This document shows, piece by piece, positions 1-50,546 of a stretch of 50,546 nucleotides of DNA (the stretch's first letter is position 1; every line of letters starts with the position of its first letter). The translations under genes were made by a program, and so were the position numbers. The notes beneath the pieces are model-generated. The model did no database searches and had not been told where the DNA came from. It saw nothing but the letters and a program-made list of their open reading frames with translations. This DNA comes from Candidatus Nomurabacteria bacterium (GTDB taxonomy: Bacteria > Patescibacteriota > Minisyncoccia > Phycocordibacterales > Phycocordibacteraceae), in contig CALRBA010000006.1 in the NCBI GenBank assembly GCA_943353835.1, positions 1 through 50,546 on the forward strand, in the 5' to 3' direction.

Positions 1-1
1 C

Positions 2-355
2 GCGCGCGCGTCCGAATGTGTCTCTGCTACAGCAGGCAATGATGCTTTCTGGAAGTTCTCTAACGCACTCTTCGCGAATCAACCGGTTGATATTTCTCGT
101 TACGGAGAAATTGCATCTTCAGTAGGGATATCCGGCGATGCATTCGCTAATTGTTTTTCTAAAACCTCTTCAACAATTGAAGAACACATCACGGCAGACC
201 GTCAGAACGCACTGGACATAGGCGCGACAGGCACTCCTTATTCAATTATTCTCGTTAACGGCAAGACGCCTGTCGTGATGGACGGTGCTTATTCGTATGA
301 TGCTGTGAAGCAACTCGTGGATCAGGCTCTGTCGTCCAATAATTCCAATTTGTAG
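2..355 (+). CDS. DsbA-like thioredoxin-fold protein, C-terminal part
   Basis: The window opens inside this gene; 117 codons and a TAG stop are visible. The reading contains GATGTPYSIILVNG, the cis-proline loop and following strand typical of DsbA/thioredoxin_4 disulfide oxidoreductases. A helix follows that ends in a Ser/Asn-rich tail. The helical stretch before it (two Cys, at ECVSA and ANCFS) fits the insertion domain of DsbA-like proteins. The active-site CxxC would lie upstream and cannot be seen. The family acts outside the membrane in oxidative folding, often with a VKOR-type partner in Patescibacteria; partner and signal peptide are not visible here. The 3' end overlaps the convergent nuclease gene by 34 bp. 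Confidence 0.75.
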   Translation, partial: ARASECVSATAGNDAFWKFSNALFANQPVDISRYGEIASSVGISGDAFANCFSKTSSTIEEHITADRQNALDIGATGTPYSIILVNGKTPVVMDGAYSYDAVKQLVDQALSSNNSNL

Positions 356-1203
356 ATATCAAACGAGCTGTCGCCTTCAAACATATCGGACGGGTTCGGC
401 AGGTATTTTCGTTGTCTAGAAATTTCTTCGGTCGCGTCGTTGATGAGCCGATGAAAGACTTTAAAATCTTCTCTTCTCTCTTTAAAATCTATTACATACC
501 GTCGCATCTGCGACTTACCATCGGCATTCTTCGTCTTCTTGCACTCATAGACGATAAATCGCCGTACCGGCTTGCCGAATATTTCTCGGACCGTGTAGTA
601 ATTAAAAATCGCTTGGATAATGAAGAGAGACTTAGCCGACCCTCCCTTAGAAAACGATGCGACGAACTTATGGTCAACAATATCAACCGCGCCTTTGTCA
701 ACTTTTGATTCCACAACGAGGTCCGAGATCGCCTTAATGGGGAGAGGGAGCCCTTCTACTTCCACTACGCCCCGCACCTCCACGCCGAGCACCTTGTGTC
801 TCGGCGGTCGCGCAAGATAATATCCGACAGCTCGCAGATATTCTTGTTCCATATGTTTCCGCTTCTTCTTCTTCGCAGTACGCGTCTTCGCTGCACCAAA
901 ATTAATTTCAAAGTCTGCAATATTGCGTACATATTCCAGACCTTTTTGTGTCGCAATTTCTTTTGGGACACCACTGTAAAAATGCTCCAGTGCCTTGTGT
1001 CCAGCGCTACCAATGACGGCAGCTGGTGTGGTCGGTGTATCGTATATTTCCTCCACATAGCGCTTGTACCACGCGAGCGGATTACGTAAAAACGCCATCA
1101 AGCTTGAATGGCTCCAGTGTTTGATGGGAATCCGTCCGCGCTTCGCCGGTTTCTTTTTCACTTTCGACTTACCGATAGTCTTTGCCTTTTTCTTCAGCTT
1201 CAT
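322..1203 (-). CDS. PD-(D/E)XK (RecB/Cas4-type) nuclease domain protein
   Basis: Predicted 293-aa nuclease of the PDDEXK_1 (RecB C-terminal/Cas4-like) family. After a basic N-terminus (residues 1-28) come HWSHSSL at about 29, GSAGHKALEHF with H69, ISDLV with D161, VDHK with D177-x-K179, and the Q-containing helix IIQAIFNYY (Q197). This is the H...D...DxK...Q order of the fold. No helicase or Fe-S cysteine cluster is visible, so it is a stand-alone nuclease rather than AddB or canonical Cas4. I chose ATG 1203 because a perfect TATAAT ends 6 nt upstream; a longer reading would run into the upstream gene. It lies 58 bp downstream of the PaaX-like gene, with a 38-bp palindrome in the gap. A repair or foreign-DNA role is inferred, not shown. 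Confidence 0.72.
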   Translation of the reverse strand: MKLKKKAKTIGKSKVKKKPAKRGRIPIKHWSHSSLMAFLRNPLAWYKRYVEEIYDTPTTPAAVIGSAGHKALEHFYSGVPKEIATQKGLEYVRNIADFEINFGAAKTRTAKKKKRKHMEQEYLRAVGYYLARPPRHKVLGVEVRGVVEVEGLPLPIKAISDLVVESKVDKGAVDIVDHKFVASFSKGGSAKSLFIIQAIFNYYTVREIFGKPVRRFIVYECKKTKNADGKSQMRRYVIDFKERREDFKVFHRLINDATEEISRQRKYLPNPSDMFEGDSSFDIYKLELLDDRA

Positions 1204-1209
1204 AAAGTA

Positions 1210-1256
1210 ATTATAGACTATCCAAGCTTTGTCCCTATAGCGACAAAGCTTGGATA
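1210..1256 (-). promoter_or_regulatory. Nuclease promoter with 38-bp palindromic operator (copy 1)
   Basis: Perfect inverted repeat with arms at 1219-1233 and 1242-1256 around the 8-bp spacer CCTATAGC. On the minus strand a TATAAT (1210-1215) starts 3 bp beyond the palindrome and is followed by 6 nt and the ATG at 1203. With a 17-bp spacer the -35 would fall inside the palindrome (about 1233-1238). Position and perfect symmetry fit a repressor operator. Absence of a following T-run argues against a terminator for the upstream gene. Confidence 0.65.
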
Positions 1257-1261
1257 CCTCT

Positions 1262-1846
1262 CTAATCGGCTGGAAGCGCGAAATGTTCGCGCAGATGTTT
1301 GTCGCGCTCAAGACGTTCCACAATCATATAAAGCACGTCTGCACCGACGCGGAAATTTGCTTTGGCGAGCGCGATAAGATCTTCGCAATCATACGGATAA
1401 ATCCACACGCTGTCTTGAAGCCGCACGAATCCATATTCCTGCATAAAGCGACGAAGACTCGCCCGCATGTTCTTGCGTCGTTCTGGAATATCAAATATGA
1501 CAACGCGCCAGCGCCGGTCCCACTTTCTCTTTTTTGCAATGGCTACTTTTTCCGTCTCCATCTGGAGCTTACGTTGCCCTTTTTCAGTAATCCGCGCGTA
1601 GCGTTTACCATTCTCCTCAACAAACGTGATGCAGCCATTCGCCGCAAGTCGCCCTAATGCTGTTTTCGTCTGATAGTTAAACCGAGCGCCTTTTTTATAT
1701 CCTGGAAAATATTTAAGTAGTTGAACTGCGTTCGGTGCCGTCGCCGCGATGAGCACGACACCACCGACAACCACAGCTGCCAGTAGTGCTTGTTGAAATG
1801 CGCCCAATCGCCGTTCGCGTCTCGCTTCTCGTTCCATTATCCCCAT
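1262..1846 (-). CDS. PaaX/Cas2-like winged-helix regulator with N-terminal membrane segment
   Basis: 194 aa in three parts. A basic N-terminus leads into a strongly hydrophobic stretch (about residues 16-40, ALLAAVVVGGVVLIAAT). Next is a winged-helix-like segment (TKTALGRLAANGCITF, then GKRYARITEKGQRKL). Last is a ferredoxin-like domain beginning WRVVIFDIPERRKNMR, then GFVRLQDSVWIYPYD, the signature shared by PaaX C-terminal domains and Cas2. Such proteins are often labelled Cas2 in Patescibacteria, but there is no CRISPR array or cas1 here. I read it as a transcription regulator, possibly membrane-tethered. ATG 1846 is preferred: an extended -10 (TGATACGAT, 1853-1858) ends 6 nt before it. 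GTG 1852 is the alternative. Palindromes flank the gene on both sides. Confidence 0.7.
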   Translation of the reverse strand: MGIMEREARRERRLGAFQQALLAAVVVGGVVLIAATAPNAVQLLKYFPGYKKGARFNYQTKTALGRLAANGCITFVEENGKRYARITEKGQRKLQMETEKVAIAKKRKWDRRWRVVIFDIPERRKNMRASLRRFMQEYGFVRLQDSVWIYPYDCEDLIALAKANFRVGADVLYMIVERLERDKHLREHFALPAD

Positions 1847-1867
1847 CCGCACATCGTATCACCCTAC

Positions 1868-1905
1868 TATCAAAACTATGTCCCTATAGAGACAAACTGT
1901 GGATA
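1868..1905. promoter_or_regulatory. 38-bp palindromic operator (copy 2), between divergent genes
   Basis: Arms 1868-1882 and 1891-1905 (11 of 15 pairs match) around spacer CCTATAGA, with the same 15-8-15 geometry as the copy at 1219-1256 and the same trailing CCT. It covers the expected -35 position (about 1876-1881) of the PaaX-like gene, whose -10 is at 1853-1858, and ends 2 bp before the TTGACA of the rightward promoter. It is placed to control both genes. Confidence 0.65.
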
Positions 1906-1907
1906 CC

Positions 1908-1936
1908 TTGACATTTGTACTCATATAAGTTACACT
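1908..1936 (+). promoter_or_regulatory. Sigma70-type promoter TTGACA-N17-TACACT
   Basis: TTGACA at 1908-1913 and TACACT at 1931-1936 with an exact 17-bp spacer. Predicted transcription start is near 1943, about 70 nt before the start codon of the 66-aa gene. The -35 abuts the palindrome at 1868-1905. Confidence 0.7.
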
Positions 1937-2013
1937 CGATTTATCTTCAAAACAAACTTTTTGAGGATGCTCGCTATGAAGCTTTCCTAGCAGATCATTG
2001 GAAGGAGTACATT

Positions 2014-2214
2014 ATGGACAAGCAACGGCAAGGTGAAATCGCCCTCATATATCTCAAGAGCAAGATTCGGCGCGAAGGTGTCACGATTAAGCCGAACATG
2101 CAACGAGCAACTTCGGACGAAGCGAAAAAAATTGGCATCCCTGCCGAAGAAGCCGCCGAATTTGCGGAGATACTTATTCGCGAGATTGTCGAGGAAGCAT
2201 TCCCGAAGAAATAG
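2014..2214 (+). CDS. Small conserved-type protein of unknown function (66 aa)
   Basis: Encodes 66 aa, charged and helical, without cysteines or membrane segments. The N-terminal half is basic (GEIALIYLKSKIRREG); the C-terminal half is an acidic helix (EEAAEFAEILIREIVEEAF). I know no function. The start at ATG 2014 is chosen because AAGGAG lies 6 nt upstream and the TTGACA/TACACT promoter starts transcription near 1943, which excludes an earlier ATG at 1915. It is divergent from the PaaX-like regulator and shares the palindrome with it, so it is a candidate member or small partner of that regulon. A rho-independent terminator follows at 2325-2355. Confidence 0.6.
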   Translation: MDKQRQGEIALIYLKSKIRREGVTIKPNMQRATSDEAKKIGIPAEEAAEFAEILIREIVEEAFPKK

Positions 2215-2500
2215 TTCTTTCACCTACCGATTCTGGTGGAGCCTGGCTCCCTAAACGGGTAATTGCTCCTCCCTCCTCTCGAGGCATTGGGCAGAACAAG
2301 AACCGTTCCCTCATCGGTATACGTCGACAGACTAACACTCTGTCGGCGTTTTTTTAATACGATTTCAGGTGGCGGGCTTTGGAGTGGGCGACATTGTTTT
2401 GTTATGAGCGACCGGAAAAATAAGGAGTGGAACGACTATATTTTTGGAAGTACTCTTGTGGTGCGAAGCGAATTAGAAAACAAGAAGTTCACTGACAAGA
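2215..2500. other. 286-bp region between the 66-aa gene and rpoD
   Basis: Holds the 3' untranslated region of the 66-aa gene (about 110 nt with several short G/C-rich inverted stretches), one clear plus-strand terminator at 2325-2355, and about 145 bp with no supportable feature. I could not assign a tRNA, SRP RNA or tmRNA fold to 2215-2324, though a small RNA ending at the terminator is possible. Confidence 0.4.
2325..2355 (+). terminator. Rho-independent terminator
   Basis: Stem CGACAGA (2325-2331) / TCTGTCG (2339-2345) with a 7-nt loop, followed by GCG and seven T (2349-2355). It ends the rightward transcript of the 66-aa gene. Confidence 0.75.
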
Positions 2501-3745
2501 CTAATAACTCTTGAGATGCCTAGCCTTGTCATGTGTGCGGATTTTCTCCAGTGCTTTGGCTTCAATTTGGCGAATGCGTTCGCGAGTGACGCCGAACTCG
2601 CGTCCTACCTCTTCAAGCGTGTGATAGATGCCGTCCATAAGGCCGTGGCGCATCTCCAGAATCTTGCGCTCTTTCGGCGAGAGGTCGGCGAGAATCGCGC
2701 GCACCTGCTCCTGAAGAATGCGTTCGGATGATTCCTGCACCGGCGACGGAATTTTGTCGTCCGGTATAAAGTCGCCTAGAGTAGACTTCTCATCGTCATC
2801 CGAGCCGATCGGATTCTCTAGCGAGAGCGTGTCCTGATTAATCTTTTCTATTTGATAAATCTTTTCCGGCTCTACGCCCATCTCAACTGCTATCTCCTCC
2901 GCTTGCGGATCGCGACCGAGCACTTGGGACAAGCGTCGAGAAATTTGTTTATATTTAGCAATAGTCTCTACCATGTGGACAGGGATGCGGATAGTACGCG
3001 ACTGGTCGGCGAGAGCGCGCGTAATCGCCTGACGAATCCACCACGTCGCATATGTGGAGAATTTGTATCCCTTCTTCCAATCAAACTTGTCTACGGCGCG
3101 GAATAGCCCGAGATTCCCTTCTTGAATTAAATCTAGGAGCGTGAGGTCGGGACTTCTACCGACATATTTCTTGGCTATTGAGACAACGAGGCGCAGGTTG
3201 CTCCTCGCGAGGATATTTCGCGCTTCGGCATCACTCTTCTCTATACGCTGAGCGAGTCCGCGCTCTTCGGCGGCGGTCAGGAGCGGGTATTGGCCAATCT
3301 CTCGGAGATAAATCTGAATGGAATCGTAGCCGGTGGAGTGGCGGTTCTTAATATTTCGCGTTGCAAGGTATTCGTCAGCGGCATCTTCCAACATTCCACC
3401 CTCCAGAACGTCAACGCCGGCAATAGAGAATCGTTCGTAGAGTGACTCAAGGAAACTGATGTCCCCCTCAATGTGTGGAAATGATTTCAGGATTTCGCTA
3501 TAGGTGACATATCCGCGCTCCTTACCCTTCTCAATAAGCGCCTCTGCGGATATGGTTTTTTGCGAATTCGCTTTTGTCTTCGCGCTACGAGAGGCAGAAC
3601 GTACTACTTGTTTCTTTGTACCATGCCTACCAGCAGGCAGGCGCTTCGGCTTCGCGGATTTCTTTGTGTGCGCGTGTTTAACAACTCGCTTATTCGCGAT
3701 TCTTTTCGTGCTTTTTTTCTTTTTTTTAATAATTTTTTTTGCCAT
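2501..3745 (-). CDS. rpoD: RNA polymerase primary sigma factor (sigma70, RpoD)
   Basis: 414-aa group 1 sigma factor. A Lys-rich tail (about residues 1-65) precedes a region 1.1-like segment. Then come region 1.2 ([16 protein letters not shown]), region 2 ([36 protein letters not shown]), region 3 and region 4 ([22 protein letters not shown]). It directs RNA polymerase to housekeeping promoters. Start at ATG 3745 gives MAKKI; an ATG 21 nt upstream is possible but less likely. It follows dnaG on the same strand, as in the classical dnaG-rpoD pair, with 69 nt between. A mini-palindrome at 3625-3642 encodes the LPAGR stretch in the basic tail. Confidence 0.95.
3625..3642. repeat. In-frame mini-palindrome in rpoD
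   Basis: GCCTAC (3625-3630) and GCAGGC (3637-3642) flank CAGCAG. It encodes RLPAGRHG within the non-conserved basic tail of sigma. The same coding flavour (RLPTGQAG) occurs in khpA at 13411-13429. Confidence 0.55.
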
Positions 3746-3814
3746 GTAGAAAATAAATGAATTCACTCAGTAGGCGAATCAGCAGATTCGTGGCTCGGCC
3801 ATAAATTTGCTAAA

Positions 3815-5539
3815 TTATCCGCCAAACGCAGATAAACGTGCGGAGAGTTTCGCGCACGCTGTTTGTGCAGTATGAACCGCAACCGTGTCTCCACCTGCTT
3901 CAGCTCTGCGTAACGTCATCACTGCTTCCTGATACGCCTCGCGGATAACCGCTTCTTCAAAGGCGCGTAGAAGCTCGTCTGCCGCATCTTCAGTAGGGTC
4001 CTCTCCGAACGTCTGTTCTGCCTTGAACAACGCCGACTCCGACGGAACATCTGAAGGCGACATGTCGGCCTCAGTAATTCTAGAATACTCTGATTCTGTG
4101 CGCTTCGCAAGAAGAGTATTCGGATAGGCGTGAACAACTGCGAGTAGCTGTTCACTGCGAATATCTCGCGCGGAACGCGCCGGCGGAGTAATATCTCTCC
4201 GCACGTTATTAGAACTCACGATGCTTTCAGAATGTTTCGGCTCGCCTCGCTGGAGCTCCGGCGAAGCGGGTAACCGCTTGAGCGATTCTCGCACAGCCTC
4301 GCCCGAGAGCGCGAGCGCGCGGGCAGTAGACTGTATAAAGTGTTCACGCTCCATGGGGCTCGGCATCGCCGAGATAAGAGGGAGAACAATCGCCTCAACC
4401 GAGCGCATTAGTTGGTGCGAGTCGCGCTCGCGCTCGGCTAGCTCGGCGAGAAAGAACTCTACTATCGGCTTGGCATTGGTCACACGTTTAGCAAAATCCT
4501 TAGAGTCTTCACTAATGAGGTCGGCTGGGTCCTTCCCCGCCGGTAGCCGAGCGGCCTTCACCCTGAGTCCATGTCTAATAGCTAATTCTGCTGATCTCGC
4601 AGTCGCTACAAGTCCTGCCGGATCGGCATCTAGAACTAGCATTAGATTGTCGCTGTAACGCTTCATGAGAGCGAGATGCTTTTCTGAAAGTGCCGTGCCA
4701 GAGAGCGCTACTGCATTCTCAAATCCTGCCTGATGTGCATGAATGACATCTATCTGACCCTCAACAAGCATCGTGAACTTACGCACCCGTATCGCGTCTT
4801 TTGCTACATCTATGCCGAATAAAATTTCAGACTTATGATAAAGCTCTGTTTCTGGACTGTTCAGATATTTGGCCAAGTCATCTGCCGCGAGTGCTCTGCC
4901 GGTAAAGGCGACAACGCGCCCAGCCGAGTCGCGTATCGGGAACATCAGCCTGTTACGGAATCGGTCATAATACGTGCCTTGCTTACCGTCTGCTTCTTTT
5001 ATCAACCCTGCAGAAAGTAATTCTGCAATCGTAAACCCTTCAGCAGTAAGAGCCTCAAGAAGTGTGCGCCACGCCTCGGGCGCATAGCCGAGACGCCATG
5101 CAGAAATTGTTTTATCAGAAAGACCACGTTTCTTCGCATACGCTTCAGCAGAACTTCCTGCAAGCTTCGCCACATACCACTCACTCGCGCGGCTCAAGAG
5201 CGCGCGCAATCTATCTTTCTTAGACGAATCTTCGCGACTCGCTCCGCTACCAACATATTCAATCGTGACGCCAGCCTTCTCTGCGAGTATCTTCAGCGCA
5301 CCTTTGAAATCCACTCCTTCAATTTTTTCAATAAAAGAAAACCCGTCACCGCCAAGACCGCAACCGAAACAGTGCCAGCTCCCGCGTTCAAGCGACACAT
5401 GGAAGGAAGGTGTCTTCTCTTTATGAAAAGGACAAAGCCCGACAAGCGACTTGCCTGCCCGCTTCAGCTTCACATACTGCGCAACAATATCCTGTATGCT
5501 CAACCGCTCCTTAATCTCCGCCACCGTATCCTTCGCCAT
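3815..5539 (-). CDS. dnaG: DNA primase DnaG
   Basis: 574-aa primase that makes RNA primers at the fork. The N-terminal CHC2 zinc finger has C36, H39, C57 and C60 (CPFHKEKTPSFH ... WHCFGCG). A primase core follows, and a TOPRIM domain around residues 250-335 contains LVEGQIDVI and LVLDADPAG, the acidic metal-binding residues. The C-terminal helicase-binding part is short and divergent, with a variable linker around residues 430-480. ATG 5539 is preceded by AGGAGT and by a -10-like TAGGAT 7 nt upstream. It lies 32 bp downstream of rpoC and upstream of rpoD, in one minus-strand run. Confidence 0.95.
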   Translation of the reverse strand: MAKDTVAEIKERLSIQDIVAQYVKLKRAGKSLVGLCPFHKEKTPSFHVSLERGSWHCFGCGLGGDGFSFIEKIEGVDFKGALKILAEKAGVTIEYVGSGASREDSSKKDRLRALLSRASEWYVAKLAGSSAEAYAKKRGLSDKTISAWRLGYAPEAWRTLLEALTAEGFTIAELLSAGLIKEADGKQGTYYDRFRNRLMFPIRDSAGRVVAFTGRALAADDLAKYLNSPETELYHKSEILFGIDVAKDAIRVRKFTMLVEGQIDVIHAHQAGFENAVALSGTALSEKHLALMKRYSDNLMLVLDADPAGLVATARSAELAIRHGLRVKAARLPAGKDPADLISEDSKDFAKRVTNAKPIVEFFLAELAERERDSHQLMRSVEAIVLPLISAMPSPMEREHFIQSTARALALSGEAVRESLKRLPASPELQRGEPKHSESIVSSNNVRRDITPPARSARDIRSEQLLAVVHAYPNTLLAKRTESEYSRITEADMSPSDVPSESALFKAEQTFGEDPTEDAADELLRAFEEAVIREAYQEAVMTLRRAEAGGDTVAVHTAQTACAKLSARLSAFGG

Positions 5540-5571
5540 TACTCCTATCCTACCGCGTTTCGCGCGGAACC

Positions 5572-8500
5572 CTAGAGCGCCCTTGGAGCGCGTGGAGCAA
5601 AACTCGTAGTGCGCGACGGGAGAGAAGAAGCGAGACGTGAGGCTTGAAGCTTCTTGACGTGCTCGTACTTCTTACTACCCTTGAAGCCAGTACCTGAAGG
5701 AATCAGGCGACCTAGGATAACGTTCTCTTTTAAGCCACGCAGACGGTCCACCGAGCCACGCAGAGCGGCGTTGATAAGAATCTTGGTCGTCTGTTCAAAG
5801 GACGCTGCCGAGAGGAACGAGCGACGCGAGAGCGCGCTTTCCTTGATGCCGAGCACTATATCCTTAGACTGTGGCACGAGCTTACCAGCGTCCTCCATCT
5901 CTTTCACCGACTTCACAATCTCCCAATCTTCTACCACGTCGCCGACAGAGTAATCAGTGTCTCCAGCGTCCGTAATCTTCACTCGCGAGAACATCTGCTT
6001 CACTATAACTTCCAGATGCTTGCGCGACACCGGCGCGCCCTGCATCTCATAGATCTTGGACGCCTCGGTGATGATGTATTCCTGCACCATCGCGCGACCG
6101 GCATACTCAAACAGATCGTCTAGGTCCGCAGAGCCATCGGTGAGAATCTGTCCCTTTACGACGATATCGCCTTCTTTCACCAATGGAACGCGCGGATACG
6201 GCGCGAGATATTCGTAGGCTGAACCATCCTTCTTTCCTTGTCCAGCTGACGGAACGACAACAATAACCTTTTCGCGTCCCTCTTCTTTAATCTCTGAAAT
6301 GATGCCATCGCACTTGCTGATGACCGCAGGATTCTTCGGCGAACGCTTCTCAAACACTTCTTCAACACGCGGGAGACCGCTCGTGATGTCGCCACCGATA
6401 GACGCGACACCTCCCGCATGGAAGGTGCGCATCGTGAGCTGAGTGCCCGGCTCGCCTATGGCCTGTGCCGCAACGGTGCCGACCGCTTCGCCGAGGTCAA
6501 TAATCTCCTGACTCGTGAGATCCATTCCATAACATATCTGGCATATGCCGTATCGTGTCTCGCATGACATCGGTGAACGCGAAACAATCGTAGTGACAGA
6601 AGAGTCGTTTAGAACTTCGGCATCAAGAGCAGAGAGGTAATGCCCTTTTTTGAAGATGACGGTATCGTCAGAGTCCTTGGCATCCTCCGCGAGCACGCGT
6701 CCGCGAAGAGCCTCCGCATAATTAATTTGAATGCCGGACGCGCTCACGCGATTAATTTTCACTCCGCGCTTCGTACTGCAGTCTTTTTCAGTCACAATAG
6801 AGTCCTGTGCGACGTCAAAAAGACGACGAGTGAGGTACCCCGCTTTCGCCGTGCCGAGCGCGGTGTCTGTCAAGCCCTTTCTCGCGCCGTGCGTACTCAT
6901 AAAGTACTCAATCGGATTCAATCCCTCAATCATTGAGGAAATAATAGGCACTTCAATCGTTACGCCGGCAGTGTTCTGGATAAGACCTTTCATACCAGCC
7001 ATTTGGGTCAAGTTGCCTAGTGTTCCGCGGGCGCCGGACTTCACCATATCAGCGACAGAGCCCATTGGGTCTATTTCTTTCGCGATCTGCTCTTCTACCG
7101 ACTGCTTGGTGCCCTGCCAGATTTCAATAGCCATACGACGCTTCTCTTCCTCCGATAGAAGTCCGTTCTGATAATCCTTCTCTATGGCGGTAACCTTCAC
7201 GACGGCTTCATCTATTATGCGCGACTTCTCCTTCGGAACGGATAAATCATTAATCGCCCAAGAGATTCCGGAGCGAGTCGCGTAGTCAAAGCCGAAACGC
7301 TTAACTTTATTCACAATCTCCGGCACAGCGTCCAGTCCATAACGAGTTATACAATCTGTAACAATCCGTGCAAGCACTTTCTTAGTAATAGTCTCATTAA
7401 TAAACGGGTAATCGGCAGGTAGAACGGTATTGAAGAGGAGTCTGCCGACGGTCGTTTCAAACGGGTGATTCTCAAATGCTGCATACTTTTTCTTTTCTTC
7501 AACCGGCAGAACCTTGATTTTCGCACGCAGGTCAATCGCGTCGTATTCGGATGCGAGAATAGCTGCGTTTGGCGAGGCGAAGTGTTCGCCTTCTCCCTTC
7601 ACCTTCTCCACTGCCTTCGTGAGCCAGTAGACGCCGAGGATAATGTCAAGCGGCTTACCAGTGAGCACGATCATATCGCCGGAACCCGGCTTCAAGATGT
7701 TCTTGTTTGCGCTCATTATGTTCGCCGCTTCCCACTGTGCCTCTTCCGAGAGAGGAACGTGCACTGCCATCTGGTCGCCGTCAAAGTCAGCGTTGAACGC
7801 GTTACATACGAGCGGATGCAATTGAATGGCATCGCCCTCGATAAGTCTCGGACGAAATGCCTGAATACCCTGACGATGGAGCGTCGGAGCACGGTTGAGA
7901 AGCACGTATTTACCGGCGATTGCCTCTTCAAGAATCTCCCACACCTCTGCAACGCCGTCCTCAATGAGACGCCCTGCACCGCGGATGTTGAAGGCGAGCT
8001 CACGTTCAAGAAGCCCCGCTATAACAAACGGGCGGAAGAGCTCAAGCGCCATATGCTTCGGGAGACCGCATTCGTCAAGTTCCAAGTCCGGACCGACGAC
8101 GATGACGGAGCGTCCTGAATAATCAACGCGCTTGCCGAGCAGGTTCTGACGGAAGTATCCTTGCTTCCCTTTCAGATAATCGGCTAGAGATTTAAGTGGG
8201 CGACGCTGTGCGAGCGTCATAGCGCCTGCCGAGGCACCGCTCTTGCGGATTGAATTGTCCAGGAGCGCATCAACAGCTTCCTGTAGAATGCGCTTCTCGT
8301 TACGGAGGATAACCTCCGGTGCATGAATATCAATAAGCTTTTTCAAACGGTTATTACGATTGATAACGCGACGATAGAGATCGTTCACGTCGCTCGTAGC
8401 ATGGCGACCGCCTTCAAGCGCGACCATCGGGCGAAGCGCCGGCGGAATGACTGGGATGCGCGTGAGAAATAGCCATTCGGGACGCACACCTGAGGCGATG

Positions 8501-9291
8501 AGTCCTGCGATGAGCGAGAGGCGCTTAGCTAATTTCTCGCGTTCGGCGACGCCTGCGTGCGCATATCGGGCGGAGAGCGTCTTTTCCAATTCTTTCAAAT
8601 CAAGCTTACAGAAGATGTCGTAAATGGCCTCTGCCCCGATACGCGCTTCAAAAAGTCCTCCATATTTCACCGAGAAACGGTGATACTCCAACTCGTCAAG
8701 AACCTTTCCTACGACAATGCCTTCTATCTCGGCCTTGGTAAGCGTCATCTTTTCCTTCAATGCGTCGCGTTCTTTATCGCTAGCCAGAGATTTATATTTC
8801 GCCTTATATTCACTCTCAAGGTCAGTCAGGAGACGCTTCTTTTCGTCTTCTGCAATTCTAGAAACAATATAGCCCGCGAAGTAGACGACCTTTTCAATGT
8901 CGGTCGCGGATGCGCCCAAGAGAAGCGCCATACGGGAAGGGACGGAACGCAGGAACCAGATGTGCGCGACAGGTGTGCAGAGCTCAATGTGGCCCATGCG
9001 TTCGCGACGCACGATGCTTCGCGTAATCTCAACACCGCACTTGTCGCAGACAATTCCCTTATAGCGAATGCCTTTATACTTACCGCAGTAGCACTCATAA
9101 TCTTTTTCCGGGCCGAAGATTTTCTCATCAAAGAGACCGTGTTTCTCACTTCTCTGGGTTCGATAGTTGATAGTCTCGGGCTTGGTTACCTCTCCTGAGG
9201 ACCACGCGAGAATACGCTCAGGCGAGGCGAGTGCGAGACGCAGACCATTCCAAGTGTCGCGCGGAGGAAGTTTTCTCGGTGTAAATGCCAT
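5572..9291 (-). CDS. rpoC: DNA-directed RNA polymerase subunit beta'
   Basis: 1239-aa beta' subunit. Visible are the N-terminal zinc ribbon (CYCGKYKGIRYKGIVCDKCG, about residues 66-86), the active-site NADFDGDQ near residue 500 that holds the catalytic Mg, the trigger-loop region (GEPGTQLTMRTFHAGG) and the second zinc site with CETRYGICQIC. Shorter than the E. coli subunit (about 1400 aa), with no large inserted domains. The C-terminus is basic and Ala/Arg/Ser-rich. It begins 21 bp after rpoB, so the two are co-transcribed. Confidence 0.97.
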   Translation of the reverse strand: MAFTPRKLPPRDTWNGLRLALASPERILAWSSGEVTKPETINYRTQRSEKHGLFDEKIFGPEKDYECYCGKYKGIRYKGIVCDKCGVEITRSIVRRERMGHIELCTPVAHIWFLRSVPSRMALLLGASATDIEKVVYFAGYIVSRIAEDEKKRLLTDLESEYKAKYKSLASDKERDALKEKMTLTKAEIEGIVVGKVLDELEYHRFSVKYGGLFEARIGAEAIYDIFCKLDLKELEKTLSARYAHAGVAEREKLAKRLSLIAGLIASGVRPEWLFLTRIPVIPPALRPMVALEGGRHATSDVNDLYRRVINRNNRLKKLIDIHAPEVILRNEKRILQEAVDALLDNSIRKSGASAGAMTLAQRRPLKSLADYLKGKQGYFRQNLLGKRVDYSGRSVIVVGPDLELDECGLPKHMALELFRPFVIAGLLERELAFNIRGAGRLIEDGVAEVWEILEEAIAGKYVLLNRAPTLHRQGIQAFRPRLIEGDAIQLHPLVCNAFNADFDGDQMAVHVPLSEEAQWEAANIMSANKNILKPGSGDMIVLTGKPLDIILGVYWLTKAVEKVKGEGEHFASPNAAILASEYDAIDLRAKIKVLPVEEKKKYAAFENHPFETTVGRLLFNTVLPADYPFINETITKKVLARIVTDCITRYGLDAVPEIVNKVKRFGFDYATRSGISWAINDLSVPKEKSRIIDEAVVKVTAIEKDYQNGLLSEEEKRRMAIEIWQGTKQSVEEQIAKEIDPMGSVADMVKSGARGTLGNLTQMAGMKGLIQNTAGVTIEVPIISSMIEGLNPIEYFMSTHGARKGLTDTALGTAKAGYLTRRLFDVAQDSIVTEKDCSTKRGVKINRVSASGIQINYAEALRGRVLAEDAKDSDDTVIFKKGHYLSALDAEVLNDSSVTTIVSRSPMSCETRYGICQICYGMDLTSQEIIDLGEAVGTVAAQAIGEPGTQLTMRTFHAGGVASIGGDITSGLPRVEEVFEKRSPKNPAVISKCDGIISEIKEEGREKVIVVVPSAGQGKKDGSAYEYLAPYPRVPLVKEGDIVVKGQILTDGSADLDDLFEYAGRAMVQEYIITEASKIYEMQGAPVSRKHLEVIVKQMFSRVKITDAGDTDYSVGDVVEDWEIVKSVKEMEDAGKLVPQSKDIVLGIKESALSRRSFLSAASFEQTTKILINAALRGSVDRLRGLKENVILGRLIPSGTGFKGSKKYEHVKKLQASRLASSLPSRTTSFAPRAPRAL

Positions 9292-9312
9292 AAAGATAGA
9301 AGAATTAATAAA

Positions 9313-12300
9313 TTACTCGTCCGAAAGCGGCGATAGATTGAGCGGCTCAACATCCAGCGCGAGACCACGAATCTGATTGGTAAGGACTGCGAACGACGCC
9401 GGTGTGCCTGTGTGACTTATCGGCTCTCCCTTCACTATTGCGTCAAATGCAGCGCTTCTGCCCTGAATATCGTCCGATTTAATCGTGAGCATCTCACGAA
9501 GCGTGTAGGCGGCACCGTAACCCAAGAGCGCCCACACCTCCATCTCGCCGAAACGTTGACCGCCGTTCTGCGCCTTGCCTCCGAGAGGCTGTTGCGTGAT
9601 GAGACTGTAGGGACCGATGGAACGCATGTGTATTTTGTCCTCCACCATGTGATGCAGTTTCAGAATATACATATAGCCGACGGCGATTGTCTGAGCAAAG
9701 GCATCGCCTGACCGTCCGTCGTAGAGCTGCATTTTTCCTCCGCGTGAAAATCCAGCTTTCTCTAACTCATCCCGAATCTCGTCTGCTGTAGCACCGGCAA
9801 AGGGCGGTACAACGGCCTGATAACCGAGCGTATGCGCAGCGAGTCCGAGATGCATCTCAAGAATCTGACCTAGATTCATACGGGACGGAACTCCGAGCGG
9901 TGTGAGAATTAGGTCAACTGGATTTCCGTCTTCGTCGTACGGCATATCTTCAACCGGCAGGACGCGCGAGATAACACCCTTGTTACCGTGACGCCCGGCG
10001 AGTTTGTCGCCAACACTGACGTTTCTCACCTGCGCGACAGTGATGACCATCTTCTTTATGATTCCGCTCTCTAACTGGTCTCCCTTCTCACGTGAGAACA
10101 CGCGAACGCCGATGACGCGTCCGCGTTTTCCTCCTTCCATACGAAGACTAGTGTCCTTAACGTCCTTCGCCTTGTCGCCGAAGATGCTACGCAAGAGTCT
10201 TTCTTCAGGCGTCAGCTGTGTCTCGCCCTTCGGAGTCACCTTACCGACGAGAATATCGCCGGGACGCACTTCAGCGCCGATGCGGATAACACCCTCTTCA
10301 TCCAGATTTTTTAAACGCATTTCACCGACATTCGGAATGTCGTGCGTCGTCGTCTCGGGACCGAGCTTCGTGTCGCGCACAACACACTCAAAGTCTTCAA
10401 TGTGAACCGTTGTAAATTTTGCTTCCTGCACAAGACGCTCGGAAATGATGATGGCGTCCTCGTAGTTCGCTCCGTTCCAGCTCATGAATGCGACGCGCAC
10501 ATTCTGACCGAGCGCGAGCTGTCCTTGGTCGGTAGATGAGTTGTCGGCGAGGACATCACCCTTCTTGACCTTATCGCCGAGAATGATTGATGGTCTCTGC
10601 ATGAATGCGGAGTTTTGGTTAGTCTGGGTGAGTCCTTGGAGATGGTAATCCTTCTTTTTTCCTTCCTTATTTTCTACAACAATTTTACGGGCATCTACGT
10701 GCATCACTTCTCCGGACTCTTCTGCGAGAACGAGCCGTCCGGTACTGCGGGCTGCGTGCGTCTCAATACCGGTGGCTACAAGCGGAGCCTCTGGAATGAG
10801 CACGGGTGTTGCCTGCTTCTGCATGTTAGAACCCATCAAGGCGCGGTTCGCATCGTCGTGGTCTACGAACGGAATCATACAGGTCGCGATTGAGAACATC
10901 TGATAGGTGGATGCGTCCATGAGTGTGACGGATTCACGCGGAACGATAATCGGGTCACCCCTGTGTCGCGCTTCAACGGATTCAACAGTGATTTTTCCGG
11001 AATCGTCCAGCTTGGTTGCGCCATGCGCGATGTATTCCAGCTCTTCGTCAAGTGCGTTTAAATAAACAATCTCATCGGTCACCTTTCCTTTCAAAACTTT
11101 GGCATACGGAGTTTCTATTACACCAAAGTTGTTTGTGCGCGCATGTGTCGCTAGGTGGAGAATCAGTCCGATGTTCTGACCTTCAGGCGTATGAATAGGA
11201 CACAGACGGCCGTAGTGTGAAGGATGCACATCGCGAACTTCAAAGCCTGCGCGTTCGCGTGTAAGCCCTCCGGGACCGAGAGCGGAGAGTGTACGCATAT
11301 TCTCCAGCTCTGAGAGAATATTCTGCTGGTCCATAAACTGCGAGAGTTGGTTTGCGGTAAAGAATTCATGCACGGACGCATGGAATGGACGCGGATTGAC
11401 GAGCGCCATCGGGAGAGTCGTCTCGCTCTCTATCGTACTCATTCTGTCTTGAATATTGCGCTTCATACGGCTCATACCAACGCGCATGCGCGACTGTAAG
11501 AGTTCGCCGACGAATCGCACACGACGAAAGCCGAGGTGGTCAATATCGTCTGGGCGCGCCGACGGGTCTGCATTAAGCTTTGTAATTTCTGAAATGATGC
11601 GGACGAAGTCTGAGAGCGTGAGCGTACGCTTCTCCATCGCCTTCTCTGTAACAGGAAGACCGAAACGTGCATTAAGACGATGCCGTCCGACTTTACCTAA
11701 ATCATAGCGCTCTGCTCCGAAAAGAGACTGCACGAAGTTCTTGGCGTTCTCTGGCGTAGCGAGGTCGCCGTCGCGCATACGACGATGTATTTCTATATAT
11801 GCCTCTTCAATAGACTTCGCTTCGTCGTGTGCGAGCGTGGCTTTAATCGCCGAGAGCGCGAGCTGGTCCTTCGCGAAATGCTTTGTAACAGCCTCTCCCA
11901 AGCCTCCGCCGAATACCGTCAGAAGTTGTGTGATAGGGAACTTACGCTTCCTGTCTATCTTCACGAAAACTGCTCCGTCTGCTTCAGAATCAAACTCTAT
12001 CCATACTCCGCGGAGCGGGATAATTTTCGCACCGAAATACGCCTTACCTCGGATAAGTTCAGAAACAAAGAATGCGCCGAAGCTTCGTGCTAATTGTGGA
12101 ACAATAGCGCGCTCCACGCCGGACACAATAAAAGAACCATGCGGGGTCATCATCGGCATGTCAGCAAGAAAAATCTCCTGCGACTTTTCCGAGCCGAATG
12201 TCTTATTCACGAGCTTCACAGTCGCCTTCACCGACGCCTCGTATGTGCGTGCATTCTCACGCGCGAACTGCTCATCGTACTTCGGTTCACCGATTTCAAA

Positions 12301-12489
12301 ACTCTCAAACCGTAATTCAAATTTCTTTCCAGAATAATCGCTTATGGGAGAAAACTCTTTGAAGAGCTCGGTCAAGCCGTCCTTCAGTAGCCAGTTAAAA
12401 GAAGACCGTTGGTGTCCGACGAGGTCCGGAAAGGCGACCTTTGGCGCCCTATACGAACCGAAAGTCTTCTGGACGATGTTTTTTCGCAT
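9313..12489 (-). CDS. rpoB: DNA-directed RNA polymerase subunit beta
   Basis: 1058-aa beta subunit; compact, lacking the large lineage insertions of E. coli (1342 aa). Contains the rifampicin-region core QLSQFMDQQNILSELENMRT, then SALGPGGLTRERAGFEV, and the C-terminal KAQNGGQRFGEMEVWALLGY. In E. coli numbering, position 526 is Asn rather than His, 527 Met rather than Lys and 529 Thr rather than Arg. It follows trmD after a 200-bp gap with its own promoter, and is followed by rpoC. No rplL/rplJ precede it, unlike in most bacteria. Confidence 0.97.
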   Translation of the reverse strand: MRKNIVQKTFGSYRAPKVAFPDLVGHQRSSFNWLLKDGLTELFKEFSPISDYSGKKFELRFESFEIGEPKYDEQFARENARTYEASVKATVKLVNKTFGSEKSQEIFLADMPMMTPHGSFIVSGVERAIVPQLARSFGAFFVSELIRGKAYFGAKIIPLRGVWIEFDSEADGAVFVKIDRKRKFPITQLLTVFGGGLGEAVTKHFAKDQLALSAIKATLAHDEAKSIEEAYIEIHRRMRDGDLATPENAKNFVQSLFGAERYDLGKVGRHRLNARFGLPVTEKAMEKRTLTLSDFVRIISEITKLNADPSARPDDIDHLGFRRVRFVGELLQSRMRVGMSRMKRNIQDRMSTIESETTLPMALVNPRPFHASVHEFFTANQLSQFMDQQNILSELENMRTLSALGPGGLTRERAGFEVRDVHPSHYGRLCPIHTPEGQNIGLILHLATHARTNNFGVIETPYAKVLKGKVTDEIVYLNALDEELEYIAHGATKLDDSGKITVESVEARHRGDPIIVPRESVTLMDASTYQMFSIATCMIPFVDHDDANRALMGSNMQKQATPVLIPEAPLVATGIETHAARSTGRLVLAEESGEVMHVDARKIVVENKEGKKKDYHLQGLTQTNQNSAFMQRPSIILGDKVKKGDVLADNSSTDQGQLALGQNVRVAFMSWNGANYEDAIIISERLVQEAKFTTVHIEDFECVVRDTKLGPETTTHDIPNVGEMRLKNLDEEGVIRIGAEVRPGDILVGKVTPKGETQLTPEERLLRSIFGDKAKDVKDTSLRMEGGKRGRVIGVRVFSREKGDQLESGIIKKMVITVAQVRNVSVGDKLAGRHGNKGVISRVLPVEDMPYDEDGNPVDLILTPLGVPSRMNLGQILEMHLGLAAHTLGYQAVVPPFAGATADEIRDELEKAGFSRGGKMQLYDGRSGDAFAQTIAVGYMYILKLHHMVEDKIHMRSIGPYSLITQQPLGGKAQNGGQRFGEMEVWALLGYGAAYTLREMLTIKSDDIQGRSAAFDAIVKGEPISHTGTPASFAVLTNQIRGLALDVEPLNLSPLSDE

Positions 12490-12532
12490 GTGAGGGTAGC
12501 GTGAAGTTTATAAGTTGAAATATATAAATGCG

Positions 12533-12566
12533 AACGCATGGATAAATCCGCTTGCGCTTATGCGTT
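12533..12566. other. Inverted repeat in the rpoB leader
   Basis: AACGCAT (12533-12539) and ATGCGTT (12560-12566), a perfect 7-bp pair with a 20-nt loop, 44 nt before the rpoB ATG. On the plus strand it is followed by a T-run and would resemble a terminator, but no plus-strand gene needs one. It may shape the rpoB leader; function unknown. Confidence 0.4.
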
Positions 12567-12640
12567 TTTCTCTGGTTCCCGTATGAATCTTACTCTTCCC
12601 GCCCGTCGCCCTCCAGTACTCATTCGTATCTTGTATCCTC

Positions 12641-12669
12641 AATGTATCAGACCCCTGTTTTTTCTGCAA
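12641..12669 (-). promoter_or_regulatory. Predicted rpoB promoter, TTGCAG-N17-TACATT with extended -10
   Basis: Minus-strand TTGCAG (12664-12669) and TACATT (12641-12646) with a 17-bp spacer and a TG one base before the -10. Predicted start near 12634 leaves a leader of about 145 nt before rpoB. The leader can form a hairpin with 7-bp perfect arms at 12533-12539 and 12560-12566. Confidence 0.5.
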
Positions 12670-12689
12670 CCACCTCTGGGGATAAGAAA

Positions 12690-13361
12690 TTAACGCTTCG
12701 TACGCCACTTGTCAATGTTCGCGTGGTGGCCGGTTTGGAGGACGGCGGGGACGCGATACTTCTTCTTTTTATACATAATCGTCTCGGGGCGGGTGTAGAC
12801 CACCGAGGAGGCGATGCGGCGCTCCTCTACTGATGCGTCTTTGCCCAAGACGCCCGGCAGGCGGCGAGTGACAGCGTCGACTATCGCGAGCGCGGGCACC
12901 TCCCCACCAGTATAAACAGCCTCGCCGACGGCGAATTCTTTTACTGTCGCAAGCGTTTTTAAAATCTTCTTCGCGCGTTCGTCGATACCCTCGTACCGAC
13001 CGCAGACGAGCACGACATCACTATACTTCGCAAGCGCATCCGCATCTTTATTCGTAAACTGCTTCCCGCTCGGACTGAACCACACTATAATCGCCTTACG
13101 TCCATGTCGGGACGTACTACGTCCCGACATTCGGCCGAGTGACTTCTGAACGGCTTTGACGACCGGAAGCGCGGTCATGACCATCCCCGGACCGCCTCCG
13201 TATGGGCGCTCGTCTACCTTACCCCATTTGTTTTCTACAAAGTCGCGTGGGTTCTGATACTTAATTGAAATCTTTTTCTCCTTCCGCGCGCGCCCGATAA
13301 TAGACGCGCTCAAGTATGCATCGCATGCTTCTGGAAACAATGTAATTAAATGGAATTTCAC
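12690..13361 (-). CDS. trmD: tRNA (guanine-N1)-methyltransferase TrmD
   Basis: 223-aa SPOUT methyltransferase that makes m1G37 in tRNA, preventing frameshifting. Motifs: YGGGPGMVM, LVCGRYEGIDERA, and the trefoil-knot segment AVYTGGEVPALAIVDAVTR followed by PGVLG. Length is near the usual 230-250 aa, with the C-terminal domain shortened. A perfect 27-bp palindrome (13104-13130) encodes MSGRSTSRH between conserved elements, an apparent in-frame insertion. It starts 2 bp after the khpA stop, so the two are coupled. RimM and L19, the usual neighbours, are absent from the locus. Confidence 0.95.
   Translation of the reverse strand: MKFHLITLFPEACDAYLSASIIGRARKEKKISIKYQNPRDFVENKWGKVDERPYGGGPGMVMTALPVVKAVQKSLGRMSGRSTSRHGRKAIIVWFSPSGKQFTNKDADALAKYSDVVLVCGRYEGIDERAKKILKTLATVKEFAVGEAVYTGGEVPALAIVDAVTRRLPGVLGKDASVEERRIASSVVYTRPETIMYKKKKYRVPAVLQTGHHANIDKWRTKR
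13104..13130. repeat. In-frame perfect palindrome in trmD
   Basis: 13-bp perfect arms (13104-13116 and 13118-13130) around a single C. It encodes MSGRSTSRH between the KAVQKSLGR helix and the AIIVWFSPSG strand, where E. coli TrmD has a short variable loop. It reads as a mobile or expanding mini-element tolerated at a surface loop. Confidence 0.65.
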
Positions 13362-13363
13362 TT

Positions 13364-13687
13364 CTATAATTCATCTACCACCTGATCTACTGTTTTGACT
13401 TCTGGGTCACCTGCCTGACCTGTAGGCAGACGTTTGCCGCCGACTGGCTCGTTGATCTTGAGGCTTACGCGTGCATTGTGCTTCATTCCAACCGTACGAA
13501 GCAGTGGCGCGATCGCACCGCGAGCAAGCTTCCCCTCCTTACCAATCACGCGACCCATATCATCTGGATGAACAGTGAGAGTGAGTAGAATACCAAGATT
13601 GTCTCGCGTACGCTCGATAACAACCGATTCGGGGTGATCAACAATGGCTTTGATAATGTAATCAAGAAATGCTTGTTCTGGTTCCAT
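13364..13687 (-). CDS. khpA: KH-domain RNA-binding protein (KhpA family)
   Basis: 107 aa. A single type II KH domain with the GxxG loop in GRVIGKEGKLARG, preceded by PESVVIERTRDNLGILLTLTVHPDDM. The family binds RNA, often with KhpB/Jag, and affects cell division and translation in Gram-positives. It sits between rpsP and trmD, the usual place. The KRLPTGQAGDPE stretch near the C-terminus is encoded by a mini-palindrome (13411-13429) and looks like an insertion in the variable tail. Confidence 0.88.
   Translation of the reverse strand: MEPEQAFLDYIIKAIVDHPESVVIERTRDNLGILLTLTVHPDDMGRVIGKEGKLARGAIAPLLRTVGMKHNARVSLKINEPVGGKRLPTGQAGDPEVKTVDQVVDEL
13411..13429. repeat. In-frame mini-palindrome in khpA
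   Basis: CTGCCT (13411-13416) and AGGCAG (13424-13429), perfect 6-bp arms with a 7-nt loop. It encodes LPTGQAG. Its sequence and product resemble the element in rpoD at 3625-3642. Confidence 0.6.
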
Positions 13688-13723
13688 ATCGGGATATGCA
13701 GTCCGCGAAGCGGACGGTTAGGG

Positions 13724-14080
13724 TTAAACGACGGTCTCGGCCTCTGCGACTACTTCTGCCTCGGTTGGTGCTGGGGCGGCTTCGACAGCCGGGACATCCT
13801 TCTTGATGGGTGTGCGCTTTGGGAGCGCGTTTACCTTCTTTCCTTGAATCACACCCTTATTGATAAGGAGATTATGGATGGAGCCAGTTGGCTGGGCTCC
13901 CATAGATATCCAGTGCTTCACGCGTTCTTCATTTAGCGTCAGCGCTTTGCTTCTTGGGTTGTAGGTGCCGAGAAGTTCAACGATATTGCCGGCCTTGGCG
14001 GCGCGCTCCTTCTCTAAGACGACAATACGAAATGCCGGATCATTGGTCCGGCCGATGCGCTGAAATCGAATCATCAACAT
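13724..14080 (-). CDS. rpsP: 30S ribosomal protein bS16
   Basis: 118 aa. The conserved core (MIRFQRIGRTNDPAFRIVV, then IVELLGTYNPRSK, then ERVKHWISMGAQPTGSIHNLL) matches bS16, which binds 16S rRNA in the body of the small subunit. An Ala/Glu/Pro/Val-rich acidic tail of about 35 residues is extra. ATG 14080 is preferred because an extended -10 (TGCTATAGT) ends 7 nt before it, consistent with a leaderless mRNA. First gene of the rpsP-khpA-trmD run, divergent from rnr. Confidence 0.95.
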   Translation of the reverse strand: MLMIRFQRIGRTNDPAFRIVVLEKERAAKAGNIVELLGTYNPRSKALTLNEERVKHWISMGAQPTGSIHNLLINKGVIQGKKVNALPKRTPIKKDVPAVEAAPAPTEAEVVAEAETVV

Positions 14081-14127
14081 TGAAGCGACTATAGCAGAAG
14101 CCTCGTAATATTGCTAGAGTATAAAAA

Positions 14128-16122
14128 ATGTCTGCAGACGATGCATCATCGGGCAGAACGGCTGTTTCAGCCGTTACTGACCCAGTATATGAAGGCCCGA
14201 TAACGATGACCCGCAAGGGCATTGGGTTTTTTGCTGTGGAAGGGCAGGCAGAAGATTTGCTTATTCCGAAGGAGTGGAGTGGTCATGCGCTCTCGGGCGA
14301 CATAGTTAAGGTCAAACCTTCCGGTAAATATAGCGACCCAATGGGTCGCATGCCTCCCAGAGAGTCTGGCAAGGTCGTTGAAATAATTTCTCGCGCTCGC
14401 GAAACGTTTGTCGGAACTCTTATTGAGGAGGCCGGGCTCACGCTTATGGCACCGGACTATAAGAAGATGTACGTGCCCATAGTTATAAAAGATAGAGGCG
14501 ATGCACAAATCGGCTATAAAGTGCTCGTGCGCCTCTTGAGCTGGGATGCTGATAAAGAATATCCTATGGGCGTAATAGAAGAAGTCATCGGCAAGGCTGG
14601 TGTGCACGAGACAGAAATGCGCGCGCTCGCGCTGGGACAGGGATTCTCATCCGATTACCCTCCCGGAGTTGTGGCAGAGGCCGAGGCACTTGAGAAAAAT
14701 GGCGCGAAGATCCTCGCCGAAGAAGCAAACAATCCGAAACGCCGAGATTTCAGAAATATCGCGACGTGTACGATAGACCCATTTGATGCAAAGGACTTTG
14801 ACGACGCGCTCTCAATTCGCAAACTGCCGGATGGGAATATTGAAGTGGGAGTTCATATCGCCGACGTCTCTTTCTTCGTGAGACCTGGTACCGAGCTAGA
14901 TAAAGAGGCCGTCGCACGCGCGACGAGCGTGTATCTGGTGGACCGTACCATCCCGATGTTGCCAGAGGTCCTTTCCAATGACCTGTGTTCACTGAAGCCA
15001 GACGAAGACAGGCTCGCTGTATCAGCGGTGTTCACGCTGGAAAGCGACGCGAATATTAAGAACGTGTGGTTCGGCGAGACGGTCATTCACTCCGACAAGC
15101 GATTTACGTATGAGAACGCACAAGAGGTTTTGGATTCTGGTTCGGGCGTCATGCACGAAGAGCTTTCAACGCTTCTCGCGCTCTCCAAGAAGATACGCGC
15201 GCGACGCGCATTGAAGGGCGCTATTGAGTTTGATACGGCAGAAGTGAAAATTGAATTAGATGCGGAAGGCAAGCCTATTGCAGTGCATCTAAAAGAACGT
15301 AAAGCCACCAACTTGCTGATTGAAGACTTCATGCTACTCGCCAACGAAGCGGTCGCGAAGCACCTTTCTAAACTGACTTCCAATGGCGGCCCCAATTTCT
15401 ATTCTCTCTACAGAATACATGATGCTCCTGACACCGATCGCATAGAAAATCTCACGAACCTCCTCCGTGTTATGGGCTACCATTTGAAAACGTCGGGTAG
15501 CGGGCAGGTCACTGGTGCTGAACTGAACAAACTTCTTGAATCGGTAAAAGGGAAGCCGGAGGAGTATCTCGTGAAGATGGCTACACTCCGTTCTATGAGC
15601 AAGGCTGTCTACGCGACACGCAATATCGGTCACTTCGGCCTCGCCTTTGATTTCTACACGCATTTCACTTCGCCGATACGTCGCTATCCAGATCTTGTTA
15701 TTCATCGGCTTATTAAGGCTCATGCAGACGATGGCACACCGATAACAACCGAGGAAATGCAAAACTTTGATAAGCTCGCGCTTCACGCGAGCGAGCGCGA
15801 GGTCGCCGCCGCATCTGCCGAACGCGATTCTATAAAGATGAAGCAGGTTGAATTCCTCGCCGGACGCATCGGCGAAGAATTTGATGCTGTTATTTCTGGC
15901 GTTACAGAAAGAGGCTTGTATGTAGAACTACAAGAAACGCACGCCGACGGCATGATCAACGTCCGCAATGTTGGCGATGATTTTTTTGAATATGAAGAAA
16001 AGCAGTATCGCCTCGTCGGTCGCCGCACACACAAGGTCTATCGCCTCGGCGACCCCATCCGCGTTAAATTAACCGCCGCTCGCATTGCCGAAAAAGAACT
16101 GGACTTTGTTCCAGTAAGTTAA
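14128..16122 (+). CDS. rnr: Ribonuclease R (RNase II family 3'-5' exoribonuclease)
   Basis: 664 aa. An N-terminal cold-shock-like OB domain (about residues 20-90) precedes the RNB catalytic domain with CTIDPFDAKDFDDAL (about 210-225), whose Asp residues bind Mg. HIADVSFFVRPG and HFTSPIRRYPDLVIHRL follow. A C-terminal S1 domain (about 580-660, FDAVISGVTERGLYVEL) binds RNA. It degrades structured RNA processively and matures rRNA. Shorter than E. coli RNase R (813 aa) because the terminal extensions are missing. TGCTAGAGT ends 7 nt before the ATG. The gene stands alone on this strand, between rpsP (divergent) and smc (convergent, 2 bp apart). Confidence 0.94.
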   Translation: MSADDASSGRTAVSAVTDPVYEGPITMTRKGIGFFAVEGQAEDLLIPKEWSGHALSGDIVKVKPSGKYSDPMGRMPPRESGKVVEIISRARETFVGTLIEEAGLTLMAPDYKKMYVPIVIKDRGDAQIGYKVLVRLLSWDADKEYPMGVIEEVIGKAGVHETEMRALALGQGFSSDYPPGVVAEAEALEKNGAKILAEEANNPKRRDFRNIATCTIDPFDAKDFDDALSIRKLPDGNIEVGVHIADVSFFVRPGTELDKEAVARATSVYLVDRTIPMLPEVLSNDLCSLKPDEDRLAVSAVFTLESDANIKNVWFGETVIHSDKRFTYENAQEVLDSGSGVMHEELSTLLALSKKIRARRALKGAIEFDTAEVKIELDAEGKPIAVHLKERKATNLLIEDFMLLANEAVAKHLSKLTSNGGPNFYSLYRIHDAPDTDRIENLTNLLRVMGYHLKTSGSGQVTGAELNKLLESVKGKPEEYLVKMATLRSMSKAVYATRNIGHFGLAFDFYTHFTSPIRRYPDLVIHRLIKAHADDGTPITTEEMQNFDKLALHASEREVAAASAERDSIKMKQVEFLAGRIGEEFDAVISGVTERGLYVELQETHADGMINVRNVGDDFFEYEEKQYRLVGRRTHKVYRLGDPIRVKLTAARIAEKELDFVPVS

Positions 16123-16124
16123 AA

Positions 16125-18338
16125 TTATTTTGCCACGGCGACGGCTTCGTCGAATTTGACGGACAATAATTTCGATATACCGTCGCCGCCCATCGTGACT
16201 CCGTAGAGAATGTTTGTGTGGCCCATAGTCTCTCTGTTGTGCGTGATGACGATAAGCTGACTCTTCTTAGCGAGGCTGTCTATCATATCGCCGTAGCGGC
16301 GACTGTTCGCCTCGTCCAACGCGGCATCGGTCTCGTCCAAAATAAGGAACGGTGGCGGGTTCACCTGGCTCATCGCGAATATGAGCGCGATAGAAGTGAG
16401 CGCGCGCTCGCCTCCCGAGAGTTGCATCAGCGAACGCACTTTCTTCTTCGGCAGATTAACGTCTATTTCTATGCCTGCTTTGCCCTCCGTAGCCTTGGCG
16501 AAGGAGGGGCCGCTCATATCGTCATTAAATTCTTCGAGTTCTGGTTCCTCTGGCTCTTCAAGCGTGAGTCGCGCGTTCCCGCCACCGAACATCAGCGCGA
16601 AGTATTCACTGAACGATGCATTCACTTTGACTAGGCCTTCTGAAAAATGTTTAGCGAGTTCCGTATCCAAATCTTTAATGAGGGCGCCGAGACCGGACGC
16701 CGACTTCGCCAGGTCGTTTAATTCATTAGCGAGAAATGCCTCGCGATCCGACATTTCTTTATGCTCCTGCCTAATATCTTCGCCAGTGCCCCCAGCTTCT
16801 TCCAAACGAATCTTCACGCGCTCCATAGCGCGTCTGCGATCTTCCTGAACTCTACGCTCTTCCGTCGGCGGAACCGGGAGCGGAACGTAGGAAACAGCAG
16901 AGATGCCAGCAAGAACGAGTAATTCGCCCTTATCGCGTTCAAGCACCTCAGAAATTAGTGTGAGTTCATGTTCGCGCGCCTCGCATTTAGCTACGATACC
17001 CTCCTCATGCGCCTCTGACTGCGCGAAGTCCAGCGTGCGGCGGCGCAATTCCCTGCCGGTCTCATCATGCGCAATGAGCGCTTCGCGCGCTCTCGCGAGC
17101 GCGGACTTCGCTCGCTCCAGCTCTTCGGCGAGACGCGAATCCTTGTCCAGAAGCTCTTTGCGTTCGTTCTGGAGTGCATACGCAGTACGTTCTTCTTCGG
17201 CGAGCATGTCGCTCTCCGGCGTAGTGTATCGACTCATGAATGCCTTGATTGTTTTACCGACTGCGACGAGTACGGCGTATAGCGCATCAGGCGTTCGCGA
17301 CTCTTCTGCAATATGATTTTCTACTTCTCGCGCGAGTGTAGCGAGGTCTTCGCGAGGAACCTTCACGTACGGTTCTTGTACGACCTTTTCTCTGTGCTCC
17401 TTGGCGACCGAGAGAGCGCCTTCTACTCGGCCGATAGTTCGTGCGAGCGCGGAGCGCTCGCCGTTTACACGTTCAACATCCTTCTCCAACTTACGTAACA
17501 ACTCCAGACGTTTCACTCCTTCAACGTCTGTTGTGGAGCGTTCTTCTATGTTCTTAAGTTCTTCCGTTGCCACCGCTAATCTCTCTGATGCATTCATCTT
17601 TTCTCCTGAGACCTTCAGTTTCTCCTGTGCGAGATACACCTCTTCAATAGAGAAGTATGTCTGTGCGATGTTGATTAGTTCAGTGCGAAGTTCGTCTGCG
17701 CGATCCAGTTTCTTCACCTGATTATCCAGAAAGCGCATATGTGGGGCGAGCTCTCTCCGGAGCGAGTTCACTTGTACTATATTATCTTCTGTCTTAATTA
17801 ATTTTCTCTGCGCCTCATTCTTCTTGAATTCGTAAATCTTTAGTCCAAGCGCGTCCTCTAACATCGCGCGTCGTTCGCGATTATTGGCTAGGAGTATCCT
17901 ATCCGACTCCCCTTGAGAAATGATGTGGTGACCTGTCTCACCGATGTTCGCGCCGGCGAGAAGCTCCTCAATATCGCGAAGCCGGACGCGCGAGCCGTTA
18001 ATAGAGTATTCGCTTGTCCCGTCGCGGAAGACCGCGCGCTCCAGAGAAACTTCGTCAAAATCAATCTTGAAGGTGCGTCGAGAATTATCAAAAATAATGG
18101 CGACCGATGCGCGGTTAGCTCGCGGAGCCGTGTGCGAGCCGCCCCATATTAAATCTTCTGCGCGTTTCCCGCGCATGCTCTTCATAGACTGTTCGCCGAG
18201 AGCAAAGCGGAACGCCTCTGCGACATTGCTTTTCCCGCTACCGTTCGGCCCCACGATGGCTGTCGTGGAATTAGAAAAGTCCAAGATCGTCTTCTTGGCG
18301 AAAGATTTAAATCCGACTATTTCCAGCCTCTTCAACAT
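16125..18338 (-). CDS. smc: Chromosome segregation ATPase SMC, short form
   Basis: 737 aa, against roughly 1150-1190 for usual bacterial SMC. Head elements are complete: Walker A GPNGSGKSN (about 30-38), signature LSGGE (about 640) and Walker B FLILDETDA (about 664-672). Two coiled-coil arms are greatly shortened. Between them (about residues 320-400) I cannot recognise the usual glycine-rich hinge; a helical segment (VLVAVGKTIKAFMSRY) lies there instead. It organises and compacts the chromosome, normally with ScpAB. AGGAGG precedes the ATG at 18338, with TGCTACAAT 8 nt upstream. SFAKATEGKAG (about 607-617) comes from an in-frame palindrome at 16484-16507. Confidence 0.9.
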   Translation of the reverse strand: MLKRLEIVGFKSFAKKTILDFSNSTTAIVGPNGSGKSNVAEAFRFALGEQSMKSMRGKRAEDLIWGGSHTAPRANRASVAIIFDNSRRTFKIDFDEVSLERAVFRDGTSEYSINGSRVRLRDIEELLAGANIGETGHHIISQGESDRILLANNRERRAMLEDALGLKIYEFKKNEAQRKLIKTEDNIVQVNSLRRELAPHMRFLDNQVKKLDRADELRTELINIAQTYFSIEEVYLAQEKLKVSGEKMNASERLAVATEELKNIEERSTTDVEGVKRLELLRKLEKDVERVNGERSALARTIGRVEGALSVAKEHREKVVQEPYVKVPREDLATLAREVENHIAEESRTPDALYAVLVAVGKTIKAFMSRYTTPESDMLAEEERTAYALQNERKELLDKDSRLAEELERAKSALARAREALIAHDETGRELRRRTLDFAQSEAHEEGIVAKCEAREHELTLISEVLERDKGELLVLAGISAVSYVPLPVPPTEERRVQEDRRRAMERVKIRLEEAGGTGEDIRQEHKEMSDREAFLANELNDLAKSASGLGALIKDLDTELAKHFSEGLVKVNASFSEYFALMFGGGNARLTLEEPEEPELEEFNDDMSGPSFAKATEGKAGIEIDVNLPKKKVRSLMQLSGGERALTSIALIFAMSQVNPPPFLILDETDAALDEANSRRYGDMIDSLAKKSQLIVITHNRETMGHTNILYGVTMGGDGISKLLSVKFDEAVAVAK
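16484..16507. repeat. In-frame mini-palindrome in smc
   Basis: 24-bp imperfect palindrome (9 of 11 pairs, 2-nt loop) encoding SFAKATEG in the C-terminal head. From memory, the peptide SFAKATEGK recurs in unrelated Parcubacteria proteins. It lies between acidic linker residues and the conserved C-terminal lobe. Confidence 0.6.
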
Positions 18339-18361
18339 TACCTCCTATTGTAGCAAATGAA

Positions 18362-19051
18362 TTACCACTTCGTAGCGATGAGTCCTGCCGAGGCGGCGGC
18401 TTGCTCGGCTTCTTGTTTTGATTGACCAGTGCCACGGGCGATTTCGGAGGAACCGATGAAGACGCCGACCGTGAAGAGCTTGTTATGGTCGGGGCCGACT
18501 TCTGAAAGTGTTTCGTAAGCAGGCGTGATTCCCTTCTTATCCTGCGATATTTCTTGAAATCTGCTTTTTGCATCTTGGTATGAGCGACTCGCGATGACGC
18601 TATCAATTTTGGTATATAAATTCTTCGCGATAAAAGATTCTGCAGAAGCGAACCCGGAGTCCAGATAAATAGCGCCGATGATAGCCTCAAAAGCGTCCGC
18701 GAGAATAACGTCGCGCGCGCGACCGATATCTTTGGACTCTCCCTTAGACAGCAATAAATACTCGTTGATGCCGAGCGCCTGCGCGCTCTCGGCGAGCGAC
18801 ACTGTATTAACGAGCGCGGCGCGATACGCAGTGAGCTCGCCCTCCGGTTTCGTTGGAAATTTTTTAAAAAGAAAATCAGTGGCGGCGAGCTCCAAGACGG
18901 CGTCGCCGAGAAACTCAAGTCGTTCATTATGAGAGCCGGTGTACTCACGATGTTCATTAAGATAGGAGCGGTGCGTCAAAGCTTCAACCAGTAAGTCAAG
19001 GTTGTTAAAGGTGAGACAGAGCTTTTTTGTTAGTGATTTGAAATCAGGCAT
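18362..19051 (-). CDS. rnc: Ribonuclease III
   Basis: 229-aa double-strand-specific endoribonuclease for rRNA processing and mRNA turnover. The signature NERLEFLGDAVLEL (about residues 41-54) carries the catalytic acidic residues. DAFEAIIGAIYLD (about 113-125) completes the metal site. A double-stranded-RNA-binding domain follows from about residue 158 to the end (GIGTGQSKQEAEQ-type helix, here RGTGQSKQEAEQAAA). Its ATG overlaps the nusB-NUDIX stop by one base (TAATG arrangement), implying translational coupling. Confidence 0.95.
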   Translation of the reverse strand: MPDFKSLTKKLCLTFNNLDLLVEALTHRSYLNEHREYTGSHNERLEFLGDAVLELAATDFLFKKFPTKPEGELTAYRAALVNTVSLAESAQALGINEYLLLSKGESKDIGRARDVILADAFEAIIGAIYLDSGFASAESFIAKNLYTKIDSVIASRSYQDAKSRFQEISQDKKGITPAYETLSEVGPDHNKLFTVGVFIGSSEIARGTGQSKQEAEQAAASAGLIATKW

Positions 19052-20007
19052 TACAATTGTGCACCAGCGTCCCTTCGGACGTCCCGATGCGGGAGGCTCT
19101 TCTCTCTGCTCGCGTGGTCTAAGAGCTTCTGAACGGCCAAGGTGACGATAGGGAGCATATCATCATAGAAATTGAGGTCAATGATTTCATGCAAACGGAA
19201 CCATTTTGTATCGTCCAAACCACCTTTCCCATGCTCCAGCTTCAATGGGACATAGTCCGCGCGAGCTAAGAAGTAGCTCACGTGTTTTCTATACTTTCCC
19301 TTTTCCGGATGCGATGCGACATACTCGTTTTCACCGATTTTTTCCTCAACAACGATGTCCACTCCCATCTCTTCTTTAATCTCTCTAGCGGTTCCCGCTT
19401 CAGGACTCTCTCCTGCTTCTAACTTCCCTTTTGAGAGCGTCCAGTGGCCGAACACGTCGTGCACGAGCGCGAGATAATACTGTCCGTCGTGCTTCGCGTA
19501 CACGACTGCCCCGCCGAGCGACTGCAACGGCATGTCCTCATATTTCACTTTCGTACTTTTCTTCCCTCCTTGCTCGTCCTTACCAGGCTCGCCGAGCTCT
19601 TTATAAATTGCTCCCAAAACGCCGTTGACGAACCTGCCCGAAGAGTCCCCGCCGAAGGTCTTGGCGAGTTCTATTGCTTCATTAATTGCGACTTTTGCAG
19701 GCACTTGCGACCGGTCGGCGAAGAGGAGTTCGTAGAGGCCAAGTCTTAAAATATTCCTATCCACAGGTGCTATGCGCTCCAACGGCCATTCGGGCGCAGC
19801 TTTTTCTATAACAAGATCAATGTCGTCGTGTTTAGCAAGCACTCCGGATAGTAAATTATCCATGAACGACTGGTCAACATCATCTGCGCCAAATTCTGCG
19901 ACATTGCGCGCGAGGATAGATCGCGCAACCTTCTCACTGGCAACAGTTGTGTCCCACTCAAAAAGTGTTTGGAGAACAATGGAACGTGCTAAATGTCGGT
20001 TCGCCAT
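19051..20007 (-). CDS. nusB: NusB domain fused to a NUDIX hydrolase domain
   Basis: 318 aa. Residues 1-140 form a complete NusB antitermination factor (ARSIVLQTLFEWD, then PVDRNILRLGLYELL, then PAKVAINEAIELAKTFGG, then GRFVNGVLGAI), which acts with NusE in rRNA transcription. A charged linker (140-160) joins a NUDIX domain whose box spans 194-216 and fits GX5EX7REUXEEXGU (GKLEAGE, then REIKEEMGV). Its substrate could be nucleotide diphosphates, an mRNA cap or an alarmone; sequence alone cannot say. The last residues (about SLPHRDVRRDAGAQL) come from two small palindromes at 19068-19094. An extended -10 TGCTATACT lies 20 nt before the ATG. Coupled to rnc. Confidence 0.9.
   Translation of the reverse strand: MANRHLARSIVLQTLFEWDTTVASEKVARSILARNVAEFGADDVDQSFMDNLLSGVLAKHDDIDLVIEKAAPEWPLERIAPVDRNILRLGLYELLFADRSQVPAKVAINEAIELAKTFGGDSSGRFVNGVLGAIYKELGEPGKDEQGGKKSTKVKYEDMPLQSLGGAVVYAKHDGQYYLALVHDVFGHWTLSKGKLEAGESPEAGTAREIKEEMGVDIVVEEKIGENEYVASHPEKGKYRKHVSYFLARADYVPLKLEHGKGGLDDTKWFRLHEIIDLNFYDDMLPIVTLAVQKLLDHASREKSLPHRDVRRDAGAQL
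19068..19094. repeat. Two mini-palindromes in the 3' end of nusB-NUDIX
   Basis: CGTCC/GGACG (19068-19081) is followed directly by TCCCG/CGGGA (19082-19094). They encode the last residues (HRDVRRDAG), beyond the NUDIX fold. Confidence 0.5.
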
Positions 20008-20083
20008 AAAAAGATCTTGTACCTATGAAGTATAGCAAACCACGAAGTCGTGCAACACGACCGCGTGGATTACTCGCTAACAA

Positions 20084-20440
20084 CTACACTCCTCCGCCGA
20101 AACCGCTTCGCGCTTTCGGCCGTCCCTCACCCTTAAACAACTTACCGAAAGTTCCTTTTGATGCCTTCGCCTCGGCATTCGCATGAGATTCGTGCGCGTG
20201 TTCGTGGACATGCTTCTCGGCGACCGTGACACTCGGGCCCTTCACCTTAGTTGAAGCAGTGGTCTTAACCTTGGGTGTGAAAATCTGTTTACCTCGGTAC
20301 ATACCGGTAACTTCGTCGATATGATGCGGGAGACGAAGATTGCCGCTCTCTTTATCCTTCACGATATTAGTCCCTTTAAGCGCATGGTGTGACCTGCGAT
20401 TGTTGGTGTGCCCACGCGTATGGCGCATTCGAATTGACAT
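20084..20440 (-). CDS. rpmF: 50S ribosomal protein bL32 with His-rich tail
   Basis: 118 aa. The first 55 residues ([18 protein letters not shown], then [18 protein letters not shown]) match bL32, here without the zinc-binding cysteines seen in some bacteria. The remaining 60 residues are an unusual extension: basic, then His/Glu/Ala-rich ([14 protein letters not shown]), then Gly/Arg-rich. Typical bL32 is about 57 aa. TAAGCT ends 6 nt before the ATG. The tail could bind metal or rRNA; this is inference. Confidence 0.85.
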
Positions 20441-20475
20441 AGAAATAGCTTACCACAAGCCCTTTTATAAATCAA

Positions 20476-20502
20476 AAAGCGCCATCCTCCGGCTGGCGCT
20501 TT
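20476..20502 (-). terminator. Terminator upstream of rpmF, bidirectional-looking
   Basis: Perfect 9-bp arms AAAGCGCCA (20476-20484) / TGGCGCTTT (20494-20502), 9-nt loop, with A-rich flank on one side and T on the other. It lies between the zinc-ribbon gene and rpmF and would end leftward transcription from rnhB and the zinc-ribbon gene before rpmF. Confidence 0.7.
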
Positions 20503-20518
20503 AAAACGTGGTTGGAAT

Positions 20519-20812
20519 TTAGACCAAATCCGAATGTACTTTGTGATTCTGGACGCGCATGCGTCCTGTTTTTTTCTGCATGTGATATGGAGGCGGCTTT
20601 GTGCCGTCACATCTTTGTGCTTGCGCTGCTGTTATTAATTCTGGATTCGCTCCGCAACGCGAACATCGCATCTTTCCCTCCTCGATTTTTACTGAACATC
20701 CGGGGCATGGAGCACATCTCTCAAAACCTGTTCCTGCAAGGGCTTTTTTGTGTTTTTCAATAACCCAGTCAGCCTTTCTGCTTTTTGTTTTTTCCACTTC
20801 TGCTATCTCCAA
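20519..20812 (-). CDS. Small zinc-ribbon-like protein of unknown function
   Basis: 97 aa from a TTG start; the start is uncertain because no in-frame ATG precedes the conserved part. Cysteines are arranged as CAPCPGC ... MRCSRCG ... QRCDG, consistent with a zinc ribbon. The first 25 residues are helical and charged. The C-terminus is basic (KKTGRMRVQNHKVHSDLV). I know no function; RNA or DNA binding is likely for such a protein. It follows rnhB by 76 bp on the same strand and ends before the terminator at 20476-20502. Confidence 0.5.
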   Translation of the reverse strand: MEIAEVEKTKSRKADWVIEKHKKALAGTGFERCAPCPGCSVKIEEGKMRCSRCGANPELITAAQAQRCDGTKPPPYHMQKKTGRMRVQNHKVHSDLV

Positions 20813-20888
20813 AAGATCTTGGTTCTTGGTCGTATGTGCCCATCCCCCATGGTCAGACCACAGCTGGACACAAGCGCATAGAATAACC

Positions 20889-21482
20889 CTATTTTGGCTT
20901 TAAATCAAGGTGAATGAATGACCGACGGTGGATATCGCAGAGACCGTATTTTTTGAGCGCTTCATAATGCGCCTTCGTACCGTATCCTTTATGCTTTTCA
21001 AAACCGTATTCTGAATACTTTTTAGCAAGATCTAGCATCAATCTGTCCCTAGAAACCTTCGCCGCGATGGAAGCGAGCGAGATGAGAGGTATGAGTTCGT
21101 CGCCGTTGATGATAGTTTCTTGTGAATACTCCGGCGGGGCCTTCAGTGAACCATCTAACAGTACGTGAACCAACGCAGAATCCGTCGCGAGAGCATTCAC
21201 ACCGCGAGAGAGAGCACGTCGCACCGCTGTTGCAATTCCCTCATTATCAATAGTTTCAGCACTTTCAAATTCAACAACGAAGCGCGCATCGCCAAGGGCG
21301 ATGCGCGTATTTAGCATTTCAAAAATCTTTTCCCGTCTCTTCTCCGACAGCTTTTTAGAATCTGCTACGCCAACAAATTCTTTCGCTACATCAAACCCCT
21401 CAGCCACCATCACCACCCCCACTGCTACCGGCCCAGCGAGTGGCCCACGCCCCGCCTCGTCGACCCCAAGTACATACCGCAT
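20889..21482 (-). CDS. rnhB: Ribonuclease HII
   Basis: 197 aa. Motif GVDEAGRGPLAGPV (about residues 5-18) carries the first acidic pair and DSKKLSEKRRE follows at about 42. The third acidic site is at HVLLDGS, the fourth in SLASIAAKVSRD, and YGFEKHKGYGTKAHYEAL completes the family pattern. It removes RNA primers and single ribonucleotides from DNA. ATG 21482 is preceded by TGGTAGTAT ending 6 nt upstream. It is divergent from dnaE; the third palindrome copy lies between them and covers its -35 zone. Confidence 0.95.
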   Translation of the reverse strand: MRYVLGVDEAGRGPLAGPVAVGVVMVAEGFDVAKEFVGVADSKKLSEKRREKIFEMLNTRIALGDARFVVEFESAETIDNEGIATAVRRALSRGVNALATDSALVHVLLDGSLKAPPEYSQETIINGDELIPLISLASIAAKVSRDRLMLDLAKKYSEYGFEKHKGYGTKAHYEALKKYGLCDIHRRSFIHLDLKPK

Positions 21483-21488
21483 AGTGCA

Positions 21489-21607
21489 ATACTACCAAAC
21501 CTACCGACTATCCAAGACTTGGTGCTATAGCGTCAAGTTGTTGATACCTGCTGATGGTTCTGTTCGTTTATGGACATCAACGCATAAGTACCCAGATTTG
21601 GTATTGT
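21489..21607. promoter_or_regulatory. rnhB-dnaE divergent promoters with palindromic operator (copy 3)
   Basis: Palindrome 21509-21546 has arms of 15 bp (10 matching pairs) around GCTATAGC, the same geometry and trailing CCT as the copies at 1219 and 1868. Leftward: extended -10 TGGTAGTAT (hexamer 21489-21494) 6 nt before the rnhB ATG; a 17-bp spacer puts the -35 at 21512-21517, inside the palindrome. Rightward: extended -10 TGGTATTGT (hexamer 21602-21607) 6 nt before the dnaE ATG, too far right to be covered directly. Confidence 0.6.
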
Positions 21608-21613
21608 GTGGGA

Positions 21614-24600
21614 ATGGCAAGTCGCTTTATTCATTTACATACCCACAGTCACTACTCCTTCCTCCAGGCGCTACCGAAGATAGATGAATTGGTTGAAAAA
21701 GCGAAAAAAGAGGGTATGGATGCGCTCGCGCTTACCGACGCGGGTAATATGCACGGCGCGATAGAGTTCTACAAGGCGTGTATGAATGCTGGAATTAAAC
21801 CGATTCTAGGCGTTGATGCATATCTAGCGCCGCGCTCGCGACACGAGAAGGATGCAAGCATTGATGCTAAACGCTCGCGCATCGTGCTCATCGCAGAAAA
21901 TAATGATGGGTACAAGAATCTTCTCACACTCGTGACGAAATCGTGGACCGAAGGATTTTTTGAACGGCCTCGCATTGATAAAGAACTTCTGCGTGAACAT
22001 TCTCGCGGAATTATTGCGATTATCCCTTCTTTCGCCGGCGACGTCGTACAACTACTCCGTGCGGGAGACAAAAACGGCGCCGCGGCCGTGCTCGCGGAGT
22101 TTAAGCAAATATTTGGAAATGAAAATGTGTTCCTTGAAATAACACACCACCAGAAAGTCGCAGGGCACGAAGCACTCCAGCAAAAAATTATAGCGCTTGC
22201 ACGAGAAAGCGATACTCCTCTTGTCGGACAGAACGATGTCTATTATTTGAATACAGATGACCGTGAGGCGACAGAGATTATGCGCCGTATCCAGCAGGGC
22301 GGTCGCGGTAGAAATGAAGACGAGGATTTCTCTTTTATAAACGAGAAACGCGCTCTTGAACTTTTCAAAGATACTCCAGAAGCTGTTGATAACTCACGAA
22401 AAATAGCCGACAGATGCAATTTGTCATTTGAGCTTGGTAAATGGACTTTTCCGGAAGTTCCTATCTCAAAAGGTTTTAAGAATCACGACGAAGAACTGCG
22501 CGCGAAGGCATATGCCGGCATCGCGACAAGAGGACTTGAAGAGTCAAAAGAAGTTACTGACAGAATTGAATACGAATTGAAAATTATTATAGGAAAAGGA
22601 TTTGCCGTATATTATCTCATCGTCGCAGACTTGCTCGCATTCGCACGCCATGAGGGAATTCTCACCACCACGCGCGGGAGCGCGGCCGGGAGCCTCGTTG
22701 CCTATCTCACCGGCATTACGAACGTTGACCCACTTTTCTACAAACTCCCGTTTGAACGATTTCTAAACCCGGAGCGCCCGAAGGCGCCTGATATAGATAT
22801 GGACATCGCTGACGACCGGCGTGACGATATGATAGCGTACACAAAACGGAAATACGGCGAAGACCACGTCGCCCAGATAGGTACCTTCGGCACCATGATG
22901 GCGAGAGCGGCTGTGCGCGACGTCGCGCGCGCGCTCGGACATTCATACAACACTGGCGACCGCATCGCCAAGCTTATCCCAATGGGTTCTCAAGGATTCC
23001 CGATGACGATTGACCGCGCGCTTGAGTTGGAACCGGATTTGAAAACACTCTACGATGAAGATGATGCCACGCGAGAAATTATTGACCTCGCGAAACGCAT
23101 TGAGGGCTGTGTGCGCCACGTGGGTGTGCACGCGGCCGGTGTCGTTGTAGCGCCGACGCCTCTTATTGAATGGGCACCGATCCAGCCAGACCCGAAGGGT
23201 ACCGGAAAACTTATTACGCAGTACGATATGTACTCAATTACGGACGAATATGGAGGAGTAGGGCTTCTTAAGTTTGATTTTCTTGGTATTAAGAATCTCG
23301 CCATTCTCGCCGATGCGGTAAAACGAGTTAAGGAGACGCGGAACATCATCGTTGATATTGAAAACGTTCCGATTGACGATTCTAAAACATACGAGATGCT
23401 CGCACGCGGAGAAACCGAAGGGACATTCCAACTAAACGGTTCAGGTATGACTCGCTGGTTGAAAGAGCTGAGGCCGACATCCATTCACGATATCAATGCA
23501 ATGGTCGCGCTCTACCGCCCTGGACCGATGGAAACAATTCCAAACTATATTGAACGCAAGCACAATCCGAAACTAATTCATTATCTTGACCCGCGTATGA
23601 AAGAATATCTAGATTTCTCATACGGCATTCTCGTATATCAGGACGATGTACTTCTAACCGCGATAAAGCTCGGTGGATATTCGTGGTTGGAGGCGGATGC
23701 ACTGCGTAAAGCGATGGGCAAGAAGATTCCGAAGGTTATGCAGGCGGAGAAGGAAAAATTAACGAAGGGTTTTATGGAATACGGGAAACTCTCAAAACAA
23801 CTCTCCGAAAAATTGTGGGAACTTATAGAACCGTTCGCCGCATACGGATTCAATAAGGCGCACGCCGCGAGTTACGGCAAGGTCGCCTACCAAACCGCGT
23901 ATATGAAGGCGAATTATCCTGTGGAATATCTCGCCGCACTCCTCACCGCAGACTCGGGTGATACAGATAAAATATCTATTTTCGTAGCGGAGGCGAAAAG
24001 AATGGGAGTTAAAGTACTGCCACCGGACGTGAACGAGAGCGGCACGGATTTTACCGTCGTCTCAAACGGCTCAATACGTTTCGGTTTGTCCTCCATCAAG
24101 AACTTCGGCGACGGAATTTCAGAATCAATTATCGCGGAGAGAAAGGAACACGGGCAGTACAAAACGCTATCCGACTTCCTCTCCCGAGTCGGCTCTAAGA
24201 ATCTAAATAGAAAGTCGCTCGAATCGCTCATCAAGTGCGGCGCGCTTGATTCGCTTAATCCATCTCGAGGGACATTGATAGATAATATTGATACACTTCT
24301 CTCTTATCACCGAGAGGCGACTGCTTCTTCACCTCAAGATTCACTGTTTGGCTCTCTAATGGCTCTACCGGAATTGGCGCTACCAGAAGGAAAGCCAGCA
24401 TCGTTCATTGACAAGCTCGTGTGGGAAAAAGAACTTCTCGGCATTTACGTTTCCGGTCACCCGCTTGACGTTCATACAGCAATTACTAAAAAAGCAACTC
24501 TTTCTATCGCGAAGATTAAAGAAGAACGACAATCTGGAATGCTCGTAATCCTGCCAGTACTCGTTACTATCGTGCGTACTCTACTAACCAAGAGTGGCGA

Positions 24601-24781
24601 AAAAATGGCATTCGTCACAGTAGAAGATACGACCGATTCAATAGAGGCGGTCGTCTTCCCAAAATTATTCAAGACGCATGCGAATACTATCGTCACCGGC
24701 GCGTGTATGCTCGCCAAGGGTAAGGTCTCCATAAGAAACGGTGAGGTCACTCTCGCCATAGAAGAACTCAAGCCGCTGTAA
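21614..24781 (+). CDS. dnaE: DNA polymerase III subunit alpha (DnaE)
   Basis: 1055-aa replicative polymerase. The PHP domain starts at once (FIHLHTHSHYSFLQ). The C-family catalytic site shows TTRGSAAGSLVAYLTG and PDIDMDIADDRRD (about residues 395-410), then LYRPGPMETIP and YGILVYQDDV. Finger, beta-binding and OB (LVILPVLVTIVRTLL) regions follow. ATG 21614 gives MASRFIHLH and follows a -10 by 6 nt; earlier in-frame ATGs would add 20 unrelated residues. In the PHP site LTDAGNMHG has Ala where proofreading PHPs have His, and THSHYS has His where Glu or Asp is usual, so the PHP may not be an active exonuclease. Confidence 0.96.
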   Translation: MASRFIHLHTHSHYSFLQALPKIDELVEKAKKEGMDALALTDAGNMHGAIEFYKACMNAGIKPILGVDAYLAPRSRHEKDASIDAKRSRIVLIAENNDGYKNLLTLVTKSWTEGFFERPRIDKELLREHSRGIIAIIPSFAGDVVQLLRAGDKNGAAAVLAEFKQIFGNENVFLEITHHQKVAGHEALQQKIIALARESDTPLVGQNDVYYLNTDDREATEIMRRIQQGGRGRNEDEDFSFINEKRALELFKDTPEAVDNSRKIADRCNLSFELGKWTFPEVPISKGFKNHDEELRAKAYAGIATRGLEESKEVTDRIEYELKIIIGKGFAVYYLIVADLLAFARHEGILTTTRGSAAGSLVAYLTGITNVDPLFYKLPFERFLNPERPKAPDIDMDIADDRRDDMIAYTKRKYGEDHVAQIGTFGTMMARAAVRDVARALGHSYNTGDRIAKLIPMGSQGFPMTIDRALELEPDLKTLYDEDDATREIIDLAKRIEGCVRHVGVHAAGVVVAPTPLIEWAPIQPDPKGTGKLITQYDMYSITDEYGGVGLLKFDFLGIKNLAILADAVKRVKETRNIIVDIENVPIDDSKTYEMLARGETEGTFQLNGSGMTRWLKELRPTSIHDINAMVALYRPGPMETIPNYIERKHNPKLIHYLDPRMKEYLDFSYGILVYQDDVLLTAIKLGGYSWLEADALRKAMGKKIPKVMQAEKEKLTKGFMEYGKLSKQLSEKLWELIEPFAAYGFNKAHAASYGKVAYQTAYMKANYPVEYLAALLTADSGDTDKISIFVAEAKRMGVKVLPPDVNESGTDFTVVSNGSIRFGLSSIKNFGDGISESIIAERKEHGQYKTLSDFLSRVGSKNLNRKSLESLIKCGALDSLNPSRGTLIDNIDTLLSYHREATASSPQDSLFGSLMALPELALPEGKPASFIDKLVWEKELLGIYVSGHPLDVHTAITKKATLSIAKIKEERQSGMLVILPVLVTIVRTLLTKSGEKMAFVTVEDTTDSIEAVVFPKLFKTHANTIVTGACMLAKGKVSIRNGEVTLAIEELKPL

Positions 24782-24791
24782 CAAAATAGAG

Positions 24792-24822
24792 AACGCCGAC
24801 CATTTCAGAGAGAGCCGGCGTT
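24792..24822. terminator. Hairpin between convergent dnaE and the 24842-25351 gene
   Basis: Perfect 7-bp arms AACGCCG (24792-24798) / CGGCGTT (24816-24822) with a 17-nt loop. On the minus strand it is followed by a moderately T-rich stretch (CTCTATTTTG). It probably terminates one or both converging transcripts. Confidence 0.5.
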
Positions 24823-24841
24823 AGTTGCATGGTGTTGAACA

Positions 24842-25351
24842 TCAGCAAATTGCTGGAAGGACGGACCTCGTCGGAGAGGCGTGGAGAAATTCGACTCCTG
24901 CGGGAACGTCCTGGTCCAAGTCGACATTGCCGCATCCGATGCAGCAGGTCACATCTTCGCGAAGGTTGAGGAGCTCGGGATGGACGTTCCTGCCATACGC
25001 TTGGGTAATGAGACTCAGCGTATGGTCGGCGTACTCCCTCTTGGTCTTCGAGTCGTTCACGACATCCAGCGGATTGTGGTCCACGAACCTGCCCGCAAAC
25101 TCCAGGCAGAACTGCCTGTAGAAAGCGGTGTTCAGGACCATCGCATGCCAGATGCGATCGACGGACCGCAACATATGAATTGGCCGTTCCTGGGTAGTCT
25201 GCGGAATCAACGCAAACCACTGCAGAAAAGCTTTCAGGAGTTGCTTGGCACGTTCCTCGGACTTGACCCCGCATTCGCGCACCGCAGTTTGAATGATTGG
25301 GGTATAGTCCCATTGACTCATCTGCTCGTACAATTTTCTTGCTCGATTCAT
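24842..25351 (-). CDS. Unknown protein with D-x-x-WHA motif (GRDP/DUF1399-like)
   Basis: 169 aa. The central stretch VDRIWHAMVLNTAFYRQFCLEF, split here as VDRIWHAMVLNT and AFYRQFCLEF, then GRFVDHNP, resembles the repeated unit of glycine-rich-domain/DUF1399-like proteins. Their D-x-x-WHA...H-x-x helices are conserved but of unclear function. The C-terminus has a CCIGC cluster and ends in Cys, possibly a metal site. Start ATG 25351 has a textbook AAGGAG. Unlike its neighbours it has a consensus TTGACA/TTATAT promoter and a long structured leader, which suggests acquisition or special regulation. Family assignment is tentative. Confidence 0.6.
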   Translation of the reverse strand: MNRARKLYEQMSQWDYTPIIQTAVRECGVKSEERAKQLLKAFLQWFALIPQTTQERPIHMLRSVDRIWHAMVLNTAFYRQFCLEFAGRFVDHNPLDVVNDSKTKREYADHTLSLITQAYGRNVHPELLNLREDVTCCIGCGNVDLDQDVPAGVEFLHASPTRSVLPAIC

Positions 25352-25382
25352 GATATACTCCTTGAAAGAACTGTTTGCACAG

Positions 25383-25458
25383 GTGTCCTGTTGGACACAT
25401 CCACCTACAATGAATTGTAGGTGCTGAAAATATAACACCACTATGTATATAGTGTCAA
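25383..25458 (-). promoter_or_regulatory. Strong promoter, spacer operator and two leader hairpins
   Basis: Minus-strand TTGACA (25453-25458), 17-bp spacer, TTATAT (25430-25435). A 16-bp palindrome, CACTAT/ATAGTG (25439-25454), fills the spacer and is a candidate operator. The transcript then meets hairpin 1, perfect 10-bp arms 25402-25411/25414-25423 with a 2-nt loop, and hairpin 2, 6-bp arms 25383-25388/25393-25398 with a 4-nt loop. AAGGAG and the ATG at 25351 follow. Confidence 0.65.
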
Positions 25459-25515
25459 TCAATTAAAAAATGTTTTCAACAACCCGACAACCTGCTATGC
25501 TTACAGCAACAAAAT

Positions 25516-27249
25516 ATGAGTGGTCCTGATATCACTGCGAAACGCCATACACTCGCGCACCTCCTCGCGGCTGTGGTGCTTGAAAAATACCCGCAGGCGA
25601 AGCCGACTATTGGCCCGGCCATTGACGATGGTTTCTACTACGACTTCGATTTTTCAGGTGGCGAGAAGCCAACTGAAAAGGAATTGTTGAAACTCGAATC
25701 AGGAATGCGTAAACTCCTTCCATACTGGAAAGAAATGACGGGCGAAAAGACTTCTCCCGAAGAAACACAAAAGCAATTCGCAGGGAATCCATTTAAACTC
25801 GAGCTTATCGAGGAGATTTCAAAAAAGGGTGAGCAAATAACACTTTACACGGCTGGAGAATTTATCGATCTCTGCCGCGGGGGGCATGTAGAAAATCCTG
25901 CAAAAGACATTGCCCCGGACTCCTTCACACTTGATAGTGTTGCGGGCGCCTACTGGCGCGGCGATGAAAAGAATCCAATGCTCACTCGAATCTACGGTCT
26001 CGCGTTCGACACAAAAGAAGAACTTGACGCATACAAAGCACGGCGCGAAGAGGCGCGCGTGCGAGATCATAAAGTGCTCGGTCAGAAATACGAGCTTTTT
26101 ATGTTCCATCATACGGCGCCCGGTATGCCGTATTGGTTGCCAAAAGGAGTCATTCTTTACAATGAATTAATACATTTTTGGCGCAAAGAACATCAAAAAC
26201 GTGGATATCAGGAAATAGCTTCACCGTTACTGAATAAGAAAGAACTCTACATAACAAGCGGTCACTACGAGCATTACTGGCCAGACATGTTTACAGTCAA
26301 GACATCAGAAGACGAAGAGTACGGAGTAAAAGCAATGAATTGTCCGAACGCGATGATAGTCTTTGGATCAAAGACTCGTAGCTACCGAGACCTCCCCCTC
26401 CGACTTTCTGACACTGATACTCTCCACCGCAACGAACTTTCAGGCACACTCAACGGGCTCCTACGCGTTCGAGAATTTAGACAAGATGATGCACACATAT
26501 TCGTTACGGAAGAGGGTATTGGTGCTGAATATAAACGAATTTTCGAAATTGTAGAGCGTTTCTACTCCATTTTCGGTATGAGCTATACGTTCAGGCTTGG
26601 GACCAGGCCAGAAAAATTTATGGGCGAGATAGAAACTTGGAACAAAGCTGAAGAAGCTCTTAAACAAATCCTCACTGAATCCGGAAAAGAATATTTCGTG
26701 CTTGAGGGCGATGGAGCCTTCTACGGCCCGAAGGTGGACATTCTGATGAAGGACGTGCTTGGACGAGAATGGCAGATGGGCACAATCCAGCTCGACTTTC
26801 AACAGCCTGCACGCTTCAAGCTTGAATACGCTACTGCAGATGGGACGCAGAAAACTCCTGTCGCCATACATCGCGTGATATACGGTTCAATGGAGCGTTT
26901 TATAGGTATCCTTATCGAACATTATGGTGGCGCATTTCCGCTCTGGCTCTCGCCCGTACAAGTGCGAGTGCTCCCCGTGTCGGAGAAGCACAGTGTGTAT
27001 GCGAATGAAGTATTGAACGAATTGAAGACTGCAAATATTCGTGCAGATGTAGATGATGCGAACGAATCGCTTGGAAAGAAAATCAGGAACGCGAAACAAG
27101 AAAAAATCCCCTATCTGATTGTTGTTGGAGATAAAGAAGTTGAAGCGAAAACTGTTTCAGTAGATAGTCGTGATGCGGGAAAATTAGACACAACTTCCCT
27201 CTCCGATTTCATAGCGCGCGCGGCCGAAGAGATTAAGAATCGAAGTTAG
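25516..27249 (+). CDS. thrS: Threonine--tRNA ligase lacking the TGS domain
   Basis: 577 aa against about 640 in E. coli. It begins directly with the N2 editing domain (RHTLAHLLAAVVL, then DLCRGGHV). The class II core follows: motif 1 region, AMNCPNAMIVF, motif 2 LLRVREFRQDDAHIF and motif 3 IYGSMERFIGILIEHY. The C-terminal anticodon-binding domain follows (LSPVQVRVLPVSEKH). The ~60-residue TGS domain is absent; the -10 (TGCTATGCT) sits only 14 nt before the ATG, so there is no room for it. It charges tRNA-Thr; a tRNA-Thr(UGU) is in this window at 36288. Convergent with the Pro-rich gene, overlapping by 4 bp. Confidence 0.95.
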   Translation: MSGPDITAKRHTLAHLLAAVVLEKYPQAKPTIGPAIDDGFYYDFDFSGGEKPTEKELLKLESGMRKLLPYWKEMTGEKTSPEETQKQFAGNPFKLELIEEISKKGEQITLYTAGEFIDLCRGGHVENPAKDIAPDSFTLDSVAGAYWRGDEKNPMLTRIYGLAFDTKEELDAYKARREEARVRDHKVLGQKYELFMFHHTAPGMPYWLPKGVILYNELIHFWRKEHQKRGYQEIASPLLNKKELYITSGHYEHYWPDMFTVKTSEDEEYGVKAMNCPNAMIVFGSKTRSYRDLPLRLSDTDTLHRNELSGTLNGLLRVREFRQDDAHIFVTEEGIGAEYKRIFEIVERFYSIFGMSYTFRLGTRPEKFMGEIETWNKAEEALKQILTESGKEYFVLEGDGAFYGPKVDILMKDVLGREWQMGTIQLDFQQPARFKLEYATADGTQKTPVAIHRVIYGSMERFIGILIEHYGGAFPLWLSPVQVRVLPVSEKHSVYANEVLNELKTANIRADVDDANESLGKKIRNAKQEKIPYLIVVGDKEVEAKTVSVDSRDAGKLDTTSLSDFIARAAEEIKNRS

Positions 27250-28613
27250 GCGCCGAGGATAGCGAGCGCGCGAGTGAGCGCGAGCTTCGCGCCGGTGACG
27301 CCTTCTGTATAGCTAGAGTCGATGGCGGTGGTGAGCGAAGCGACAAGCCTCTCTAGAGTCGGTGTATTCAAGCGCGCTGTCATACGCGCGATGTCGGAGT
27401 CGCAGTCCGTCCCGTCAATGCGAGCACGATACACATCGTCAATAAGACATACTATCTCTGATATGAGTTTCTCTGGCGAGCCGTTCCCGCGTACGTGTTG
27501 ACGCAAGCCTGCGAAGACCGCCATACGGTCTCCTTCAACAAGAGCTGAAATGAATTCACGGATATGCATAGGCGCCGAGACGGGAACTTTCTCAACAATA
27601 TCTTCGTTTATAATCGGTTCAACATTATTGTAAATCGGTTCAACTTTTTCATATATGGGCTCAACATTCCCCTCCTTCGCCGAGGCTACGACGGGCACGC
27701 GTGCAAGACCCTTAACGATATCATCTATTGATAATGCACCATTATGCGCAAAGGATTTGAAACCATCGTACGAAGAATATCCGCGAGGAACTTCTTTATT
27801 TTCTTGAACAGTTATTGACGAGAGCGGTGCAGTCTCAGACATAGTAGCTTGTGCAATTCCATTGTTGGCATATGAAAGTTCTCTCACTGTAAGTGAGTCA
27901 CGTACACGGGAACCGAGACTGCGAATAGAACGGTTCACGAGAGGTGCTACACCGAACAGTACGAGATAGGCAAGAGCGAGCGCCCACACAATGAGAGCCA
28001 GCCAATAAAATACTGTCCCGATTGTTCCGAGCTCAAGGCCTGTATATGGAATTTGTGACAGATACAGATATGCGAGAGGTTGTGTCGCAACGTGCGGCAA
28101 CATCGCGAGAGTTATATTTGGCTGTGGCGAACCTCCGCCACCACCTCCACCTCCGCCACCTCCGGATGAAGGGGTTACTGGTGGCACGACTGGCGGAACC
28201 ACTGGTGGAACAACAGGCGGTACAACTGGCGGAACCACTGGTGGAACAACAGGCGGTACAACAGGCGGAACCACTGGTGGAACAACAGGCGGTACAACAG
28301 GCGGAACCACTGGTGGAACAACAGGCGGTACAACTGGCGGAACCACTGGTGGCACGACTGGTGGAGGAATAACTGGAGGTTGAGGTACTACAGGCGGGAC
28401 CACAGGTGGTGGAGGAACTACCAGGGGCACTGGAGGCGGAGGTGGTGGAGTTATGCAACATCCTGGTCCGATAACTTGAGCAAAAACCTGTGAAGGAGTT
28501 ACGAAACCAAATGCAAACGCAATTGACATACCGACAGCAACAACAAAAAGTACGGCAAAGAGACCGATAAATATCGGTTTATTATTTATGTATGCTGGAA
28601 CTGTTTTTGTCAT
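27246..28613 (-). CDS. Two-span membrane protein with VPP repeat stalk
   Basis: 455 aa. TM1 is at about residues 15-37 (FIGLFAVLFVVAVGMSIAFA). A Pro/Val-rich stalk (PPVV tandem repeats, about 50-145) and a poly-Gly stretch follow. TM2 (FYWLALIVWALALAYLVLFG) is at about 195-215, then a ~240-residue C-terminal part. With both ends inside, the stalk would face outward. The C-terminal part holds a degenerate 7-residue repeat (VEPIYEK, VEPIYNN, VEPII) and a helical domain ending TGAKLALTRALAILGA. Its function is unknown. Start ATG 28613 puts TM1 near the N-terminus; an upstream in-frame start would cross the hairpin at 28664-28694. Last gene of the surface locus with the sortase. Confidence 0.7.
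   Translation of the reverse strand: MTKTVPAYINNKPIFIGLFAVLFVVAVGMSIAFAFGFVTPSQVFAQVIGPGCCITPPPPPPVPLVVPPPPVVPPVVPQPPVIPPPVVPPVVPPVVPPVVPPVVPPVVPPVVPPVVPPVVPPVVPPVVPPVVPPVVPPVVPPVVPPVTPSSGGGGGGGGGGGSPQPNITLAMLPHVATQPLAYLYLSQIPYTGLELGTIGTVFYWLALIVWALALAYLVLFGVAPLVNRSIRSLGSRVRDSLTVRELSYANNGIAQATMSETAPLSSITVQENKEVPRGYSSYDGFKSFAHNGALSIDDIVKGLARVPVVASAKEGNVEPIYEKVEPIYNNVEPIINEDIVEKVPVSAPMHIREFISALVEGDRMAVFAGLRQHVRGNGSPEKLISEIVCLIDDVYRARIDGTDCDSDIARMTARLNTPTLERLVASLTTAIDSSYTEGVTGAKLALTRALAILGA
28192..28359. repeat. 36-bp tandem repeat coding the VPP stalk
   Basis: Units start at 28192, 28228, 28264, 28300 and 28336 (about 4.6 copies). Each 36-bp unit is itself three near-identical 12-bp units encoding PPVV. 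Units are almost identical at DNA level, with T/A alternation at the unit end. This points to recent slippage expansion and likely stalk-length variation between strains. Confidence 0.85.
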
Positions 28614-28663
28614 AATTTTTTGTGAAATTCGCCCACATGCCGCTTGCGCGGCGTATAAAAGGG

Positions 28664-28694
28664 TGGATGATGAATTTTCTAAAAACATCATCCA
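28664..28694 (-). terminator. Hairpin between the secreted-protein gene and the VPP gene
   Basis: Perfect 9-bp arms (28664-28672 and 28686-28694), 13-nt loop, 9 bp after the stop of the upstream gene. On the minus strand it is followed by CCCTTTTATAC, a weak U-tract. It is a likely terminator or attenuator. A smaller GCCGC/GCGGC hairpin with a 4-nt loop lies just beyond, at about 28639-28652. Confidence 0.5.
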
Positions 28695-28703
28695 ACCCAA
28701 AAC

Positions 28704-29576
28704 TCACGAGGGACAGTTTCCATCGTCTTTACGCCAGAATTCGTCTGGTATATCGACAGAAAATCTGCCCTTCCAGTCTTGCGGTCTCATATAGACACCG
28801 CAAGTCTGAGTTCCGTCTGCATACTCCAGACAGACATAGAAAACTGCATCAAACACTGAAGTGGAAAAGCGCAGTGTCTGACTCGTGTGAGTAACAGGAT
28901 ACAGGTACTTGTGAGGTATCTGCGCCGAGCCGCCGAGAATGCCACGAATATAGCCAATGGCGGGAACGCAAGTATCGCATTCCCCATACCATGCGGTCCA
29001 CGCCCCGTTGTCCTGACGTTGCGCATTGCATTCGTCAGGCGGGAGAGGTCCTGTAGTAGTTCCTACCCCCCAGCGAACGCGCCCACCGACCGGTGAGTTG
29101 AAAACTAGCTCCACGCACTTCTTTTCCACAACTTGAACAACAGGACCGTCAGTAATTCGGTAGGACCAGTTGAAGCAGATTTCCGGCAAGAAAATCGTAT
29201 ACACTTTACCTTGCCAAGAAACCTGCCACTTCTCCGCCGGCGCCGCGTACTCCATGCGACCGCTGATTGGCGGCTTCACGAACGCTACGACGACATCACG
29301 GTGAACGACGCCACCTTTCGACATCATCGCCGAGAGACGATCGCCCACGACAAGTCTGGCTTTCTCGTCCGGCTTTTCGGTCGCAATCATGAATTGCTTC
29401 ACGACAGGGGCCGGAAGACCCATGGCACGGAACGCACTTTCGCGCGTCTTCATTGCTTCCGCGCGCGTTGTAGCATACGGGTCAGCGCCGAAGTGTTGCC
29501 ACTTGAACTCGGCATGAGCCGAGTTCGCCAGTGCCACCATTACGAGCGCCAGCATTACAACGATGAATTTTTTCAT
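28704..29576 (-). CDS. Secreted protein of unknown function
   Basis: 290 aa. A classical Sec signal peptide (KKFIVVMLALVMVALANS, cleavage likely after SAHA) is followed by a mature domain with eight cysteines, several paired locally (NWSYRIT...KKCVELV; CDTC; VCLEYADGTQTCGVY), suggesting disulfides outside the cell. I do not recognise a family. Start ATG 29576 has a strong AAAGGAG, rare in this window. Its first 95 bp overlap the end of the sortase gene in another frame. It may be a newcomer inserted behind the sortase. The DsbA-like and thioredoxin-like proteins of the window could serve its disulfides. Confidence 0.7.
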   Translation of the reverse strand: MKKFIVVMLALVMVALANSAHAEFKWQHFGADPYATTRAEAMKTRESAFRAMGLPAPVVKQFMIATEKPDEKARLVVGDRLSAMMSKGGVVHRDVVVAFVKPPISGRMEYAAPAEKWQVSWQGKVYTIFLPEICFNWSYRITDGPVVQVVEKKCVELVFNSPVGGRVRWGVGTTTGPLPPDECNAQRQDNGAWTAWYGECDTCVPAIGYIRGILGGSAQIPHKYLYPVTHTSQTLRFSTSVFDAVFYVCLEYADGTQTCGVYMRPQDWKGRFSVDIPDEFWRKDDGNCPS

Positions 29577-30255
29577 CGCAATACTCCTTTGCTATGTCGC
29601 TCGCGCGACTCCAAACAAAGTCTGCGGTCACCACAAAACGATCTTGCTTGGTACCGAAAGAGTTGCATGTTACAAGCGTGAGTACTTTTCCGGAGACTGT
29701 AAGTAGAATTGCTGTATTATCGTCCGCTTTTTCTTCAACGACACTACGAACTCTATAAGTGTAAGCCGTACCAGAGGAGTACATTGTGACAATATCCCCT
29801 GCAACGAGTTTCTGTATGCCGTTGAAGGTCTTGTACACTTGGTTTTTCACCACCGGCAGATAACTTGAGTGACCGAAGAGTACTACATTACCAGTCTCGC
29901 CGAGCTTGGCTGAAGTCGGATACCGTACGGCGCCCTTAAGCAATTCTTTATCCAGAGCTTCTATGTCGGTTGTCGTCGGATTAACAACGTTCGCAGAGAG
30001 ATTAATTTTAGTAATCTCTATCTTCACTGGCGACTCAATTGCAGTCTGTTTCAGGATGTCTGTATTCTCTGCGACAATCGGACTCGTTTTAAGAACGACT
30101 TTAGTTTGAATTTCTGGTAAAAGATCAAGCTGAGCTAGAACAGAGACGCTCCCGAGGAACGCAACAGCAAAAAGCCATAGGAAGCTCCACTTCCTGTCAT
30201 AGGCCCGTCTGACGGCTTCTATAAGCCGTACGGTGAATTCAATGATTCTGTTCAT
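29482..30255 (-). CDS. Sortase family transpeptidase
   Basis: 257 aa. TM near residues 22-42 (KWSFLWLFAVAFLGSVSVLA). The sortase beta-barrel follows, with catalytic His in VVLFGHSSYL, Cys in LTLVTCNSFG and Arg in KQDRFVVTA, the His-Cys-Arg triad of the family. Sortases anchor surface proteins or assemble pili; no clear LPxTG-like sorting signal is visible in neighbouring genes. The domain should end near DFVW; about 40 further residues, rich in Cys/Arg/Gly, overlap the next gene and look like read-through of that gene's start region. Promoter TTGACA-N17-TATTTA (30269-30297). Confidence 0.85.
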   Translation of the reverse strand: MNRIIEFTVRLIEAVRRAYDRKWSFLWLFAVAFLGSVSVLAQLDLLPEIQTKVVLKTSPIVAENTDILKQTAIESPVKIEITKINLSANVVNPTTTDIEALDKELLKGAVRYPTSAKLGETGNVVLFGHSSYLPVVKNQVYKTFNGIQKLVAGDIVTMYSSGTAYTYRVRSVVEEKADDNTAILLTVSGKVLTLVTCNSFGTKQDRFVVTADFVWSRASDIAKEYCDEKIHRCNAGARNGGTGELGSCRVQVATLRR

Positions 30256-30268
30256 ATCGTCTTACTAA

Positions 30269-30335
30269 TAAATACACTACAGTATTAATAATGTCAAGCC
30301 CAAAACTTGACAGGAAAAACTGTATATGTTATATA
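30269..30335. promoter_or_regulatory. Back-to-back divergent promoters sharing a -35 palindrome
   Basis: Leftward: TTGACA (complement of 30292-30297), 17 bp, TATTTA (complement of 30269-30274), for the sortase. Rightward: TTGACA (30307-30312), 17 bp, TATATA (30330-30335), for the CARDB gene. The two -35 elements form the inverted repeat TGTCAAG-N7-CTTGACA (30292-30312), so one factor could govern both. Confidence 0.75.
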
Positions 30336-30346
30336 GAATGTATTAT

Positions 30347-31111
30347 ATGAATACGGACCAGCCAATGACTCCAGAGCGCCAAGCGGCTATAAACGGCCTC
30401 GCCGTGGTCGGTTTTATCGCACTCGTCATAGCGGGCATATGGCTCGCTATTTACTCAACGCGTTTTGTCCCGACAGTGGTAAATCGCATCGGCTCTGCCG
30501 CCGTCTATCTCGGTTCTGTGTTCATTCCCTCTGATGAACCAACTCTCTCTGTCGTGCCGAACCCGACTGCGTCTACAACTATTTCGTTCGATAACGATAG
30601 CTCAACTACTTCTACAAGCACAATTCCTAAAATTACGGCTCCAACCAAGCCTAAACCTGTAGCGACAACTCCGGGGGAGAAGACGAGCGGTACGTATTTA
30701 ATTGGCAATGCTACTGCACAGACTCTTAACGGTCAGCCGGACTTCATTGTGAACATCACAGCCGTCGGCTATCTCGCAACTACATCTGCAGAATCTTTTA
30801 TCGCGAGTTCAACAGTCCCGTCCGGCAGTCGTCCGGCAGTTAAATTTACGATAAAGAACATCGGCACAAACGTAGCCGGACAATGGCGCTTCAGCGCATC
30901 TATACCTACTTCGTCTGCGTATCTATATTACTCTCCACTTCAGCAATCGCTTAATCCGAACGACAGCATTGACTACACACTCGGCTTTGATCAAGCTATC
31001 GCAGGTTCAAATAAGATGATTACAATCACTGCAAACTTTGACCGTACCATTGGAGAATCAAACACGAACAACAACAGCGCTTCAGCACAGTTGACTATTC
31101 TCGGCGGTTAA
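30347..31111 (+). CDS. Membrane-anchored CARDB-domain surface protein
   Basis: 254 aa. A TM helix at about residues 16-38 (NGLAVVGFIALVIAGIWLAI) is followed by a Ser/Thr/Pro-rich linker (70-115) and one CARDB-like beta-sandwich (about 130-254; KFTIKNIGTNVAGQWRF, then SIDYTLGFD, then NFDRTIGESNTNNNSA). CARDB domains are adhesion-type modules of the cell surface. ATG 30347 is chosen because the promoter -10 ends at 30335, placing the transcript start near 30342. The stop codon overlaps the convergent gyrB stop by a few bases. It shares a divergent promoter region with the sortase and could be its substrate, though no sorting motif is seen. Confidence 0.8.
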   Translation: MNTDQPMTPERQAAINGLAVVGFIALVIAGIWLAIYSTRFVPTVVNRIGSAAVYLGSVFIPSDEPTLSVVPNPTASTTISFDNDSSTTSTSTIPKITAPTKPKPVATTPGEKTSGTYLIGNATAQTLNGQPDFIVNITAVGYLATTSAESFIASSTVPSGSRPAVKFTIKNIGTNVAGQWRFSASIPTSSAYLYYSPLQQSLNPNDSIDYTLGFDQAIAGSNKMITITANFDRTIGESNTNNNSASAQLTILGG

Positions 31112-33078
31112 ACATCCAAGTTCGCGAGCTTCGCGTTAGATTGGATAAATGCTTTGCGTGAGGCGACATCGCTTCCCATAAGTATGTCAAAGATGCGGTC
31201 GGCAGCCTCGGCGTCCTCTATATGCACATGCTTCAATACGCGTCGCGCGGGATCCATCGTAGTCTCCCAGAGCTCGGAGGCATTCATTTCACCGAGACCC
31301 TTGTAGCGCTGCACGCTTGATTCACCCATTTCTTTCAGTGCCTCATCTTTTTCTTTATCTGAGTATGCATATGCGACTGCCTTCCCTTTCGAAATTTTAT
31401 ACAAAGGCGGCTGGGCGATATAGACGAACCCGCCGTCAATAATTGGTTTGAAGTGACGATAAAAGAGCGTGAGAATAAGCGTGCGGATGTGCGCACCATC
31501 AACGTCGGCATCGGTAGCGATAATGAGCTTGTGGTATCGCAGTTTTGAAATATCAAACACATCGCCAATAGCTGTGCCAAGCGCCACCACGAGATTTTTC
31601 ACCTGTTCTGAGGCAAGCATTTTATCCAAACGTGCACGCTCAACATTGAGAATTTTACCCCGTAGTGGGAGAATAGCTTGAATACGCCGATCGCGACCCA
31701 TTTTCGCTGTGCCTCCGGCAGAGTCTCCTTCTACGATGAAAAGTTCGCCTTCTTCAGCGCTCTTGGTCTGACAGTCAGCAAGTTTACCGGGGAGCGTCAT
31801 CCCCTCCAGAGCGCCTTTGCGTAGCACAGAGTCTTTCGCCGCCTTCGCAGCTTTACGCGCTTTAAGCGCCAGTAAGACTTTATTAATTATAGAGCGCGCA
31901 TCATCCGGATTCTCTTCTAAAAACGCTCCGAGTGCCTCGCCGAAGACGGTGGCCACAGCGCCCTGCGCCTCCACCGAACCGAGCTTGCTCTTCGTCTGTC
32001 CTTCAAACTGAATTTCAGAAAGTTTTACCGACACGACTGCCGTGATGCCCTCCAGAACATCATCTCCTGTGAAGTTCTCATCTTTTTCTTTCAAGATGTT
32101 CGCATTTCTGCCATACGTATTAAGCGAGCGCGTCAGCGCGGTCTTAAAGCCCGTGATGTGCGTGCCTCCCTCGCTGTTATAGGTGTTGTTCGCGAAAGCC
32201 GTTATACGCGACGTTATATCGTCAACATACTGAAGAGCAACTTCAACATTCACTCCGTCAAGTTCTCGATCAATATAGAAAATATTTTTATGAACCGGTG
32301 TCTGGTGACTATTATAAAATGCTACAAGCGATTTAAGACCCCCTTCAAAGTAGAAGGTCATTGATGGGACACCGAGTGCATATTCTCTCAAGAATATTTT
32401 TTCTGTTTGAAATGCATCACTGGAACTTCGTGCGTCAACTATGCTCACACGAACGCCTTTTACCAAATACGCCTGCTGACGCAAATGCGTCGTAATCTTT
32501 TCTAAATTCCATTCAATACCCTCTTTAAAGATTGTTATGTCCGGCTTGAATAAGACGATAGTACCGTGCTCTTTTGACGTTCCTATCTTCTTCACATTTG
32601 CAACGGGCTTACCGATCTTATATTCCTGTATGTGCATTCCTCCGTCCTGATGCACAACAACCTTTGTATGTTCTGAAAGTGCATTTACAACTGACGCGCC
32701 GACACCGTGTAGACCGCCGGAGACCTTATATGCTTCATTATCAAATTTTCCTCCGGCATGAAGCGTGGTCATAATAGTCTCAAGAGCAGAAACTTTTGTT
32801 TTTGGATGAATTCCTACGGGGATACCGTTACCGTTGTCGGCGATACGCACGTAACCGTTCGGCAATAAAGCAACTTCTATATCGTCGCAGCGGTCGGCCA
32901 TCGCTTCGTCGCGAGCATTATCAAATATTTCCCACACTAGATGGTGGAGACCGTCTGGGCCGGTCGTTCCTATGTACATCCCGGGGCGCTTCCGTACAGG
33001 CTCAAGCCCCTCAAGGACGGTAATGGACGAAGCATCGTATGCCTTCTTTTTAGGCTCTTTTTGTTCGTTTTTTACCAT
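31108..33078 (-). CDS. gyrB: DNA gyrase subunit B
   Basis: 656-aa ATPase subunit of type II topoisomerase. GHKL motifs: EIFDNARDEAMA, DNGNGIPVG, GGKFDNEAYKVSGGLHGVG. Transducer, then TOPRIM with EGDSAGGTAKMGRDR, then LPLRGKILNVERA, and TDADVDGAHIRTL. C-terminal YKGLGEMNASELWETTMDP is typical. Without gyrA or parC nearby, ParE cannot be fully excluded, but GyrB is the safer call. TGATACAAT lies 14 nt before the ATG. Divergent from the PheRS gene. Confidence 0.93.
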   Translation of the reverse strand: MVKNEQKEPKKKAYDASSITVLEGLEPVRKRPGMYIGTTGPDGLHHLVWEIFDNARDEAMADRCDDIEVALLPNGYVRIADNGNGIPVGIHPKTKVSALETIMTTLHAGGKFDNEAYKVSGGLHGVGASVVNALSEHTKVVVHQDGGMHIQEYKIGKPVANVKKIGTSKEHGTIVLFKPDITIFKEGIEWNLEKITTHLRQQAYLVKGVRVSIVDARSSSDAFQTEKIFLREYALGVPSMTFYFEGGLKSLVAFYNSHQTPVHKNIFYIDRELDGVNVEVALQYVDDITSRITAFANNTYNSEGGTHITGFKTALTRSLNTYGRNANILKEKDENFTGDDVLEGITAVVSVKLSEIQFEGQTKSKLGSVEAQGAVATVFGEALGAFLEENPDDARSIINKVLLALKARKAAKAAKDSVLRKGALEGMTLPGKLADCQTKSAEEGELFIVEGDSAGGTAKMGRDRRIQAILPLRGKILNVERARLDKMLASEQVKNLVVALGTAIGDVFDISKLRYHKLIIATDADVDGAHIRTLILTLFYRHFKPIIDGGFVYIAQPPLYKISKGKAVAYAYSDKEKDEALKEMGESSVQRYKGLGEMNASELWETTMDPARRVLKHVHIEDAEAADRIFDILMGSDVASRKAFIQSNAKLANLDV

Positions 33079-33186
33079 GATTTGTTACTCATATTGTATC
33101 ATAAAATTGATATATTGTGTGCCACAAAAACCTTTGACGGAAATGTTATTTCCTCTCCCGAAGCTTTCTGATACACTAAAGCGATT

Positions 33187-34338
33187 ATGGATATTAAAAT
33201 ACCAAGAGTTGAGGAGGAGCGGCTGCGGGGGGAGCTGGAGGCGCGGACGGACGTAGACGCGACGAGGATGAAGCGATACCTCGCGATGCCGGACCTCTCG
33301 CGGACACCAGAAAGCCCGCTTGGCGAGATTGTTGCTCGCGTGAAGGCGCTGCCTCTCTTTAAAGACTTCGACGATATCGAGATCCCCGAGATCGTCCCCG
33401 CCGCTATCTCGTTTGACCTCTTCGACTTCCCGCTCACTCACCCTGCCCGCTCGGCTTCAGACACCTACTATGTGGATGCAGAAAACATATTGCGCACACA
33501 CGACACGGTCTTTTGGTACTACTACCTCAATCAGCCTGAGATAAAGGAGAAGATTGCTCGCGGAGAATCTGTGGGTGCGCTTTGTTATGGAAAAGTGTAC
33601 CGCAAAGACGAGATCGATCGCCGGCACATGAACATCTTCCATCAGATGGGCGGGTGGTATCTCGCGCCCGAGTCTGAGCCACTGTCGATTGAAGATTTGA
33701 AGAGTGCGCTCTCGCAGGTGGTGCAGAGTGTCTTCGGCGAAGAGACGAAATTCCGCTTCAACCCTGACACCTTCCCCTACACTGACCCATCGCTCGAGGT
33801 CGAGGTCGGCGTCACTGGTGCGGCCGCGGTTGCCGCGGGGAGCGAGTGGATCGAGATACTTGGTGGCGGGATGCCCAAGGCGAGTGTGCTCGAGAAGATG
33901 GGAGTCACCGGTTATCACGGCTGGGCCTTTGGCTTTGGGCTCGAGCGCCTCGCGATTATCGGCACCGAAGCGCCCGACATCCGCCTCCTCTGGAGCGAGG
34001 ACGAGCGTGTGAAAAAACAATTGAAACTCGGGCAGAAATTTGTTGATGTGAGTAAGTATCCACCGGTAGTACGTGATATTTCTTTTGTTGTCGATAAAAG
34101 TTTTGTACCTAATAACTATTTTGACCTTGTGCGTGACATCGCTAGCAACTTGGTCGAGCAGGTGACGCTCATCGATACCTATGAAAACGCAGAAAAGCTT
34201 GGATTAGAAAAGGTGAGCTACGCGTATCGCATCACCTACCGCAGTCTCGACCGTACACTAACAAATGAGGAGGTGAACACTCTCCACGCTGAACTTGAAG
34301 TAGCTACTGTCAAGAATTTCGGCGCAAAAATTCGTTAA
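33187..34338 (+). CDS. Single-chain phenylalanine--tRNA ligase (PheS core + FDX-ACB)
   Basis: 383 aa. Residues 1-275 are a PheS-type class II catalytic core: FPLTHPARSASDTYYVD, VYRKDEIDRRHMNIFHQMGGW (motif 2, split at RRH), and GWAFGFGLERLAII (motif 3). Residues 285-383 are an FDX-ACB domain as at the C-terminus of PheT (YPPVVRDISFVVD, then YRITYRSLDRTLTNEEVN). This is the mitochondrial, monomeric PheRS layout; no pheT is seen in the window. DNA of the core is GC-rich (about 60% in lines counted by hand, over 70% locally), while the FDX-ACB part is about 43%, close to neighbours. The switch falls at the domain boundary (about 34015). TACACT lies 9 nt before the ATG. Confidence 0.85.
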   Translation: MDIKIPRVEEERLRGELEARTDVDATRMKRYLAMPDLSRTPESPLGEIVARVKALPLFKDFDDIEIPEIVPAAISFDLFDFPLTHPARSASDTYYVDAENILRTHDTVFWYYYLNQPEIKEKIARGESVGALCYGKVYRKDEIDRRHMNIFHQMGGWYLAPESEPLSIEDLKSALSQVVQSVFGEETKFRFNPDTFPYTDPSLEVEVGVTGAAAVAAGSEWIEILGGGMPKASVLEKMGVTGYHGWAFGFGLERLAIIGTEAPDIRLLWSEDERVKKQLKLGQKFVDVSKYPPVVRDISFVVDKSFVPNNYFDLVRDIASNLVEQVTLIDTYENAEKLGLEKVSYAYRITYRSLDRTLTNEEVNTLHAELEVATVKNFGAKIR

Positions 34339-34368
34339 AAAGACTCCCTGTGTTACGATAAATTCATT

Positions 34369-35607
34369 ATGAGCCCGGAGATGCTAATATACCCGTTTCT
34401 CTTCATAGCGATATTCTTTGAATCGTTTGTGCTGGTAACTCTACTCTCAAAGCCGGCGCGCGAAGCGCGTTCTCGTATGTTAAATGCTTCAACGCCGTCA
34501 GTTGCAATTGTGGTGCCGTGCTGGAATGAAGCATCAACGATTACAGCGACATGCGACTCTCTTCTGGCGCTGGATTATCCGAAAGAGAATTTGGAAATTA
34601 TTCTGGTAGATGACGGCTCCACGGATACGACGAGAGAAGCTGTGTTGCGTTTCAAAGAGCATCCGCAGATTCGCATCATACATAAAGAAAACGGCGGTAA
34701 GCATACAGCGCTCAACGCTGGCATTGCGATTACGAACGCAGAGTTAGTCGGATGTCTGGACGCTGATTCGTTCGTAGAGCCGGATGCCCTGCGTGAAATT
34801 GTCTCCTGTTTTTATAATCCACAGGTTGTAGCAGCCACGGCCGCCATGTCAATACATAAACCGAAAAACATTTTGCAGCATATGCAAAATGCAGAATACA
34901 CATTCGGCATCACACTCCGTCATGCATTCGCGTCTATAAACGGCCTGTACGTAACTCCCGGACCATTTTCGTTTTATAGGCGCGAAATAGTTAATACATT
35001 GGGAGGATTCCGCTACGGACATCAGACGGAAGATATGGAAATGGCACTTCGCATTCAGCGTGCGGGTTATGAAATTGAGAACGCACCGCGCGCTCGCGTA
35101 TATACAAAGGCGCCGTCAACGATTGCAAAACTTATAAACCAACGCACACGCTGGATAAGCGGTTTCCTGCGTAATATTCTCGGCGAATATCGCGATCTTA
35201 TCGGAAATCGTAATCACGGAGTACTAGGAATGCTCGTACTGCCAAGCGCGATTCTCTCGGTAGCGAGCGGGATTTTATTGTTCGGATTAATGCTCTTTTT
35301 GTTCGCGCGGAATACCGTTACGGCCCTTGAAGTTCGCGAAGGTATTCCGTTATCTTACGCATTTCTGCCTCATGGAACGCTTGACTGGTTTTATCTGCCT
35401 ATAGGTTTTTATACGCTTCTCGCGATTATCGTCTTGTTGACATCAATAATTCTAATAGCTATCGGCCGAAATATCTCCAAGACAACGGGCGGAATCTTTA
35501 TCGGTTTAATTTCATATACATTCTTGTACGGCCTCATAACTCCATTCTGGCTGTTTCGTGCGGCTAGCGACGTGGCGATAGGCAAGCGTAGAAGTTGGCG
35601 GTACTGA
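34369..35607 (+). CDS. Processive family 2 glycosyltransferase, membrane-bound
   Basis: 412 aa. TM1 (residues 5-27) is followed by a cytoplasmic GT-A domain: VPCWNEAST, LVDDGSTD, CLDADSFVEPDA, HQTEDMEMALR and QRTRWISGF. This is the D, DxD, ED, QxxRW set of processive beta-glycan synthases (hyaluronan/poly-GlcNAc/cellulose type). About four C-terminal TM helices follow (SAILSVASGILLFGLMLF, then FYTLLAIIVLLTSIILIA, then GGIFIGLISYTFLYGLI). It likely makes or extrudes a surface polysaccharide; the sugar cannot be read from sequence. Followed 6 bp later by the thioredoxin-like gene. TGTTACGAT is 9 nt before the ATG. Confidence 0.88.
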   Translation: MSPEMLIYPFLFIAIFFESFVLVTLLSKPAREARSRMLNASTPSVAIVVPCWNEASTITATCDSLLALDYPKENLEIILVDDGSTDTTREAVLRFKEHPQIRIIHKENGGKHTALNAGIAITNAELVGCLDADSFVEPDALREIVSCFYNPQVVAATAAMSIHKPKNILQHMQNAEYTFGITLRHAFASINGLYVTPGPFSFYRREIVNTLGGFRYGHQTEDMEMALRIQRAGYEIENAPRARVYTKAPSTIAKLINQRTRWISGFLRNILGEYRDLIGNRNHGVLGMLVLPSAILSVASGILLFGLMLFLFARNTVTALEVREGIPLSYAFLPHGTLDWFYLPIGFYTLLAIIVLLTSIILIAIGRNISKTTGGIFIGLISYTFLYGLITPFWLFRAASDVAIGKRRSWRY

Positions 35608-35613
35608 TATTAT

Positions 35614-36288
35614 ATGTCGCTTGTCGCCAGAAACGCACTTATAGCATTATTTATAACGATAGCCATTTCTGGTACCGTTGCATATGCAATCAATTATTTG
35701 AACAACGCGCGCGTATCTGAACTTTCCGCAATAGAAGAACAACTTTCAATTGATTCCCTCTCTCTGGAGACTCAATTTTCGCTTCTTGAATCTGCTCCGT
35801 GCGACAGCAATGCTTCTTCCGTTACATTGACCACCGAACTCGCCGACTTCGGCAACCGCCTATCATACGCAGAGAACCAGCTCGGAAGCGATAACTCGCA
35901 GGTGATACGGCTAAAAGAGAGATACTCTCTTCTTGAAATCCGCGATTATCTCATCACAAAACAGCTTGCACAGGTCTGTAGAACGAAGCCGGTAACGGTC
36001 CTCTATTTCTATAGCAATGCCGGTGACTGTGCCGACTGCGACAAGGCTGGTTACGCGCTTTCCTATCTGCGCGATACATACCCTGCGCTTCGCGTATATT
36101 CATTTGATTACAATCTTGACCTCGGCGCACTGAAAACATTTATAGCCGTCACTAAGGTGAGGAGTGACCTGCCTGCCTTTATAATTAACGGCAAACATTA
36201 CTACGGATTTACTTCGCTTGAAGACTTGGAGAAGCAATTCCCGAAGGGCGCTCTCGCGACAACAACTGCAACGACTACGAGACTTTGA
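35614..36288 (+). CDS. Membrane-anchored thioredoxin-fold protein
   Basis: 224 aa. An N-terminal TM (ALIALFITIAISGTVAYAI, residues 8-26) precedes a predicted coiled-coil region (30-120) with two isolated Cys, then a small thioredoxin-like domain (about 128-210). That domain has VLYFYSNAGDCADCDKAGY (a CxxC, C-A-D-C) and the cis-Pro segment LPAFIINGKHYYGF. It probably faces outside, as a redox or isomerase-like factor. It ends in a Thr-rich tail. The stop codon TGA abuts or overlaps the tRNA-Thr gene on the other strand. Cotranscribed with the glycosyltransferase (6-bp gap). Confidence 0.78.
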   Translation: MSLVARNALIALFITIAISGTVAYAINYLNNARVSELSAIEEQLSIDSLSLETQFSLLESAPCDSNASSVTLTTELADFGNRLSYAENQLGSDNSQVIRLKERYSLLEIRDYLITKQLAQVCRTKPVTVLYFYSNAGDCADCDKAGYALSYLRDTYPALRVYSFDYNLDLGALKTFIAVTKVRSDLPAFIINGKHYYGFTSLEDLEKQFPKGALATTTATTTRL

Positions 36289-36360
36289 GCCGCCTGTCAG
36301 ATTCGAACTGACCACATCCACTTTACAAAAGTGGCGCTCTACCAAATGAGCTAAGGCGGC
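36288..36360 (-). tRNA. tRNA-Thr (anticodon UGU)
   Basis: Complete cloverleaf on the minus strand. Acceptor GCCGCCT/AGGCGGC; D-arm with AGCTCATTTGGTAGAGC; anticodon stem CCACT/AGTGG with loop TTTGTAA (anticodon TGT); variable region; T-arm with GTTCGAATC. CCA is not encoded. The discriminator base (T) is the complement of the last base of the TGA stop of the convergent thioredoxin-like gene, so the two genes overlap by one base. Confidence 0.95.
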
Positions 36361-36366
36361 TAACTT

Positions 36367-36771
36367 TCACTTTATATCAGTTATTTCAGGATGTGTCGCG
36401 TTCAGGCTACCTTTGAAGTCTGAAAGCGTTTTTACGAACTCTCTGGCGGTCTCGCGCGGAGCTTCGTCAACGATGGGGTGTGTGCGAAGACGCCGTACGA
36501 GGTTTGTAAGGAGACGTTCAACCAAACGTACTGCAATCAGAGAGAAATGCACAATATCGTGTCCAATGCGTCCTATAAGATGATGTACTTCGTCGCGAAG
36601 GAATTCACCGAGATTAACATTCTCTACGATAAATTCAGTGCGTTCAACGATACGGTCAAGACGCTCTCGCTGTAGCGCGAAGAAACGAACTCCGCGTCGC
36701 GTCTCATAACTCGTTAATACGAAGAACCCAACGAGAAGCAGAAGTGAAACGAGAATAAAAACAATGTACAT
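36367..36771 (-). CDS. Small membrane-anchored protein of unknown function
   Basis: 134 aa. An N-terminal TM (IVFILVSLLLLVGFFVLTSY, residues 3-22) leads to a long charged helix, basic (RRGVRFFALQRERLDRIVERTEF) and amphipathic to residue 110, probably cytoplasmic or coiled. No family recognised. It starts 8 bp after tsf on the same strand, so it is likely the last gene of the rpsB-tsf unit. It ends 6 bp before the tRNA. Confidence 0.6.
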   Translation of the reverse strand: MYIVFILVSLLLLVGFFVLTSYETRRGVRFFALQRERLDRIVERTEFIVENVNLGEFLRDEVHHLIGRIGHDIVHFSLIAVRLVERLLTNLVRRLRTHPIVDEAPRETAREFVKTLSDFKGSLNATHPEITDIK

Positions 36772-36779
36772 AAGAACGG

Positions 36780-37232
36780 TTAGCGGGAAGAGAGACGCAC
36801 GAACTGCGTAACTTCAACGCGTTCGCCGAACTTCTGTGTCGCTTCATTCAGAAGATTATTCATCGTCTTGTCGGTATCCTTTATGAACGCTTGTTCTAAT
36901 AATTCTTCAGTATTCTCCGGATCCATAGCGGCAACCTGCATCGCGAGCTCGCGCGCGAATGCCGTAAATTCAGGATTCTTAGCGACAAAGTCGGTCTCGC
37001 AGGAGAGGAGTACCATAGCGCCAATATTCCCATCGTGCGTATAGCTCCCTATCGCGCCGGCCTTGAGATCTCTCCCGACCTTTTTAAGCGCGGACGCGCC
37101 TGAATGTTTTTTAAGAATAATCTTCGCCTTAGCGAGATCTCCACCTGCCTCTTCAAGCGCTTTCTTACACAGCATGACGGACACACCGGTCATCTCGCGT
37201 AACTCTTTAATGCTTTCAGTCGTAATTTCCAT
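36780..37232 (-). CDS. tsf: Translation elongation factor Ts, short form
   Basis: 150 aa against about 280-295 in most bacteria and 196 in Thermus. The UBA-like N-domain (SIKELREMTGVSVMLCKKAL, then GDLAKAKIILKK) and the single core repeat with LLSCETDFVAKNPEF (the TDFVAK loop that disrupts EF-Tu Mg binding) are present. The second core subdomain and coiled-coil are missing. It exchanges GDP on EF-Tu. Its own extended -10 (TGTTACTAT) lies 12 nt before the ATG, downstream of the large hairpin at 37261-37332. Confidence 0.93.
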   Translation of the reverse strand: MEITTESIKELREMTGVSVMLCKKALEEAGGDLAKAKIILKKHSGASALKKVGRDLKAGAIGSYTHDGNIGAMVLLSCETDFVAKNPEFTAFARELAMQVAAMDPENTEELLEQAFIKDTDKTMNNLLNEATQKFGERVEVTQFVRLSSR

Positions 37233-37260
37233 AGTGATTCATAAATAGTAACACGGACGA

Positions 37261-37332
37261 GGTCACTGTGATTTGTTTTTCTGTGAGTGGCTGCAGTGCC
37301 CCGAGCGAACAGAAAAACGAATCACAGTGACC
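37261..37332 (-). other. 24-bp inverted repeat between rpsB and tsf
   Basis: Arms 37261-37284 and 37309-37332 pair over 24 bp with a single G-U-compatible mismatch and a 24-nt loop. It begins 5 bp after the rpsB stop and ends 28 bp before the tsf ATG. There is no U-run after it, so it is not a standard terminator. It could be an RNase III site, a stability hairpin, or a miniature mobile element. Confidence 0.75.
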
Positions 37333-37337
37333 GTAGC

Positions 37338-38036
37338 TTACGCGGCCTGCCCCTTCAAGAATGCCTCTGTAAGCTCGGAGAGAATCAGTTCAACCGTCTT
37401 GCGCGACGTGTCGTTCGCCACTATCGGATACGTTGCATCCTTAATGTTGCAGTCAGAACTCATTACGGCAATTATCGGAATACCGGCATCGTTTGCCTCC
37501 TTCACCGCGTGCTTCTCATGCTTCGTGTCCACTATGAGAAGCGCGTCCGGCTTCTTCGTGAGCATGGTGATGCCGTCTAGACGCTCCGTGAGACGCTTTT
37601 TCTCGCGACCAATCATCACGAGTTCTAGCTTGGTGTGCTGTTTCGCAAGAGTTATCTCCGCGTCTGGAGCACTCAACTCGGCGAGCCGGTCAATGCGTTT
37701 CTTAATCTCGGTCCAGTTAGAGATTGTTCCGCCGAGCCAGCGTGCCGCTACATAAGGAGCGCCGATTTCCTGTGATGCATATTTGACAAGTGCAGAAATT
37801 TCCACCTTCCCTCCGACGAAGAGAATCGTCTTCCCTTCTTTAGCCAAGGTTGACATAACTGACTTGGCAGTTTCCAACTGTTCTGTTGTTTTTACCAAAT
37901 CAATAATCTCCTGTCGTCCTTTTGTACCAACCAAGAACGGTTTCATAGATGGATGCCGACGACTCTTTACCTGCGCGAAATGCGCCCCTGTATCAAAGAG
38001 GCGCTTCAGCTCTGCCGTATCTTTCATTTCGGTCAT
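37338..38036 (-). CDS. rpsB: 30S ribosomal protein uS2
   Basis: 232 aa. Core signatures: [19 protein letters not shown] at the N-terminus (residues 10-28), then [20 protein letters not shown], then [17 protein letters not shown], and the C-terminal [19 protein letters not shown] and [14 protein letters not shown]. Assembles late on the small subunit and is needed for bS1/initiation. The start overlaps the prfA stop by 4 bp (ATGA), so the two are translationally coupled. Confidence 0.96.
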
Positions 38037-38815
38037 AATGGAGCCACTGTACCCGAATCTTTCTCACTGCGCAAGCGAAGCGCTTCTACGATGTCATCTA
38101 TATCGCCTGCGAGAAGCTTGGGTAGGTTATGCCACGATTCTTTAAGTCTATGGTCGGTAACTCTGTCTTGAAGATAGTTATAGGTGCGGATTTTCTCGGA
38201 GCGGTCGCCTGTGCCTATCTGTGCCTTACGAGCCGCAGCGTGCTTCTTCGCCTCTTCCTCTTCATGCAAGAATTCCAATTTGGCGACAAGAATTTGCATC
38301 GCTTTCTCGCGGTTCGCGAGCTGGCTGCGATCGCTTGAAGAGCGCACATCAATGCCGGTCGGCTTATGTATGACCCTGACGGCTGTTTCAACCTTATTTA
38401 CGTTCTGTCCGCCCGCTCCACCACTTCGGGAGAACTCTATTTCTATATCAGCAGGATTTATTTGTATCTTTGACTTATCGCGAATAGGTAAGACTGCGAT
38501 AGAGGCTGTGGATGTATGGATGCGCCCCGACTTCTCAGTAAGCGGCACACGCTGGACCCGATGCACGCCGGTCTCGTAACGGAGTGCCTCATACGCGCCT
38601 GTGCCCATGATCTCTAGCGTAAGGTCGTCTATGGCGCGCGTCTTCCACCCCTTATGTTCAGCATATTTCTGGTACATCTCTTTAAGGTCGCCAGCGAAGA
38701 TCCTCGCTTCGTCCCCGCCCGCGCCCGCGCGCAGTTCCATAATGACCGAGTTCGGCGCTACACTCGGATTTTCTTTTTTATCTTTTAATCCGCGCAGATA
38801 GTCCGCGTAGTCCAT
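38033..38815 (-). CDS. prfA: Peptide chain release factor 1, lacking domain 1
   Basis: 260 aa against about 360. The PxT decoding motif is PLT in [16 protein letters not shown], marking RF1 (UAA/UAG) rather than RF2 (SPF). GGQ lies in [19 protein letters not shown]. Domains 2-4 are complete. The protein begins 26 residues before the [13 protein letters not shown] strand, so the N-terminal helical domain 1 is missing. An in-frame extension is not possible, as rpmE ends 7 bp upstream. Order rpmE-prfA-rpsB-tsf on one strand. Confidence 0.92.
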
Positions 38816-38822
38816 TTTTTAA

Positions 38823-39074
38823 TTATTTCTTTTTAGCGGCGCGCTGTTTGAAGCGCTCAACACGACCTGCCTTGTCCAGTGTGCGGTCTTCACCTGTGTA
38901 GAAAGGGTGCGACTTCGAGGAGATTTCTACCGTGAGCTTCGGATACTCCTTACCATCTTCCCACTTCGCCGTCTCGGTTGTGTGAACCGTAGAACCGATA
39001 AGAAATTCCGCGCCAGAGGCGAGGTCGTGGAAGACGACTGGACGGTAGCCCGTTGGATGTATATCCTTTTTCAT
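38823..39074 (-). CDS. rpmE: 50S ribosomal protein bL31, cysteine-free type
   Basis: 83 aa. [17 protein letters not shown] and [11 protein letters not shown], then [26 protein letters not shown], match bL31 type B, without the CxxC zinc site. Bridges 50S and 30S heads. It lies 18 bp downstream of the murein hydrolase-like gene and 7 bp before prfA. Confidence 0.93.
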
Positions 39075-39092
39075 CTTGATGATGATAACACA

Positions 39093-40439
39093 TTAATTGT
39101 TCGCGAGGAAGTCTATATTGTTCTGGATAGATTCGGCGAGAGCGAGGACGCTTCTACCATAACCTCTCCCTGCCGTAGCCCACGCGCCACCGGCATAATA
39201 CTTGGCCGCGGCTCGGGACTCTGCAGTGTAGCCGCCGGCGCCGGCGCCAAGATCGCTCATATAAAGCGACATCGCGATGATGGCGTCCTCGGCCACCCAA
39301 GGGTTCGACATCGCGCGTCCGCTTACTGTGGCCGTACGCGCCTCATACGATTTCCACGTTGACGGGATGAACTGTGCAGGACCCATCGCGCCTCCCCAGC
39401 CGCCGGCGCTGGCGATGGGGCACGAAACAACTTGACGATGCGGGTCGAAACCGAGTCGAAGCCCCAAATCAATGAACGGCGGCACATCGCGCGTCGGACT
39501 CATCACTTTGGCGAATATATTTCCCGAATTCTTGCCAACCCCAGCACCCGTCGCATCGTTCGTGAGATAACACTGTCCTACATTTTTCCCGAGATTTGAT
39601 TCCTGAGTCAGCACGGCGAGGATGAAGGCGGGGCGGACGCCGGTCTTCGCCTGTGCCTCTTTCGCATACACAAGTGCATCACCGAAGGTAATAGCCCCAG
39701 CATCACGTAAGGGGAAAAGCGCAACTCGTATCGCCACAGCTTTCGCCTGTCGGTCTGCGAGGACTTTCTTGTATTCAGTCTCTTGGTTCGTCGTAATCGC
39801 GAGGAGTTGTTGCTTAGCCGTTTTGTCGTTCGTAATCTGATTTTTTTGTATTTCTACTTCATACTTCGCATCGGCAGTCTGATTCTGCTTCATCGCCAAA
39901 TCTGCTTTTTCTACTTCAGTCTGTGCCTTCGTTTCGCGTATGTCGGCAAAAAGATTTTTAAGGTCTGTCTTAATGGAGGTAAATGCGTCTAAGTCGCTGA
40001 AGAATTCAGACACGTTCTGCGCGCCGAGAGCGACGCTGACGACGGAATAATCATCAAGCATTTGAGTTTGGCGCAGAATCGCGCCGAGTGACTCCTTCCC
40101 GCGTTCTATGCGGCTCGAGAGCTGCCCGATAAACACATTCTTCTTCTGTATCTGCGAAGAGAGTTGTTTAATTGTAATATTTTTCGCATTAATCTGCGCC
40201 TGTGCGGCCTTAATCTTGGTGTTTAAGAGTGTGACATCGCCTTTGAGTGTATTCCCCTGAGCTTGCAGATCTTTGACGACTTGGTCGAGTTCTGCTATCT
40301 CCTTCTGTAGCTCATCATGCTGTGCCTGGAGGCTGGCGCGCTCTGCGGGTGAGAGACTCTGTGCCTGTGCAGAATGGAGAACGATACCACCGTAAGTGGC
40401 TACAAGAACGAGTAAAAGCAAAAAAACCTTACGAACCAT
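39093..40439 (-). CDS. Secreted coiled-coil protein with lytic transglycosylase-like domain
   Basis: 448 aa. Signal peptide (VFLLLLVLVATYGGIVLHSAQA, split near residue 26). A long PcsB/CwlO-like coiled coil (30-245) with IQKKNVFIGQLSSRIERG and DDYSVVSVAL follows, as in cell-wall hydrolase regulators. The C-terminal domain (about 265-448) has AVLTQESNLG (catalytic Glu), GGAMGPAQFIPSTWKSYE and PWVAEDAIIAMSLYMSDLGA, the SLT/MltB-type lytic transglycosylase signature. It should cleave peptidoglycan glycan strands during growth or division. TTGCTATACT ends 6 nt before the ATG, so it is probably leaderless. The wall-acting gene sits within a ribosomal-protein run. Confidence 0.85.
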   Translation of the reverse strand: MVRKVFLLLLVLVATYGGIVLHSAQAQSLSPAERASLQAQHDELQKEIAELDQVVKDLQAQGNTLKGDVTLLNTKIKAAQAQINAKNITIKQLSSQIQKKNVFIGQLSSRIERGKESLGAILRQTQMLDDYSVVSVALGAQNVSEFFSDLDAFTSIKTDLKNLFADIRETKAQTEVEKADLAMKQNQTADAKYEVEIQKNQITNDKTAKQQLLAITTNQETEYKKVLADRQAKAVAIRVALFPLRDAGAITFGDALVYAKEAQAKTGVRPAFILAVLTQESNLGKNVGQCYLTNDATGAGVGKNSGNIFAKVMSPTRDVPPFIDLGLRLGFDPHRQVVSCPIASAGGWGGAMGPAQFIPSTWKSYEARTATVSGRAMSNPWVAEDAIIAMSLYMSDLGAGAGGYTAESRAAAKYYAGGAWATAGRGYGRSVLALAESIQNNIDFLANN

Positions 40440-40457
40440 CTCTCTAGTATAGCAAAA

Positions 40458-41147
40458 TTACTTCTTCTCTTGGCCGACGCTTTGGTCGGCCCCCCGACCC
40501 TCCGGCGTCGGGACTGCCTCCTCATCTTTACCCTTCTTTTCTACTTCAATTGAAGAAATATCTGCAGGAACGGCAACTTCCTCAACTTTTTCTTCAACTA
40601 CTTCCTGTACGAGAGCGACGACTTCTTCAGCTGGAGTAACGAGCGAGATGCCGATAGGTAGAACGAGGTCGCTCGCGTGTATCTTGTCTCCGAGAGCCTT
40701 GAGCGCAGAAATATCCACCACAATGTTGTGTGGGAGATTCATAGGGTCCGCCTCCACTTCCAACTCGTACATAACCTTAACCAAGTTCGCACCCGCCTCC
40801 ACCGCAGGCGAAACGCCCTCAAATGAGAGCGGAATGGCGACTTCAATATTCTGCCCTTTTGTTACCGCATAGAAGTCAACATGGCGAGGGAGGTTCGTGA
40901 GCGGGTCTAGGTCAACTTCGTGGATGAGAGTCGGCAGAGTAGAAGTCGGTCCGTCAAGGCCGGTCAGAGAAACGATGGTCGCCTCGCCTGCTTCGCGCAG
41001 AATCTTACCGAACACGCGCGCCGAAAGGGTAATCGGCGTCGCCTCTTGATGCGCGCCGTACACAACTCCAGGAACAGAGCCGGCGCGACGGATTACCGCC
41101 GCGCTCGCGCCACCGTCTTTTCGCTTCTCTACCTGTAGCGTCAACAT
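40458..41147 (-). CDS. rplY: 50S ribosomal protein bL25 (CTC family)
   Basis: 229 aa. L25 domain (residues 1-95: GSVPGVVYGAHQEATPITL) binds 5S rRNA; the CTC/TL5 C-terminal domain (96-190: IEVAIPLSFEGVSPAVEAGANL, split at FEG) follows. Then comes an acidic Glu/Val-rich tail. The last residues (about PTPEGRGADQSVGQEKK) are encoded by two adjacent palindromes at 40472-40512. Start ATG 41147 (MLTLQVEKR) is preferred; an earlier ATG at 41216 would add 23 unrelated residues. Confidence 0.92.
   Translation of the reverse strand: MLTLQVEKRKDGGASAAVIRRAGSVPGVVYGAHQEATPITLSARVFGKILREAGEATIVSLTGLDGPTSTLPTLIHEVDLDPLTNLPRHVDFYAVTKGQNIEVAIPLSFEGVSPAVEAGANLVKVMYELEVEADPMNLPHNIVVDISALKALGDKIHASDLVLPIGISLVTPAEEVVALVQEVVEEKVEEVAVPADISSIEVEKKGKDEEAVPTPEGRGADQSVGQEKK
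40472..40512. repeat. Two adjacent mini-palindromes at the 3' end of rplY
   Basis: GGCCGAC/GTCGGCC (40472-40478/40485-40491) and CCCGAC/GTCGGG (40493-40498/40507-40512). They encode the non-conserved tail of bL25. No U-run follows, so they are not a simple terminator. Confidence 0.6.
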
Positions 41148-41229
41148 ATCGGCCAAGTATGCCGTATCCTCACCTTTTTCGCAAGCATTTGACTGGTATT
41201 GGCGGACGCCCGCCATACATCAACAATTA

Positions 41230-41547
41230 TTATTCTTGAATTGAGCCGAATGCTCTCAATTCTAGATTTTCCAAACGGCTTACAATTTTTTTATAATCAT
41301 AATGTAGCGAGAGAACGTTCGCATTTACCGCCGTAATCTTCTGGTCAAGAATCTTGATTTGTCCCGAGAGCCGTTCATCAAGGTTTTCAATCTGCCCAGA
41401 TAGGCGCTCATCAAGCTCGTCAATGCGATCATGTACACCGTTGAAGCTCTGCCCAACTTCAGTGAATCCCTCCGCCATCATTCGCGCGAGGTCATCGAGC
41501 GTGACATTTTTTGGGACTTTCTGCGTTTTTGCGGCCCGCTTTTTCAT
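41230..41547 (-). CDS. Small coiled-coil protein
   Basis: 105 aa. A basic start (KKRAAKTQKVPKN) is followed by a helix (VTLDDLARMMAEGFTEVGQ) and a coiled coil with an 11-residue duplication (LDERLSGQIEN/LDERLSGQIKI), then LENLELRAFG. Similar small proteins are frequent in Patescibacteria; function unknown. TGGTATACT ends 6 nt before the ATG, giving a leaderless start. A separate unit 82 bp upstream of rplY. Confidence 0.7.
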   Translation of the reverse strand: MKKRAAKTQKVPKNVTLDDLARMMAEGFTEVGQSFNGVHDRIDELDERLSGQIENLDERLSGQIKILDQKITAVNANVLSLHYDYKKIVSRLENLELRAFGSIQE

Positions 41548-41581
41548 AGGTAAAGTATACCACGCGAGTCAAGGCGGGGGT

Positions 41582-42574
41582 TCAAGAAAGAGCGCCAGAT
41601 ACCTTCGCGAGGCGAGCGAGGAAGGTCGCGCGGGCGGCGGGGACATTTTCTTCCTTCCCCTTCCACACAGCGAGCGCCTCGTCCTGAAGCGCGCGGGCGT
41701 ACGAGAATGTAAGCGGCCACGGCGCGCCCGAGGAGCGGGTGCGCCGTGTTATCGCCGAGAGATTCTCGGTCGCTTGGTCTGGTGTCTGCCCGCCGGAGAG
41801 GAATACGATGCCGGCTATCTGCGTCGGAACATTCTCCATAAGTACCGCGAGCGTATCTTCGGCGACTTCTTCAGGTGTGTCCTTCTTCGCGTTCTCGCTT
41901 CCGGAAAGAATCATTGCTATTTTCAAAATGAGGCTCGCGCGGTCTACAGAATGTTCGGCGAGTACTGAAAAAAGCGTCTGCAACATTTCTCCAGTCACAG
42001 CGCGGGTACTGGCCCTACTGTGTTTGCCGTTCATCAGCACTTCAGGTTCAAGAATAGGCACAAGGCCGGCAGACTGTGCCTCCTTCGCATAGCTCGCGAG
42101 ACGCTTCATATTCTCGTGTATGGCTTGGGCCGATGGGAGAGTATCACCGTCAATATTAATGACTCCGCGCCACTTTGTGAAAACGGCGCCCTGCTTCTTA
42201 TATTCTTCAAGCCGTTCTGTAAGGCCGATAAGGCCGTTCGTGATTAGCTCGTTCGGGCTTTCTGGAAATGGTTCAGTCCCGAGGTCTACCTTCACCCCCG
42301 GCATAATTCCGCGCGCAAGAAGCGACTTAGTAAATAAGTTTTTATCGTCACCTTTTTCAAGAAGAGAATCTGAAAAGAGAATGACGCCGGCGAGATATTT
42401 TTCAATACCTTCCGTGCCGATGAAAAGGTCGCGAAACTGCCGGCGCGACTCCGCGCCGGCTCCGATGCCGTAATCGGCGAGGCGCGCAGTCGCCGTGTGC
42501 ACGCTCTCGTCCGCGGCGAGAAGCCCTTTACCGTGTAAAAAAAGCGAACGTGCAATCGCGACAAGGTCAGTCAT
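41582..42574 (-). CDS. Fructose-bisphosphate aldolase class I
   Basis: 330 aa. Eukaryote-type class I signatures: GKGLLAADES (residues 16-25), TKWRGVINI (substrate-binding Lys), LVPILEPEVLMNGKHS, SLILKIAMILSGSENAKK (the ILK lysine forms the Schiff base), GIVFLSGGQTPDQAT. It cleaves FBP to DHAP and GAP, or runs in reverse. TATACT ends 6 nt before the ATG. Divergent from the PfkB kinase across 52 bp. Confidence 0.93.
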   Translation of the reverse strand: MTDLVAIARSLFLHGKGLLAADESVHTATARLADYGIGAGAESRRQFRDLFIGTEGIEKYLAGVILFSDSLLEKGDDKNLFTKSLLARGIMPGVKVDLGTEPFPESPNELITNGLIGLTERLEEYKKQGAVFTKWRGVINIDGDTLPSAQAIHENMKRLASYAKEAQSAGLVPILEPEVLMNGKHSRASTRAVTGEMLQTLFSVLAEHSVDRASLILKIAMILSGSENAKKDTPEEVAEDTLAVLMENVPTQIAGIVFLSGGQTPDQATENLSAITRRTRSSGAPWPLTFSYARALQDEALAVWKGKEENVPAARATFLARLAKVSGALS

Positions 42575-42580
42575 ACGTTA

Positions 42581-42626
42581 AGTATAACCCTTTATACTTT
42601 ATACTTCATACCTTATACTCTATATC
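42581..42626. promoter_or_regulatory. Divergent -10 elements with a 7-bp tandem array
   Basis: Leftward TATACT (42581-42586 complement) serves the aldolase. Rightward, five 7-bp units (42592-42626) TTATACT, TTATACT, TCATACC, TTATACT, CTATATC run straight into the ATG at 42627. Units 1, 2 and 4 contain a TATACT. The last intact -10 sits 7 nt from the ATG, the distance seen at other leaderless genes. Confidence 0.75.
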
Positions 42627-43613
42627 ATGGATTTCATTGCTATCGGCGACACGGTCGTTGATGAATTTATTAAGCTGAAGGAAGCGCACGTCTCCTGTGA
42701 TGTGAATCACGAGAACTGCACTATCGGAATGAAATGGGGAGACAAGATTCCATACGACTCTTCAATACTCGTACCGGCGGTGGGGAACGCGGCGAACGCC
42801 GTAGTCAGCGCTGCGCGTCTCGGCCTCTCTACTGGATTCATTTCAAACGTGGGGAATGACCGTTTCGGAGAAGAAATTCTTGCCGTCTTCGCTCGTGAAG
42901 GCGTGGATACGAAGTATGTCGCGGTGAACGATGGTATACCGACGAATCACCATTACGTACTCTCCTACGAAGCAGAGAGAACTATTCTCATTCGGCATGA
43001 AGCGTATCCGTATTTAATTCCAGAAGGACTTACTCCGCCGAAATGGCTCTACCTCTCATCAGTCGGCGAACATTCCGAAACATTCCACACAGAACTCGCG
43101 AAGTGGCTTCGTGAGCATCCGGAGACGAAGCTCGCCTTCCAGCCAGGCACGTTCCAGATAAAAATGGGTAGAGAGAAGCTCGCTGGGCTCTACGCGGTGA
43201 CAGAAGTTGTAGCAGTGAACAAAGAAGAGGCAGAGAGAATTCTGGAGCTCGGCAAAACGGATATAAAAGAATTGCTTGAAAAAATGCGTGCGCTCGGGCC
43301 AAGAATTGCTCTCATCACAGACGGCCCCTCTGGTGCATATGTATCTGACGGAAATGAAATGTTGAAAGTGCCGATGTATCCCGACCCCTCGCCGCCATTA
43401 AACCGCACTGGCGCCGGCGATGCGACGACCTCCACATTCGTCGTCGCGCTCGCGCTCGGAAAGTCGCTCTCCGAGGCGCTCCTATGGGGGCCGATAAACT
43501 CAATGTCGGTGGTCCAACATGTCGGCGCACAGAAAGGACTCCTCTCGCGCGAAAAGATAGAAGAATACATCGCGAACGCTCACACAGAGTATGCGGTCAC
43601 CTCACTGGTTTAG
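42627..43613 (+). CDS. PfkB-family carbohydrate/nucleoside kinase
   Basis: 328 aa. PfkB/ribokinase fold: N-terminal AIGDTVVDEF, GNAANAVVSAARLGLSTGF (substrate site), and the C-terminal ATP/catalytic motif NRTGAGDATTSTFVVALALG (GAGD with the base Asp). A Cys/His stretch (VSCDVNHENCTIGMKWGDK) replaces the usual N-terminal lid. Substrate could be a sugar, sugar phosphate or nucleoside. Next to aldolase and the pentose block, a 6-phosphofructokinase-like or ribokinase-like role is plausible. Convergent with the small TM gene (12-bp overlap). Confidence 0.85.
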   Translation: MDFIAIGDTVVDEFIKLKEAHVSCDVNHENCTIGMKWGDKIPYDSSILVPAVGNAANAVVSAARLGLSTGFISNVGNDRFGEEILAVFAREGVDTKYVAVNDGIPTNHHYVLSYEAERTILIRHEAYPYLIPEGLTPPKWLYLSSVGEHSETFHTELAKWLREHPETKLAFQPGTFQIKMGREKLAGLYAVTEVVAVNKEEAERILELGKTDIKELLEKMRALGPRIALITDGPSGAYVSDGNEMLKVPMYPDPSPPLNRTGAGDATTSTFVVALALGKSLSEALLWGPINSMSVVQHVGAQKGLLSREKIEEYIANAHTEYAVTSLV

Positions 43614-43769
43614 AATCGACTGCTGAAGGGGAGCGTACTCTGCTTCGGACCCGTCGAATGTAGCAGAGAGCGTATCAGAGTACGCGATGTTCACGATGAG
43701 CCACACAGCACTCGCGCCGGCAATGGTGATAATCAGCGTCGCGAAGTAGGAGTTTATTCTGTCTTTCAT
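43602..43769 (-). CDS. Small membrane protein (55 aa)
   Basis: 55 aa with one TM (FATLIITIAGASAVWLIVNIA) after a short charged start. A Ser/Asp-rich outer tail follows. Start ATG 43769 overlaps the transketolase subunit stop (43777) by no bases, 7 bp apart, so it looks like the last gene of that run. Overlaps the end of the PfkB gene by 12 bp. No family known. Confidence 0.5.
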   Translation of the reverse strand: MKDRINSYFATLIITIAGASAVWLIVNIAYSDTLSATFDGSEAEYAPLQQSILNQ

Positions 43770-43776
43770 ACTTGTA

Positions 43777-44775
43777 TTATACACGCACGAACTCCCGTAC
43801 AGCGTCTTCTATGTGTAGAGCATCCAGTCCATAGTGTTTAAGAAGTTCTTCGGGAGAGCCCGACTGCCCGAATCGGTCTTGTATGCCGAGACGGCGTATC
43901 GGCACGGGATGATTTTCTGAAAGAAATTCGGCGACGGCGCTCCCGAAGCCTCCGGCTGTCTGGTGCTCTTCAATCGTTATTACACGGCCCGCGCGCCTCG
44001 CCGCCGCGAGCACCGCATCTCTGTCAAGAGGCTTAACCGTCGGGCAGTGGAGCACGAGGGTTTCTATACCGTCTCCGGCGAGTACATTGGCCGCTTCTAG
44101 CGCCGTATAGCTCAACGAGCCGGTTGAGATAATCGCGACTTTTGGTGCATCTCCGCCAGCCGGCGGATCCCAGAGCATAAGCGCCTTACCTATCTGAAAC
44201 GGCGTTTCGGATGTTGTGAAAACAGGAGTGTTCGCGCGCCCGAATCTCAGATATACCGGCCCGTCCGTCTGCGCCGAAGCGACCACCGCCTTCCACGCTT
44301 CCTCTGAATCGGCAGGCACTATGACCGTCATACCTGGCAACATTCGCATCATCCCGATATCCTCTAACATCTGATGAGTCGCGCCGTCCGGCCCGACAGA
44401 CACACCAGCATGCATTCCGCATATCTTAACCGGCACATTATTGAGCGCGATGGTTGTGCGAATATGTTCATAATTACGACCGGGACTGAAGACTGCATAA
44501 CTCGCGATGAACGGTATCTTACCTGCACCCGCCATTCCGGACGCGACTCCTGCCATATTCTGTTCGGCAACTCCCATTTCTATAAAACGCTCTGGAAATT
44601 CTTTTTGGAACAATTCGGCGCGTGTGCTCTCGGCGAGGTCCGCGCAGAGTACGACGACTCGCGAGTCTGCCTTACCCGCTTCTATGACGCCGTGTCCGAA
44701 CCCGTCGCGCGTAGACGCCGTCTTAATTTCGGTGGAGAAGACATTTTCTGTGAGTTTGGCATTTTCGTTAAGCAT
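43777..44775 (-). CDS. Transketolase, C-terminal subunit
   Basis: 332 aa, the Pyr-plus-C-terminal half of a split transketolase. Features: STRDGFGHGVIEAGKADSRVV, FIEMGVAEQNMAGVASGMA (catalytic Glu for TPP activation), FSPGRNYEHIRTTIALNNV, MHAGVSVGPDGATHQMLED, and the C-terminal ITIEEHQTAGGFGSAVAE. Acts with the N-terminal subunit, whose gene overlaps it by 8 bp at 44768-44775. Moves two-carbon units in the non-oxidative pentose phosphate pathway. Confidence 0.93.
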   Translation of the reverse strand: MLNENAKLTENVFSTEIKTASTRDGFGHGVIEAGKADSRVVVLCADLAESTRAELFQKEFPERFIEMGVAEQNMAGVASGMAGAGKIPFIASYAVFSPGRNYEHIRTTIALNNVPVKICGMHAGVSVGPDGATHQMLEDIGMMRMLPGMTVIVPADSEEAWKAVVASAQTDGPVYLRFGRANTPVFTTSETPFQIGKALMLWDPPAGGDAPKVAIISTGSLSYTALEAANVLAGDGIETLVLHCPTVKPLDRDAVLAAARRAGRVITIEEHQTAGGFGSAVAEFLSENHPVPIRRLGIQDRFGQSGSPEELLKHYGLDALHIEDAVREFVRV

Positions 44776-45640
44776 AATCGTGTGATATTTTACCGCCGAG
44801 CGTACGCAGTTCTTTCAAAAATCGCTTCCCTTCTTCCTTAGTCGGTGGCTTACCGTGCCAGCGATAATCAAACTCTATTTCAGGCACCCCTTTGCCGGGA
44901 ATCGTGTGGGCTATGATAATAGTCGGCTTTTCATAAATAGCTTTTGCCTCGTCAACGGCGGCAATGAAGGCGGGAATATCGTTTCCGTTTACTTCAAGCA
45001 CATGCCAATTAAATGCGCGATACTTATCCGCGAGAGGCTCCAGAGGCATCACGTCTTCGGTCATTCCGTCTATCTGGATATTGTTTCTGTCCATCACTGC
45101 CGTCAGGTTGGAGAGCTTATATTTACCGGCGAACATTGCCGCCTCCCACGTACTACCCTCCTCCTGTTCGCCGTCGCTCATCAGGCAGTAAATACGAGGT
45201 TTCAGCTTGCTGCTTGCAGGTTGCAGGTTTTTAAAGGCGTATGCCATTCCGGAAGCCTGCGAGAGGCCCTCGCCGAGTGGACCGGAAGTCGTTTCTAGGC
45301 CGGGCAGTTTAAGTCGTTCAGGGTGTCCCTGCAAACGCGAACCGAATTTACGCAACGTCAAACATTCTTCAATCGGAAAGTATCCCGCGTGCGCCATCGT
45401 TGCGTAAAGCACCGGACAAATATGACCGTTAGAGAGTATCAGACGGTCGCGCTCTTCCCACTGCGGATTGCCGGGCTTGTGCGCGAGAATATGAAAATAA
45501 AACGCGGTGAATATGTCAGCCATGCCCAAGGGGCCAGCTGTGTGTCCGCTCCCCGCAGAGACGAGCATATTGATAAGCGTCTCGCGAATCTTCTCCGCCT
45601 GTGTATCAAGCGCGATTTTCTGTTCTTCTGTAATCATCAT
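44768..45640 (-). CDS. Transketolase, N-terminal (TPP-binding) subunit
   Basis: 290 aa, the PP half of split transketolase: SAGSGHTAGPLGMADIFTAF, ERDRLILSNGHICPVLYA, HPERLKLPGLETTSGPLGEG, and the TPP motif YCLMSDGEQEEGSTWEAA (GDG-type) ending in DRNNIQIDG. TATAAT ends 7 nt before the first ATG. FKNLQPASSKLKPR before the TPP motif is encoded by a short CTGCAA/AGCAGC-rich repetitive stretch (45203-45232) and appears slightly longer than in homologues. Confidence 0.93.
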   Translation of the reverse strand: MMITEEQKIALDTQAEKIRETLINMLVSAGSGHTAGPLGMADIFTAFYFHILAHKPGNPQWEERDRLILSNGHICPVLYATMAHAGYFPIEECLTLRKFGSRLQGHPERLKLPGLETTSGPLGEGLSQASGMAYAFKNLQPASSKLKPRIYCLMSDGEQEEGSTWEAAMFAGKYKLSNLTAVMDRNNIQIDGMTEDVMPLEPLADKYRAFNWHVLEVNGNDIPAFIAAVDEAKAIYEKPTIIIAHTIPGKGVPEIEFDYRWHGKPPTKEEGKRFLKELRTLGGKISHDYA

Positions 45641-45648
45641 TCTTTTTA

Positions 45649-46368
45649 TTATACGCCATACGGGCTCTGAAGTGCTTCAAGATCGGCAAAGACGCTGTCC
45701 GGGTCGTGCGCTTTCAGAAGTACTGAACCGACAACGAGATTGGAGACGCCGAGCGCGACGAGTTTTTTTGCGCTCGGAAGCGAGACTCCTCCATCAACCT
45801 GCACGGGAATCTGCGGATTCCGACTACGAAATACGCGTATCTTTTCAAACACGCGTCGGTCAAAAGGCTGTCCTTGAAGGCCTATACGCGCAATGCCCAT
45901 AAACTGCACATACTCCACTTCGCCAAGGAACGGCTCTATAAGAGCGAGGTCGCTCGCGAGATTAATAGCGATGCCGAATGAGATGAGACCTGAAGCGAAT
46001 CCGTCGCCGGCTCCGTAACGACGGCGCGCCGACGCGAGGAGCCGGCCGAGGTCGGTCGTACTCTCTGCGTGGAAGGTGAGTCGCGTGGCGCCCTGCGCCA
46101 GCCACGCTTCAGCCATCACCTCGGCATTGGTGCACATTAAATCAATCTCGTATGTGAAGCGGTCAAGATGCGGGAGCATCTCTCCGCGATCTACCATATT
46201 CTGGAATTCTTTAGGTGCGGTATAGGGCCATGAGGCAGGAGAGGCGAACCTGCCGTCAACAACATCTATCTGAACACGACTAACGGAATTAATTCTGGTG
46301 AGCAAAGCGAGCTTCTCCTCGAGGTCTGTACGCGAGGTCGGTAGCACTGCCGGAACGATGAGTCCCAT
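45649..46368 (-). CDS. rpe: Ribulose-phosphate 3-epimerase-like protein
   Basis: 239 aa TIM barrel: MGLIVPAVLPT, RVQIDVVDGRFASPASW (D of the metal site), TFHAESTTD (His), GIAINLASDL, YVQFMGIARIGLQGQPF (GxxGQ-F as in GFGGQ), and IPVQVDGGVSL. Divergent from E. coli Rpe but with the same motif order. Interconverts ribulose- and xylulose-5-phosphate. TGCTAGAAT ends 6 nt before the ATG. Between rpiB and the transketolase genes on the same strand. Confidence 0.82.
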   Translation of the reverse strand: MGLIVPAVLPTSRTDLEEKLALLTRINSVSRVQIDVVDGRFASPASWPYTAPKEFQNMVDRGEMLPHLDRFTYEIDLMCTNAEVMAEAWLAQGATRLTFHAESTTDLGRLLASARRRYGAGDGFASGLISFGIAINLASDLALIEPFLGEVEYVQFMGIARIGLQGQPFDRRVFEKIRVFRSRNPQIPVQVDGGVSLPSAKKLVALGVSNLVVGSVLLKAHDPDSVFADLEALQSPYGV

Positions 46369-46384
46369 GCTTTAATTCTAGCAC

Positions 46385-46819
46385 CTAAAATTTGGCGAGG
46401 CGACGGGCGTGGCGCGGCGAGTCTGAAAACGGTGTTTCTAAGAATATGCGTACCGCTAGGTCGGCCTCCTCTACTGAGACGAACCGCGCGCCGAGCGAGA
46501 GAATATTCGCGTCATTATGTTCTTGGGCGAGGCGCACAAGTTCTAACGAGCCTCCGTAAAAGACTGCGGCGCGGACGCCTTTGATACGATTCGCTGCCAT
46601 CGCTTCGCCCTGTCCCGAACCACCGATGATAATCCCACGCGCATCATGAGTCGCAGCCACCTTTTCGGCACATGGGGTGATAAAGTCTGGATAGTCGTCG
46701 TCTGGATTAAGGGTAAACGCACCCATATCTTCGACCTCGTGCCCAAGCGTACGACAGTGCTCAACAAGCGCGTTCTTAAGAGCGAACCCTGCGTGGTCTG
46801 AGGCAATAAATATATGCAT
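46385..46819 (-). CDS. rpiB: Ribose-5-phosphate isomerase B
   Basis: 144 aa. MHIFIASDHAGFALK (sugar-phosphate binding), DDDYPDFITPCAEKV, and IIIGGSGQGEAMAANRIKG. The last is the variant in which the E. coli catalytic Cys is replaced and Glu is thought to act as base (mycobacterial-type). ANILSLGARFV and the C-terminal FSDSPRHARRLAKF follow. Start ATG 46819 (MHIFIASDH); an earlier ATG would read through the gapA end. Follows gapA by 1 bp. Confidence 0.92.
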   Translation of the reverse strand: MHIFIASDHAGFALKNALVEHCRTLGHEVEDMGAFTLNPDDDYPDFITPCAEKVAATHDARGIIIGGSGQGEAMAANRIKGVRAAVFYGGSLELVRLAQEHNDANILSLGARFVSVEEADLAVRIFLETPFSDSPRHARRLAKF

Positions 46820-46820
46820 T

Positions 46821-47885
46821 TTAATTCTGCGTCGAATCCGCACCCGTTTCTGCACTGGCAGAAACTGGTGACGGATTCGACATGATTGCCGTGGATGCGG
46901 CAATCACGTGCCGAACGAGAGACTCGGCATATCCCATCTCGTTATCATACCAAGAGAGAACCTTAACGAGGTTTCCGTCCACTACGCGCGTCATGCTCAA
47001 ATCGGCAATTGAGGCGCACGGCTCTCCGACAATGTCACTGGAGACTAACTCTTCGTCTGTGGTCGCGAAGATTCCCGCCCAGCGTGGCGCGTACGCGGCA
47101 TTACGCAGTATCTCGTTTACCTCCTCTCTTGTCGTAGAACGCTTCGCGATAAATGTGATATCAGCGATAGACCCGGCCGCCACAGGCACACGGAGCGCGA
47201 TGCCGTCGAACTTTCCCGCGAGTTGTGGATACGCTTCAGTGACCGCGAGCGCGGCGCCGGTCGCGGTCGGCACGATATTCATCGCTCCGGCTCTCCCCTC
47301 CCGTTTATCTTTTCTGGAGGGGCCATCCACGATAGACTGGCTCGCCGTGTACGCGTGCGCCGTAGAGAGCACCGCCTTTTCAATCCCTATCGCCTCGTCA
47401 AGAATGGCAATGACCGGGCTTGCGGCGTTGGTGGTGCAGGAAGCGTTTGAAGACATCTGACAGGTCGCGAGCTTCTCTTCGTTAACGCCCATCAGAATAG
47501 TTTCTCCGCCATCGCCCTTCGAAGGGGCTGTGATTATCACCCGCTTCGCGCCGGCGGTTATGTGCGCCTGCGCCTTATCGTATTCGGTAAAGAAACCGGT
47601 GGACTCAATAACAATGTCAATATTCAAATCTCTCCACGGCAGTTTGCTCGGGTCCTTTTCAGAAAAAAACTTCACTCCCTTCCCGTCTATAATTAACTGC
47701 CCACTGCCCACTGCCACCTGCCCACTAAATCTTCCGTACACAGTGTCGTAGGTGAGCAGATATGCAAGATTCTCCAGAGAGCCGAGATCGTTCACAGCGA
47801 CTACTTCGACCCCACGCCCCTGCGAGAGCCGAGCGAACGCCCTGCCTATCCTCCCGAACCCGTTAATCGCGACGCGAATAGCCAT
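46821..47885 (-). CDS. gapA: Glyceraldehyde-3-phosphate dehydrogenase
   Basis: 354 aa. AINGFGRIGRAFARL (NAD site), SNASCTTNAASPV (catalytic Cys), STAHAYTASQSIVDGPSRKD, and SWYDNEMGYAESLVRHV. Type I GAPDH. The usual protein ends about 20 residues earlier; the tail (about SNPSPVSASAETGADSTQN) is encoded by the large palindrome at 46831-46881. Promoter with TGCTATACT (hexamer 47915-47920) and a leader of about 25 nt. First gene of the gapA-rpiB-rpe-transketolase run. Confidence 0.95.
   Translation of the reverse strand: MAIRVAINGFGRIGRAFARLSQGRGVEVVAVNDLGSLENLAYLLTYDTVYGRFSGQVAVGSGQLIIDGKGVKFFSEKDPSKLPWRDLNIDIVIESTGFFTEYDKAQAHITAGAKRVIITAPSKGDGGETILMGVNEEKLATCQMSSNASCTTNAASPVIAILDEAIGIEKAVLSTAHAYTASQSIVDGPSRKDKREGRAGAMNIVPTATGAALAVTEAYPQLAGKFDGIALRVPVAAGSIADITFIAKRSTTREEVNEILRNAAYAPRWAGIFATTDEELVSSDIVGEPCASIADLSMTRVVDGNLVKVLSWYDNEMGYAESLVRHVIAASTAIMSNPSPVSASAETGADSTQN
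46831..46881 (-). repeat. 51-bp palindrome at the gapA end, upstream of rpiB
   Basis: Outer arms 10 bp (46831-46840/46872-46881) and inner arms to a 4-nt loop (46854-46857); about 22 of 23 left-arm bases pair, with one bulge and one mismatch. It codes for the non-conserved GapA tail and ends 11 bp before the rpiB ATG. In mRNA it is a stable hairpin next to a start codon. Confidence 0.7.
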
Positions 47886-47914
47886 ATCAAATTATTTAGA
47901 TAAACAATATAAGA

Positions 47915-47920
47915 AGTATA
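47915..47920 (-). promoter_or_regulatory. Extended -10 of gapA (TGCTATACT)
   Basis: Minus-strand TATACT at 47915-47920 preceded by TGC. Transcript start near 47908, about 23 nt before the gapA ATG. No clear -35. Confidence 0.5.
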
Positions 47921-47927
47921 GCACTAG

Positions 47928-50546
47928 CTAAGGTGCGGGTTCGGGTGCTGGAGCTGGTTCAGGAGCGGGAGCGGGAGCGACGACGGTGACGAGGCGGGAG
48001 ACGCTTCCCGAGTTGCCCGCTATATCAGTCGCGGTGTAGGTGAGGGAGTAGGGGCCGGCGATGGCGGTATCTACCGCGCCCGTGACGACAATATTCGCGG
48101 TGATATCGCCGTCAACAGCATCAACGGCAGTCGCGCCCAGGTCGGTGAAGGTGCTCCCTACCACTATCTGCATCGCGGCATCGCCAATGAGCGTCACCAC
48201 AGGTGCTGTTGTATCAGAAGTTGGTGATGTTGAAGTAGAAGTTGAAGGTGCGGGTGCTGGGGCGGGTGCTGGGGCGGGTGCTGGTGCTGGAGTTGTGGTT
48301 GTGGTTGTGATTGTGGTTGTGGAGGGAGTGGATGTGGCGAGCTGACCCTCCGTTTGGACGAGGAAGTAGTCAAAGGAGACATCGGGGATTTGTGCAGAAG
48401 AGAGTACGACGCGGAAGGAGCCTGTGACTTTGTCGCTCACCCACCAGCTACCGTTGACCGACGAATTGAAAGTGACGAAGACTTTTGTAGAAGGCAGTAC
48501 GAGAGAATTGTTGACTTGGGCCACGGTGTTCCCTGCCACAATACTGACGGAGCCTGCGGAGGAAGTACCGTCCGCATCCGAGCTCGCCACCAGTTGTCGG
48601 AATACCAGAGTATTGAACTGTGCGATGCCCTTCTGGATAAGCACACCGAGACCCTCCAGCGCGCTCGCGAGTGTAGAAGAGCCAAGAGCGAACGGCGTTC
48701 CGCTCGCGGAGCTTATCGCCCCACTTTCCAAGGACATCATGCGCGTTTCAAGCGAGGTGACACGGGTGTTCATCGTGTCAAACTTGGCGGCCAAGGCCTG
48801 CACACCCGAGAGTGTGAAGGTCGCGAGCTTGTAGAGGTCTACACCCTTGCCGTCTGCCGACAAAATCTCTGGCGCAATAGTCTGCGCATCCTCCGCGATG
48901 AAGCCGAGGCGGAGCGGATCGTTTTGGTCTTCAATCGCGTAGCGGTAGGTGGCGACTTTCAGATTCACGAGCTGGTTCAGCGAATCCTCGGTGGAGCTGG
49001 CGTTCAGATAGCTGATATCTGTCTTGGCGTTTCTGGTAGAGGTGTTCACAAAGGCGATGGCGCCGATATCGCCCACCACATCAAGGGTGTGATTCGGGGT
49101 CGTGGTGCCGATGCCGATGTTACCAACACTGTCTATATAGAGAGCGGGTGTGGTTGTCGGGGCGTTCGTTCCATCAAACGCTTGCGTGCGTCCGTAGAGT
49201 TCTTGGAGAGCTTTCACCGTATATGACAGGACCGCATTCGAATCCCACGAGTAGTAACCGTCGCTGGTCGTTCCCACCGCTTCGGGTATATATAGGAGCG
49301 AGTCTTGGGCGATAAAGCCCGCGCGAACGGTGGACGATGCGTCATTGTTGAATATGTAATCTGCAGGTTTCAGCGACAAAATCTTTTGGAGCGCGCCGTC
49401 GGGCAGGTATGCGATGCTGTGCTTGAGACGTGCATCCGAACTGCACAAGCCGAGATATCCGTTCAGACAAACCGTGCTTCCTCCGACCGAAGTGCTAGGA
49501 ATATACAGTTGTGCATCCGTACGGATAGCCCCAGTCACGTCCAGTTTGTACGTCGGCGTCATTCCGATGCCGACGTTGAATCCGAAATATGCATTACCGG
49601 TTGCGCCACTTACCGTCATAATCGTGGGAGAGCCCAAAGAATTTTGGAGTTGGAGAAGGTCGGCAGTTTGGCTGTCGGCGTTTTTTACAATGAAACCAAC
49701 TTGCGACGCGGTACTGTTTACAACGCTCAACTGGCCCATTGGACTCGTCGTCCCGATGCCGACGTTGCCTCCGCTTAAAATTGTCATCCGCACCGCGTTA
49801 GATGTTCTAAGCTGCACATCATGAGCCGAATCTGTCCCGATTCTAAATGCGGTAAAATCACTAGCGCCAATATAATTAAACCCTAGGCCAGCGCTCATTA
49901 CTTCTGTACCAGTTTGCGCCCCAGCAGAATTCATGTCCCCCGAGAACACTAATTGAGGTTCACCGCCTTGTAAAATTACATGATTTTGACTTACATTTTG
50001 TCCAAAAATTCCAGTCGGTGTAAACGCAGCACCTTTCAATAGATGTAACAATGTACTTGGCCCCGTCGTCCCGATGCCGACGTTGCCGCTGCTGTCTATT
50101 CTTACACGTTCAAGAGCCTGAAAGTTGCTTCCGGGCGACGTCAAAAACGCAAGCTGTCCCGCGAAGTATTGATTAGTGGTTCTGGCCCCGTGTATTCCCG
50201 TAATGGCGGAGCTGACATAACTGTTACCTGCTCCCGTCACGGCCGAAAAGCCCAAACCTGACATAACTCCCTCCGCTGCATTAGTGTTCCGCAGCGCAAG
50301 CAACGGCGTTTCGCCGCCCACCGCGGTCGCGGAATCGCTGGCGGCCACCTGCAAACGGGCCTGATTTCCCGTACCGTGAAAATCAACAAGCCCCGTCGTC
50401 CCGATGCCGACGTTGCCGGCTTGAGTCACGACGAGGTCGGTACGGGTGGAGGAGCCGACAACAAACGAAGGGACTCCTGAAGCAAGTGAACTTGAATCCA
50501 CCGAGAGCCGTGCCCACGGGGTGGTGGTCCCGATGCCGACGTTGCC
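47928..50546 (-). CDS. Large surface protein with tail-fibre repeats and two S74-like domains (5' end beyond window)
   Basis: At least 872 aa; the reading stays open to the window edge. NVGIGTT-type repeats (about every 50-90 residues) resemble phage tail fibres. Two S74 intramolecular-chaperone-like domains follow, one starting SSDARLKHSIAYLPDG (Ser and Lys of the autocleavage dyad), one STRNAKTDISYLNASS (Ser and Lys kept, Asp changed). Both have the GFIAQD / GFIAEDAQTIAPE strand. A Ser/Thr/Gly-rich stretch and an Ig-like DUF5011-type domain (TAPVVTLIGDAAMQIVVG, then YTATDIAGNSGSVSR) end in Pro/Ala repeats. GC-rich. Probably a long cell-surface adhesin. No signal peptide can be seen in the visible part. 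Confidence 0.8.
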   Translation of the reverse strand, partial: GNVGIGTTTPWARLSVDSSSLASGVPSFVVGSSTRTDLVVTQAGNVGIGTTGLVDFHGTGNQARLQVAASDSATAVGGETPLLALRNTNAAEGVMSGLGFSAVTGAGNSYVSSAITGIHGARTTNQYFAGQLAFLTSPGSNFQALERVRIDSSGNVGIGTTGPSTLLHLLKGAAFTPTGIFGQNVSQNHVILQGGEPQLVFSGDMNSAGAQTGTEVMSAGLGFNYIGASDFTAFRIGTDSAHDVQLRTSNAVRMTILSGGNVGIGTTSPMGQLSVVNSTASQVGFIVKNADSQTADLLQLQNSLGSPTIMTVSGATGNAYFGFNVGIGMTPTYKLDVTGAIRTDAQLYIPSTSVGGSTVCLNGYLGLCSSDARLKHSIAYLPDGALQKILSLKPADYIFNNDASSTVRAGFIAQDSLLYIPEAVGTTSDGYYSWDSNAVLSYTVKALQELYGRTQAFDGTNAPTTTPALYIDSVGNIGIGTTTPNHTLDVVGDIGAIAFVNTSTRNAKTDISYLNASSTEDSLNQLVNLKVATYRYAIEDQNDPLRLGFIAEDAQTIAPEILSADGKGVDLYKLATFTLSGVQALAAKFDTMNTRVTSLETRMMSLESGAISSASGTPFALGSSTLASALEGLGVLIQKGIAQFNTLVFRQLVASSDADGTSSAGSVSIVAGNTVAQVNNSLVLPSTKVFVTFNSSVNGSWWVSDKVTGSFRVVLSSAQIPDVSFDYFLVQTEGQLATSTPSTTTITTTTTTPAPAPAPAPAPAPAPSTSTSTSPTSDTTAPVVTLIGDAAMQIVVGSTFTDLGATAVDAVDGDITANIVVTGAVDTAIAGPYSLTYTATDIAGNSGSVSRLVTVVAPAPAPEPAPAPEPAP

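Follow-up and report, generated by a model that had tools for sequence, protein, structure and literature searches.

The PaaX-like gene and its closest described relatives

PaaX, the repressor of the phenylacetate pathway in E. coli (PDB 8a39; TIGR02277; PF20803), consists of a winged helix followed by a Cas2-like domain, and the same arrangement is apparent in a protein encoded near one end of the window (the whole stretch of 50,546 nucleotides analysed here). However, the window protein has about 196 residues whereas PaaX has more than 300, and its gene lies outside a phenylacetate operon and occurs in multiple copies, each with its own flanking palindromes. A second relative is Cas2, the nuclease fold of CRISPR adaptation, which resembles the window protein in its Cas2-like domain with an invariant Asp; in the window protein this domain is fused to a winged helix, and no other cas gene was found among the neighbouring genes tested. 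Solo LTRs and other recombination scars arise where a gene is lost from between its flanking repeats and a single repeat stays behind, and their geometry matches what is seen at two loci when the window's own genome (G000; 533,899 bases, ~534 kb, 98.5% complete) is compared with a relative (G008), although here the remnant would be a 38-bp site alone, with no known transposase or integrase, and the process is one that we infer. Finally, the REPtrons of the REP/RAYT (TnpA_REP) type (PMC2817692, PMC8266576) also combine a single gene with flanking palindromes that are found alone outside genes; the window system differs from them in its protein family, in having few sites per genome, and in arms that look like a dimer binding site and not like a hairpin.

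A literature search, with subscription papers and preprints outside its scope, returned no publication that connects PaaX to Patescibacteria, CPR or Cas2 palindromes, and the one paper on PaaX and mobile elements that it returned concerns the evolution of E. coli. We found no published description of the PaaX-like cassette and class it as a variant of PaaX-type regulators. Our preferred reading, to which we give a probability of roughly 0.6, is that the palindromes are binding sites of the PaaX-like protein as well as the ends of a single-gene mobile cassette of ~0.7 kb, and that a third copy in the window is a solitary site.

The PaaX-like gene (1262..1852, minus strand; ATG start probably at 1846) was identified by gene call, by PaaX_M (4.5e-19) and by fold match, and is the sole gene of the cassette. 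Repeat finder and weight matrix place one palindrome, with no strand assigned to either, at each end of it: one at its 3′ end (1219..1256), adjoining a PD-(D/E)XK nuclease gene (322..1203, minus strand; PDDEXK_1, 2.1e-17), and one at its 5′ end (1868..1905), beyond which the domain search places rpoD, encoding sigma-70 (2501..3766, minus strand). The nuclease gene is conserved beside rpoD whether the cassette is present or absent. The protein scores 68.8 bits with the Pfam model PaaX_M (PF20803), above the gathering cut-off of 24, and 46.4 bits with the PaaX equivalog TIGR02277, far below the NCBIfam cut-off of 264.55. With an AlphaFold model of mean pLDDT 75, poor in its N-terminal part, the best Foldseek match is E. 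coli PaaX (8a39, E 7.3e-6, TM 0.53), Cas2 proteins are among the next matches, and the winged-helix proteins that its winged-helix part resembles include the centromere protein AspA. Of the Cas2 models themselves, TIGR01573 scores above its cut-off (28.5 against 24.5 bits) and Pfam Cas2 below it (21.6 against 23.8). Ten residues are invariant across 26 PaaX-like homologues, among them D121, which in the alignment appears to coincide with the Cas2 Asp.

The only open reading frame between the sites in G000 is the PaaX-like one, with no recognisable transposase or recombinase, and a Pfam search found no Y1/HUH transposase domain in its product. We also considered and rejected a defence system, since PADLOC returned only Cas2-like matches, and a viral origin, for which the viral contigs held just one weak relative. 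Two further PaaX-like genes are present in G000: one on C2 (L305), adjoining an rplI-like gene and carrying CCTATAGG palindromes at both ends, and one on C9 (L306), flanked by secA-like and murB-like genes and preceded by a weak CGGCCG palindrome.

A third palindrome between rnhB and dnaE

The repeat finder recovered a 43-nt family of three copies in the window (1217-1259, 1866-1908 and 21507-21549), with identities within the family of 84% for the second and 74% for the third, and genome-wide pattern searches found these three and no others in G000, with zero matches to a reversed control pattern. Each contains a 38-bp palindrome with the core CTATAG. With a weight matrix built from the site family, the three window copies included, they reach 51.8, 51.2 and 44.6 against -14 for the runner-up in the window, a gap of more than 55 bits; this gap and the empty control rule out a chance repeat. 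Within the third copy the palindrome (21509-21546, no strand; score 51.8), located by repeat finder and pattern searches, reads TATCCAAGACTTGGTGCTATAGCGTCAAGTTGTTGATA, with half-sites TATCCAAGACTTGGTG and TATCAACAACTTGACG around the core. These searches bear out the earlier note, which had reported a third copy with the same core and trailing CCT in this gap. Its statement that no copy lies inside a gene holds for the own genome, where all three are intergenic, and fails in relatives, where 3 of the 51 sites examined fall within folD (twice) or uvrC. These intragenic palindromes lie at L217 and L222 (folD) and L242 (uvrC), and the two folD positions are similar in the two genomes while the arm families differ.

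The third copy is flanked by rnhB (20889..21482, minus strand, start at 21482; domain search) and dnaE (21614..24781, plus strand; domain search). Alignment with relatives sets the dnaE start, with its PHP domain, at 21614 and not at the first in-frame ATG at 21554. The proposed coverage of the rnhB -35 was likewise borne out, as a candidate -35, TTGGAT (21515-21510), lies inside the palindrome. Were the third copy to work as a real operator, the PaaX-like protein would repress its own gene and a small regulon, acting from 21509-21546 on rnhB, and perhaps dnaE, together with the nuclease. Beyond the -35 overlap, this is consistent with a protein that is PaaX-like in sequence and, by its best match, in fold. 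However, the candidate extended -10 of dnaE, TATTGT (21602-21607), reads 55 bp downstream of the palindrome, so that the dnaE promoter is not overlapped, and a site of this type is missing from 28 of 30 dnaE loci. The half-sites also argue against an operator in current use, as the third copy has drifted apart from the sites that flank its own gene: by eye, each half-site has 5 mismatches to those and only 2 to the sites of G008. Because the half-sites are nearer to those of G008, the third copy seems to have been left behind while the local site family drifted, as expected of a relic not following its protein. We regard the operator as possible but on balance unlikely, and prefer, again at a probability of roughly 0.6, a solitary relic or a landing site. 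The two are not exclusive: the third copy might still be bound in trans, with some possible effect on rnhB. A regulon of dnaE, rnhB and the nuclease is likewise possible, its basis being the positional overlap with the candidate rnhB -35.

Many relatives (for example at L045, L047, L054 and L057) have just 20-24 bp between the divergent rnhB and dnaE, with a AGTATACT-like stretch that looks like a single symmetric -10 shared by two genes almost without leaders.

Loci with and without the gene in related genomes

In G008 the gap between rnhB and dnaE is occupied by the PaaX-like gene itself. This orthologue is 79-80% identical to the window gene and carries a palindrome at each end, in the order dnaE, site (1717-1754), PaaX-like gene (1774-2355), site (2387-2424), rnhB, with the outer site edges 25 bp from rnhB and 76 bp from dnaE, close to the 26 and 67 bp of the own genome. 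The rpoD locus, occupied by the gene in the own genome, holds a single palindrome in G008 (C6:6754-6791), so that the two genomes are mirror images of each other at these loci; the other neighbour of the solitary rpoD site is a UvrD-like helicase gene and not the nuclease. The outer half-sites agree within each of the two pairs: one flank has a CCACAA-like half-site (X) and the opposite flank a CCAAGA-like one (Y), in a reading of the sequences that covers two loci only. The claim of the earlier note that the third copy is the same operator as at the PaaX-like gene thus stands as far as a shared family of predicted binding sites is concerned, but with the gene of G008 occupying this very gap an operator is no longer the main reading.

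Further occupants of the gap are the PaaX-like gene of G069, pieced together from two contig ends, and a distant paralogue (L101, 47% identical). The copies of G008 and G069 fall at separate places in the gene tree, both inside a clade whose members mostly lie beside rpoD and the nuclease, and because of this nesting the rpoD locus is likely the older one and the solitary rpoD site of G008 likely a scar. G002 lacks any PaaX homologue, and at its rpoD locus a decayed half-site stands alone (15.8 against a null maximum of 10.1 with the weight matrix), an observation that would also suit an operator. At the MBL locus, none of the 28 relatives lacking the gene has a palindrome and both of the two relatives carrying it do; the clean empty form is seen in G005, where the MBL and DUF1653-like genes are 14 bp apart. 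Occupied and empty orthologous loci are both found for rnhB-dnaE, rpoD and MBL, as looked for in insertion sequences and transposons, all by comparison between species, and in these between-species comparisons we saw no excision product, circle or filled and empty pair from the same species.

These loci also bear on the expected link between motif and gene. Among 30 dnaE loci (own genome and relatives) the site occurs only in the own genome and in G008, in line with a tie to the gene, and its loss along with the gene is matched by the decayed half-site of G002. The MBL loci, where palindromes are missing together with the gene, count instead against an operator as the main reading. The link is partly broken by two genomes in which the motif stands independently: G029 has one CTATAG-type site, upstream of comEC, and PaaX-like genes that are only about 54% identical and lack matching palindromes, and G067 has six such sites (L234-L239), four of them perfect palindromes, while the sole PaaX-like gene found there has the core CGACCG and a cognate gene was not found. 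The MAG G062 contains two rpoD-nuclease loci, C6 (L075) and C12 (L208), of which one is occupied by the cassette and the other has just a single site, so that the bin may mix two organisms.

Site families across Paceibacteria and their possible function

We surveyed ~100 loci from Paceibacteria for PaaX-like genes and bounding palindromes. The gene is present in 20 of 59 relatives, in up to 11 copies per genome; it recurs at gyrA, MBL hydrolase, rpoD-nuclease, gyrB and rnhB-dnaE and occurs at many single loci, and within one clade of the gene tree different loci are occupied, with copies apparently moving between loci. For 80 homologous loci from Kaiser-, Nomura-, Zambryski-, Taylor- and related bacteria, 160-bp windows on each side of the gene reach a palindrome score of at least 9 upstream in 54, downstream in 54 and on both sides in 41, compared with 4% of control windows; at a score of at least 14 the counts are 23 before and 26 after the gene, compared with 0.5%. 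Arms and core are usually common to the two sites of one gene and different between genes (CTATAG, CGGTCG/CGACCG, CGGCCG, CGATCG and a few others), with a separate site family for every paralogue. Often the upstream palindrome terminates at the start codon of the PaaX-like gene or close to it, as an autoregulatory operator would. The downstream palindrome is part of the cassette, because it is present beside co-directional (33 of 44) and convergent (18 of 30) neighbours alike. That it also adjoins convergent genes led us to reject a simple operator of the downstream gene.

Within the arms, the positions beside the core co-vary and the outer ones do not (78 of 125 symmetric, compared with 81 by shuffling, P 0.76). 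As the core-adjacent positions vary together in both arms, the protein probably recognises its site as a dimer, which would serve an operator equally well. If the palindromes acted instead as hairpins in single-stranded DNA or RNA, whether as a REPtron analogue, a terminator or an attenuator, the outer arms should co-vary too; their failure to do so leads us to reject a hairpin or REP-like function. The resemblance to REPs around tnpA_REP genes, in palindromes that flank one gene and also occur solo, is further offset by a protein without a Y1/HUH domain and by sites that are few per genome and not in the hundreds, so that this explanation is scarcely credible.

Solitary sites were followed in related genomes, where a TATC-type pattern matches 1 to 20 sites per genome. 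In a rough tally of 36 sites with both neighbours called by a simple custom gene finder, a few cassette edges included, 20 lie between co-directional, 9 between convergent and 7 between divergent genes. Solitary sites are thus not enriched at promoters, being as frequent between convergent genes as elsewhere, which counts against operators; and although dprA, pilB, comEC and folD recur as neighbours, orientations without promoter bias make no regulon legible from them. The same loci carry different cores from genome to genome (three genomes each upstream of dprA and downstream of pilB), and these recurrent sites look like selected binding sites whose specificity drifted with the protein, which tells against the cassette. 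Together with sites near comEC, lexA, smc and recG (gene names assigned by eye), the recurrence near dprA favours the operator. Sites that are few in number, in any orientation to genes and seldom inside them could also be architectural, that is, parS- or matS-like chromosome-organising sites for a duplicated family of DNA-binding proteins with no connection to transcription or mobility, and the resemblance to AspA noted above would fit; however, the site families differ from paralogue to paralogue and the sites lie at the borders of the gene itself, which makes an architectural role very improbable.

Within 500 bp of contig ends we counted 10 solitary sites against 3.7 expected, largely from the possibly mixed MAG G062, an excess such as structural variation between strains would give. 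Site pairs of different families, 1-12 bp apart, occur at L226 (G069:C13), L227, L205 and L216, and one of these pairs lies upstream of a lexA-like gene.

In the mobile cassette that we prefer, the dyad-symmetric palindrome would be bound by the adjacent winged-helix and Cas2-like protein, presumably autoregulated, whose two predicted sites bound its own gene. The unit of site, PaaX-like gene and site (~0.7 kb) would move between intergenic loci of Paceibacteria, and loss of the gene, presumably by recombination between the two flanking sites, would leave one solitary site; alternatively, the third copy would be an empty landing site used by the cassette. Further features of the sequences speak against the cassette. 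It has no known transposase or recombinase domain. No single recombination geometry explains its sites, since paired sites are inverted, direct or each self-symmetric by turns, and the half-site pairing, which differs between cassettes, does not support a fixed attL/attR-type geometry for all of them. Lastly, the perfect core of the G008 solitary site and the perfect palindromes of G067 look unlike neutral scars. A minimal mobile element whose winged-helix/Cas2-fold protein cleaves or recombines its own predicted palindromic sites to move, its specificity diversifying by paralogue across Paceibacteria, is a further but distinctly doubtful reading.

If the cassette is real, a Cas2-fold DNA-binding protein that carries its binding sites along would connect regulators and Cas2 with mobile elements, and small mobile cassettes would become a described class in Paceibacteria. 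The 'operators' scattered over these genomes would then be explained as vacated sites, open to later recruitment for regulation, and for the window a shared regulator of DNA polymerase III, RNase HII and the nuclease would no longer be needed as an assumption.

Two further repeats are present in the window. A near-perfect inverted repeat (37261-37332; 24-nt arms, 96% complementary, 24-nt loop) lies in the gap between two minus-strand genes (36780-37232 and 37338-38036) and is a possible attenuator or leader element, and a long array with a 12-bp period, ACTGGTGGAACA-like, spans 28141-28424 within a minus-strand coding region.
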